From Lachnospiraceae bacterium (GTDB taxonomy: Bacteria; Bacillota; Clostridia; Lachnospirales; Lachnospiraceae): 40,641 nt of DNA. Both the position numbers and the translations under genes were made by a program. Location of the stretch: NCBI GenBank assembly GCA_017623675.1, contig JAGAOO010000033.1, forward strand, positions 1 through 40,641. The letters are read 5' to 3'. The notes under the pieces were generated by a model that saw only the letters and a program-made list of their open reading frames with translations, ran no database searches and was not told the origin of the DNA. Every line of letters starts with the position of its first letter. Position 1 is the first letter of the stretch. Of the stretch, positions 1 through 40,641 are shown in pieces.

Positions 1-735
1 AAGCGTCATTTCCCTCAGGTGCAGGGTCTGGAATTTTCGCGGTGTGACTCCGGTATACTTACGAAATGTCTCCGTAAAGTGGCTCTGGTCGGAGAACGCC
101 AGAATGGATGCAATTTCCGATGGTGAGAACTCCGAATAAATCAGCATATTTTTCGCCGCGTCGATTTTGAGATTGCGGATATATTCACTGACAGAACAGC
201 CGGTTTCTTTCTTGAATAAACGGGACAGATAAGAAGGATTCAGTCCCACATGATTTGACAGGGTTTCCACGGTAATCCGGGTATGAAGATTGTCGTGGAT
301 GTAGTCAATGCATTTGGCAATCTGCTGTGAACAGATTTTTTCCTTCCGAAGCTTCTTCATGCGGTTGGTATAATCCATGACAGCTGTAAAGTGTAATTCA
401 CTGATTTCTTCAGGGGTGGTACAGGTATCCGCCTTCTGAATATAGAAGTCACTTAGTCCATAAGAAGTAGACACATCAAGCCCGCCATCAATACAATAGC
501 GGGCTATGAGTGCAATGGTTATAATAAAATGATAACGAATATTCCGAAGGGGATTTTCGGAAAGCTTACCGAAGCCTTGTTTATCAATAAAGGATTCCTG
601 ACACATGTGGCGTACCTGTTCGGTATCACCGGAACGAATCAGGGAATAGAAGGCAAGCTCCGGTGTATAGGGAGCCCGCAGAATATCTTCTTCCTTTCGC
701 AGGAATTCTTTATAAGCATATTCCTTCTTTAACAT
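1..735 (-). CDS. AraC-family transcriptional regulator (3' end outside window)
   Basis: Reading the minus strand from an ATG at 735 gives 245 uninterrupted codons to the window edge, so the C-terminus is missing. The last ~100 residues form an AraC/XylS DNA-binding domain: a first helix-turn-helix with LSRLFKKETG and a second with the hallmark FSDQSHFTETFRKYTGVTP. The N-terminal ~130 residues resemble no cupin I can recognise and are presumably the sensory part. An AAAGGAG sequence lies 8-9 nt upstream of the ATG. The gene follows the GH5 gene by 25 nt on the same strand, so the two are probably co-transcribed and the regulator probably controls that glycosidase; this regulatory link is inference. 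A 67-residue plus-strand frame inside it is a shadow. Confidence 0.9.
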   Translation of the reverse strand, partial: MLKKEYAYKEFLRKEEDILRAPYTPELAFYSLIRSGDTEQVRHMCQESFIDKQGFGKLSENPLRNIRYHFIITIALIARYCIDGGLDVSTSYGLSDFYIQKADTCTTPEEISELHFTAVMDYTNRMKKLRKEKICSQQIAKCIDYIHDNLHTRITVETLSNHVGLNPSYLSRLFKKETGCSVSEYIRNLKIDAAKNMLIYSEFSPSEIASILAFSDQSHFTETFRKYTGVTPRKFQTLHLREMTL

Positions 736-760
736 TTGACAGGCTCCTTTCTGTTCCGTT

Positions 761-1792
761 CTATAGATTCTTAATCAGCTCCTCGAAAACAGGCTGATAA
801 TGAGAGTCTGTAATTCCAAAGTCCATTTCCTTGTAGGTCCAGGCAGCTCTGCCGATTCCGTATTCTTCGAAAACTGCATGTATATCCTGATACCATCTCA
901 GGGTTGCCTGCGGTGATGCCATGTTGATTACACCGTATTCACCGCAATAGAGAGGTACCTGATAGGTTTCTGCAATCCGGACAGCTTCCCGAAAGAAGCT
1001 ACGGAAGAATTCCTTGCCGCACATGAGTTCAGACAGGCTTTGAATTGGATAGGAAATGCTTGGGTCAATAAGACGGTTGGTTTCGTCGATGCATTTCTGA
1101 ACCGTAAGTGGATAATCCAGTGTGTAGTCCAGTGGCATACCCTCTACCCAGTGGGCAGCCTGATGGGTAAAGATTAATGGTTCATAACAGTGAAAATTAA
1201 ATACAATCTTGTCGTCATAAGGTGCGTCCAGTTCCTGTAAGGAAATGATGCTGTTGTTTCTGGTTCCACCGATAAGAATCCATGTGTCCGGTGCAATGAC
1301 ACGAATTCTTTGAAGTGCCTGCTTTATGATTCCGTTCCAAATCTCAGCAACCTCCGGGTCTACTACCTCATTTAACAATTCAAAAGCAACTTGCTTGGAA
1401 TCGGTTGCGTAACGAGTTGCCAGTGTTTCCCATAACTTGATAAAACGCTCCTGTAACAGTGCATTATGGAAAAAGGAAGAGGAGTATTCGGAGTCATCGA
1501 ATACATAACCCGCTGTCTTGTGCAAATCAAGAATTACATTTAAGCCACGTTTGGTACACCAGTGAATACAGTTGTCAATATATTGATAACCACTTTCAAT
1601 GGTATTGCCTTCCTCATCTTCAATAAGATTATAATCAATTGGAAGCCGTACATGATCGACACCGAAGGTGCAGATTCTTTCGATATCCCCTTCTGTGATG
1701 AAATTTGTCAAATGCTCCTGTGTCAGATGATTCTGAGACAGCCAGCCTCCAAGATTGATTCCTTTTGTAAAACCTTCAAATACTCGTAACAT
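761..1792 (-). CDS. Glycoside hydrolase family 5 (cellulase-type), intracellular
   Basis: A 343-residue protein with the GH5 (clan GH-A) pattern. It has an N-terminal GINLGGWL strand, HVRLPIDY at 47-54, the acid/base Asn141-Glu142 (LLNEV), HCYEP at 201-205, and the nucleophile Glu285 in CGEYG. There is no signal peptide or carbohydrate-binding module, so it should act in the cytoplasm on imported beta-linked oligosaccharides; the family includes endoglucanases, exo-1,3-glucanases and beta-mannanases, and the substrate cannot be read from sequence. The frame could be extended five codons to a TTG at 1807, but a GGAGGG sits just upstream of the ATG at 1792, so I chose the ATG. A good promoter lies at 1877-1906, and the AraC gene follows in the same operon. 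Confidence 0.88.
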   Translation of the reverse strand: MLRVFEGFTKGINLGGWLSQNHLTQEHLTNFITEGDIERICTFGVDHVRLPIDYNLIEDEEGNTIESGYQYIDNCIHWCTKRGLNVILDLHKTAGYVFDDSEYSSSFFHNALLQERFIKLWETLATRYATDSKQVAFELLNEVVDPEVAEIWNGIIKQALQRIRVIAPDTWILIGGTRNNSIISLQELDAPYDDKIVFNFHCYEPLIFTHQAAHWVEGMPLDYTLDYPLTVQKCIDETNRLIDPSISYPIQSLSELMCGKEFFRSFFREAVRIAETYQVPLYCGEYGVINMASPQATLRWYQDIHAVFEEYGIGRAAWTYKEMDFGITDSHYQPVFEELIKNL

Positions 1793-1844
1793 ATGCGTTC
1801 CCTCCAATTTCTAAATCGTTTGTTCTGTGTCAGAAGTTAGTTCC

Positions 1845-1866
1845 TATATGAAATGGATACCATATA
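1845..1866. promoter_or_regulatory. Inverted repeat TATATG-N10-CATATA in the GH5 leader
   Basis: Six-base arms (1845-1850 and 1861-1866) flank a 10-base spacer. They sit just downstream of the predicted GH5 start point and upstream of its ribosome binding site, which is where an operator would block transcription. AT-rich dyads of this size also occur by chance, and AraC proteins usually prefer direct repeats, so the role is tentative. Confidence 0.3.
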
Positions 1867-1876
1867 TACAAGCACT

Positions 1877-1906
1877 ATTATATAATAGTTATTACATTTT
1901 TGTAAA
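1877..1906 (-). promoter_or_regulatory. Promoter of the GH5-araC operon
   Basis: On the minus strand TTTACA (1901-1906) and a perfect TATAAT (1877-1882) are separated by 18 bases. This fits a sigma-A promoter reading toward the GH5 start at 1792. A short TTACA/TGTAA dyad overlaps the -35 region and could be a regulator contact. Confidence 0.65.
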
Positions 1907-1972
1907 TATCATGACATGAAATGAAAATATCCTAACATAAAATGAATGAACATGAAAAAGGAATGAAAAAGC

Positions 1973-2149
1973 CTACGGTCTGGGTATTCGATCCTCCCGT
2001 CGTATGATATGCAAAGGAGTATCGTTAAAGCTTTGGAAGGTTCCCTTACTGTCACCATGGTTATTAGAGTGCTGTACGATGAATCCGATTATCATAAAGG
2101 AAAAGGCAAAACCTAATAGGCATCCCGAAATAATTGCTAATATAATCAT
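1973..2149 (-). CDS. Small single-TM protein, coupled to zinc-ribbon gene
   Basis: A 58-residue minus-strand frame starts with ATG at 2149, one base after the TAA of the upstream zinc-ribbon gene. The ribosome binding site AGGAGGG lies inside the last codons of that gene, so translation is probably coupled. Residues 2-25 are a continuous hydrophobic segment (MIILAIISGCLLGFAF onward), followed by a polar tail with several basic residues (HIIRREDR). This predicts one membrane span with a short C-terminal tail. I do not recognise a family. The start context and the membrane-protein partner make a real gene likely; a shared membrane complex is inference. Confidence 0.6.
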   Translation of the reverse strand: MIILAIISGCLLGFAFSFMIIGFIVQHSNNHGDSKGTFQSFNDTPLHIIRREDRIPRP

Positions 2150-2150
2150 C

Positions 2151-3335
2151 TTATATTCCCTCCTGTCGGTCTTTTACAAATGTATTGGTTTCTTTTGCTC
2201 TCGTTAATGCAACGCTCTTCTTTACCTTTCGGAATGAAAGAGAACCAAGTAAGAACATGGTTCCGGCGAAAACAAGAACCATTCCGAGAGTTTCATCAAT
2301 CTCTTTGCCGGCTGATAACATGCCATAGAGGAGGAAAGAAGAGATTAAGGATACTATGCAACCAATGACAATAAACCATATAGTTACTTTAGGCTTATCA
2401 TACGGTACGGCACCAATGACCTTGCCGGTCTGACCGTTCACCAGTATCGTGTAAGGCTGTGCCTGGTAACGGAAGGTTAAGAACCAGGCAGGGAACAGAG
2501 CATATTCCGTATTATGAATCTGATAGGTAGGAGCATTCCTTAGTATCTCAATATTGCTGGCATGAATAGTACCTTTTACCTCTTGATCAAATAATGTTTT
2601 GGCACGCAACAGGGCGAGTGTCTGCAATTGCTCGTCCGACATGTCGTAACGGTCTGCATAGAAACCGGAAAGATATCCGATATCAAACGATTGTAACGCA
2701 TGGGTGTCATAAGGCTCCAGCCGTTGAGAGGTTTCGTCATTCAATTGCTTGGAGGCATCCAGTGTGAGATTGGTAAAATCACAGTCGGCTTCCCGATAAT
2801 AATATTTCGTTTTCTTATGCTTTCCGCTGCCTACGGTGCCACGTAGATACTGTTTGTCGGCGTAGCGAATACTAAAGAGCCAGAAGGGGATGTAAATGCC
2901 TCTTACCCGTTCAATGTCAAAATTCTTGATATCTTTCGGAATAAAAAATCCTTTGTTCAGCCGTTGCCGGATAGTGGTAATTGCCTGTTCCTTTGTAACG
3001 GAAAATGGAATAATATACTTTGGTTTTGCTTCGGAAGAAACCCGGCTGAATACAATGGTGGGCTGACCACAGTAGGCACAGAAGGTAGAAGATTCTACCC
3101 CGTTGACTGCCAGCTCTGCACCACAAGCCGTACAGGTATAGATATTGCATTCCATGGTTTCACTTGCCAACTGTGAAGTGCCTGATACTCCTCCCGGTGA
3201 GGTGAGTTTTTCAGTTGTTTCAACCGTTTGTGATTGCTCTGCATCATATAGATTGCCACAACTGAAGCACTCCATTTTTCCCTTAGAAGGATTGAAATAC
3301 AGGGCATCACCGCAATTCTCACAATATAATATCAT
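2151..3335 (-). CDS. TFIIB-type zinc-ribbon membrane protein
   Basis: A 394-residue protein with two zinc ribbons at the N-terminus: Cys5/Cys8 with Cys23/Cys26, and Cys68/Cys71 with Cys86/Cys89. A middle region of ~200 residues is typical of the zinc-ribbon proteins annotated as TFIIB-type in Clostridia (KPKYIIPFSVTKEQA, then GIYIPFWLF). Two membrane spans are predicted near 317-340 and 352-369, with a basic C-terminal tail, so the ribbons and middle domain are probably cytoplasmic and membrane-tethered. The biochemical function of this family is unknown to me. GGGGGA lies 6 nt before the ATG. It leads a two-gene operon with the 58-residue protein and is transcribed divergently from the AAA+ gene. 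Confidence 0.75.
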   Translation of the reverse strand: MILYCENCGDALYFNPSKGKMECFSCGNLYDAEQSQTVETTEKLTSPGGVSGTSQLASETMECNIYTCTACGAELAVNGVESSTFCAYCGQPTIVFSRVSSEAKPKYIIPFSVTKEQAITTIRQRLNKGFFIPKDIKNFDIERVRGIYIPFWLFSIRYADKQYLRGTVGSGKHKKTKYYYREADCDFTNLTLDASKQLNDETSQRLEPYDTHALQSFDIGYLSGFYADRYDMSDEQLQTLALLRAKTLFDQEVKGTIHASNIEILRNAPTYQIHNTEYALFPAWFLTFRYQAQPYTILVNGQTGKVIGAVPYDKPKVTIWFIVIGCIVSLISSFLLYGMLSAGKEIDETLGMVLVFAGTMFLLGSLSFRKVKKSVALTRAKETNTFVKDRQEGI

Positions 3336-3377
3336 CTTAATTCCCCCATTGTTTGTTCCTGTGTATGTATTGAATTA

Positions 3378-3406
3378 ATATTAGCATAGTCATATCTGCT
3401 TGTAAA
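3378..3406 (-). promoter_or_regulatory. Promoter of the zinc-ribbon operon
   Basis: On the minus strand TTTACA (3401-3406) and TAATAT (3378-3383) are 17 bases apart, pointing at the start codon at 3335. The -10 matches consensus at four of six positions. Confidence 0.5.
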
Positions 3407-3433
3407 TTCTCATCTTAGTGAACGGGTTCTTGG

Positions 3434-3463
3434 TTGACAGTATTGGAAATACTGATATATAAT
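3434..3463 (+). promoter_or_regulatory. Promoter of the AAA+ gene with a palindrome in its spacer
   Basis: Perfect TTGACA (3434-3439) and TATAAT (3458-3463) hexamers with an 18-base spacer, 35 bases before the AAA+ start codon. The spacer carries a perfect 7-bp inverted repeat, CAGTATT-GGA-AATACTG (3438-3454), overlapping the end of the -35 box. That is the classical position for a repressor or activator site. Confidence 0.75.
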
Positions 3464-3498
3464 TTTTGAAGAATAATAAGTAAAGACAGGGGTTCAAA

Positions 3499-4986
3499 AT
3501 GCCAGTATTTGATTTTAATCAGGAAAAAAAAGACGCAGTAAAAGCAGACAAGACATACCGTTTGGTATATACCAGTGATCATTTTGCAGATGCTTCTCAT
3601 CCAATTATGGTCTTAGCGGATGCTGAGGGAGTATTTTTGCATCATTCTTCCGGTATGTTCACGTCACCGACCAAAGGCACAGGCTTTATATATGATGAGG
3701 ACAAAGAGAAGGTTCCGCATGACATTTTGCAGATTGATGCACGGTTTGAGAATCTCATCAAATGGTTGGGTGAGAATCATATCATGGTTCGCTTGTCAGG
3801 CCAAAAGACAGAGGCAGGGTATGCAGTGTACAAGATTCAGGAAACAGGGGTAGCCATGCGAGGAACGAAGTTGTCCGGTGAAAATGGATTTCTTCAGTTC
3901 ATGATTGACAGACTGTTTCAAAGTGATGCTCCATCTGAGGCAGTCGTTGATTTGGATGAGATTGAAGATGCGGATGATATGAAGCTGACAAGTATACAGA
4001 GTATTACGGATTATCTGACCTGTGCAGGCAGTACATTGCCGGATAATATTCGTTTGTGGGCAAGACGGAATCTGGCGGTGGCAAAGTCGACAGAGGTAAC
4101 GCCGGAGGAAAGACGCCATGCACAACGGGCACTTTCCATTATGTTGAATATTCAGTGGAAGAATACGGATTTCCAGCCGATTGATCCGGTGGAGGCACGG
4201 CGTATCTTGGACGAGGAACTGTATGGCTTAGAGAGTGTAAAGCAGCGCATTATCGAGACAATCATTCAGATTAATCGAACGCACACGTTACCGGCATATG
4301 GAATTTTACTAATTGGTCCTGCAGGAACCGGTAAGTCACAGATTGCGTATGCAGTGGCTAAGATATTGAAAATGTCATGGACCACCTTGGAAATGAGCTC
4401 GATTAATGATCCGGAGCAGTTGACCGGAAGCTCGCGCATTTATGCCAATGCGAAGCCGGGCTTAATTATGGAAGCATTTGCGAATGCAGAGAGTTCGAAC
4501 CTATTATTTATAATAAATGAGTTGGATAAGGCGTCATCCGGAAAGGGAAATGGTAATCCTGCAGATGTATTGCTGACCTTATTGGATAATCTTGGTTTTA
4601 CAGATAACTATGTGGAATGTAATATTCCGACGACCGGTGTTTATCCAATTGCAACAGCAAATGACCGGGAGGCAATCAGTGCTCCGTTGATGTCTCGTTT
4701 CGCGGTGATTGAATTGCCGGATTACACATTAGAAGAGAAACGAGTTATCTTCACGAACTTTGCCATGCCAAAGGTATTGAAACGGATTGGTCTTCGAAGC
4801 GAAGAGATAGTAATTACCGAAGAAGCGTTGGATACGGTCATGGATATATTTAAGAATACGTCCGGAATTCGTGATATTGAGCAGGCAGCAGAACATATTG
4901 CTGCCAATGCATTGTACCGTATTGAGGTTGAAAAAATGACCTGTGTAACCTATACACCGGAGATGATTCGGGAATTATTGGGATAA
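3499..4986 (+). CDS. Lon-like AAA+ ATPase lacking a protease domain
   Basis: A 495-residue protein. Residues ~1-165 form an N-terminal domain I do not recognise, followed by a linker and a AAA+ module at ~235-495 that reads like Lon (ILDEELYGLESVKQRI before the P-loop). Visible motifs are Walker A GPAGTGKS (Lys279), a Walker B-like strand with Asn340-Glu341 where Lon has Asp-Glu, sensor-1 Asn388 (ATAND), arginine finger Arg400 and sensor-2 Arg458 (SGIRDIE). The protein stops where Lon's Ser/Lys protease would begin, so it is more likely a remodelling ATPase than a protease. The Glu for hydrolysis is kept. It is monocistronic, with a strong promoter upstream and a terminator downstream. Partner and substrate are unknown. 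Confidence 0.8.
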   Translation: MPVFDFNQEKKDAVKADKTYRLVYTSDHFADASHPIMVLADAEGVFLHHSSGMFTSPTKGTGFIYDEDKEKVPHDILQIDARFENLIKWLGENHIMVRLSGQKTEAGYAVYKIQETGVAMRGTKLSGENGFLQFMIDRLFQSDAPSEAVVDLDEIEDADDMKLTSIQSITDYLTCAGSTLPDNIRLWARRNLAVAKSTEVTPEERRHAQRALSIMLNIQWKNTDFQPIDPVEARRILDEELYGLESVKQRIIETIIQINRTHTLPAYGILLIGPAGTGKSQIAYAVAKILKMSWTTLEMSSINDPEQLTGSSRIYANAKPGLIMEAFANAESSNLLFIINELDKASSGKGNGNPADVLLTLLDNLGFTDNYVECNIPTTGVYPIATANDREAISAPLMSRFAVIELPDYTLEEKRVIFTNFAMPKVLKRIGLRSEEIVITEEALDTVMDIFKNTSGIRDIEQAAEHIAANALYRIEVEKMTCVTYTPEMIRELLG

Positions 4987-5011
4987 TTCAGAAGGAAAGA
5001 ATACATATAAG

Positions 5012-5065
5012 AAAGAGACTGCTTATAGTTCTTCCATACGGAAGTGATTTTAAGCAGTCTCTTTT
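5012..5065. terminator. Bidirectional intrinsic terminator between the AAA+ gene and argG
   Basis: A 14-bp perfect stem (5012-5025 with 5051-5064) encloses a smaller CTTCC/GGAAG hairpin (5031-5044). It ends in a T-run on the plus strand and an A-run on the other side, so it can end transcription of both convergent genes. Confidence 0.85.
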
Positions 5066-5099
5066 GTGTTCTTATGAAAAGCAAACAGTGAATACTGTA

Positions 5100-6323
5100 C
5101 TACTTTTTGTTTTCCTTCTTTAACTCGTTCATTCTCATGGCACGAACCTTCAATGGAAGTCCCCATAATGTGATGAAGCCTTCTGCATCATGATGATCAT
5201 ACATATCACCGGTTGTAAAGGATGCAAGCGACTCGCTGTAAAGAGAATATGGAGAGGTTGTACCGTTCTTGATGATGTTGCCCTTGTAAAGACGTAGTTT
5301 AACCTCACCGGTTACACACTGCTGGGTAACAGTGACGAAAGCTGAGATAGCTTCCCGTACCGGTGTGAACCATTTTCCTTCATATACAATGCTTGCAAGC
5401 TTGCTGCCGAGTTCTAACTTCAATGCAATGGTATCACGGTCTAATACAAGCTCTTCTAACTGTTGATGCGCTTCCATCAGGATGGTTCCGCCGGGAGTTT
5501 CATATACACCACGGCTCTTCATACCAACGACACGGTTTTCAACAATATCTACAATACCGATACCATGCTTTCCGCCAATTATATTTAACTCACGGATGAT
5601 ATCAGCAACTTTCATCTTCTCACCATTTAATGCAATCGGCATACCCTGTTCAAATGTGATGGAAAGCTCTTCGCCTTCCTCCGGTGCCTTTTCCGGTGTC
5701 ACACCAAGTACTAACATGTGATCATAGTTTGGTGCAAGAGCAGGATTCTCAAGCTCAAGACCTTCATGGCTGATGTGCCAGATGTTACGGTCACGGCTAT
5801 AAGACTGGTCGGTACCAAATGGAAGATCAATGCCATGTGCCTTACAATATTCAATCTCGGCTTCACGGGAATCCATCTGCCATTTGTCATCACGCCAAGG
5901 AGCGATGACCTTAATGTCAGGAGCCAAAGCTTTGATTCCTAATTCAAAACGAATCTGATCATTTCCCTTACCGGTTGCACCGTGACAGATAGCCACAGCA
6001 TCTTCTTTACGGGCGATTTCTACTAATTTTGCAGCGATGGTCGGTCTGGCCATTGCTGTACCCATAAGGTATTTATGTTCGTAAACGGCACCGGCCTGAA
6101 CGCAAGGCATGATGTAGTTTTCGCAAAGATCATCAACAACATCTTCGATATAGAGCTTTGCAGCACCGGACAGTTTCGCACGTTCCTCAAGTCCGTCAAG
6201 CTCTTCACCCTGACCACAGTCGATACAACAGCAAATAACCTCATAACCATAAGTTTCCTTTAACCAAGGAATAACCGCAGTGGTGTCAAGACCACCTGAA
6301 TAGGCAAGAATAACTTTTTCCAT
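5100..6323 (-). CDS. argG: Argininosuccinate synthase
   Basis: A 407-residue protein, the usual length for the enzyme. It joins citrulline and aspartate with ATP cleavage to AMP and PPi to give argininosuccinate, the penultimate step of arginine synthesis, in the cytoplasm. The N-terminal AYSGGLDTT (7-15) is the ATP-pyrophosphatase P-loop. Other family signatures are GATGKGNDQIRFE, APWRDDKW, YSRDRNIWHISHEG and KSRGVYETPGG. The start at 6323 follows AAGAGG. No argH or other arginine gene is in the window, so it stands alone between its own promoter (6354-6382) and the shared terminator at 5012-5065. Confidence 0.97.
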   Translation of the reverse strand: MEKVILAYSGGLDTTAVIPWLKETYGYEVICCCIDCGQGEELDGLEERAKLSGAAKLYIEDVVDDLCENYIMPCVQAGAVYEHKYLMGTAMARPTIAAKLVEIARKEDAVAICHGATGKGNDQIRFELGIKALAPDIKVIAPWRDDKWQMDSREAEIEYCKAHGIDLPFGTDQSYSRDRNIWHISHEGLELENPALAPNYDHMLVLGVTPEKAPEEGEELSITFEQGMPIALNGEKMKVADIIRELNIIGGKHGIGIVDIVENRVVGMKSRGVYETPGGTILMEAHQQLEELVLDRDTIALKLELGSKLASIVYEGKWFTPVREAISAFVTVTQQCVTGEVKLRLYKGNIIKNGTTSPYSLYSESLASFTTGDMYDHHDAEGFITLWGLPLKVRAMRMNELKKENKK

Positions 6324-6353
6324 GATATTTACCTCTTTTCTTTTGATTCTTTA

Positions 6354-6382
6354 ATAATAAACTAATTGACATGAAATGACAA
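6354..6382 (-). promoter_or_regulatory. argG promoter
   Basis: TTGTCA (6377-6382) and TATTAT (6354-6359) on the minus strand are separated by exactly 17 bases, and the -10 lies ~30 bases before the argG ATG. No long leader, T-box or obvious riboswitch fits between promoter and gene. An ArgR box was not evident by eye. Confidence 0.7.
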
Positions 6383-6766
6383 GAATGGATTCAAATGGAT
6401 TGGATATTCGGCACAAACTAGTGTTGCTACCGATATGCAAATACAGATGAGTAGTAAAGAAAAAATAAAAATCAAAAAAAGCAAAAAAAGGTATTGACAA
6501 AGAGAATGAAAATTGATAATCTATTCAGATTACTCATTTGAGAATGACCAAAAACTTGAGTGATACTAGATAAAGCACTTCTGAACACAGAAAAGTTCTT
6601 GACAGTTAACATTAATATAATGTAGCATGATTTAAAATATTTAAAATCTACATTGTTATAGCAGTTATATATTTCGTATCAATCGTTATTTTATGTAATT
6701 CATATAAGTAGTTTCAAGTTGTTTAGAAGTTAAGGAGCAGATGCTTGTCTGAAGGAGGAGAAGAAT
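6383..6766. other. AT-rich intergenic region before the signalling operon
   Basis: About 384 bases with no credible gene. It is very AT-rich and should hold the promoter of the operon beginning at 6767. Candidate -35 boxes are TTGACA at 6494-6499, with GATAAT at 6515-6520 (15-base spacer) or TAATCT at 6517-6522 (17-base spacer), and a second TTGACA near 6600 with no well-spaced -10. Around 6624-6655 an imperfect dyad has TGTAG/CTACA outer arms and an AT-rich core. None of these is decisive. No riboswitch consensus was recognised, including the c-di-GMP type that the downstream GGDEF gene made me look for. The start codon at 6767 has an AGGAGG. Confidence 0.45.
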
Positions 6767-9043
6767 ATGAGAATAAGGGCAAAGAAGATAGGTGCAATCA
6801 TCATTAGTGCGTTGTTGCTGACACAACTGGTGCCGAACATGGCTTGGGGAGATGGACCTACTGTAGGATGGATTAGGGGTTCAACGAAAATTTCCGAAGG
6901 CGATGTGGTATGTGAGCGTTATGAGGTACAAAACGGAGGAACACTTACGATAGCCGCTAATGTAGATGTACAGGGACAAATTGACGTTTTCGAACAAGGA
7001 ACACTTATTATAGAGGATGGTGGAACTGTTTCGGGTACAATCAATCTGAAGGAGAGTGTGGATTATGATCCTGAAAATCCTGCTTTTCCGGGAACGGTTG
7101 AGATTCAAGGTGGCGGAAGGGTTTCCGGAACAATTAGTATATACTATGGTGTAGTTACTGTTGATGCAGGCGGTCAAGCGAATGTCTTGAATATATCTCG
7201 TTGTGCTCCAGGTAAATCTGCACAATGCGATAATTATGGAACGATTGATACCGTGAATTTAGCCGGTGGCGATTACAATGCGTTTGGCAAAACCGGAACA
7301 CTGAACCTGGATGCAGTAGATAGCAATAGTCTTTCTGGGGTATATTTGAGAAGCAACAGTGTGACAGATATCATGACATATGTGAGTGCTACTGATATAA
7401 ATCTTCCTGTATATCCGGTTTTCATTGATGCTTATACGGGAGCAAGAGTGAATCAGACGCTCAATGTATGTTCGGATTATCTGGCTAGCAATTCTGTCGG
7501 CACCATCTTGGTTGGAAGTACAGGAGCGGAAGCGTCTGGCTGCTTACTGAAGTTGAATGGTAGCAGTGCATTTCCGTCCCGCTTGAAGTTTGAAGTTGCA
7601 AGTGTAGATACCAGGATTAATAATAATATGAGTTCTTCAGCCGGGGTGTGCAGCGTTGTGTGTGAAGGTAAGACTTATCCGCTTCCGGTTGCGGCATCGA
7701 CTGAAACGTCAATTTCGACTATATATGGGACGTCCGTATCTGTGGATAAAATCAATTTGGCGGATTTAGCAGTAGGGTATGGAACAGGAGATGTGGAAGA
7801 GGAAGTCCTTTCTGTGGGATTGACAGGAGGAACGAAGGCCGGAAGAATGAATTGCCGGATTACGCACATACCGGAGTTTATTGAGCTGCGGAATGAATCC
7901 GGAACACTTCTTCAGGAAGGAAGCAATGTTACGTTAGAGAATATATATGAAGTGTATAATGTAGATGAATCTCCGGAGGACTTTACAGTAAGAGCGAAAA
8001 TCGGAAATGCGGCAGCGGAATATAACGATACTTTAGAATTCGCACTTGAAACCAATATAGAAAATGCACAAGACAACGGTATCAGTAACATTGTTGTACG
8101 AGAAGTCAGTATTCCTATCAGCTTATCGGTTGCTCGAAAGACAGGCTCCGGTAAAATAGTGGTTGAGGATGTCTACTATGGCGAAGAGATTCAACCGGTA
8201 GTGACATCCGATACAAACGGGATTGCGAATGTAAGATTAGAATATAAAGTGAAAGGAGCGGCTGACAGTACTTATACGACGATTCAGCCAACGCAGTTAG
8301 GTACTTATACCGTGCGTGCAACTTTTGCAGAGACGAAGGAATATACGGCAGCAACAGCAACGGATGATTTTACCATTTCGCAGCTTGTTGTTACGACACC
8401 AAAGCGTCCATATGAGCTTCAGGGTACTGTGGGTGAGAATCATTACTATACATCTGATGTGACAATTATTCCGGCAAAGGGATATCTGATTGCAGATGCA
8501 GTTGATGGCGAGTACAAGAAGGAATTGGTAATCGGACAGACAACAAAGGGCCTTACGGTATATCTTCAGGATATTGAAACCGGAGGAATAACTGAAGGAA
8601 TAGCGGTTGCAGACTTCCTGATTGACCGGAAAGCTCCGGTGGTTTCCAAAGCAGTTTCCGGTGAAACGATTTATGGGGATGAGGCAGAAATCATTGTAAA
8701 GGATGATAACCTTTCAGAAGTGCTGGTAAATGGAGAAAGAGTAGAGATTAAGAACAATCAGGCAATCCTACAGTTGGCTTCCAATGGTGGTGAAGAAAAG
8801 TACGAAATTGTAAGTACAGATATTGCAGGCAATCAGAGCAAAATTCAAATAACCGTTGCGGCAGAGTGGATGAAGAAAAAGATTATCCCATCTGGTGTAA
8901 AGGTAAGATTAAGTCAGGAATGTGCTTATACTTTAGGAAGCGGAATCTGGAAGGTAGATGGCGATGGAACGGTATATGCCGGTGGTTCGAACTTCTATGT
9001 AAGAAGTGATGGAGAGTATGCATTTACAAAGGTTGAGAAGTAG
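6767..9043 (+). CDS. Secreted solenoid-like surface protein
   Basis: A 758-residue protein with a signal peptide (MRIRAKK then a hydrophobic core, likely cleaved after NMAWG near residue 28). The first ~130 mature residues are short Gly-rich turns such as GGTLTIAA, GTLIIEDGG and GGRVSG, the pattern of a right-handed beta-solenoid. The middle and C-terminal parts look like Ig-type beta domains, including a YTTIQPTQLGTYTVRATF stretch and DFLIDRKAPVV followed by DIAGNQ near the end. There is no LPXTG sortase signal, S-layer module or catalytic motif that I can see, so it is probably released or held by another interaction. It is the first gene of the signalling operon, 20 nt before the FecR gene, which suggests an extracellular ligand or input component (inference). 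Confidence 0.7.
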   Translation: MRIRAKKIGAIIISALLLTQLVPNMAWGDGPTVGWIRGSTKISEGDVVCERYEVQNGGTLTIAANVDVQGQIDVFEQGTLIIEDGGTVSGTINLKESVDYDPENPAFPGTVEIQGGGRVSGTISIYYGVVTVDAGGQANVLNISRCAPGKSAQCDNYGTIDTVNLAGGDYNAFGKTGTLNLDAVDSNSLSGVYLRSNSVTDIMTYVSATDINLPVYPVFIDAYTGARVNQTLNVCSDYLASNSVGTILVGSTGAEASGCLLKLNGSSAFPSRLKFEVASVDTRINNNMSSSAGVCSVVCEGKTYPLPVAASTETSISTIYGTSVSVDKINLADLAVGYGTGDVEEEVLSVGLTGGTKAGRMNCRITHIPEFIELRNESGTLLQEGSNVTLENIYEVYNVDESPEDFTVRAKIGNAAAEYNDTLEFALETNIENAQDNGISNIVVREVSIPISLSVARKTGSGKIVVEDVYYGEEIQPVVTSDTNGIANVRLEYKVKGAADSTYTTIQPTQLGTYTVRATFAETKEYTAATATDDFTISQLVVTTPKRPYELQGTVGENHYYTSDVTIIPAKGYLIADAVDGEYKKELVIGQTTKGLTVYLQDIETGGITEGIAVADFLIDRKAPVVSKAVSGETIYGDEAEIIVKDDNLSEVLVNGERVEIKNNQAILQLASNGGEEKYEIVSTDIAGNQSKIQITVAAEWMKKKIIPSGVKVRLSQECAYTLGSGIWKVDGDGTVYAGGSNFYVRSDGEYAFTKVEK

Positions 9044-9063
9044 GAGTAGGAAAGGAGTTTAGT

Positions 9064-9993
9064 ATGGAGAACGAAGAAAAGAAAGTTGGTAGTAAGAAGT
9101 GGATTATTATACCGGTGGCAGTGTTGGCGGTACTTTTGATTGGAGTGTTGATATTCTTTCTGACGAATAAGAAAGAGACTTACCGATTGATTAAAATATT
9201 TGAAATTGATGGTAATGCAACTGTAACCAGATCGGATATTGGAGACTTAGATGCTTATGTCAATATGATTTTGGAATCCGGCGATGCCGTGGCTATGAAA
9301 GACGGAACAATGACCTTGAAGTTAGATGAAGATAAGTTCGTTTATGTGGAGGAAGATACACAGTTCACGCTTGAAGCGACGGGAGATAGCACAAACAGTA
9401 AGACGTCAATCGAATTGACACAGGGAGCGATTACCAACGAGATTCAGAATAAGCTTTCTGAGGATTCTACATATGAGATTAACACACCAAACTCCACCAT
9501 GTCTGTACGTGGTACCGTCTATCGTGTAACGGTTTACTCGGATGAAAATGGGGTAAAATACACCAAAGTTGCAGTATTTAGTGGTGCGGTTGCAACCGAT
9601 TTGCTCTATCCGGATGGAACTAGCTCAGGCAACGAAACTATGGTAGATAAGGGAAAACAGGTTATTATTTTTGAAGATTCATCTACAACCGATTATCTGA
9701 CAGATGTGGAAGATATTGACTATTCTGACCTGCCGGAAAGTGTAATTAAGAAGTTGATTGAGATATCAGAAAATGGTACGGAATTGTCTTTGACAACAGA
9801 TGAATTAAAGACATATTTGAGTGAAGGCCCGTTTACGGTAACTTTCATCTACAATGGAACAGTGTTTGGCACACAAGAGGTTGAAAAGGACGATTGTGCT
9901 CAGATGCCATCCTTAATGCCGGCTTCAAGCGGCAACTGGGATTTTGATTTCTCAACGCCAATTACAGAAGATACAGAGATTCAGTGGAAATAG
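9064..9993 (+). CDS. Membrane-anchored FecR-domain protein with InlB-type repeat
   Basis: A 309-residue protein. A short cytoplasmic N-terminus with many Lys is followed by one membrane span (~16-34) and an extracellular FecR-like beta domain (~45-190) with the typical pattern of a repeated Gly/Asp turn and INTPNSTMSVRGTVYRV. The last ~55 residues (FTVTFIYNGTVFG to the C-terminus) match an InlB B-repeat / Flg_new unit, a fold used for surface contacts in Gram-positives. FecR domains usually sense envelope signals and pass them inward. Here no ECF sigma factor is present; the neighbour genes are instead a CHASE2 cyclase and a partner-switching phosphatase. Likely role: surface sensor or scaffold for the operon (inference). 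Confidence 0.75.
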   Translation: MENEEKKVGSKKWIIIPVAVLAVLLIGVLIFFLTNKKETYRLIKIFEIDGNATVTRSDIGDLDAYVNMILESGDAVAMKDGTMTLKLDEDKFVYVEEDTQFTLEATGDSTNSKTSIELTQGAITNEIQNKLSEDSTYEINTPNSTMSVRGTVYRVTVYSDENGVKYTKVAVFSGAVATDLLYPDGTSSGNETMVDKGKQVIIFEDSSTTDYLTDVEDIDYSDLPESVIKKLIEISENGTELSLTTDELKTYLSEGPFTVTFIYNGTVFGTQEVEKDDCAQMPSLMPASSGNWDFDFSTPITEDTEIQWK

Positions 9994-10012
9994 CCAGAGG
10001 GGAGTGTAATAT

Positions 10013-11191
10013 ATGAATGCGGAGTATTTAAGAACATTACCCACCATTCGTGAATTCTTTAAGATTAAAGAAACAGGGGAATTACAAGAGGGAACGCGGT
10101 TATTGCTGGAAGCAATGACAGAGATTACCATTCCGTCGGGAGAGGATGTAGTTACATTTGGTGAACCGTCTGATGATGGAATGTACATTATTCTCGAGGG
10201 TACAACGGATGTGTTGGCAAACGATGGAAAGCTGATTAATACACTGGGCGTTGGCGACTTTATCGGTGAATTAGGTTTGATAAATGACGATACCAGAGGT
10301 GCGACTGTTCGTGCCTCTGGACAAGTGCGTTGTGCCAATATTTCAAAGGCTCTATTTGATGAAATAGCGATGAAAAATCGCAAAATCTATGGTTCTTTCA
10401 TGAACATGTTATACACCAAAACCACAAAATTAGTAACGGAACAGGAACGAATCAAATCAGAATTAGAAATTGCAACCAGAATTCAGGCGGGGTGCCTGGA
10501 AGATGATTTCACGACGGTGAATCAGTTGCCAAATGTGAATCTGACGGCAAGGATGCGCCCGGCAAAGGAAGTCGGTGGCGATTTTTATGATGTATTTATG
10601 ATTGATGATTCGCACCTGTGTTTTTTGATTGCAGACGTATCAGGCAAAGGTGTACCGGCGGCTTTGTTTATGAGCATGGCAAAGATTCATATTAAGAACT
10701 ATGCTGCCTTAGGCTTACCATTAGCAGAGGTTGTGAGTCGGGCCAATGACAATTTGTGTTACAAGAACGAAGAAGGAATGTTTGTGACGGCATTTGTTTG
10801 TGTATTGGATGTTGAAACAGGCGATGTGAATTTTGTCAATGCAGGACACAATCTGCCGTTCATTTCCAAAGGGAATGAAGAGTTTAGCATGATACAGGCA
10901 AAAGCAAATCTTGTATTGGGACTGATGGAAGGGGTTCCATATCGGGAACAACACATTCAATTAGAACCGGGAGACAGCATTTATTTGTATACAGACGGTG
11001 TGACGGAGGCATTGAATCCGCAACAACAGCTGTTAGGAGATGACTATTTGAAGGACATGTTGAACCGGCACCGGGCGGATGCGGCAAATGTGGAGGTATT
11101 TGTGCAGGCCATGTATCAGGAAGTTGATGCTTTTGCGGCCGGAGAAACTCAGGCAGATGATATCACGATGGTATACTTAAGCAGAAAGTAA
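10013..11191 (+). CDS. cNMP-binding domain fused to SpoIIE/RsbU-type PP2C phosphatase
   Basis: A 392-residue cytoplasmic protein. Residues ~20-125 are a cyclic-nucleotide-binding fold with the phosphate-binding cassette GELGL followed by TRGATV: Glu86 and Arg95, the ribose and phosphate ligands, are both present. A helical linker (~125-165) leads to a SpoIIE-type PP2C domain (~170-392) with the metal-binding Asp residues in GGDFYD (Asp190), ADVSGKGVPAAL (Asp208), YTDGVTEA (Asp328) and ADDITM (Asp382/383), plus NAGHN. In this family the phosphatase dephosphorylates STAS antagonists. A STAS gene and an RsbW-like kinase lie just downstream, and a class III cyclase follows after 11 nt. The obvious model is cAMP-gated dephosphorylation of the STAS protein. 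Confidence 0.88.
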   Translation: MNAEYLRTLPTIREFFKIKETGELQEGTRLLLEAMTEITIPSGEDVVTFGEPSDDGMYIILEGTTDVLANDGKLINTLGVGDFIGELGLINDDTRGATVRASGQVRCANISKALFDEIAMKNRKIYGSFMNMLYTKTTKLVTEQERIKSELEIATRIQAGCLEDDFTTVNQLPNVNLTARMRPAKEVGGDFYDVFMIDDSHLCFLIADVSGKGVPAALFMSMAKIHIKNYAALGLPLAEVVSRANDNLCYKNEEGMFVTAFVCVLDVETGDVNFVNAGHNLPFISKGNEEFSMIQAKANLVLGLMEGVPYREQHIQLEPGDSIYLYTDGVTEALNPQQQLLGDDYLKDMLNRHRADAANVEVFVQAMYQEVDAFAAGETQADDITMVYLSRK

Positions 11192-11202
11192 AGGGGGTCA
11201 AC

Positions 11203-12993
11203 ATGAACAAAAAATTGATTCGGGATATAGTCGAAGGGATAGTTGTGGCTGGATTGGTATTCTTGCTGACTATTTCAAATTTGTTCTATTCCATAGACTA
11301 TTTACTAAAAGATGCTTTATATCAGATACCCAGAGGTATTGACAGCAAGATAAAGATTATTGCAATTGATGAACGTACGCTGGATGCGTTAGGACCAATC
11401 CAGACGTGGTCCAGAAGTCAATATGCGGATTTAATTCATGCATTGAATACATATGAGGATGCTAAGCCGGCGATTATCGGATTCGATATTATTTTTTCCG
11501 GCAACGTAGATGAAGAAGGTGACATAGCGTTTGCACAAGCGGCAGAGGAAAGTGGGAATGTGGTTGTTGCTTCTCAATTTGTCTACAGCGAGAAAAGCGA
11601 AGTGGACGAGAAGGGTCTCCGGGTATATCCGATTGACTCTGTCATATATCCATATGCAGAATTAAGAGAAGTTGTGGACTTGGGATATGCTAATGTGGCA
11701 CAGGACTCGGATGGTACGGTTCGGCGTTTTATTCCGGAGGAAACCTATGAGGGGCAGGAATGGTATAGCTTTTCCAGAATGATATATGAGAGGTACTGTG
11801 AACAGCAGGGATGTGCAACTAATTTCGTCAAGACAGATAAGTACGGAAGAACGCTGATTAATTATTCCGGAAAACCACTGGAATACGAATGCATATCTAT
11901 GATTGATGTGTTGGAAGGTAGAATCGACTGCCGTGCATTTAAGAATAGTATTGTGCTGGTAGGTGCCTATGCGACAGGAATGCAGGATAATTTCAAGGTG
12001 CCAAATGGATACAGTAAGCAGATGTACGGGGTGGAAATTCATGCAAATATCCTCCAAAGCTGTATGCAGAACCGGTTTTCGGTAAACGGCAATCCATATG
12101 TATGCGGAGCAATTCTGGGATTGCTTAGTGGAATTCTCCATGTATTGTTCAAACGGAAAAAGATTGTGCTTTCTTCTGTTTTATTAGTTGTAGCCATTGG
12201 AGGAGAACTGGCTGTTGGAGTCGTCTTAAATAATCAAGGAATTACCATTGGTTTGATTAATATGCCGATTATTGTGGTTATTTCTTACATTTATTCCTTG
12301 GCTCTTGGATATATTCGGGAACGATTGAAACGAAAAAAGGTCTTACAAGCATTTAAGAAATATGTGGCACCCGAGATTGTGGAAGAAATCGCGAAACGGG
12401 GTGATTTCAAAATCAAGCTGGGCGGAGAAAATAGGGACATTGCTGTATTGTTTGTAGACATACGAGGCTTTACAACTATGTCTGAGGTACTGGAACCGGA
12501 ACAGGTGGTGGAGATATTGAATCAATATCTGAACCTGACTACGCAAGCAATCTTTAAGAATAAAGGAACCCTGGATAAGTTCGTTGGAGATGCAACCATG
12601 GCGGTGTTCAATTCGCCGTTTGATTTGGATGATTATGAATATCGCGCCGTTTGTGCCGCAATGGATATTGTGGCAGGTGGTGCTGCTTTAGAGGAGAAAT
12701 TAATGAAGGAGTTCGGGCGCAGTGTTGGCTTTGGTGTCGGAGTTAACTGTGGACCGGCGGTTGTGGGAAATGTTGGCTGTGAATTCCGAATGGATTTTAC
12801 GGCAATTGGTGATACCGTCAATACGGCGGCCCGGTTAGAAGCAAATGCGAAAAAGGGGCAGGTATTAATTAGTGATACTATCTATGAAAGAGTCAAGGAT
12901 CGGATTGAGGTTGAAGAGGTTGGAGAAATACCTCTAAAAGGAAAGTCCAAGGGAGTCTTTGTCTATTCGGTTGTCGCTCTGAAAGACGCATGA
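11203..12993 (+). CDS. CHASE2-domain class III adenylate cyclase
   Basis: A 596-residue membrane protein. It has one N-terminal span (~12-32), an extracellular CHASE2 sensor (~35-295, with IAIDERTLDALGP and NSIVLVGAYATGMQDNFKVP), three spans (~300-317, 322-341, 346-369) and a cytoplasmic class III cyclase domain (~395-596). The catalytic set is complete: metal Asp419 (VDIRGF) and Asp463 (KFVGDA), purine-selecting Lys459 and Thr533 (the class IIIb Lys/Thr pair, pointing to ATP rather than GTP), and transition-state Asn540 and Arg544 (VNTAARLE). It should therefore make cAMP. Dedicated cAMP signalling is uncommon in Firmicutes; the cNMP-binding phosphatase next door is a ready-made receptor. 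Confidence 0.9.
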   Translation: MNKKLIRDIVEGIVVAGLVFLLTISNLFYSIDYLLKDALYQIPRGIDSKIKIIAIDERTLDALGPIQTWSRSQYADLIHALNTYEDAKPAIIGFDIIFSGNVDEEGDIAFAQAAEESGNVVVASQFVYSEKSEVDEKGLRVYPIDSVIYPYAELREVVDLGYANVAQDSDGTVRRFIPEETYEGQEWYSFSRMIYERYCEQQGCATNFVKTDKYGRTLINYSGKPLEYECISMIDVLEGRIDCRAFKNSIVLVGAYATGMQDNFKVPNGYSKQMYGVEIHANILQSCMQNRFSVNGNPYVCGAILGLLSGILHVLFKRKKIVLSSVLLVVAIGGELAVGVVLNNQGITIGLINMPIIVVISYIYSLALGYIRERLKRKKVLQAFKKYVAPEIVEEIAKRGDFKIKLGGENRDIAVLFVDIRGFTTMSEVLEPEQVVEILNQYLNLTTQAIFKNKGTLDKFVGDATMAVFNSPFDLDDYEYRAVCAAMDIVAGGAALEEKLMKEFGRSVGFGVGVNCGPAVVGNVGCEFRMDFTAIGDTVNTAARLEANAKKGQVLISDTIYERVKDRIEVEEVGEIPLKGKSKGVFVYSVVALKDA

Positions 12994-13006
12994 AAGGAGG
13001 GGAACT

Positions 13007-13444
13007 ATGCCGAGTGTAAATACAGCATTTAAAGTGGAAGCAGTACTGGACAATCTGGATACAGTGCTGAATAAGATTGAAACTGTATTGGATGATGTAG
13101 AATGTCCACCGAAGACGGCTATGCAGATAGCATTGACAATAGAAGAGTTATTTGTCAATGTGGCAAATTATGCATATCCGGGTATTGTTGGCGGATGTGA
13201 CTTCTCTCTTCAAGCGGAAGGGGAAGAAGGAATGGAACACCGGGGCTATATCGTTATTGAGATGCGGGATAAGGGAATCCCCTTTGATCCATTGGCAAAG
13301 GAAGACCCGGATATTACCCTTTCTGCAGAAGAACGAAAGATTGGTGGACTTGGCATTTTCATGGCAAAGCAGATTATGGATGAAATTGACTATCAGCGGG
13401 AAGGTAATGAAAACGTTATGAAAATGAAAAAAGTGTGGACATAA
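13007..13444 (+). CDS. RsbW/SpoIIAB-like serine kinase (HATPase_c_2)
   Basis: A 145-residue protein with the GHKL ATP-binding fold of anti-sigma-factor kinases: N-box EELFVNVANYAY (46-57), G1 box DKGIPFDP (88-95) and G2 box GGLGIF (113-118). Such proteins phosphorylate a STAS antagonist on Ser and, in the classical system, hold a sigma factor. AAGGAGGGG precedes the ATG. It lies between the cyclase and the STAS gene. No sigma-factor gene is present in the window, so the target may not be a sigma factor. Confidence 0.85.
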   Translation: MPSVNTAFKVEAVLDNLDTVLNKIETVLDDVECPPKTAMQIALTIEELFVNVANYAYPGIVGGCDFSLQAEGEEGMEHRGYIVIEMRDKGIPFDPLAKEDPDITLSAEERKIGGLGIFMAKQIMDEIDYQREGNENVMKMKKVWT

Positions 13445-13493
13445 TAATGCAAAAACAGTATTCTAAAGATAGTGAATTGTGAAGGAGGATATT

Positions 13494-13796
13494 ATGGAAA
13501 TCATAACAGAAAAGAATGGAACTGAGGCTACAATGGTATTGAAGGGTAGATTAGATACCAATGCAGCACCGGATATGGCAAAAACTGTGGATGCATTTTT
13601 GACATCAGAAACAGAGAAATTCATCTTAGATATGGCTGATTGTGATTATGTTGCCAGCTCCGGCTTAAGAGTAATTTTAAATGCACAGAAGAAAATGAAT
13701 GGCTTTGGTGGTACGATGGTAGTCAAAAATGTAGTCGGGGATGTTATGGAAGTCTTCGAAATGACAGGATTTGCAGACATACTGGTTTTTGAGTAA
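13494..13796 (+). CDS. STAS-domain anti-anti-sigma-type antagonist
   Basis: A 100-residue protein consisting of one STAS domain (SpoIIAA/RsbV type). The phosphoacceptor region DCDYVASSGLRVIL carries Ser55-Ser56. The frame extends upstream to a GTG at 13479, but AAGGAGG overlaps that codon and is well placed for the ATG at 13494, which I chose. Predicted cycle: phosphorylated by the RsbW-like kinase just upstream, dephosphorylated by the cNMP-SpoIIE phosphatase, and binding its partner only when unphosphorylated. Confidence 0.88.
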   Translation: MEIITEKNGTEATMVLKGRLDTNAAPDMAKTVDAFLTSETEKFILDMADCDYVASSGLRVILNAQKKMNGFGGTMVVKNVVGDVMEVFEMTGFADILVFE

Positions 13797-13839
13797 CTGA
13801 TAGAGTGAGTATGCAGGAGAAGGAGAAAAGGAGGGTATT

Positions 13840-15138
13840 ATGGAATTTCAAAACAATATTACAGATTTTGTGTCTGGAAAGATTGGTGGAATTACAATTA
13901 TTGCTGAAGCATCTGGAGAAATTGTTTATGCAGATGACTTTTATACGAAAAAGTACGGGAATGCAGTAACAGGTATGGTTGCTGAGGAGGTATACCTATG
14001 GCTGGGTGACTGTCCGGATTTATCTGCGGCAGATGGTGCTGTGGAATGGGAAAGTATTGATATTGATACCAAAAAGTATTATCGAATCAATTCGGGAAAG
14101 TTTGAAAAAGAGGGAATGGTTTATCAGATTCACCAGATGACAGATGTCACGGAATACATGGATTTGAATCGGGATATTACCAAGTATATGTCATTTTTCA
14201 AGAAGCTGTCTGCGTTCCAGACTGCGGTACTAGAAAAGCTTTCCAGTACCTATTATGAACTGTTGCCGATGCTGGCAGACTATTTTGTGACCAGTAAAGT
14301 CTATTGCCTGATTCAAAGAGAAGGTAATGTGGATATTATTACATATAACAAAATCGGTTCTGTATATTCCAATGACCGTATCGAATTAAACGGAGATGTG
14401 GCAGAAGTATTTCAGAAGAAGCAAAATGAAGACGTGGGATTTTCAGATTTGGCAGCATCTGTTCAGGAAGTGCTTGCATTAACAGGAAGCACAGAGGAAA
14501 GTGTATTCCGTCTCCTTTGTGGCGGAGCAGTATCCGGCCAGAAATATGCAGTTTATCTGTCAATGTGGCCGAATACCAATCAAGAAGCTATGAAAGAAAA
14601 GACACTTCTCAGTGTTATTCAGTTGTATCTGGAAAATGGTATCATGCGGGAAAAACTGATTTATGAGAGTGAGCATGACCGACTTACCGGACTTTATAAC
14701 AAGGGTAAGTATTTATCTATGGTTGAACAGGAATATGCAGACATGGATTCCATTGCCATCTTTAACTTTGATGTAAATAACCTCAAGGTGATGAATGACA
14801 ATTATGGTCATGAAGCCGGTGACAAGCTTTTGATAAAGGCGGCAAACAGTATTCGTAAGGTGACAAGCAACAAGGTTCACGGTTACAGAATGGGCGGGGA
14901 TGAATTCCTGATGATTGCCTGCAATGTATCAGAGAATGAAGCAAAGAACCTGAAGGACCGTTGGGAAAAAGAACTGGAACGGTTAAATACACTGGAGGAT
15001 GATATTCATTGTGTGATTGCAGCCGGCGTAGTATATGGTAAAAAGGACTATGACTTAGCAATGCTGATGAAAGAAGCAGACAAGCTGATGTATGAGGATA
15101 AGAAGAAAAAGAAGAAACCGGGAGAAGAAATTAGGTAG
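13840..15138 (+). CDS. PAS-GGDEF diguanylate cyclase
   Basis: A 432-residue protein without membrane spans. The N-terminal ~115 residues look like a PAS sensor (GGITIIAEASGEIVYADDFY). A ~150-residue middle region without a clear family, possibly GAF-like, follows. The GGDEF domain (~275-432) starts with HDRLTGLYNKGKY and has an intact active site GGDEF at 352-356 and NFDVNNLKVMND, so it should make c-di-GMP from two GTP. The RxxD inhibitory I-site normally just before GGDEF is absent, so product feedback may be weak. It ends in a Lys-rich tail. Its position between the STAS and pilT genes suggests that the partner switch or its inputs tune c-di-GMP and pili together (inference). Confidence 0.87.
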   Translation: MEFQNNITDFVSGKIGGITIIAEASGEIVYADDFYTKKYGNAVTGMVAEEVYLWLGDCPDLSAADGAVEWESIDIDTKKYYRINSGKFEKEGMVYQIHQMTDVTEYMDLNRDITKYMSFFKKLSAFQTAVLEKLSSTYYELLPMLADYFVTSKVYCLIQREGNVDIITYNKIGSVYSNDRIELNGDVAEVFQKKQNEDVGFSDLAASVQEVLALTGSTEESVFRLLCGGAVSGQKYAVYLSMWPNTNQEAMKEKTLLSVIQLYLENGIMREKLIYESEHDRLTGLYNKGKYLSMVEQEYADMDSIAIFNFDVNNLKVMNDNYGHEAGDKLLIKAANSIRKVTSNKVHGYRMGGDEFLMIACNVSENEAKNLKDRWEKELERLNTLEDDIHCVIAAGVVYGKKDYDLAMLMKEADKLMYEDKKKKKKPGEEIR

Positions 15139-15177
15139 TTAAAAGTAAGGATAATTTAGAAGTGGAGGAGAAAGAAT

Positions 15178-16224
15178 ATGGATTTTAACAAGTTGATTGG
15201 ATTTGCAAAGGAGAATAAGTGCTCCGATGTACATATTACTGTAGGAACATCATTGGCAGTAAGAAGATATGGTAAACTGGAGATGTTGGAGCAGGTGCCT
15301 ACTGCAGAGGAGTCAACGCAGATGATTCTTGAAAAACTGAGTGAGGATCAGAAGACAAGAGTGCTGGCAGGAGAGGATTTAGACTTTGCATTGGTAATGG
15401 AAGATGGAAGTCGTTTGCGTGCCAATATTTATCACCAGCGAAACAACCTGGCAGCCAGTTATCGAATCTTAAATGACAGGATACCATCCTTTGATGAGCT
15501 GGAAATACCATTGGCAGTACAAAAACTGGTAAATGAGCCACGAGGACTTGTGCTGATTACCGGTCCTACCGGAAGCGGTAAGACAACAACTCTTGCGTCC
15601 ATGGTAAATTATATAAATAAGAATCAGTCAAAGCACGTTCTTACTATTGAGGATCCGATTGAATATGTTTATTATCATGCGAAATCCATGATTCATCAGC
15701 GTGAGATTGGAAAAGACGTGGATTCTTTTGCAACGGCACTTCATTCTGCACTTCGTGAAGATCCGGATGTAATTCTGGTTGGTGAAATGAGAGATATTGA
15801 GACAATTAGTGCAGCAATTACGGCGGCAGAAACCGGACATCTGGTATTGTCCACTCTTCATACCTCCAGTGCGGCACAAACCGTCGAACGGATTATTGAT
15901 GCCTTCCCGGCGCATGGTCAGTCACAGGCACGAACCCAGTTGGCAAATGTATTAAGAGGTGTAGTAACACAGGTGTTAGTACCGTTAGAGGGCGAGGAAG
16001 GAATGACAATTGCTACAGAGGTTCTCTTAAATACAGAAGCAATAGCAAATCAGATTCGTGAAAATAAAACGCATCAGATTGCGTCTACCATTCAGAGTAA
16101 TATTTCCTCAGGTATGCATACCATGAACTGGGATCTGAAGCGGTTGGAGAAAGAATTCCGAATTTCAAGAGAGACAGCATTGAAGTTCTGTTCGAATGTA
16201 AAGGATTATGAAACGCAAAGATAA
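15178..16224 (+). CDS. pilT: PilT-type pilus retraction ATPase
   Basis: A 348-residue secretion ATPase of PilT length and layout. It has an N-terminal PAS-like domain (CSDVHITVG), Walker A GPTGSGKT (129-136), the Asp box (EDPIEY), Walker B with ILVGEMRD, the His box (LSTLHTSSA) and the C-terminal NQIRENKTHQI, which corresponds to PilT's AIRNLIRE retraction motif. In type IV pili this hexamer depolymerises the pilus and powers twitching. No pilin, pilB, pilC or pilD gene is in the window, so it is an orphan retraction gene placed in a signalling operon, and its TAA is directly followed by the start codon of the response regulator. Confidence 0.9.
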   Translation: MDFNKLIGFAKENKCSDVHITVGTSLAVRRYGKLEMLEQVPTAEESTQMILEKLSEDQKTRVLAGEDLDFALVMEDGSRLRANIYHQRNNLAASYRILNDRIPSFDELEIPLAVQKLVNEPRGLVLITGPTGSGKTTTLASMVNYINKNQSKHVLTIEDPIEYVYYHAKSMIHQREIGKDVDSFATALHSALREDPDVILVGEMRDIETISAAITAAETGHLVLSTLHTSSAAQTVERIIDAFPAHGQSQARTQLANVLRGVVTQVLVPLEGEEGMTIATEVLLNTEAIANQIRENKTHQIASTIQSNISSGMHTMNWDLKRLEKEFRISRETALKFCSNVKDYETQR

Positions 16225-16914
16225 ATGATAATTTTAATTGTAGAGGACAATCGGGAAATCAGTGATATGTTGTCGGCATTTCTGACAGATAATGGTTATC
16301 AGGTGGAATGTGCCTATGATGGCAGAGAGGCGGCAGAATCCATGAGAAATAAGGAATATACCTTAATCCTCATGGATTTAATGCTACCCTATAGGAGTGG
16401 AAGTGATTTGATTCGGGAACTACGTACCCATTCGAATGTGCCGGTTATCTGCCTGTCTGCCAAGTCCGGTATGGAGACCCGGTTAGAAGTACTTCGTATG
16501 GGAGCAGACGATTACATTCTAAAGCCCTTTGATTTGAATGAGGTGCTGGTACGGATAGAAGTAGTGTTGCGGCGAAGTCATGCAAAGACGGAAAAAGATA
16601 GCGGTGGAAAGCAACTGACATTTAAGAATCTGGTTTTGGATGTAGAAGGAAAGACAGCTTTTATAGGCGGAAAACCACTACCATTGACTGCAAAGGAATT
16701 GGCAATCTTACAGTTGCTTTTGGAATACCCCAATAAAACCTTTTCTAAGGCAAATATCTACGAAGCTATTTGGCAGGAACCGTATTATTATGAAGATAAC
16801 ACCTTGAATGTCCATATGAGTAATTTGAGGAATAAGTTGAAAAAAGCCGATAACGGAGAGGAGTATATCGATACTGTCTGGGGCATCGGGTATCGTTTGT
16901 CAGAGCATCTATGA
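16225..16914 (+). CDS. OmpR/PhoB-family response regulator
   Basis: A 229-residue protein. The receiver domain has acidic Glu7/Asp8, phosphoacceptor Asp51 (LMDLMLP), Ser78 and Lys100 (LKPFD), and is followed by a winged-helix trans_reg_C domain with NTLNVHMSNLRNKL and the terminal GIGYRL. The ATG abuts the pilT stop with no good ribosome binding site, so translation is probably coupled to pilT. The last four bases overlap the kinase gene. The ABC transporter genes beginning at 17917 are the likely targets. Confidence 0.93.
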   Translation: MIILIVEDNREISDMLSAFLTDNGYQVECAYDGREAAESMRNKEYTLILMDLMLPYRSGSDLIRELRTHSNVPVICLSAKSGMETRLEVLRMGADDYILKPFDLNEVLVRIEVVLRRSHAKTEKDSGGKQLTFKNLVLDVEGKTAFIGGKPLPLTAKELAILQLLLEYPNKTFSKANIYEAIWQEPYYYEDNTLNVHMSNLRNKLKKADNGEEYIDTVWGIGYRLSEHL

Positions 16915-17807
16915 AAATAGCAATTATTCTATTCGGTCTTCTCTGCATCGGTTTGCTGGTCTATCTTCTGCTGATGAAAAAGCAGATACGGAACATCACC
17001 GGAGAATTAAAAGAGAACCGGAACATGGATTATAATAAGCAGATAAGGGTACAGTTGTTTGATAAAGACTTAACAGAACTAACCAAAGAATGTAATTATA
17101 ATCTGGATTACCAAAGCGAGTTGAAGCGAAAGAGCCGGTTACAGGAGGAAGCATCCAAACGGGCAATTTCAGACATTGCCCATGATCTTCGAACTCCATT
17201 AACAGTGGTAAAGGGTAATCTGCAGCTCATGGAACGGGAAGGCAATCTGGGAGAAAAGGAGCAGCAGCATTTACAGGTGTGCGAAGCAAAGACCAATGAA
17301 CTAAAGTACATGGTAGATGAATTTTTTGAATTGTCCATGCTGGAAAGTGATACCTCGGTGGTAGAGGTAACGGAAATGAATCTTACCGGTTTATTGATGA
17401 ATGTCATCTTAGAGCATGAACTTCTCATTCGGGAACATGGGTTAACACCGGAGCTTTCCCTGCCGGAAAAGACGTTGATGGTTCGGGGGAATGAAAAGCT
17501 TCTGGAGCGAATTTTTGAAAATCTTCTTGGAAATATTTTCAAGTACGCAAAGGAGCAGTTTTTTGTTTCTCTTGTGGAAGAACCGGATAGCTGCAGGGTA
17601 GAATTTGCCAATTTTATTGAGAAAGAAAATACCATTGACGTAGAGCATTTATTTGACCGGACTTATATGGCGGATGCATCCCGGCACAAGTCAGGCACCG
17701 GACTTGGACTGTTCATTGTCAAGTTATTGGCAGAGAAGCAAGGGGCTAAGGTGTACGCGGAGAAATCAGATAACATGCTTACGATTGGCGTAGAGTTGAG
17801 AAAATAA
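16911..17807 (+). CDS. Sensor histidine kinase, single N-terminal TM
   Basis: A 298-residue kinase with one membrane span (~3-22) and almost no extracellular loop, a cytoplasmic linker, a HisKA domain with phospho-His91 (DIAHDLRTP) and a HATPase_c domain (N-box ENLLGNIFKYA, G2 box SGTGLGLFIV). The G1 box is degenerate. Very short sensor regions of this kind occur in kinases that sense through an ABC transporter or the membrane, as in bacitracin-type systems, and an ABC transporter follows here. It overlaps the regulator by 4 nt (ATGA). Confidence 0.9.
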   Translation: MKIAIILFGLLCIGLLVYLLLMKKQIRNITGELKENRNMDYNKQIRVQLFDKDLTELTKECNYNLDYQSELKRKSRLQEEASKRAISDIAHDLRTPLTVVKGNLQLMEREGNLGEKEQQHLQVCEAKTNELKYMVDEFFELSMLESDTSVVEVTEMNLTGLLMNVILEHELLIREHGLTPELSLPEKTLMVRGNEKLLERIFENLLGNIFKYAKEQFFVSLVEEPDSCRVEFANFIEKENTIDVEHLFDRTYMADASRHKSGTGLGLFIVKLLAEKQGAKVYAEKSDNMLTIGVELRK

Positions 17808-17844
17808 AGAATTTTTTAGGAATTAAGGAATTCTTTATTTTTTT
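17805..17844 (+). terminator. Intrinsic terminator after the OmpR/kinase pair
   Basis: A 9-bp stem (17805-17813 with 17829-17837) followed by a long T-tract. It begins in the stop codon of the kinase gene and closes the transcription unit that may start at 6767. Confidence 0.75.
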
Positions 17845-17870
17845 GTTTTAAAATAAAATTATTCTAAAAC

Positions 17871-17898
17871 AGACAAGGATATATAGACAGGGATATAT
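17871..17898 (+). repeat. 14-bp tandem direct repeat before the ABC operon
   Basis: Two adjoining 14-base units, AGACAAGGATATAT and AGACAGGGATATAT, differ at one position and are followed by a partial third (AGAAAGGAT). They end 18 bases before the ATG at 17917. OmpR-type regulators bind direct repeats, so this could be the target of the regulator at 16225, or it may be a simple tandem duplication in the leader. Confidence 0.5.
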
Positions 17899-17916
17899 AG
17901 AAAGGATGGAAGAGAA

Positions 17917-18852
17917 ATGAGCGAGCAAATCGTGATTGATGTGAAAAATCTGACAAAGCAATATAGAAAACAAGTTGCAGTCAATCAGGCAAGCTTTCAG
18001 ATAAAAAAAGGAAGCATATGCGGACTGATTGGTCCCAACGGTGCAGGAAAAACCACAATTATGAAGATGTTGGGCGGCTTGGTTATTCCTACGGCAGGAG
18101 AAATGTCCATCTTTCAAAGCAAAACCATACAGGAGCAGGCAAAGGCAAGGGAACGGATGAGCTTCATGATTGAGACGCCTTATGCCAAGCAGGAATTAAC
18201 GGCACAGGAGAATTTAGAGAAACAGAGATTGCAGAAAGGAATTCCCAATCGGGAACGAATCAGGGAAGTTCTGGAACTGGTAGGACTTTCAGAGGTTGGT
18301 AATAAGAAAATTAAGGAATTTTCCCTTGGTATGAAGCAGAGATTCGGCATTGCTAATGCATTGATGGGAAAACCGGAAATCATGGTTATGGACGAACCGA
18401 TTAATGGGCTTGACCCGGAGGGAATTGTAGAAATTCGGGAACTGCTAATGAAGGTGAATCGGGAGGAGGACATTACAGTTCTGATTTCATCCCACATATT
18501 AAGCGAGCTATCCTTGATGTGTGACGATTATTTGTTCATTCATCATGGAGAAATGATTAAGCATTTAACCGGGCAGGAGCTGATGGATGAATGTAGAAAC
18601 TATCTTCATATCCATACAGACCGGGATGAACTGGCACTGGCGATATTGCAGGAACAGCTGAACGTGACCAGATATGAGGTAAAGGAAGATGGAAGCATTG
18701 ACTTGTTCGAGCGTCTGGAGGATGTGGCAACGGTTTCCCGAACCTTGTTTGAAAATGGTGTAATACCGATAGAGTTGCGGACCGGAGGAGAAAGCCTGGA
18801 GGAATACTATATGTCAATGATTGGAGGGACGGAACATGTGGAATGTAATTAG
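17917..18852 (+). CDS. ABC transporter ATP-binding protein (BcrA type)
   Basis: A 311-residue ATPase with Walker A GPNGAGKT (39-46), a degenerate signature FSLGMKQR, Walker B MVMDEP and an ~80-residue C-terminal extension, as in the ABC-2 drug/bacteriocin exporter family. It pairs with the permease whose start codon lies inside its 3' end (17-nt overlap). Being downstream of an OmpR/kinase pair, it may confer resistance to, or export, an envelope-active peptide (inference). Confidence 0.9.
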   Translation: MSEQIVIDVKNLTKQYRKQVAVNQASFQIKKGSICGLIGPNGAGKTTIMKMLGGLVIPTAGEMSIFQSKTIQEQAKARERMSFMIETPYAKQELTAQENLEKQRLQKGIPNRERIREVLELVGLSEVGNKKIKEFSLGMKQRFGIANALMGKPEIMVMDEPINGLDPEGIVEIRELLMKVNREEDITVLISSHILSELSLMCDDYLFIHHGEMIKHLTGQELMDECRNYLHIHTDRDELALAILQEQLNVTRYEVKEDGSIDLFERLEDVATVSRTLFENGVIPIELRTGGESLEEYYMSMIGGTEHVECN

Positions 18853-19624
18853 GGCACAGCTTTATCAATTGAAAAAAGATAAAATCTCCTGGGGTGCTAT
18901 TTTCCTTGCTTTGGCGATGAGTGTGATTTTGGCTTTCCTATATGCAGATGAGTACAAGAGTGGAAGCGAAATAGTTGCCGGTATGGCATTCTTCTATGCA
19001 ATGATAGGTATGATTGTAATGCTGATTGTGGTAACAGGTATTATGGGAAAAGATTTTACGGATAAAACCTTAAACTATGAAATCCTTGCCGGACATACCA
19101 GAGGAGAGGTATTTCTTGGAAGACTGCTTGTGGCAGCACTTGTGGGGTCTTTGGTGGGCTTTCTGGTGATGGTTGTGGTACCTTGTGCAGCAACCCTGTT
19201 CTTAGGATGGGGAGATGTGATGGCATGGCAGGGCGTGGTAATTCGATATGGATTAGTTTGGGTAACATTGGTTAGCATCTGTGTTCAACTTGCATTTGTA
19301 ACCATTCTTACCAAGAATCCATACATCACTTTACTGGTGGGATATTTGGTAGGCTGCGGACAGATGATGATTCGGACGCTGGGACAGGAATTTCCTGATT
19401 TAGCTTCCGTAGGTGAATCACCGTTATTATCCATCAATCATTGCATGAATTTATTGACCTTTGATGATTGGTATACCTTTTTCTTAGATGAAACAGAGCA
19501 GATCATTTATAATTCAGCAGTGGAACCACAACTGATTGTTACTACCATTGGAACTTGCCTTGTGACAATCGTTTTGCTGACGATATTCGGTTATGTCTTT
19601 TTCAAACATGATGATTTGAACTAG
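18836..19624 (+). CDS. ABC-2 type permease
   Basis: A 262-residue integral membrane protein with about six hydrophobic spans, the first at ~19-40 and the last near the C-terminus, and no other domain. An upstream TTG in frame at 18821 is possible, but GGAGGG sits correctly for the ATG at 18836, which overlaps the ATPase gene. The pair should form a homodimeric-type exporter. The substrate is not readable from sequence. Confidence 0.85.
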   Translation: MWNVIRAQLYQLKKDKISWGAIFLALAMSVILAFLYADEYKSGSEIVAGMAFFYAMIGMIVMLIVVTGIMGKDFTDKTLNYEILAGHTRGEVFLGRLLVAALVGSLVGFLVMVVVPCAATLFLGWGDVMAWQGVVIRYGLVWVTLVSICVQLAFVTILTKNPYITLLVGYLVGCGQMMIRTLGQEFPDLASVGESPLLSINHCMNLLTFDDWYTFFLDETEQIIYNSAVEPQLIVTTIGTCLVTIVLLTIFGYVFFKHDDLN

Positions 19625-19636
19625 GAGCGTGAGAGT

Positions 19637-21271
19637 ATGCTGATAAAAGATTGGATATTATGTCTGATATGCGTGGCTGCAATGGTATTTCTGTTTTGCA
19701 GTTGTGAGTGGAAGGCGGCGAAATATAGTAATAAATGGCGGATTTTATTCTTGCTTCCGGCAATTACCTGTATCCTTCATTTCATTTTGCTGGGAGAGGA
19801 ATGGTGTCTGCTAGGGATTTATCTTGGTGGATGGATAGCAGGAATAGGCTTCTTCACTGTAAAAGCATCTGTGCGGAGAAGAAGTTTGGTAACTGCCATG
19901 GTTCTTTGCTGTTTATCTGTGCCGGTCTGTTATTGTTCTGACAGTTATCGAAAACCGAATTATGTGGCAGATTTTGAACAGGGGTTTGAATGCATGCAGG
20001 AGCATTATTCACTTACAGAATATAAAGAAGTCAACTGGGAAGGATTATATGAAGAATATCTGCCACTGTTCGAAAAGGCAGAAAAAGAACATGATGAGGT
20101 TGCCAATTGTATTGCATGGAATGCATTTTGTAATGAATTCTATGATGCACATACAGGATATGCTCCCAATGGAGATGTGGAAGCCATGACACAGTCAGTT
20201 TGCGAACGGGTAATGGGAAATGATTATGGACTGGCTACCATTTGTCTGACTTCCGGTGAATATGTGGCAGTTCTGATAGAGGAAAACAGTCCGGCATATA
20301 AAGCAGGAATACGAACCGGAACCGTGATTACTGAGTGGAATGGAAAAACACCGGAGGAATGGCAGGAATTATGTTCTAAACGGATGGAACAGTGTATGAT
20401 TTGTGGCAACCGGGAAAATCAGAGATTCTATGAAGGTTGTTTCCTTGGTGGCATTGGTGATGAACAGGTGACGGTTGCATATATCAACGAAATGGGAGAA
20501 GAGGAAACAGTTACGTTAGATGCTGTTGGCAACTATTATGAGCGTTTTGAGAAAATGGCGTGTCTGTTGACTTATAAGGAGCCAAAAGCTAATTTAAGTG
20601 TGGTGGAGTTGGACAAAGATACAGTTTTGTTAAATGTCAATATGATGCAGTTTGACAGTGAATCCATGAATTCTTCGGATTACAGCAGTGTACAGGCAAC
20701 GATACGGGAACAATTGATTCCGTATCGGGAACAGGGAGTGACGAATCTGATTATTGATTTGCGTAATAATGGAGGCGGTTCTACTAAGATGGCACAAGCG
20801 ATTGTATCTCTAGTGGCAGAAGGAGAGCATTTCTGGGCAGCCGATGGGGCTTATCAGGAAGCAACCGGTGAGTATGAAGTCTTAAATTCCTATACCTACA
20901 CCGGAGAAAATCTATGGCAGGATGGGGAAATTGTGGTACTGGTCAACAGTGGAAGCAATAGTGCTGCCAATCACTGCATGAGTGCTTTGCAACAGTTGGA
21001 GCATGTAACTGTCATAGGACTGTCAGAGCCTGCCGGAGCAGCTCAGGGAGTTGTCGGAGAGCGATTAGAGGGCGGTTGGTTAAACTTTTCCGGCACGCTT
21101 GTTTTGGATGAAGCCGGAGATATTTGGATTGACAGTGATGCTACCGGCGAACCAAGACTGTTAGTAGATGAACGAGTTCCATTAGATGAACGGGCGATAA
21201 AAGAAATCTTTGAAAATGGGGAGGATTATGTTCTGAATTACGCCTTGGAATATTTGGAGCAAACAAAATAA
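19637..21271 (+). CDS. Membrane-anchored S41-like peptidase with PDZ region
   Basis: A 544-residue protein with three to four N-terminal membrane spans in the first ~95 residues, a helical region with DAHTGYAP, a PDZ-like segment (~205-300, ENSPAYKAGIRTGTVI) and a C-terminal S41 domain with LIIDLRNNGGGS and the nucleophile region GSNSAANH (Ser442). C-terminal processing proteases have Lys in a following TFGKG-like motif; the matching stretch here is SEPAGAAQG, which has no Lys, so catalysis may differ or be lost. It lies 12 nt after the permease gene and may process what the transporter exports or detoxify its substrate (inference). Confidence 0.8.
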   Translation: MLIKDWILCLICVAAMVFLFCSCEWKAAKYSNKWRILFLLPAITCILHFILLGEEWCLLGIYLGGWIAGIGFFTVKASVRRRSLVTAMVLCCLSVPVCYCSDSYRKPNYVADFEQGFECMQEHYSLTEYKEVNWEGLYEEYLPLFEKAEKEHDEVANCIAWNAFCNEFYDAHTGYAPNGDVEAMTQSVCERVMGNDYGLATICLTSGEYVAVLIEENSPAYKAGIRTGTVITEWNGKTPEEWQELCSKRMEQCMICGNRENQRFYEGCFLGGIGDEQVTVAYINEMGEEETVTLDAVGNYYERFEKMACLLTYKEPKANLSVVELDKDTVLLNVNMMQFDSESMNSSDYSSVQATIREQLIPYREQGVTNLIIDLRNNGGGSTKMAQAIVSLVAEGEHFWAADGAYQEATGEYEVLNSYTYTGENLWQDGEIVVLVNSGSNSAANHCMSALQQLEHVTVIGLSEPAGAAQGVVGERLEGGWLNFSGTLVLDEAGDIWIDSDATGEPRLLVDERVPLDERAIKEIFENGEDYVLNYALEYLEQTK

Positions 21272-21306
21272 TATATACCGGCATACGTGGTGTACATAGG
21301 AAATTC

Positions 21307-21335
21307 TTGTTGCAGATAGTGTATTGTGATATACT
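21307..21335 (+). promoter_or_regulatory. Promoter of the hybrid-kinase/LacI operon
   Basis: TTGTTG (21307-21312) and TATACT (21330-21335) with a 17-base spacer. The predicted start point is within a few bases of the structured repeat that begins at 21348, so that repeat would form the 5' leader. Confidence 0.45.
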
Positions 21336-21347
21336 GAACGCATAGAC

Positions 21348-21488
21348 ATGAACGCAAGCTCGAAAGACAAGCACTGTCTGCTGGCAGACAAGGGCTTGTA
21401 TGAGAGCTTATGTGAGTGTAACGAACACCGAGGAGGCGAAGCCTTCGAGGTGGCGTTCATGGGAAGAGGTACTACGAAAGACAAGCAC
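21348..21488 (+). repeat. Structured repeat element in the hybrid-kinase leader
   Basis: A closing stem CATGAACGC (21348-21356) pairs with GCGTTCATG about 100 bases on. Inside lie a nested hairpin (AAGCTC/GAGCTT, ACAAGC/GCTTGT, GTCTG/CAGAC), a GTGT/ACAC hairpin and a GGCGAAGCC hairpin, which gives a branched fold. A 14-base sequence CGAAAGACAAGCAC occurs at 21361-21374 and again at 21475-21488. It looks like a dispersed repeat rather than coding sequence, although frames run through it. It lies between the promoter and the kinase start and supplies the GAGGG before the ATG at 21499. Confidence 0.6.
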
Positions 21489-21498
21489 GAGAGGGAAT

Positions 21499-24400
21499 AT
21501 GAAAAAGAAACTTACATGTATGCAAATTATCTGTCAAATATTTGGCCTGGCATTCCTTTGTGTATGCCTTTATTTTGGTTTGGGCGAATGTTTTCTGCCG
21601 GATGAACAGGCGGAATATGAGCCTTGCGAGATGTTTCAGGCGGACTGGGAATGGGTAAAGGAAGACGGAACCAGAGAACCCATTACGATACCGGGACAAT
21701 GTGATGCCCGGCGGAATGAAATTGTTACTGTTGAGACAACACTTCCGGAGAATATAGAACACGGAATGTATTTGTGTATTCGAAGTTCAAAGCAGGATAT
21801 GCGGATTTTTGTTGATGGAAAGCTTCGTCAGGAATACTCTACAGAAGATACCCGACTGTTTGGCAGGAACAGTGCAGTGGTCTATATATTCTTTAAACTG
21901 GAAGGGGAAGATGCCGGAAAAACTCTGGCCTTGGAAACCCGGACAGATTCTTCGTATTCCGGCATTTTTTATCCAATTTATTATGGGGAACGTATGGAAA
22001 TCTGGAACAATTTCTTTGCTCAGTATGGAGTGGAACTGATTGTTGCATTTTTGACGTTGTTCCTGGGAGTTATTAGTGTAGTTGGAAGCCTTGCATTGCA
22101 AATGGTATATCATCAGGATATTCATTTACAGTATTTAGGTTGGGGCGTTTCTCTGGCAGCAATCTGGCTGATTATGAATTCTGTTTTTCGTCAGATGATT
22201 TTTTCAAATATATCGGTAGTCAATGATATGACATTTTTTATGATTATGCTTCTGCCACTTCCATTTATGATTTATATGAATAGTATTCAAAACCAGCGTT
22301 ATCAAAAGGCTTATAATATTGCCGGTATATTAGTGCTGGTTAATTTCTGCGTTTGTACATTTCTACATGTAATGAACTGGAAGGATTTTGCAGATACCAT
22401 CGTAGTAATTGCTCTTTTCTGTGTAGGTTCCGTTGGATTAATGGGTGTTACAATTTTGATTGATGCATGGAAAAAGCATATAAAGGAGTATCGATTAGAA
22501 GCCATTGGCGTAATTGGGGCATCTCTGGCAGCAGTATTGCAGATTGTGTTATATTTTGTGCGGGTAATCCAATTCAGTGGTACTATTTTGGCAGTTGGTT
22601 TGATTTTTCTTCTGGTTACAGCAGTGGTTAAAACCATTCATAGTATTGTTGCTATGGAACAGGATAAGCGGAAAGCGATTCTGTCCAGTGAAGCCAAAGC
22701 GAGATTTCTTGCAAATATGTCCCATGAGATCCGGACACCGATTAATGCGGTGCTTGGCATGGATGCCATGATTCTTCGGGAATGTAAGGATATGCAGATT
22801 AAGGAATATGCCTTGGATATTCAGAATGCAGGACAGAATCTGCTGGCACTGGTCAATGACATATTGGACTTGTCGAAAGTAGAATCCGGTAAAATGGAAT
22901 TAATTCCGGTGGAATATGATGTCAGCAGTATGGTACATGACATTACGAATATGATTACAGTGAAGGCGCAGGATAAGGACTTGGAGTTGAGGGTGCAGGT
23001 GGACCCGAATCTGCCGTCCCGTCTGTTTGGTGATGAGGTACGTATTCGACAGATTTTGATAAATATTCTGAATAATGCTGTAAAATATACCCATGAGGGT
23101 AGTGTAGAACTAAAGATTGAAGGGCAGGTAGAAGGAGAACAGGTGCTTCTGGTGTGTTCGGTTTCGGATACCGGAATCGGTATTAAAGAAGAAGATTTAC
23201 CAAAGCTGTTTGCTGAATTCGAACGGATTGAGGAACAAAAGAATCAAAAAATAGAGGGAACCGGTCTTGGAATGAGTATTACTGCCAAGCTGTTAAATCT
23301 GATGGGAAGTAAGCTTCAGGTAGAAAGTGTTTATGGAGAAGGTTCCCGGTTTTTCTTTGAATTGGAACAGACGATAATCGACCATCAGCCGATTGGTAAT
23401 TTAGAGGAACGAATCCGGCAGCAAAGTATTGATTATGCTTACCAGGCAGCATTTACGGCACCGGAGGCAAGACTTCTGGTGGTAGATGACAATGTAGTGA
23501 ATTTGAAGGTATTTGTGAATCTGTTAAAGGAGACACAAGTAAAAATTGATGCTGTTAGCAGTGGACAGGAGTGTCTGGACTTGGTAATGTGCAAACATTA
23601 TGATATGATATTCCTGGATCATATGATGCCGGATATGGATGGTATTGAGACCTTGCATCGTATGAAGCAGTTGTCTGATTATCCGTGCAAGAATACACCG
23701 GTGATTGTTTTGACTGCCAATGCTGTATCCGGTGCCAAAGAAATGTACTTATCCGAAGGCTTTGATGGATTCCTTTCTAAGCCGATTATGCCGGATCGAC
23801 TGGAGAATTTGATTCGGCAGACATTACCTCAGGAGTTGTTATGTTTTGAAACAACGTCTGTAGATGAGATAGAGCACAATAAGGATTTAGACGACGAAGA
23901 CCAATCAAAGCAACAGCAGACAACAACCGATTTACCAAATATAGCAGGAATTGACTGGAACTGTGCCCGGTTGCATTTGCCGGATCAGGAGCTTCTGTTG
24001 GAAACGGTTCGTGATTTTTACCGTTCCATTGACACAGAAGCCGATTGTTTAGAAGAATACTGTAATGTCAAGGATATTGATGCTTATCGGATTAAGGTCC
24101 ATGCCATGAAGAGTTCGGCAGCCTTGATAGGTGCCGCCTCACTGTCTGAGATGGCAAAGATGTTAGAATATGCCGCCAGAGATAAACAGATGGATATTAT
24201 AGACAAATCAACAGACATTTTTTTGGAAGAGTGGCGTAGATTGAAAGAAAAACTAAGTGTTCTTGTGGAAGAAGATACGGATAAGCAGGAAGTGGAAGAT
24301 TACTCGGTGGTTTTGGCATATTTGGAAATGTTGAGATTGGCGATGGAGGATATGGATATTGACGGTTCTGATGAGGCAATGGAACAGTTAAGACAATATA

Positions 24401-24534
24401 AGTATCCTTTGGAAATACAAGCAATGATAGATGAACTTAGTGCGGCGGTGACGAATTTGGATAGCGAACAGGCAGCTACAATCATTGAAACACTTATGAA
24501 TCACATCAGAGAAAGTGAGGGAAATAAGGAATGA
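21499..24534 (+). CDS. Hybrid histidine kinase: 7TM-HisKA-HATPase-REC-HPt
   Basis: A 1011-residue phosphorelay protein. The open frame begins at 21400, but that part lies in the structured repeat; I chose the ATG at 21499, which gives a normal N-terminal membrane anchor (MKKKLTCMQIICQIFG). An extracellular beta region (~35-170, like 7TMR-DISM extracellular domains) precedes seven membrane spans (~180-385), HisKA with His409 (NMSHEIRTP), HATPase_c (TGIGI, GTGLGMSI), a receiver with Asp707 (FLDHMMPDMDG) and a C-terminal HPt with His868 (VHAMKSSAAL). All relay residues are present. The protein can thus pass phosphate His-Asp-His to a separate regulator, most simply the double-REC protein whose start overlaps its stop. 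Confidence 0.9.
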   Translation: MKKKLTCMQIICQIFGLAFLCVCLYFGLGECFLPDEQAEYEPCEMFQADWEWVKEDGTREPITIPGQCDARRNEIVTVETTLPENIEHGMYLCIRSSKQDMRIFVDGKLRQEYSTEDTRLFGRNSAVVYIFFKLEGEDAGKTLALETRTDSSYSGIFYPIYYGERMEIWNNFFAQYGVELIVAFLTLFLGVISVVGSLALQMVYHQDIHLQYLGWGVSLAAIWLIMNSVFRQMIFSNISVVNDMTFFMIMLLPLPFMIYMNSIQNQRYQKAYNIAGILVLVNFCVCTFLHVMNWKDFADTIVVIALFCVGSVGLMGVTILIDAWKKHIKEYRLEAIGVIGASLAAVLQIVLYFVRVIQFSGTILAVGLIFLLVTAVVKTIHSIVAMEQDKRKAILSSEAKARFLANMSHEIRTPINAVLGMDAMILRECKDMQIKEYALDIQNAGQNLLALVNDILDLSKVESGKMELIPVEYDVSSMVHDITNMITVKAQDKDLELRVQVDPNLPSRLFGDEVRIRQILINILNNAVKYTHEGSVELKIEGQVEGEQVLLVCSVSDTGIGIKEEDLPKLFAEFERIEEQKNQKIEGTGLGMSITAKLLNLMGSKLQVESVYGEGSRFFFELEQTIIDHQPIGNLEERIRQQSIDYAYQAAFTAPEARLLVVDDNVVNLKVFVNLLKETQVKIDAVSSGQECLDLVMCKHYDMIFLDHMMPDMDGIETLHRMKQLSDYPCKNTPVIVLTANAVSGAKEMYLSEGFDGFLSKPIMPDRLENLIRQTLPQELLCFETTSVDEIEHNKDLDDEDQSKQQQTTTDLPNIAGIDWNCARLHLPDQELLLETVRDFYRSIDTEADCLEEYCNVKDIDAYRIKVHAMKSSAALIGAASLSEMAKMLEYAARDKQMDIIDKSTDIFLEEWRRLKEKLSVLVEEDTDKQEVEDYSVVLAYLEMLRLAMEDMDIDGSDEAMEQLRQYKYPLEIQAMIDELSAAVTNLDSEQAATIIETLMNHIRESEGNKE

Positions 24535-25319
24535 AGAAAATACTCTTAATTGGTAAGTTGGACCAAATTGTTCAAAATCTGAATGAATGTTTAGTAGGGA
24601 AGTTTAATGTACAATTATGTTCAGAGTCGGTTGAATTGGTGCGAGGCATGATGAAAATATCAAAACCGGATATGGTTATTATTTGCAGTATTGATGCCAA
24701 TGACATCCAGACTGATATTTTCCAACTGCTTAGCAGCAATGCTTATTCCTACATTCCGGTTCTGGTGGTTGGTACCAGAGAGGGATGTCATAAGTTTAGG
24801 GAATATTATGAAAAATCCCAATTTGAATATATGATTCGTCCAATCAGTAAGGAAACACTTTTGAAGAAATGCAGTGAACGACTTAACATGGTTGATTCTG
24901 CATCAGACAGTAGTGAATTACAAATGAATGATAATTCAACGGAAGAACAGGCGAGAAAACGTATTTTAATAGTGGATGACAGTGCCTTGGCTTTAAGAAA
25001 CGCAAAAGCGATGTTGGATAAGAAATATAATGTTATGGTTGCAACCTCTGGCAAACAGGCAATGACAGTGTTACAAAAGAAGCGACCGGATTTGATACTG
25101 TTGGATTATGAAATGCCGGGCTGGGACGGAAAAACCACTTTGGAGAATATCAGACAGGAAAAAGAATTTGAGGATATTCCGGTTATTTTCCTTACGGGTG
25201 TGGCAGATAAAGAGCATATCACAGCGGTGTTGCGTTTGAATCCGGCAGGATATTTTTTGAAACCACTGGAGAAGGAAAAATTGTTAGAAGCAATTGACAA
25301 GATTTTTGGAGAAGGATGA
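24531..25319 (+). CDS. Double receiver-domain protein without output domain
   Basis: A 262-residue protein. Residues 1-~120 are a degenerate receiver: the fold is recognisable, but the phosphoacceptor position lies in VIICSIDAND without the usual Asp-x-x-Pro-Gly context. A linker leads to a normal receiver (~142-262, VDDSALALRNAK, Asp192 in LLDYEMPGWDG, Lys in LKPLEKE). No DNA-binding or enzymatic output is attached. It overlaps both neighbours by 4 nt, so it is made in step with the hybrid kinase and the LacI protein and may act by protein contact (inference). Confidence 0.85.
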   Translation: MKKILLIGKLDQIVQNLNECLVGKFNVQLCSESVELVRGMMKISKPDMVIICSIDANDIQTDIFQLLSSNAYSYIPVLVVGTREGCHKFREYYEKSQFEYMIRPISKETLLKKCSERLNMVDSASDSSELQMNDNSTEEQARKRILIVDDSALALRNAKAMLDKKYNVMVATSGKQAMTVLQKKRPDLILLDYEMPGWDGKTTLENIRQEKEFEDIPVIFLTGVADKEHITAVLRLNPAGYFLKPLEKEKLLEAIDKIFGEG

Positions 25320-27313
25320 AAATGGCAAATGGGAAGGTTACAATTAAACAGATTGCAGATATGGCAGGAGTATCTATCGCAACGGTTTCTCATGTGATTA
25401 ACAGAACCCGATATGTGAGTCCTGAATTGGTGGAACGAATTGAAAGGATTATTCGGGAAACTGGCTATTCAGAAAAGATTGTAGAGAAAGAGCGAAAACT
25501 AAAGGTAGGAAAAGCATCCATGATTGTTGCGGTTTTTCCAAATGTCAGCAGTACTATTTATCGGGATATGGTAGATTATCTTCGGCAATTAATTACGGAG
25601 CAAGGATACCGCTTTTATGTGGCAGTGACGGGAAATGATAAGGAAGAGGAATGCCAATTGCTGGAAGGACTGCTTTCTGAAAAAAAATTAGCAGGTATTC
25701 TTCATGTGCCGGTTAGTGAAGCGGCCTCCGATTATAAAATGTTGATTCAGTCGGGAGTGCCGTTTGTGTGCATGGAACGGAATCTTCTGGGAGAAGGTAT
25801 TGATGCAGTAGAATTTCGGGATAGAGAAGGTATGTTTGCAGGAACAGAATATCTGTTAAAGTGTGGCCATCGGAATATTTTGTTGCTGAGGGAACAATCT
25901 CCCAGCACTACACGTGAAGAACGCACTCGGGGTTTTATGGAAGCGTTACAGCAGTACAATATTAATGTGAATGATGCCAATATTGAAGATATTAATATAG
26001 GAAATGAGGATAAAAGCAGAATTACTATTCAACGGGCACTGAATCGAATTATGCCTACAGCGGTGATAACAAGTGGCAATCGGTTGACTTTGTATCTGAT
26101 GAAGACGGTGCGGGACCTGGGTATAGAATGCCCTGAGGAATTGTCGGTAATTGGCTTCGGAGATGATAGCTGGAGTGAATTAACCTATCCTCCGCTTACT
26201 ATATTAAAACGGGATGTTAAGGGATTATGTCAGCGGGCAACAGCTATGCTATTTGAGAAAATCAATGCAGGAAAAGTAATCATGGAAGATTGCTATGCAG
26301 ATATTGAGTTGATAGTGCGAAAATCCACCAAAATGCTGGACAGTGGTCCATATGGTGAACGAGCAGCAACACCGGATAGTATAGTTTTGACAAATGAAGA
26401 AAAAAAACAATTACGAAATGGACATTTTCGTGTGGCAATTTCGTTTCATTATACAGGTACTGCATGGGCGGAACTTCATGAAAAGGGAATCCGGGATGAA
26501 TTGGAACGATATGGAATAGATATAGTATCGGTAATGGATGCTCATTTTGACCCTAAACTTCAGAATGTACAATTAGAAGGTTTACGGTTACAAAGGCCGG
26601 ATGCTGTAATTGCGATTCCGGTAGATGATAAGGCAACGGCTGTAAAGTTTCAAGAATTATCGGCAGTATCAAAACTGGTATTTTTGAGTAATGTTCCGGA
26701 AAAACTAAATAAGAACAATTACGTATCCTGTGTGTCAGTAAATGAATGGGAAAATGGTACGAATACAGGCCGCCTTATGGGAGAGTATTTTAAGGAAAGA
26801 AAATCTGTAAAGGCAGGGTTTATTATTCATGGAGCTGCCTTTTCCGCAACTCGTTCCAGAGATTCTGCGGCAGAAAAAATCATACAGGATAACTACAAGA
26901 ATATTGAAATAGTTACAGTACGCAATTTTGTCCAGATTGAAAACACCTATCAGGTGTGTAAGGAAGTTATGGAAATGCATCCGGAAATTGAAACACTTTA
27001 TATTAGTTGGGATCAACCGGCACTTCTGGCAATAAAAGCCTTGAAGGAATTGGGCAGAAGTGATGTGGCAGTATTTACAACGGACTTAGATAGAGATATT
27101 GCATATTGTATGGAAGAGGGCATTGTGCGGGGGATGAGTACCCAACGGCCATATGAACAGGGTAGAACAGCAGCGTTAGTTGTGGCAAAGTCGTTGGTGA
27201 GCGATGGTATACCAAAATATGTGGGAGTGCAGCCGTATATTGTGGAAGGAAAGCAATTGAGGCGTGCATGGAAGGATATTTTTCATGAACCAATGCCGGA
27301 ACGGTTGAAGTAG
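25316..27313 (+). CDS. LacI-family regulator with two periplasmic-binding-like domains
   Basis: A 665-residue protein, about twice the normal LacI length (~340). Residues ~7-55 are a canonical LacI helix-turn-helix and hinge (VTIKQIADMAGVSIATVSHVINR). Residues ~65-345 are the usual LacI sugar-sensing domain. Residues ~370-650 are a second type I periplasmic-binding fold of the RbsB/Peripla_BP_4 kind (FRVAISFHYTGTAW, VFTTDLDRDI). No signal peptide precedes the second domain, so both are cytoplasmic. The start overlaps the upstream stop as ATGA; an ATG two codons later is equally possible. It is followed by a terminator and four LacI-type palindromes controlling the fructoside operon, its likely target. 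Confidence 0.9.
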   Translation: MKMANGKVTIKQIADMAGVSIATVSHVINRTRYVSPELVERIERIIRETGYSEKIVEKERKLKVGKASMIVAVFPNVSSTIYRDMVDYLRQLITEQGYRFYVAVTGNDKEEECQLLEGLLSEKKLAGILHVPVSEAASDYKMLIQSGVPFVCMERNLLGEGIDAVEFRDREGMFAGTEYLLKCGHRNILLLREQSPSTTREERTRGFMEALQQYNINVNDANIEDINIGNEDKSRITIQRALNRIMPTAVITSGNRLTLYLMKTVRDLGIECPEELSVIGFGDDSWSELTYPPLTILKRDVKGLCQRATAMLFEKINAGKVIMEDCYADIELIVRKSTKMLDSGPYGERAATPDSIVLTNEEKKQLRNGHFRVAISFHYTGTAWAELHEKGIRDELERYGIDIVSVMDAHFDPKLQNVQLEGLRLQRPDAVIAIPVDDKATAVKFQELSAVSKLVFLSNVPEKLNKNNYVSCVSVNEWENGTNTGRLMGEYFKERKSVKAGFIIHGAAFSATRSRDSAAEKIIQDNYKNIEIVTVRNFVQIENTYQVCKEVMEMHPEIETLYISWDQPALLAIKALKELGRSDVAVFTTDLDRDIAYCMEEGIVRGMSTQRPYEQGRTAALVVAKSLVSDGIPKYVGVQPYIVEGKQLRRAWKDIFHEPMPERLK

Positions 27314-27333
27314 GGTTAATTGAATGGAGTTTT

Positions 27334-27368
27334 AAATGGGTTTGAAATTAGTTTCAAACCCATTTTTT
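27334..27368 (+). terminator. Terminator after the LacI gene, overlapping operator 1
   Basis: A perfect 14-bp stem (27334-27347 with 27352-27365) with a TTAG loop, running into TTT. The last Ts are also the first bases of the operator at 27366, so a protein bound there would sit at the end of the hairpin. Confidence 0.85.
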
Positions 27369-27375
27369 ACGTAAA
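27366..27375. promoter_or_regulatory. LacI-type operator O1 (TTTACGTAAA)
   Basis: A perfect 10-bp palindrome with the central CG step that LacI hinge helices contact. It is centred ~158 bp upstream of the predicted start of the sugar operon and 30 bp before O2. Confidence 0.7.
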
Positions 27376-27395
27376 TAATCAATTTGATTTAATAA

Positions 27396-27405
27396 TTTAC
27401 GTAAA
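27396..27405. promoter_or_regulatory. LacI-type operator O2 (TTTACGTAAA)
   Basis: Identical to O1. Its centre is 126 bp before O3, which is 12 turns at 10.5 bp per turn, so O2 and O3 face the same side of the helix as expected for looping. Confidence 0.7.
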
Positions 27406-27493
27406 AAACAAGAAAGGGATGAGTGAAATGAAAAAAGAAGGATACATATTTTGTATAAAATCAACAAAATACAATGAGAATAAAGAAAGATTA

Positions 27494-27522
27494 TTGACAT
27501 ATTTCAACAGCTATTATATCAT
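27494..27522 (+). promoter_or_regulatory. Promoter of the fructoside operon
   Basis: Perfect TTGACA (27494-27499), a 17-base spacer and TATCAT (27517-27522). The -10 shares its last base with operator O3, which then covers the start point. A repressor there would block polymerase directly. Confidence 0.8.
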
Positions 27523-27531
27523 TTACGTAAA
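27522..27531. promoter_or_regulatory. LacI-type operator O3 (TTTACGTAAA)
   Basis: Identical to O1 and O2, overlapping the -10 box and predicted start point. This is the most likely primary repression site. Confidence 0.8.
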
Positions 27532-27555
27532 CAAAGGAGAAAACACATCATTAAA

Positions 27556-27565
27556 TTTACGTAAA
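27556..27565. promoter_or_regulatory. LacI-type operator O4 (TTTACGTAAA)
   Basis: Fourth identical copy, centred ~32 bp downstream of the predicted start point and 34 bp after O3. It directly adjoins a different 12-bp palindrome (27565-27576). Confidence 0.75.
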
Positions 27566-27576
27566 TAACCGGTTAT
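27565..27576. promoter_or_regulatory. Palindrome ATAACCGGTTAT next to O4
   Basis: A perfect 12-bp palindrome sharing one base with O4 and lying in the 5' leader of the binding-protein gene. The core differs from the LacI sites, so it may be a site for a second regulator, or just a chance dyad. Confidence 0.4.
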
Positions 27577-27645
27577 GATGTGTAATGGATAATAAATCCT
27601 TTGAAGCAAATAAATACCCCAACATATTTTAAGGAGGACGATGGT

Positions 27646-28647
27646 ATGAAGAAATTTAAGAAATTAGTTGCATTAGGTATTAGCTTATGTATGGCTGTTG
27701 GGATGCTGGCAGGTTGTGGAGCATCTGGCAGTGGTGACGCAAATGGTAACGGTGGTGAGACACAGAATTCAGATTCAGGGCTTTCTTTTGCATTCTGCAC
27801 CAATACATTAAACAATACATTTCAGAGTTCAATTGACGCAAAGTTAAGCGAGCTATGTGAGGAGAATGGTATTTCTTATACCTGCCTTGACCCTGATTAT
27901 GATTTGAATAAGCAGTTGAGCCAGTTATCTGATGTTGCAAACAGTGGATATGATGCAGTTTTTATTATTCCGGTTGATTCCGCAGGTATTACCTCTGGTC
28001 TTGCAGAAATTCATGATGCAGGCATTCCAATTTTTAATGTAGATACTGCGGTTATTGATGATGACATTGAGAATTTTGTAACTATGTTCGTTGGTACCAA
28101 TGCTTATATGGCAGGCGAACTGGTTGGCGAGCAGATGGCTAAGGATTATCCGGATGGAGCTGACATAGCAATTTTAGACTTCCCTTCCAATGAGAGCTGT
28201 GTTGATCGTGTAAATGGTTTTATGGCTGGTCTTGGTGATAATGCAGATAAGTTCAACATTGTTGCACAGCAGGATGGTGAAGCAGCACTGGATGCTTCTA
28301 TGGGACTTGCAGAAGATATCATTATTGCAAACCCTGATATTGATGCATTCTTCTGTATCAATGACCCTTCTGCATTAGGTGCCGCTGCCGCAGTAAAAGC
28401 AGCAAACAGAACCGGAGAAATTGGTGTATATAGCATTGATGCTTCTCCAGATGGAAAGCAGGCTTTGTTAGATGGCGAGTTTTCGGCAGTAGCTGCTCAG
28501 GTTCCGTTACAGATTGCTGAATATTCATTCAATGAAGCAATGAACTATTTGAATGGTGATACTGAAATTAAAGAAAAGAAGGTTTACTTAGATTCTCACT
28601 TAGTATTAGAGGATGAAGCAAAGGAAACTATTGATAGCTGGCAGTAA
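27646..28647 (+). CDS. CUT2 sugar-binding lipoprotein (RbsB-like)
   Basis: A 333-residue protein. A type II signal peptide ends in the lipobox MLAGCG (lipidated Cys24). A Gly/Asn-rich linker and a type I periplasmic-binding fold (~45-333) of the ribose/galactose class follow. It captures sugar outside the membrane for the importer encoded next. An in-frame TTG at 27601 exists, but AAGGAGG eight bases before the ATG at 27646 fixes the start and gives a proper signal peptide. It is the first gene of the operon under O1-O4. The downstream GH32 and fructokinase suggest a fructose-containing ligand. Confidence 0.92.
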   Translation: MKKFKKLVALGISLCMAVGMLAGCGASGSGDANGNGGETQNSDSGLSFAFCTNTLNNTFQSSIDAKLSELCEENGISYTCLDPDYDLNKQLSQLSDVANSGYDAVFIIPVDSAGITSGLAEIHDAGIPIFNVDTAVIDDDIENFVTMFVGTNAYMAGELVGEQMAKDYPDGADIAILDFPSNESCVDRVNGFMAGLGDNADKFNIVAQQDGEAALDASMGLAEDIIIANPDIDAFFCINDPSALGAAAAVKAANRTGEIGVYSIDASPDGKQALLDGEFSAVAAQVPLQIAEYSFNEAMNYLNGDTEIKEKKVYLDSHLVLEDEAKETIDSWQ

Positions 28648-28661
28648 GAAGAACTTGGATG

Positions 28662-28692
28662 GATGCACTGTAGAGAAATCATACAGTGCATC
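28662..28692 (+). promoter_or_regulatory. Intercistronic stem-loop between binding protein and ATPase
   Basis: A perfect 11-bp stem (28662-28672 with 28682-28692) and 9-nt loop with no T-run. In sugar ABC operons such a hairpin commonly protects the upstream message, giving more binding protein than ATPase. It could also act as a partial attenuator. Confidence 0.7.
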
Positions 28693-28715
28693 TGCCAGAA
28701 TAAAGGAGGTTCAAT

Positions 28716-30215
28716 ATGGGACAAACAGTTCTGGAAATGATAGGAATAAAGAAAAGCTTTTCTGGAATCTATGCGCTTGCTGGTATTGATTTCAGTCTGG
28801 AACAGGGAGAGGTTCATGCATTATTAGGTGAAAATGGTGCGGGAAAGTCCACGTTGATTAAGGTTTTGGGTGGTATCTATCAGCCTGATGAAGGCACAAT
28901 TAAGATTCAGGGAAAAGAAGTGAAAATTAATGGTGTCCCAGCAGCAAGAGAAAACGGAATTGGAATTATTCACCAGGAAATAGTGCTGGTTCCATATTTG
29001 ACCGTTGCACAGAATTTATTTCTTGGGCGGGAAATTAAAACCTCAATTGGCACCATTGATTTTAAGGAACAAAACAGAAGGGCAGAAGAGATGATTGCCT
29101 CTCTGGGAGTTGGAATAAAAGCAGATTCGGTAGTAGAAACATTAACCATCGCTCAGCAACAAATGGTTGAAATTGTTAAGGCAGTATCCTTTAATGCGAA
29201 TATTATAGTTATGGATGAACCGACATCTTCGTTGTCAAATGAAGAAGTGGAACAACTATTCCAAATCATTGAAAATCTGCAGAAAAAGCAAGTTAGCATT
29301 ATTTACATATCCCACAGAATGGAAGAATTGTTCCGTATTTCTGACCGGGTCACAATTATCCGGGATGGCAAATATGTAGGAACCAGAAAAACCAGCGAAA
29401 CCAATCCGAATGAACTGGTGGCTATGATGGTTGGACGGGATTTGGAAAGCTTTTACGCAAGGGACTATTGCGATATGGAAAAAGCAGAAGTTGCAATGAG
29501 TGTAAAGGGATTAACCTGTGATGGAACATTTGAAGATGTAAGCTTTGATGTTCATAAGGGTGAGATATTAGGCTTCTCCGGTTTGGTTGGTGCCGGAAGA
29601 AGCGAGATTATGGAAAGTATTTTTGGAGCCCGCCCATATACGAAGGGTGAAGTATACTTAAAGGGCGAAAAGGTACATTTTAAGAATCCGATGCAGGCAA
29701 TTAAGGCTGGTGTAGCATTAGTGCCTGAAGACAGAAAGAAACAGGGCTTGGTACTTGGTAACAGTGTTGCATTTAACATGACCTTGTCCTCGTTGCGGTT
29801 CTACATGAATGGAATTGCAATTAGTGAAAAGAAGCGAAAAGCAGTAATTGATGAATTTTCACAGAAGTTACGATTGAAAGCGGCTTCTCCTGATATCGAA
29901 GCAGGCAGCTTGTCTGGTGGTAATCAGCAGAAGGTAGTGCTGGGGAAATGGCTGGCAACAAAGCCGGAGGTTTTGATTTTAGATGAGCCAACCAGAGGTG
30001 TAGATGTAAATGCTAAATTTGAAATCTATACCACCATTAACGAGCTGGCAAAACAAGGAATAGCAATTATTATGATTTCCAGTGAATTGCCGGAGATTAT
30101 CAATATGTGTGACAACGTATGCGTTGTAAGAGCCGGGAAACTGGTAGGAAAGTTGAAGAAGGACGAATTGACGCAGGAAGAAATTATGAAATATGCTGCA
30201 GGAGGAGTTGAATAA
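28716..30215 (+). CDS. CUT2 sugar ABC transporter ATPase (RbsA/MglA type)
   Basis: A 499-residue protein with two ABC domains in tandem. The N-terminal domain has a complete Walker A (GENGAGKST, Lys44), a signature-like LTIAQQQMVEI and Walker B VMDEPTSSL. The C-terminal domain has the usual degenerate P-loop of this class (GLVGAGRSE) but a good signature SGGNQQK and ILDEPTRGVDV. One polypeptide energises the CUT2 importer. GGAGG precedes the start. It lies 68 nt after the binding-protein gene and ends one base before the permease start. Confidence 0.95.
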   Translation: MGQTVLEMIGIKKSFSGIYALAGIDFSLEQGEVHALLGENGAGKSTLIKVLGGIYQPDEGTIKIQGKEVKINGVPAARENGIGIIHQEIVLVPYLTVAQNLFLGREIKTSIGTIDFKEQNRRAEEMIASLGVGIKADSVVETLTIAQQQMVEIVKAVSFNANIIVMDEPTSSLSNEEVEQLFQIIENLQKKQVSIIYISHRMEELFRISDRVTIIRDGKYVGTRKTSETNPNELVAMMVGRDLESFYARDYCDMEKAEVAMSVKGLTCDGTFEDVSFDVHKGEILGFSGLVGAGRSEIMESIFGARPYTKGEVYLKGEKVHFKNPMQAIKAGVALVPEDRKKQGLVLGNSVAFNMTLSSLRFYMNGIAISEKKRKAVIDEFSQKLRLKAASPDIEAGSLSGGNQQKVVLGKWLATKPEVLILDEPTRGVDVNAKFEIYTTINELAKQGIAIIMISSELPEIINMCDNVCVVRAGKLVGKLKKDELTQEEIMKYAAGGVE

Positions 30216-30216
30216 T

Positions 30217-31227
30217 ATGAGTGAAAACAAGAAAAAATCAGTGCTGGTAAATAATCCGGTGGTAAATATGTTTCGTGGCAACATTGGAATTGTTATGGTA
30301 CTGATTCTTATGTGCATTATTATATCATTTGCCACAGATAAGTTTTTAACCGGAACGAACATTATTTCTGTTTTAAGACAGATATCTATCAATACTTTTA
30401 TTGCACTTGGTATGACTTTGGTTATTATTTTGGGTCATATAGATTTGTCTGTAGGTGCAATTGTAGCTATGAGTGGTACATTGACAGTCGGATTTATTGT
30501 AAATCAAGGACTCCCAATTTGGCTTGCCATTGTATTAGGTTTGTTGATCGGTACGGCAACCGGCTTTATCAGTGGATTTGTGGTTTCAACTTTTAAAGTG
30601 CCGGCATTTATTATCACAATGGCAATGATGAATATAGCAAGTGGCATTGCATATGTATATTCCGGTGGGCAGTCTACCCGTATTACGAATGAATTCTTTA
30701 TTAACATTGGTACTGGATATTTATTCAAGGTTATTCCACTTCCGGTAGTATATATGGTAATTTTGATTGCAATCTTTGCGTTCTTATTGAACAAAACAAA
30801 GTTTGGTACATACGTTTATGCCATAGGTGGTAATCGAGAAGCTGCAAGGCTTTCCGGTGTTCCAATTAAGAAGGTAGAAATTATCGTGTTTACCCTTTCG
30901 GGATTTTTGTCCGCATTTGCAGGCTTGGTGCTTTGCTCTAGAATGTATTCCGGCCAGCCTTCCGTTGGTAGTGGTTACGAATTGGATGCTATTGCAGCCT
31001 GTGTTCTTGGTGGTACATCTATGTCAGGTGGTAAGGGACGAATCAGTGGTACAGTATTCGGTGCCATTGTAATTGGTATCATTTCCAATGGTTTGAATCT
31101 GATTGGTGTAAGCTCTTACTGGCAATTGATTATCAAGGGTCTGATTATTGCATGTGCAGTATTACTTGATGTGCAGAAGGGAAAACTTAGTGGTTTGAAG
31201 AAGAAGTTTGTAAAGAAGAACGCATAG
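30217..31227 (+). CDS. CUT2 sugar ABC transporter permease (RbsC type)
   Basis: A 336-residue membrane protein with eight to ten hydrophobic spans and the CUT2 signature GHIDLSVGAIVAMSG and GGNREAARLSG. The open frame begins at an ATG at 30193 inside the ATPase gene, but GGAGG at 30201-30205 and the stop at 30213-30215 favour the ATG at 30217. It forms the channel of the importer, probably as a homodimer. Confidence 0.93.
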   Translation: MSENKKKSVLVNNPVVNMFRGNIGIVMVLILMCIIISFATDKFLTGTNIISVLRQISINTFIALGMTLVIILGHIDLSVGAIVAMSGTLTVGFIVNQGLPIWLAIVLGLLIGTATGFISGFVVSTFKVPAFIITMAMMNIASGIAYVYSGGQSTRITNEFFINIGTGYLFKVIPLPVVYMVILIAIFAFLLNKTKFGTYVYAIGGNREAARLSGVPIKKVEIIVFTLSGFLSAFAGLVLCSRMYSGQPSVGSGYELDAIAACVLGGTSMSGGKGRISGTVFGAIVIGIISNGLNLIGVSSYWQLIIKGLIIACAVLLDVQKGKLSGLKKKFVKKNA

Positions 31228-31288
31228 TAGGATAACAATAATTTGAGGGAAAGGAAAGCATTCAGTGGAATGCCGCAGGGATAAATAG

Positions 31289-32764
31289 ATGGATATTTTT
31301 CGTAAGATGTCTTTTGCTGATTCAACGGGTGATGCCATTCCGTTTTATCACGAAGGTAAGTATCATATATTTTCATTAACACCGCCACCGGGAACCACAG
31401 TGTATCCGGCAAGGCTTCGTACAACCTGGAGTCACAGTGTATCTGAAGATTTGGTGCATTGGGAGGAACTTCCTACTGCAATTTACCCGGGCGAAGGAAC
31501 TGAACCGGATGCCTCTGGTGTCTGGACTGGTTCAGTTATCTATGGTGAAGGTAAATATCATGCATTTTATACCGGATATTCTTTACAGTGTGAATACCAG
31601 CAAACCATTTGTCATGCCACCAGTGAAGATGGAATTACATGGACAAAGGATGCATCGAATCCGGTTATTACACCGATGATTGAATTGTATGAGAAGTTGG
31701 ACTGGAGAGATCCATATGTATTCTATAATGATGAGGATAAGTGCTATTGGATTCTGATTTCGGCCAGAAGATTGGATATGCCAATAACCAGAAGAGGATG
31801 TATCGTATTATATCGTTCGAAGGATTTGGCCAATTGGGAATATTATGGTCCATTGTATTCTCCGGGACATACCAATTGTCCGGAATGCCCGGAAATGTAT
31901 AAGATAGGAGATACCTGGTATTTGTCATATTCCAGATTCTCAGAATTTGTAAATACTATTTATCGGGTATCAAAATCACCGTTTGGTCCTTGGACAAAGC
32001 CAAAGAAGGATGGTATTGGTGGCAGAAGATTTTATGCCGCAAAATCTATGCAGGACGATGCAGGGCGTCGATTCTATTTCGCATGGGCACATGACCGGGC
32101 AGATGCTTGTGATACTGGTGAGTGGTATTGGGGCGGCGCTTTTTGCGTTCCCCATGAAGTGGTAGCTGATGAGAATGGTGAGCTGAATGTGAAACTGCCA
32201 AAGGAATATGAAGACATGTTTCAAAATCCTATAGACTGGCACTACGAACCAATCATGGGACAGGAAAAACAATATGGCAGTACAACAATAGAAATGGATT
32301 CTGTAAGCACGTGTACATATGGCTTTTTGCAGCATTCTGAAAAGAAATTCTTATTGAAATTAAAAGCGTTATCAAGAGAAAGCTATGACCACTTTGGAGT
32401 ATTGCTAAAATCAGATAAAGAAGCAAGCGGATGTTTACTTTTGGAATTTGATGTGGCAATGCAGAGGGTATCACTTTTGAATCTGCCAATGGGAGTAGAC
32501 CCATTCTGGGAAGCTTCCTGTCAGGCGGTGCCAAAGGCAACCAATCCGGGGCCGGATGGAGTGCGGGTATGTGAAAAAACCTTCTGTATCATAGATGGTA
32601 AACCAATTGATATAAAGATTATCGTAGACCATGATATGATAGAAGTTTTTATCGGAGAACAGGTAGCATTTACTTATCGTATCTATGGAGAAGCTCAATT
32701 TGAATGTGGATTGCTGGCACAAGACTCTAAGGTGGAATTCTACGATATAGAAATAAAAAAGTAG
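31289..32764 (+). CDS. Intracellular GH32-type beta-fructosidase
   Basis: A 491-residue protein of clan GH-J. The three catalytic sites can be placed: a nucleophile candidate Asp15 in STGDAIPFYHEGKYHIF (in place of the classical WMNDPNG), the transition-state stabiliser Asp141 in WRDP, and acid/base Glu199 in PECPE. The five-bladed propeller (~1-320) is followed by a beta-sandwich (~340-491). No signal peptide, so it cleaves imported fructosides. The altered N-terminal motif suggests a subgroup with unusual specificity, for example a fructose disaccharide or dianhydride rather than sucrose (inference). It sits between the importer and the fructokinase. Confidence 0.82.
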   Translation: MDIFRKMSFADSTGDAIPFYHEGKYHIFSLTPPPGTTVYPARLRTTWSHSVSEDLVHWEELPTAIYPGEGTEPDASGVWTGSVIYGEGKYHAFYTGYSLQCEYQQTICHATSEDGITWTKDASNPVITPMIELYEKLDWRDPYVFYNDEDKCYWILISARRLDMPITRRGCIVLYRSKDLANWEYYGPLYSPGHTNCPECPEMYKIGDTWYLSYSRFSEFVNTIYRVSKSPFGPWTKPKKDGIGGRRFYAAKSMQDDAGRRFYFAWAHDRADACDTGEWYWGGAFCVPHEVVADENGELNVKLPKEYEDMFQNPIDWHYEPIMGQEKQYGSTTIEMDSVSTCTYGFLQHSEKKFLLKLKALSRESYDHFGVLLKSDKEASGCLLLEFDVAMQRVSLLNLPMGVDPFWEASCQAVPKATNPGPDGVRVCEKTFCIIDGKPIDIKIIVDHDMIEVFIGEQVAFTYRIYGEAQFECGLLAQDSKVEFYDIEIKK

Positions 32765-32776
32765 AAGGTGACGCAT

Positions 32777-33757
32777 ATGGATAAAAAATATGATGTTGTC
32801 GCACTTGGAGAATTGTTAATTGATTTTACCCCCGCAGGAATCTCAGAAGGTAACATGCTCCTGTTTGAACGGAATCCGGGTGGAGCACCGGTAAATATGT
32901 TGACAGCAGTGACTAAAAATGGGTTTCATACCGCTTTTGTTGGGAAAGTGGGAAATGATATGCATGGAATCTTTCTGAGAGATACTGTACAAAAAATAGG
33001 AATTGATGTCAGCGGATTAATTATGGCTGATGATGTTTTTACTACGCTGGCTTTTGTGGGACTTTCAGAGCAGGGTGAACGAACATTTTCGTTTGCAAGA
33101 AAACCGGGTGCAGATACCCGAATTTGTTTTCGGGAAGTTCCTGTGGAGATGTTACAAAGCACGAAAATCCTTCACATAGGTTCTCTTTCATTGACAGATG
33201 AACCAGCACGCACAACCACATTTCAGGCTGTGCGTGCAGCCAAAGAAGCCGGTGCAGTCATTTCCTATGATCCGAATTATCGGGCTCCGCTTTGGGAAAG
33301 TGAGGAGGAAGCTGCAGAACGAATGAAATCTCTTCTTCAGTATGTGGATATGATAAAGATTTCAGATGAAGAAACAAGACTTCTGACTCCTTTTCAAGAA
33401 CCAAAGGAAGCAGCAGAGTATTTGTTGATGAAGGGTATCAAGGTGGTTGCTGTAACGTTAGGAAAGGATGGTGCTTTGATTGCCGGTCCCAAAGGACATG
33501 CAATTGTTCCGGGATATTCTAGCCGGGTAACAGATACCACAGGTGCAGGAGATTCTTTCTGGGGAGGTTTTATTTCCAGATATCTTTCTTATGAAGAAAA
33601 ACCAGAGGAATTGACCCTGGAGCAGTTACAGGAATGTGCATTATATGGCAATGCAACTGCCAGTCTATGTGTAGAAAAACGAGGTGGTATACCTAGCATA
33701 CCGGATAAGCAGGCGGTGGAAGAACGCTTAAATGTAATGATAAAACAGGTATTATAA
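32777..33757 (+). CDS. PfkB-family fructokinase
   Basis: A 326-residue PfkB/ribokinase-family sugar kinase. The N-terminal GG motif is NPGGAPVNM, and the C-terminal signature DTTGAGDSFWGG contains catalytic Asp259. The GGAPVN form and the GH32 neighbour point to fructose, giving fructose 6-phosphate (or 1-phosphate) from the hydrolysis product. A GTG nine bases upstream is in frame, but I chose the ATG at 32777, which follows AGAAGG. It is the last gene of the operon and precedes the terminator at 33818. Confidence 0.9.
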   Translation: MDKKYDVVALGELLIDFTPAGISEGNMLLFERNPGGAPVNMLTAVTKNGFHTAFVGKVGNDMHGIFLRDTVQKIGIDVSGLIMADDVFTTLAFVGLSEQGERTFSFARKPGADTRICFREVPVEMLQSTKILHIGSLSLTDEPARTTTFQAVRAAKEAGAVISYDPNYRAPLWESEEEAAERMKSLLQYVDMIKISDEETRLLTPFQEPKEAAEYLLMKGIKVVAVTLGKDGALIAGPKGHAIVPGYSSRVTDTTGAGDSFWGGFISRYLSYEEKPEELTLEQLQECALYGNATASLCVEKRGGIPSIPDKQAVEERLNVMIKQVL

Positions 33758-33817
33758 TGATATAAATTAACATACAAATATATGGTAAACCAATATAAGA
33801 GTAGAAAAAGATGAGTG

Positions 33818-33855
33818 AAAAACCGTCCGGGTAAAGTTGTTCCAGACGGTTTTTT
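33818..33855 (+). terminator. Terminator of the fructoside operon
   Basis: An A-rich arm with AACCGTC (33821-33827) pairs with GACGGTT (33845-33851) and continues inward with one mismatch. It is followed by a T-run. It closes the operon after the fructokinase gene. Confidence 0.85.
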
Positions 33856-33896
33856 CTATTCGGCTCAAAGCAGAAATAAGAATATACGATGTTAGT

Positions 33897-33924
33897 TTGA
33901 AAAAATTAATTGAGGTGTTATAAT
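33897..33924 (+). promoter_or_regulatory. Promoter of the HAD phosphatase gene
   Basis: TTGAAA (33897-33902), a 16-base spacer and a perfect TATAAT (33919-33924), 45 bases before the start codon. Confidence 0.7.
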
Positions 33925-33969
33925 AGGCGTGAATAAAGGATTAAAGAGAATAAGAGGAGATAGTCTGAT

Positions 33970-34620
33970 ATGAAGTACGAACTGGTAATATTTGACATGG
34001 ATGGAACGATTCTGGATACATTAGATGATTTGGCAGACAGCTTGAATTATGCATTGACACAGTCGGGGATGCCAACCCGTACCCGGGCAGAAGTGTGCAA
34101 CTTTGTGGGAAATGGAATTCGAAAATTGATAGAACGGGGTGTGCCATCTGGAAGTACAGAGGAACAAATAAAGGGAGTACATGCTATTTTCACAGAGTAT
34201 TATAAAGTGCATTGTGTAGATAAGACTCAGCCATATGCTGGAATTCCGGAACTGATACAGACCCTTCGGACAGCAGGTGTAAAGACAGCTGTGGTATCCA
34301 ATAAAGCCGATTATGGTGTACAGGAATTATGTAAGCAGTATTTTGATGGAATGTTTGATGTGGCAGTAGGGGAACGCCCAACGGTTCGGAAGAAACCGGC
34401 ACCGGATTCGGTAAATGAAGTGTTAAGACAATTAGGAGTGGACAGAACGCATGCCCTGTATGTAGGGGATTCTGACGTTGATATCGAAACTGCAAAGCAG
34501 GCAGATATGGATTGCGTGTCCGTTCTCTGGGGATTCCGTGATCGAGAATTCTTACTTGCACATGGTGCCAAGGATATGATTTCTCAACCACAGGAATTGT
34601 TATCCAGAGTGTTTGATTAA
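33970..34620 (+). CDS. HAD-family phosphatase (phosphoglycolate phosphatase-like)
   Basis: A 216-residue HAD hydrolase with subclass I cap. Motif I is FDMDGTILDT (nucleophile Asp9, acid Asp11), motif II VSNKA, motif III Lys in RKKPAPD, and motif IV VGDSDVDIETAKQA. The length and the KPAPD signature are those of the Gph/PGP group, which dephosphorylates phosphoglycolate and similar small metabolites. The true substrate is unknown. It is a single gene with its own promoter, and its stop is directly next to the pyk stop on the other strand. Confidence 0.88.
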   Translation: MKYELVIFDMDGTILDTLDDLADSLNYALTQSGMPTRTRAEVCNFVGNGIRKLIERGVPSGSTEEQIKGVHAIFTEYYKVHCVDKTQPYAGIPELIQTLRTAGVKTAVVSNKADYGVQELCKQYFDGMFDVAVGERPTVRKKPAPDSVNEVLRQLGVDRTHALYVGDSDVDIETAKQADMDCVSVLWGFRDREFLLAHGAKDMISQPQELLSRVFD

Positions 34621-36033
34621 TTAAATGGTTTCAACCTTAATGGTGTTGGTGTTGCCACTCTTACCATTTATCTGACCGCCGGTTAGTACCACATTATCAC
34701 CATCCTGTAGGTTAAAGACTGCCTTTGCCTTTTGAACAGCATGATAGAAGACAACTTCAACAGAAGGAAAAGCTTCACTTAAGACTGGAGTTACACCCCA
34801 GCTCATGTTCAGTTTTCTCCAGGCACGTTCTGATGTGGTCATTCCGATGATATCTACCGGACAACGGAACCGGCTGACCATGCGGGCGGTGCCTCCGGTA
34901 ATGGAGCTGACAACGATGCATTTTGCCTTTACATCAATTGCCATGGCACAGGTTGCATGTGAAATGGCATCCAGGTTGCTGTGAATCTCGAATTCCGTTG
35001 AGGTAAACCAGTGATGGTAGTCGATTCTCTGTTCTGTGAATTCGGCAATTTCTGCCATATTCTTTACAGCGGCTACCGGATGCTTTCCGGCAGCGGTTTC
35101 ACCGGATAACATAACAGCAGAAGAACCATCATATACCGCATTCGCTACGTCAGAAATCTCGGCACGGGTCGGACGCGGGTTCTGAATCATAGATTCCAGC
35201 ATTTCTGTAGCAGTAATGACACGCTTGCCAAGAAGACGACATTTTTGAATCAGGTATTTCTGAATAGAAGGAACTTCCATGAATGGAATTTCCACACCCA
35301 AATCTCCCCGGGCAATCATAATACCATCTGCCAGTTCACATATTTCATCAATATGATCTACGCCGGAACGATTTTCAATTTTTGCAATCACATCAATATC
35401 GGAACCGCCATTTTCATCCAGAAAATCCCGTAATGCCTGCATATCTGCTTTTGTAGATACAAAGGAGGCTGCCACGAAATCCACATCATTTTCAATACCA
35501 AACAGCAGGTCGGCTTTGTCCTGTTCACTTAAGTAATCATGTTCTAACACACGATTTGGGAAATTCATACTCTTTTGATTAGATAGAACGCCGCCGGATA
35601 AAACAGTACAAATTGCATTATTACCTTCCAGTTTATCTACTTGAAATTCAACCAAACCATTGTTTACGAGGATGGTATCACCTTCGGAAAGATCTTCGAT
35701 TAAGCGCTTGTAGGTTACAGAAACTCTTGTTTCATCGCCAACCACTTCGTCAGTGGTAAAGGTAAAGGTATCACCTTCTGCGAGGGTAACCTTGCCGTCT
35801 TTGAAGGTGCGGATACGATATTCCGGACCCTTGGTATCCAGCATAATGGCAATTGGAAGATTTAGGCTTTCCCGAACCTGTTTGATTAAGTCAATTTTCT
35901 TCTGGTGGTCGTCATGAGTGCCGTGAGAGAAATTCAGCCGGGCAACATTCATACCCGCTTTACACATTTCTGTTAAGGTTTCTACATTCTCACAAGCCGG
36001 ACCTATGGTACAAATAATTTTTGTTTTACGCAT
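34621..36033 (-). CDS. pyk: Pyruvate kinase
   Basis: A 470-residue enzyme, the short form without the extra C-terminal phosphotransferase-like domain found in many Bacilli. It converts PEP and ADP to pyruvate and ATP, the last ATP-yielding step of glycolysis. Visible motifs are MRKTKIICTIGPA, NFSHG, the catalytic AKIENRSG with the following MIARGDLGVEIP, and VMLSGETAAGKHP. GGAGAACACCC precedes the ATG. A weak promoter (TTGAAT with TAGTAT) may lie 100 bases upstream. It probably carries the flux from the fructoside operon onward, but it is a separate unit. Confidence 0.97.
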   Translation of the reverse strand: MRKTKIICTIGPACENVETLTEMCKAGMNVARLNFSHGTHDDHQKKIDLIKQVRESLNLPIAIMLDTKGPEYRIRTFKDGKVTLAEGDTFTFTTDEVVGDETRVSVTYKRLIEDLSEGDTILVNNGLVEFQVDKLEGNNAICTVLSGGVLSNQKSMNFPNRVLEHDYLSEQDKADLLFGIENDVDFVAASFVSTKADMQALRDFLDENGGSDIDVIAKIENRSGVDHIDEICELADGIMIARGDLGVEIPFMEVPSIQKYLIQKCRLLGKRVITATEMLESMIQNPRPTRAEISDVANAVYDGSSAVMLSGETAAGKHPVAAVKNMAEIAEFTEQRIDYHHWFTSTEFEIHSNLDAISHATCAMAIDVKAKCIVVSSITGGTARMVSRFRCPVDIIGMTTSERAWRKLNMSWGVTPVLSEAFPSVEVVFYHAVQKAKAVFNLQDGDNVVLTGGQINGKSGNTNTIKVETI

Positions 36034-36180
36034 GGGTGTTCTCCTTATATTAGATTATTTTGATTCATTACTTTTGTTCTTGTCGGAAGTATTATCGCTC
36101 ACCTCATCCCATATACTAGCAAATCATGGTAAAGGATTCAATATATGGTGTTGTAAATTTTACTTCATTTTTGTGTAAAA

Positions 36181-37020
36181 TCATTTTGTGTTGTTTTGTG
36201 ATGGATTGGTATTCGATAGAGATTTTGTGTGCTTAAATGAAATAGCACAGGCATGACAATGCTTTGCACACTCTCCGCACTGGATACATTCATGATCTCC
36301 AACCTTCTTGACATCCATATTGCAGTGATGGACACAAGCGTTACAGTGGTCGCATTTTTCCTTGTCCACCTGTACTCCAAATAAAGCAATCCGGTTAAAG
36401 AAGGAATAGATGGCACCTAGCGGGCAGATAAAACGGCAAAAGCTACGGAATATGAAAATGGCAGAAACTATCATCAAAATTAACAATGCGATTTTCCAAA
36501 TGTAAAGATTTCCGGTCAGGGACTGCAGTTGTTGATTTCCTGCAACCAAAGGAATGCCTGCCTCTAATGTACCGGCAGGGCAGATGAACTTACAAAATCC
36601 GGGTTTCAGTAAAATGATTGGAATTAAAATTGCAAATACTACTAAAATCACATATTTCAGGTAAGAAAGGAATCGTGTAAAACGGTTCTTTTTTAGCTTT
36701 GGCGTTGGAATTTTATACAATAATTCCTGAATCAGTCCAAAAGGACAAAGAAAACCACAGATGAAGCGCCCAAATAGAACTCCGAATAACAGTAATATGC
36801 CCAGAATATAATAAGGGAATTTATACTTACTGGAAACCAATGCAGACTGCAGGCTTCCAAGAGGGCAGGAGGCCACTGCTCCGGGACAGGAATAGCAGTT
36901 TAATCCGGGAACACAGGCACCTTTTATGGGTCCCTGATAAATGCTCCCTTTTGCAAATCCTACAAAGTTGCAGTTATATAAAATTGCACAAATCACCTGA
37001 ATGAGTTTTCGCTTGTTCAT
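36181..37020 (-). CDS. NapH/CcoG-like membrane 4Fe-4S protein
   Basis: A 279-residue protein. It has about five membrane spans carrying Cys-Pro pairs (LCPFG, CPAG, CPLGA) and a C-terminal cytoplasmic domain with two ferredoxin motifs (CDHCNACVHHC and CIQCGECAKHC), each able to hold a 4Fe-4S cluster. NapH- and NosR-like proteins move electrons across or along the membrane. No nitrate or nitrous oxide enzyme is near. Its neighbours are a CXXC peptide and a thioredoxin-like lipoprotein, so it more likely supplies electrons for extracytoplasmic thiol reduction (inference). The start codon follows the upstream stop by 6 nt. Confidence 0.85.
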   Translation of the reverse strand: MNKRKLIQVICAILYNCNFVGFAKGSIYQGPIKGACVPGLNCYSCPGAVASCPLGSLQSALVSSKYKFPYYILGILLLFGVLFGRFICGFLCPFGLIQELLYKIPTPKLKKNRFTRFLSYLKYVILVVFAILIPIILLKPGFCKFICPAGTLEAGIPLVAGNQQLQSLTGNLYIWKIALLILMIVSAIFIFRSFCRFICPLGAIYSFFNRIALFGVQVDKEKCDHCNACVHHCNMDVKKVGDHECIQCGECAKHCHACAISFKHTKSLSNTNPSQNNTK

Positions 37021-37026
37021 GTTATC

Positions 37027-37194
37027 TTATCCTATACCAATACATTCCAGACAAATGCGAATGGCCTTCCCCATTGTATCGTGAAATCCACCTTTCGCAA
37101 GCCCAATTATAATGAAGACAATTGCTAACAGAAGGATGGTGAAAAAAAGGAATGTTTTTGTATGTTTTTTAAAAATATTACTCGATAAAAACAT
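37027..37194 (-). CDS. Small membrane CXXC protein, CD1871A-like
   Basis: A 55-residue frame with AGAGGT before its ATG at 37194. It has a basic N-terminus, one membrane span (~14-34), then GLAKGGFHDTMGKAIRICLECIGIG. The terminal ICLECIGIG matches what I recall of the CD1871A family of CXXC motif proteins in Clostridia, which occur beside NapH-like 4Fe-4S proteins as here. The CLEC cysteines would lie at the membrane surface and could take part in thiol/disulfide exchange or cluster transfer. Function is not established. It is easily missed because of its size. Confidence 0.75.
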   Translation of the reverse strand: MFLSSNIFKKHTKTFLFFTILLLAIVFIIIGLAKGGFHDTMGKAIRICLECIGIG

Positions 37195-37241
37195 GCTGTG
37201 ACCTCTAATAAATAAACCTAATTTTTGTATGTTGTTTTGAA

Positions 37242-37853
37242 TTATTGCTGTAAGGCGGCATCGATGGCGGACTTATATTCCCGATACTGAACATCTGCAC
37301 TGTCTGCGCCTAAAAAGGTTTCCAGTACGGTTCCGTCTGTGCCAATCACCAGAGTATATGGGATGCCGTCCGTAGGGTACAAATCACTGATGGAACCATT
37401 TACATCATAGGCAATGGGAAATGTGTAACCGTTATCCGTAATGAATTGATTTACTGTATTTTCATCCTCCATGCAGTTGACAGCCAGAATCACAACTTCG
37501 TCTCCGTATTCGTTGTTTAATTGCTCAAAAGCCGGCATCTCGCCAACACAAGGACCGCACCAGCTTGCCCAGAAATTCAGCAGGATAACACTTCCTCTAT
37601 AATCGGAAAGAGTAAAGGAACTGCCGTCTGCCAGGGTGGCAGTAAAGTCCGGTGCAAGGTTCTGACCGTCTGGATTATCATTTCTGTCATTGGTATCATC
37701 TTGGCTGGAATCAGAAGAATTTCCCCAGCCGTTTTCGTTCTTTTGAATAGTAGTCTCGGTAGTTGTTGCCTCAGGATTTTTTGTAGGGAAGCAACCTGCC
37801 AGTAAGCTTATACTTGTTAATATACAAAATGCAATGATTCCTTTTCGTTTCAT
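37242..37853 (-). CDS. TlpA/ResA-like thioredoxin-fold lipoprotein
   Basis: A 203-residue protein. A lipoprotein signal peptide ends in LLAGC (Cys21), followed by a long Asn/Asp/Ser-rich linker (~25-65) and a TlpA/AhpC-type thioredoxin domain (~66-203) with active site WASWCGPC (Cys99, Cys102). It should act outside the membrane as a thiol-disulfide reductase or peroxidase-like protein. The frame can be extended nine codons to 37880, but the ATG at 37853 follows GAGG and gives the proper signal peptide. It lies upstream of the CXXC peptide and the NapH-like protein, likely its electron supply. Confidence 0.88.
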   Translation of the reverse strand: MKRKGIIAFCILTSISLLAGCFPTKNPEATTTETTIQKNENGWGNSSDSSQDDTNDRNDNPDGQNLAPDFTATLADGSSFTLSDYRGSVILLNFWASWCGPCVGEMPAFEQLNNEYGDEVVILAVNCMEDENTVNQFITDNGYTFPIAYDVNGSISDLYPTDGIPYTLVIGTDGTVLETFLGADSADVQYREYKSAIDAALQQ

Positions 37854-38023
37854 GTTATATACCTCACTATTCCTTGGCATGAGGTGCCACCGTAGGTAAC
37901 GAAGTCCTGGTGCTTCCCCTGCCTATTTAAACGCAAACTTTGCAACAATTACAGCGATGATTTGCGTAACTCTTCTGTTTGAAGGCTTTCTATAGATGCA
38001 TTTATAATCCTGTCTCTCATCAT
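37850..38023 (-). pseudogene. Decayed 5' end of a TetR-family regulator
   Basis: An ATG at 38023, well placed behind CGGAGG and a good promoter, starts a frame of 24 codons that ends in TAA at 37949-37951. The peptide MMRDRIINASIESLQTEELR looks like helix 1 of a TetR DNA-binding domain. Reading through the stop in the same frame gives LLQSLRLNRQGKHQDF, which lines up without gaps with the TetR recognition region, and the frame finally closes at a TGA overlapping the tlpA start. No ligand-binding domain remains. It could be a remnant tetR that once controlled this cassette. A short leader peptide or chance similarity cannot be excluded. Confidence 0.4.
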
Positions 38024-38051
38024 GGAAACGAAACCTCCGAACTTTCCTTCC

Positions 38052-38080
38052 ATGATACTCTTTTTCCTAAAGTGTGTCAA
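38052..38080 (-). promoter_or_regulatory. Promoter of the redox cassette
   Basis: On the minus strand TTGACA (38075-38080), 17 bases, TATCAT (38052-38057), pointing into the tetR remnant and tlpA. The -35 and spacer are the same quality as the fructoside promoter. Confidence 0.75.
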
Positions 38081-38094
38081 TCATATGGATAAAT

Positions 38095-38112
38095 GCTGAC
38101 AAGGCTGACAAG
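38095..38112. repeat. Tandem 9-bp repeat between divergent promoters
   Basis: GCTGACAAG occurs twice in tandem (38095-38103 and 38104-38112) between the redox-cassette promoter and the chemoreceptor promoter. The first copy also forms an inverted pair with TGTCA at 38075-38079. A regulator site is plausible. Confidence 0.4.
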
Positions 38113-38125
38113 AGGTTGTAAACAA

Positions 38126-38154
38126 TTGAATAGTTACATAAAATGTGGTAAAAT
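38126..38154 (+). promoter_or_regulatory. Promoter of the chemoreceptor gene
   Basis: TTGAAT (38126-38131), a 17-base spacer and TAAAAT (38149-38154), about 90 bases before the ATG at 38243. It resembles a sigma-A promoter; no sigma-D (TAAA-N15-GCCGATAA) motif was recognised. Confidence 0.6.
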
Positions 38155-38242
38155 ATTATCAACTGAAACTTATTAGGACGACGTAATATGAAAAAGAACG
38201 AAAGAACATGCTGTAAAACAGCAGAGAAAAGGGGCGGTAACA

Positions 38243-40336
38243 ATGAAGTCAATTAAAGGAAAGATAGTAACTTTAGTTGCAATATGTGCATTTGTATCAA
38301 CATTGATCAATGGTACATTCAGTTATCAGGGGGCAACAAAGGTTATAAATCAGGATGCACAGAAAATTATGTCTATGGAGTGTGAAAATGGAGGCCAGGA
38401 AATCAATGCAATGTTGAAGCAGGTGGAACAGTCTGTGGATACGTTGGCAGAACTGGCAGAACAGTCTTTGACGGATTTGAAAGCGTTTAAATCCAGTGAC
38501 GAGTATGTAGAAGAATATACCAAAGCATTAGAACCGATAGCGTTGGAATCTGCGAATAATACGGAAGGAGCACTGACCTATTATATTCGATATAATCCGG
38601 AATTTACGAATCCAACCTCCGGTATTTTCGCAAGCAGAGATTCTGCAGATGCAGAGTTCGAGCAGTTAACACCAACAGATTTTAGTATCTATGACCCAAG
38701 TGATTTAGCACATGTAGGCTGGTATTACATACCGGTACAGAATGGAACTGCAACCTGGATGGATCCATATCTGAATTCCAATATTAATGTGTATATGATT
38801 TCGTATGTTGTACCTATTTATGTGAATGGTGAATCCATTGGTATTGTCGGTATGGATATTGATTTCAGCCGGATTGAAGCAATTGCTGCTGACACAACGG
38901 TTTATGATACAGGAGCTTCATTTATTGTGAATTCTGAAAATCAAATTATGTATCACAAGGATTTGGAATTCGGAACAGACCTAAACAGTGCAGAAAATGG
39001 AGCATACGCAAGTCTTGCAAATGGATTAAATGACGACAGTATGGCTGAAAGTGGAATTACATATAACTATCAAGGGGTAAAAAAGGTTGGATTTTATCAG
39101 GAGCTTGTAAATGGTATGAAATTCGTTTTGGTAGCACCAAAGGAAGAAATTCGTGACCATGCTTCGACTGTTTTGATTATGAACAATATTGCAATGTGTG
39201 TCGCACTGGTACTTTCTATTTTACTTGGATTTTTCATGAGTGCAAGTATTGCTTCGCCGATTAAGCAGGTAACCGAAATTGTACGTAAGATTGCAGATTT
39301 GAATCTCTGTAGGGATGAACGAATCGACCATTTGAGCAGTAAGAAAGATGAGACTGGAGCAATGTCCCGGGCAGTTCAGGAAATGAATGACCGTTTGTTG
39401 GATATGGTGTACCAGTTGGAAGAAACAGGATTAGTGGTTCGGGAGAATGCAGAAAAATTAGAGGCAAGTTCTGTTGGAGTCAGTGAAATGTGTAGCGATA
39501 ATTCTGCTACGACAGAGGAGTTGGCAGCAGCCATGCAGGAATCTTCCGCAACAGCAGAGACCATCACCAGAAATATTGAAACTGTAAATAGTAATGCCCA
39601 AGAAATTATGACGTTGTCCCAGAATGGAGAAGAAGATTCTCAGAAGATATTAGAACGGGCTCAGGCATTAAGCGGCACAACTTTGGAAGCTGCCCAACGT
39701 ACGAAGACTATGTATGAACAGGTACGGCAGCAGACCTCTCTCGCAATTGAAAAGTCAAAAGCTGTTGACCGTATTAATGAATTGACACAGACAATTTTGC
39801 AGATATCTTCTCAGACTAACTTGCTTGCATTAAATGCGTCTATTGAGGCAGCCCGGGCAGGAGAATCCGGTCGAGGATTTGCGGTTGTTGCAGATGAGAT
39901 TGGTAATCTGGCAAATCAGACACAGGAAACAGTGAATGATATTGATACAATTATTAAAGAAGTATACGAAGCAGTAAATAATATGACAGAGTGTCTGAAT
40001 GCATCAACTACTTTCTTGGAAGATACTGTGTTGGTAGATTATAATGAATTTCTGCAGGTGAGCAAGCAGTATGCAGAAGATGCAGGTAATTTTGAAGCTA
40101 ATATGAAGGAAATCAGTGACGCGGTTCTTTCACTTGGCAGTGCTATTGAAGAAATTACGGAAGCCATGGAGGGCATCAGCAAGATGACTGAGGAGTCGGC
40201 AGAAGGAATTTCAGTCATTGCAGAAAAGACCAGCGCAATAGTACAGAAGATGGCAGATGAAGAGGATTTAGTTTCAATGAACCGGGATAAAGCACAGAGA
40301 TTAGGAGAGATTGTTGGTAATTTCACGGTTGAATAA
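38243..40336 (+). CDS. Methyl-accepting chemotaxis protein with Cache sensor
   Basis: A 697-residue receptor. It has a membrane span at ~7-27, an extracellular double-Cache-type sensor (~30-305, with [20 protein letters not shown] and GIVGMDIDF), a second span (~312-334), a HAMP domain and a cytoplasmic methyl-accepting coiled coil with the conserved tip [20 protein letters not shown] and [13 protein letters not shown]. Cache domains of this kind usually bind amino acids or carboxylates. The ligand is unknown. No CheR-binding pentapeptide at the C-terminus. It implies a motile or formerly motile cell. No other chemotaxis or flagellar gene is in the window. Confidence 0.93.
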
Positions 40337-40365
40337 TTGGTGGTAAATTAAGGTTTATCGTAGTG

Positions 40366-40639
40366 CCTGCAACCGCGGTTTTAAGGATATATATTCCCGC
40401 ACGACACGCAAACGCACTTCGTGCTCAGGGGTAGTGCACTGATGTGCACGTAGGTCGTAAGGAATCCTCCCACTTCGTGGGTCCCTCCTTGCGACAAGAA
40501 GCGCTCCAGCCAGCACGTAGCGGTACGTAAGGCTGTGCATCCAGATATCATGTATTATTGATTGCAAAGCACAGCCTAAGTACCGACGTGCTTCTAAGGT
40601 CGTTGCGGAAACATATACCCTCAAAACCGCTGCTGTAGG
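40366..40639. repeat. Structured palindromic repeat, ~274 bp
   Basis: The ends form imperfect inverted repeats of about 40 bases (40366-40405 with 40598-40639, core GCGGTTTT/AAAACCGC). Between them lie at least four hairpins: 40414-40424 (GCAC/GTGC), 40434-40449 (GTGCAC twice), 40454-40495 (GTCGTAAGGA pairing with TCCTTGCGAC around a CCCAC/GGGTG-type inner stem) and a long one at 40514-40592. Stems keep pairing through wobble bases. A minus-strand frame of 89 codons runs through it but is forced by the palindromes and looks non-coding. It fits a MITE-like dispersed repeat or a large structured RNA. It ends at the window edge, so its true right boundary is not certain. Confidence 0.6.
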
Positions 40640-40641
40640 AA

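Follow-up and report, generated by a model that had tools for sequence, protein, structure and literature searches.

Eight consecutive open reading frames on the + strand of a Lachnospiraceae genome (6767-16224; Table 1) make up a compact signalling unit, which, with a chance that we put slightly above even, acts as a relay from an envelope cue through cAMP and a partner switch to c-di-GMP. They were taken from the ORF list of the window, that is, the whole stretch of 40,641 nucleotides analysed (positions 1-40,641 of the forward strand of contig JAGAOO010000033.1, Lachnospiraceae bacterium, GCA_017623675.1). The row with short gaps claimed by the initial annotation was borne out, as successive gaps measured 20, 19, 11, 13, 49, 43 and 39 nt with the STAS gene starting at 13494 (range 11-49 nt). 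Likewise, the domains stated for the FecR, phosphatase, adenylate cyclase, kinase, STAS, diguanylate cyclase (DGC) and PilT genes were recovered by Pfam, with all matches above curated cut-offs (FecR, cNMP_binding+SpoIIE, CHASE2+Guanylate_cyc, HATPase_c_2, STAS, GGDEF, T2SSE), or by TIGR01420.

Table 1. Coordinates of the eight genes and of associated features in the window.
Feature	Position	Strand	Length (aa)	Basis or remark
Best promoter-like site 5' of gene 1, tentative	6599..6628	+		TTGACA, 18 nt, TAGCAT; 10/12
Gene 1, predicted secreted beta-rich surface protein	6767..9043	+	758	signal peptide judged by eye
Gene 2, FecR-domain protein	9064..9993	+	309	Pfam FecR 1.5e-9
Gene 3, cNMP-binding domain + SpoIIE (PP2C-type) phosphatase	10013..11191	+	392	Pfam
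Gene 4, CHASE2 sensor + class III adenylate cyclase	11203..12993	+	596	Pfam CHASE2+Guanylate_cyc
Gene 5, RsbW/SpoIIAB-like Ser/Thr kinase (HATPase_c_2)	13007..13444	+	145	PF13581 1.3e-20
Gene 6, STAS anti-anti-sigma-like protein	13494..13796	+	100 (from ATG)	TIGR00377 64.9 vs 53.45 bits
Gene 7, DGC	13840..15138	+	432	Pfam GGDEF
Gene 7 linker, residues 102-150, candidate STAS docking site	14143..14289	+		conservation
Gene 8, PilT2, second PilT-family pilus motor ATPase	15178..16224	+	348	TIGR01420
Response regulator	16225..16914	+		Pfam Response_reg + Trans_reg_C
Histidine kinase	16911..17807	+		4-nt overlap with response regulator
Predicted intrinsic terminator after histidine kinase	17798..17844	+		A+U-rich 21-bp hairpin, U-run ends 3' arm

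A neighbourhood search for the gene set, named beforehand as a check, found the FecR, cNMP-SpoIIE, CHASE2 cyclase, RsbW-like kinase, STAS and DGC genes, which form the module core, together in nine whole loci. The order of genes departed in two of these (L036, different order; L120, FecR first). In two further genomes the module was interrupted at contig ends: in one of them the core is divided between two contigs (L042/L118 on one, L117 on the other), and in the other (L044) the contig stops behind the kinase. As the same set occurs in at least five genera, it is real and exceeds chance. The module is nevertheless rare, since a class-wide search found full-length cNMP-SpoIIE proteins in only 2/391 genomes; DGC orthologues at E<1e-190 occurred in 5/394 family genomes, all five lying in the module. 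The genomes are related, so neither these counts nor the p-values below are independent.

The limits of the transcript were approached with a consensus scan and by inspection of the 3' flank. No terminator-like site was found by the scan on the + strand in any gap between the eight genes; however, promoter-like sites (39 vs a shuffle mean of 32.3, sd 6.7) and terminator-like sites (8 vs 7.4, sd 2.9) were at shuffle level, so this check for internal signals is weak evidence either way, and the promoter-like site before gene 1 is tentative for the same reason. At the 3' end, the response regulator ATG follows the PilT2 stop with a gap of 0 nt. The hairpin behind the histidine kinase, which is missing from the consensus-scan list, is predicted at -17.1 kcal/mol (z = -5.51, 0/200 shuffles equally good). 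With this hairpin, the 0-nt gap and the 4-nt overlap, the transcription unit is probably longer than eight genes and includes the response regulator and histidine kinase. The response regulator is outside the conserved module: an 86% identical neighbour is present in L117, and no match at E<=1e-5 was found in L045 or L120.

The two genes that would produce and receive cAMP keep their motifs throughout the alignments. In gene 4, the motifs VDIRxFT, DKFxGDAT and MD[FY]TAIGxTVNxAARLE were present in 10/10, and the class III site residues were kept (metal Asp, substrate Lys, transition-state Asn/Arg; roles as usually assigned to these residues, with adenylate specificity read from the Lys/Thr rule). 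Its best solved-structure matches are adenylate cyclases, and we infer that its product is cAMP. The phosphatase domain of gene 3 (PF07228, 7.9e-50) carried PP2C metal-site motifs, and its cNMP domain carried GELxL and RxATV, in 13/13 homologues each. This cNMP domain is the sole canonical cAMP-type one among the three matches above cut-off in the genome. The claimed step from cAMP to the phosphatase is thus plausible from these motifs, the gating itself being presumed.

The phosphatase, kinase and STAS parts of a partner switch of the RsbU/RsbW/RsbV kind are all present with their motifs. The kinase patterns were found as N-box 7/7, G1 6/7 and G2 7/7, and the phospho-acceptor motif of the STAS protein, of YVASSGLRV type, in 7/7; the position of its acceptor serine is presumed by transfer from SpoIIAA. 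For the STAS gene, ATG 13494 is a more probable start than GTG 13479 (ORF 13479-13796), as it is preceded by the better ribosome site and is where most relatives begin.

The DGC encoded by gene 7 consists of a PAS-like region, a linker, a GAF-like region and GGDEF, the PAS and GAF labels having been assigned by eye and from a model (mean pLDDT 77) without Pfam support. Its GGDE[FY] motif was kept in 8/8. The best-kept part was the linker, ahead of the catalytic domain: among eight orthologues, mean identity to the window was 0.82 in the linker, 0.75 in GGDEF, 0.43 in the PAS-like and 0.42 in the GAF-like region, and 26/49 linker columns were invariant. Helices are predicted in the linker with low confidence (residues 105-123 <50 in the monomer model). 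Outside the module the argument from the linker fails in part, as linker identity was only 0.22 in the L208 DGC, which has a local partner switch (PAS 0.20, GAF 0.16), and 0.35 in the L206 DGC, near which no partner switch was detected.

At the head of the unit, no proof was obtained of the solenoid fold claimed for gene 1: Pfam gave no family above cut-off, and the model is all-beta (mean pLDDT 73, with several stretches <50 in the first 260 residues), its structure matches being mostly tandem Ig-like. Relatives were found in L035 and L042-L048, with two more in L120. In eight full rows, mean identity to the window was 0.46 at residues 545-758 and 0.18-0.26 before, i.e., the N-terminal part is variable and the Ig-like C-terminal part better kept. 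Gene 2, annotated as a FecR/InlB-repeat membrane protein, retained its FecR assignment and, by eye, an N-terminal membrane anchor, whereas an InlB repeat was not detected at E<=0.01.

The genome also encodes a type IV pilus machine (L040) with PilB, PilT, PilC, pilin, PilD and PilM/PilN type genes. PilT2 (425.2 bits on TIGR01420, cut-off 319.1) is 49% identical to the pilus-cluster PilT and falls in a separate clade. The MshEN domain of PilB was present in 11/11 module genomes vs 69/150 family genomes; it also occurred in module-free genomes (G106 of the window genus, G163, G356, G375), and CHASE2 cyclases as a whole were not associated with it (15/28 vs 54/122, p 0.25). PilB of the genome itself has two 24-residue MshEN motifs with a 5-residue spacer, matching at 9 and 8 of 11 positions; Lys replaces the first Arg of motif 2. 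One glutamine contact of the MshEN motif is changed to Lys in G125 and in the single G044 copy that passed the filter.

Taken together, these data suggest the following relay. The surface protein and the FecR protein would lie outside and may modulate the CHASE2 domain, and the cyclase would then make cAMP, which would bind the cNMP domain and activate the SpoIIE phosphatase. The kinase and the phosphatase would between them determine whether the STAS serine is phosphorylated; the unphosphorylated STAS protein could bind the DGC linker and switch the enzyme on, as SiaC does with SiaD, a step proposed from linker conservation and gene linkage. Among the targets of c-di-GMP would be the extension motor PilB, through MshEN, and PilT2, on the same transcript, might supply extra retraction capacity. 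Of the circuit originally proposed, the recurrent core is supported and the cAMP-phosphatase step is plausible, whereas PilT is not core and surface sensing has no direct evidence.

Other readings of the unit were weighed against this relay. In a classical RsbW-type switch, the kinase would hold an unlinked sigma factor, the STAS protein would free it, and the DGC would merely be co-transcribed. Sigma factors are the usual targets of partner switches, and the kinase and STAS proteins do match RsbW (23.8/145 bits) and SpoIIAA (46.7/114.75 bits) below the cut-offs. However, no sigma factor was found among the window and flanking genes scanned with Pfam, and the DGC was linked in all ten module loci extending past the kinase. 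Moreover, related or other GGDEF genes adjoin other SpoIIE/STAS sets: HATPase, SpoIIE, STAS and DGC genes occur in L207 and L208, and SpoIIE, STAS and GGDEF in L209, with no CHASE2 cyclase recognised in the three. With the conservation of the DGC linker in addition, we regard a purely sigma-directed switch as unlikely. Similarly improbable, in our view, is that cAMP is not the link, either because the cNMP domain has a different ligand or because the cyclase and the partner switch run in parallel on different targets. This would suit L049, where cNMP-SpoIIE is present and no CHASE2 cyclase was recognised in 21 kb, and the solved structures that best match the cNMP domain, which are regulatory parts of cGMP-dependent kinases ahead of cAMP-dependent ones, followed by CRP among others. 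Against it stand the cNMP motifs and the cyclase active site, conserved throughout the alignments, the adenylate cyclases heading the cyclase's own matches, and the spacing of 11-33 nt between the two genes in eight loci (the window, L035, L043-L048), though not in L036 and L120. The relay is also favoured by L152, where ~2 kb separate a fused cNMP-SpoIIE-HATPase, accompanied by a STAS gene, from a CHASE2 cyclase that has FecR beside it. Every family in the unit is common, as would suit a chance gathering of signalling genes, but the neighbourhood data, with the set and mostly its order conserved, contradict such an origin, and we give it almost no weight.

The position of PilT2 is a separate matter. 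The initial annotation counted PilT as part of the unit; it does adjoin the DGC in the window, but only in 4/10 loci (window, L045, L117, L120), and it is missing or unlinked in 7/11 module genomes, with an orthologue elsewhere in four and no close orthologue in three (G044, G125, G157). PilT2 is therefore accessory and outside the module core. It could even be a passenger: a pilus ATPase that arose by duplication, came to lie downstream and has the transcript alone in common with the rest. We consider this somewhat short of an even chance. Unlinked copies lie beside unrelated genes (ribosomal/translation-factor genes in L156, judged by eye; an LRR protein gene in L158), as a passenger would. 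On the other hand, adjacency to the DGC recurs in two genera (window genus, G194). Within the window genus, PilT2 is confined to genomes with a CHASE2 cyclase (both present in 3/8, both missing in 5/8), whereas the pilus-cluster PilT is in 8/8. Genome-wide, a full-length CHASE2 cyclase was found in 8/9 PilT2 genomes vs 50/385 others (Fisher p 1.1e-6, with PilT2 called at >=59% identity, a line set after seeing the list). Both co-occurrences are weakened by physical linkage and shared ancestry.

The surroundings of CHASE2 cyclases suggest that the relay has relatives. A FecR gene lay <=9 kb away in 45/58 CHASE2-cyclase loci, and in 31/58 a GAF-HD-GYP protein, likely a c-di-GMP hydrolase, lay <=9 kb away in place of the partner-switch module, which points to a family of relays from cAMP to c-di-GMP. 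Near the cyclase, two metal-hydrolase folds of unrelated type alternate without ever occurring together, and both may be cAMP phosphodiesterases; such candidates were found in 44/58 loci, though not in the window. The window genome also encodes a direct CHASE2-HD-GYP fusion. As a joint reading, which we offer tentatively and with considerable doubt, Lachnospiraceae might possess a family of such relays, with a FecR and CHASE2 cyclase sensor block and interchangeable output blocks of opposite sign. The outputs would be either the cAMP-gated partner switch with a DGC, or a GAF-HD-GYP protein whose GAF may bind cAMP, and cAMP would be cleared by either of the exclusive metal enzymes, one being a new endonuclease-IV-like TIM-barrel phosphodiesterase class; these alternating candidates are open to a single enzyme assay. 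If true, the relay would give the full wiring from envelope sensor through second messenger, protein switch and another second messenger to a motor in gut bacteria, in which, to our knowledge, cAMP signalling has hardly been described. It would be a Firmicute partner switch that takes a small molecule, cAMP, as its input and has c-di-GMP, not a sigma factor, as its output, and an example of two second messengers in series, and the role of the second PilT would become testable.

Among known systems, the cNMP-EAL enzyme Bd1971 (PDB 6hq2/6hq3), which we take to be a cAMP-sensing c-di-GMP phosphodiesterase, is among the solved matches of the gene 3 cNMP domain; there the cNMP domain is fused directly to the c-di-GMP enzyme, without a partner switch. 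That no described system holds all these families was a fair statement for the whole set within the literature searched, but close precedents had been overlooked (PMC8457831, PMC5085249, PMC9239204), compared here from the available parts of each source. In a Campylobacterota cluster, as in the window, a CHASE2 adenylate cyclase adjoins a FecR-domain protein in a proposed single pathway (PMC9239204). The legend of Fig. 4 there refers to potential pathways joining two or more of ECF, cAMP and kinase systems, and to enzymes of cAMP or c-di-GMP combined with ECF components; neither a partner switch nor a DGC or pilus motor is named as a member in the text available (PMC9239204). That cluster also holds a cAMP phosphodiesterase and a TPR protein (PMC9239204), families that were not among the matches listed for genes 1-8 at E<=0.01, apart from c-di-GMP enzyme models, which match gene 7 via GGDEF. 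The two-motif pattern with a 5-residue spacer of MshEN-type pilus/secretion ATPases is shared by PilB of the window genome, where some key positions vary, as compared with the accessible part of the description (PMC5013675).

Partner-switch-controlled DGCs are known in Pseudomonas (PMC8457831, PMC5085249). In Pseudomonas aeruginosa HsbA/HsbD, an anti-anti-sigma (STAS) protein likewise binds a DGC, there in its phosphorylated form and with a tie to the HptB cascade; HsbD affects pilus assembly, and the portion of the paper at hand neither shows that HsbA is needed for this nor describes a cAMP step (PMC5085249). SiaABCD of the same species also has a phosphatase, kinase, small phospho-acceptor and DGC in one operon (PMC8457831, PMC7647112, PMC7278518), operon status in the window being inferred from gene spacing. 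The window unit is not a SiaABCD member, as its genes score below the NCBIfam cut-offs for SiaA (47.6/700 bits) and SiaD (75.6/290 bits). It differs further in the cNMP domain of its phosphatase, in its adenylate cyclase and FecR genes, in the PAS-like and GAF-like parts of its DGC, and in its acceptor, a classical STAS protein with Ser where the SiaC described has Thr. SiaC docks on a helical stalk in its DGC and is kept from doing so by phosphorylation (PMC8457831), so that the two precedents, as reported in these parts, are opposite in sign, SiaC binding unphosphorylated and HsbA phosphorylated (PMC8457831, PMC5085249). Each part of the window unit is thus of a known kind, and the chain as a whole looks new.

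The eight plus-strand genes of the proposed operon carry the domains that the initial annotation had ascribed to them, as confirmed by open reading frames, Pfam, and NCBIfam, the Pfam scan of the window genes leaving out the first ORF, which is open at the contig start. The interpretation as a whole held in part: the core set, comprising FecR, cNMP-SpoIIE, CHASE2 cyclase, RsbW-like kinase, STAS, and diguanylate cyclase (DGC), stood as a unit, but PilT as a core member did not. We searched 150 family genomes with gene 3 (cNMP-SpoIIE), 397 family genomes with a cyclase alignment, and eight genus genomes; a further search of named genomes with gene 3 gave eight loci. As proposed, the genes co-occurred, in nine whole loci and in two genomes in which the set is cut by contig ends. 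The order surface protein (gene 1), FecR, cNMP-SpoIIE, CHASE2 cyclase, [X], kinase, STAS, and DGC was found in the window and in the fetched loci L035, L043, L045, L046, L047, and L048. The TIM-barrel gene X is lacking in L045, L117, and the window, and in L120 it is encoded on the opposite strand. In L120, a locus of another genus, the set is retained but starts with FecR, and two proteins resemble gene 1; L036 has the same genes in a changed order and no gene-1 match. In one further genome the set is split across two contigs (L042/L118 and L117), and in L044 the contig ends after the kinase gene. Gene 1 was seen in 10 of these eleven module genomes. It is almost certain that the set is a co-conserved module.

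Orthologues of the DGC at E<1e-190 were present in just 5 of 394 family genomes, all module carriers, and therefore the module is rare. Within the genus, the CHASE2 cyclase was found in three of eight genomes, being absent, for example, from genome G106 (99% complete). Among 391 class genomes, a full-length cNMP-SpoIIE (E<=1e-75) occurred only in the genome that holds the window (own genome; 2.8 Mb, 84 contigs, 93.8% complete) and in G194, the remaining matches of that search covering the SpoIIE part. The named carriers are a Clostridium sp. (L042), Lachnospiraceae (L043, L045-L048; L045 is a metagenome-assembled genome from roe deer colon), and Eubacteriales (L044). In the open-licence literature, judged mostly by titles and the beginnings of abstracts, no paper describing this combination was found.

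The intergenic gaps are 11-49 nt, when the better supported ATG at 13494 is taken as the STAS start, and Shine-Dalgarno-like purine-rich stretches, read by eye, precede all eight genes. A consensus scan, itself at shuffle level, found no terminator-like plus-strand site in any gap. A response regulator begins right after the PilT stop and is overlapped by a histidine kinase, 3' of which lies a hairpin of 21 bp, rich in A+U and carrying a U-run in the 3' arm (z -5.51). Since the regulator abuts PilT, the kinase overlaps the regulator, and the hairpin lies 3' of the kinase, the transcript likely contains ten genes and spans roughly 6.6-17.8 kb. The last two genes are local: in L117 a regulator 86% identical follows PilT as the last gene before the contig end, and no match to it was found in L045 or L120. 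No Rfam match exceeded the gathering score in the window, in L040 and L041 (own-genome pilus-type ATPase loci), or in the own-genome loci L163 and L164. The model of gene 1 is all-beta with Ig-tandem matches, its whole-length TM-scores being below 0.2 among the matches listed, none of which was a single useful relative; its conserved C-terminus was computed without the partial row of L042. Two further features of the window, a LacI-type regulator and an ORF without a Pfam match, are included in the table.

Coordinates of the features in the window and in the fetched loci
Feature	Location	Strand	Remarks
Proposed operon, genes 1-8	window:6767-16224	+	
LacI-type regulator	window:25316-27313		two periplasmic-binding-protein domains in one chain; downstream: sugar ABC transporter, GH32 enzyme, PfkB kinase
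394-aa ORF	window:2151-3335	-	no Pfam match at E<=0.001; adjoins AAA ATPase gene
GGDEF-EAL protein	L035:2722-4695		1.6 kb upstream of module gene 1 in G044
cNMP domain joined to DUF2225	L036:4581-5723		within a module copy
cNMP-SpoIIE-HATPase in one chain	L152:12862-14769	-	adjoins STAS gene; near FecR and CHASE2 cyclase
cNMP-SpoIIE adjoining MBL gene	L037:8950-16651; also L135, L038, L039		with FecR and/or CHASE2 cyclase
GAF-HD-GYP protein	L127:8387-9889		one of 31 loci
GAF-HD-GYP protein	L174:4618-6072		one of 31 loci
GAF-HD-GYP protein	L136:7173-8666		one of 31 loci (28 further)
CHASE2-HD-GYP direct fusion	L163:1986-4043 (G000:C38)	-	own genome; 685 aa
TIM-barrel protein	L035:12108-12893		example; 27 others
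TIM-barrel protein, own-genome copy	L164 at 10439 (G000:C53)		near second class III cyclase (509 aa)

PilT had been placed within the conserved unit, a position that it lost on linkage, as it adjoins the DGC in just 4 of 10 loci (window, L045, L117, and L120). The PilT-family ATPase of gene 8 (PilT2) forms a clade of its own, apart from the PilT of the pilus cluster (SH-aLRT 99), in a tree that carries a long-branch warning and omits 6 of the 24 fetched PilT loci (L069-L072, L079, and L080). It lies away from the module in G158, G160, G161, and G162, and no close orthologue was found in the module genomes G044, G125, and G157. A full-length CHASE2 cyclase was present in 8 of 9 PilT2 genomes (>=59% identity, a line set after viewing the list) versus 50 of 385 other family genomes, counts that are uncorrected for kinship and for which the Fisher test treats the 58 cyclase genomes (from 397) as contained in the 394. 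Because linkage is patchy while co-occurrence with the CHASE2 cyclase is high, PilT2 is associated with the core and is not part of it; the chances that it serves as a functional output are even.

The own-genome pilus cluster holds PilM/PilN, PilD, pilin, PilC, PilT, and PilB type genes, and its PilB carries an MshEN domain with both 24-residue motifs and the 5-residue spacer, a motif pair described in the portion of PMC5013675 consulted. MshEN occurred in 11 of 11 module genomes versus 69 of 150 family genomes, and also in the module-less G106, G163, G356, and G375. The motif scored 15-19 of 22 in 11 of 13 PilB stretches, one per module genome, and none passed the filter in the second PilB copies of G044 and G194; one key Gln is Lys in G125 and in the scored G044 copy. 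The idea that CHASE2 cyclases mark pilus-bearing genomes found no support, as MshEN was present in 15 of 28 genomes with the cyclase versus 54 of 122 without it (p 0.25).

The CHASE2 cyclase motifs VDIRxFT, DKFxGDAT, and TAIGxTVNxAARLE were found in 10 of 10 aligned sequences. Lys and Thr together are the signature of adenylate-type cyclases, and the best solved structural matches of the gene 4 cyclase are adenylate cyclases. In gene 3 and its homologues, all 13 of 13 sequences retain the cNMP motifs. Three own-genome cNMP matches lie over the cut-off and one under; since the other two over-cut-off domains are without the Arg of the binding cassette (read by eye), gene 3 would be the best, perhaps the only, cAMP receptor of cNMP type in this genome. 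Probably, cAMP gates its phosphatase. The DUF2225-joined protein of L036 is a second possible cAMP receptor. The L152 fusion with its STAS gene is a compact form of the switch. No kinase, STAS, or DGC was recognised at the cNMP-SpoIIE/MBL loci L037, L135, L038, and L039, three of which are short contigs.

Both the kinase boxes and the serine motif of STAS show conservation, and no sigma factor was found among the module neighbours scanned. The DGC, as the candidate target of the switch, is linked in all ten module loci that extend past the kinase. Other Lachnospiraceae loci combine HATPase, SpoIIE, STAS, and DGC (L207 and L208), or SpoIIE, STAS, and a GGDEF gene (L209), with no CHASE2 cyclase recognised in the locus. 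Across eight module DGCs, conservation is highest in the 49 residues that link the PAS-like part to the GAF-like part (26/49 invariant), with a mean identity of 0.82 versus 0.43, 0.42, and 0.75 elsewhere in the protein; such strong conservation in a linker suggests that it may be a docking surface. Beyond the module the picture is mixed: linker identity is 0.45 in L207 (PAS 0.24, GAF 0.20) and just 0.22 in L208 (PAS 0.20, GAF 0.16), both with a local partner switch, and 0.35 in L206 (PAS 0.25, GAF 0.17), in which no partner switch was detected. The linker is of low confidence in the structure model, and the matches listed for the DGC, whose TM-scores over the whole length are low, are further enzymes that contain GGDEF or act in c-di-GMP metabolism. 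SiaD (7e6g) ranks 21 among them with 189 aligned columns, and this structure search does not speak to docking. It seems somewhat likelier than its opposite that STAS controls the DGC. A GGDEF-EAL protein is encoded near one module copy (table).

We compared 58 CHASE2-cyclase loci, namely 52 loci from 51 of the 58 genomes (of 397 searched) that carry a complete or almost complete CHASE2 cyclase, and six from the named-genome and genus searches. The set leaves out G006, G089, G049, G406, G376, G029, G206, and a second G295 copy, and its table drops L116, L118, L119, and L160 (copies of L045, L042, L046, and L117) as well as L040/L041. Four loci were classed 'B' and 13 'none', some at contig ends, L044 owing its 'B' solely to the end of the contig, which follows the kinase gene. 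Within 9 kb of the cyclase, a FecR gene was found in 45/58 loci and a GAF-HD-GYP protein in 31/58, two on the opposite strand; a partner switch was present in 10 (11 counting L044). The GAF-HD-GYP proteins are of 471-529 aa, or 765 aa in L144, where the protein is joined to the TIM-barrel protein. All 31 keep HD[IV]GK and HHExxxGxGY, marks of c-di-GMP hydrolases, and Pfam confirmed the domain content in three. This predicted output has the opposite sign to that of the DGC in the window. Output labels cluster on the cyclase tree, with several changes, and the own genome also encodes a direct CHASE2-HD-GYP fusion. The shared theme is a putative CHASE2 input joined to a c-di-GMP output that may be of one sign or the other.

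Near the CHASE2 cyclase, a TIM-barrel protein was found in 28/58 loci, an MBL protein in 16/58, both in 0/58, and neither in 14/58 (window included). This split mostly tracks two halves of the cyclase tree, with L135 as an exception, and therefore counts as few events. Ten TIM-barrel residues (H68, H109, E148, D176, H179, H202, H204, D213, H215, and E244) are kept in 28/28 sequences, of which 27 are from the 58-locus set and one is the own-genome copy; we take them to resemble the metal ligands of endonuclease IV. The nearest families, below the cut-off, are CbiR phosphodiesterase and DNase IV, and the protein is a candidate new cAMP phosphodiesterase. Among solved structures, two uncharacterised proteins match it best and sugar epimerases come next, because of which it may possibly be an isomerase instead. 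The MBL protein encoded at L174:3827-4618 matches a cyclic-nucleotide phosphodiesterase model over nearly its full length, far below the cut-off (53.8 of 400 bits), and RNase Z is the best match (59.9 of 293 bits); the phosphodiesterase match of the L037 protein is weaker (19.7 bits).

The sensor half of the window module resembles the Campylobacterota CHASE2/FecR cluster, as far as that is described in the part of PMC9239204 consulted. In the consulted parts of the respective papers, SiaC acts unphosphorylated and binds SiaD at its helical stalk (PMC8457831), whereas HsbA binds its DGC in the phosphorylated form (PMC5085249). We favour the SiaC sign over the HsbA sign, so that STAS would act on the DGC when unphosphorylated. 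The window proteins fail SiaA and SiaD family membership, but the module would work like SiaABCD, with a phosphatase that is probably cAMP-gated.
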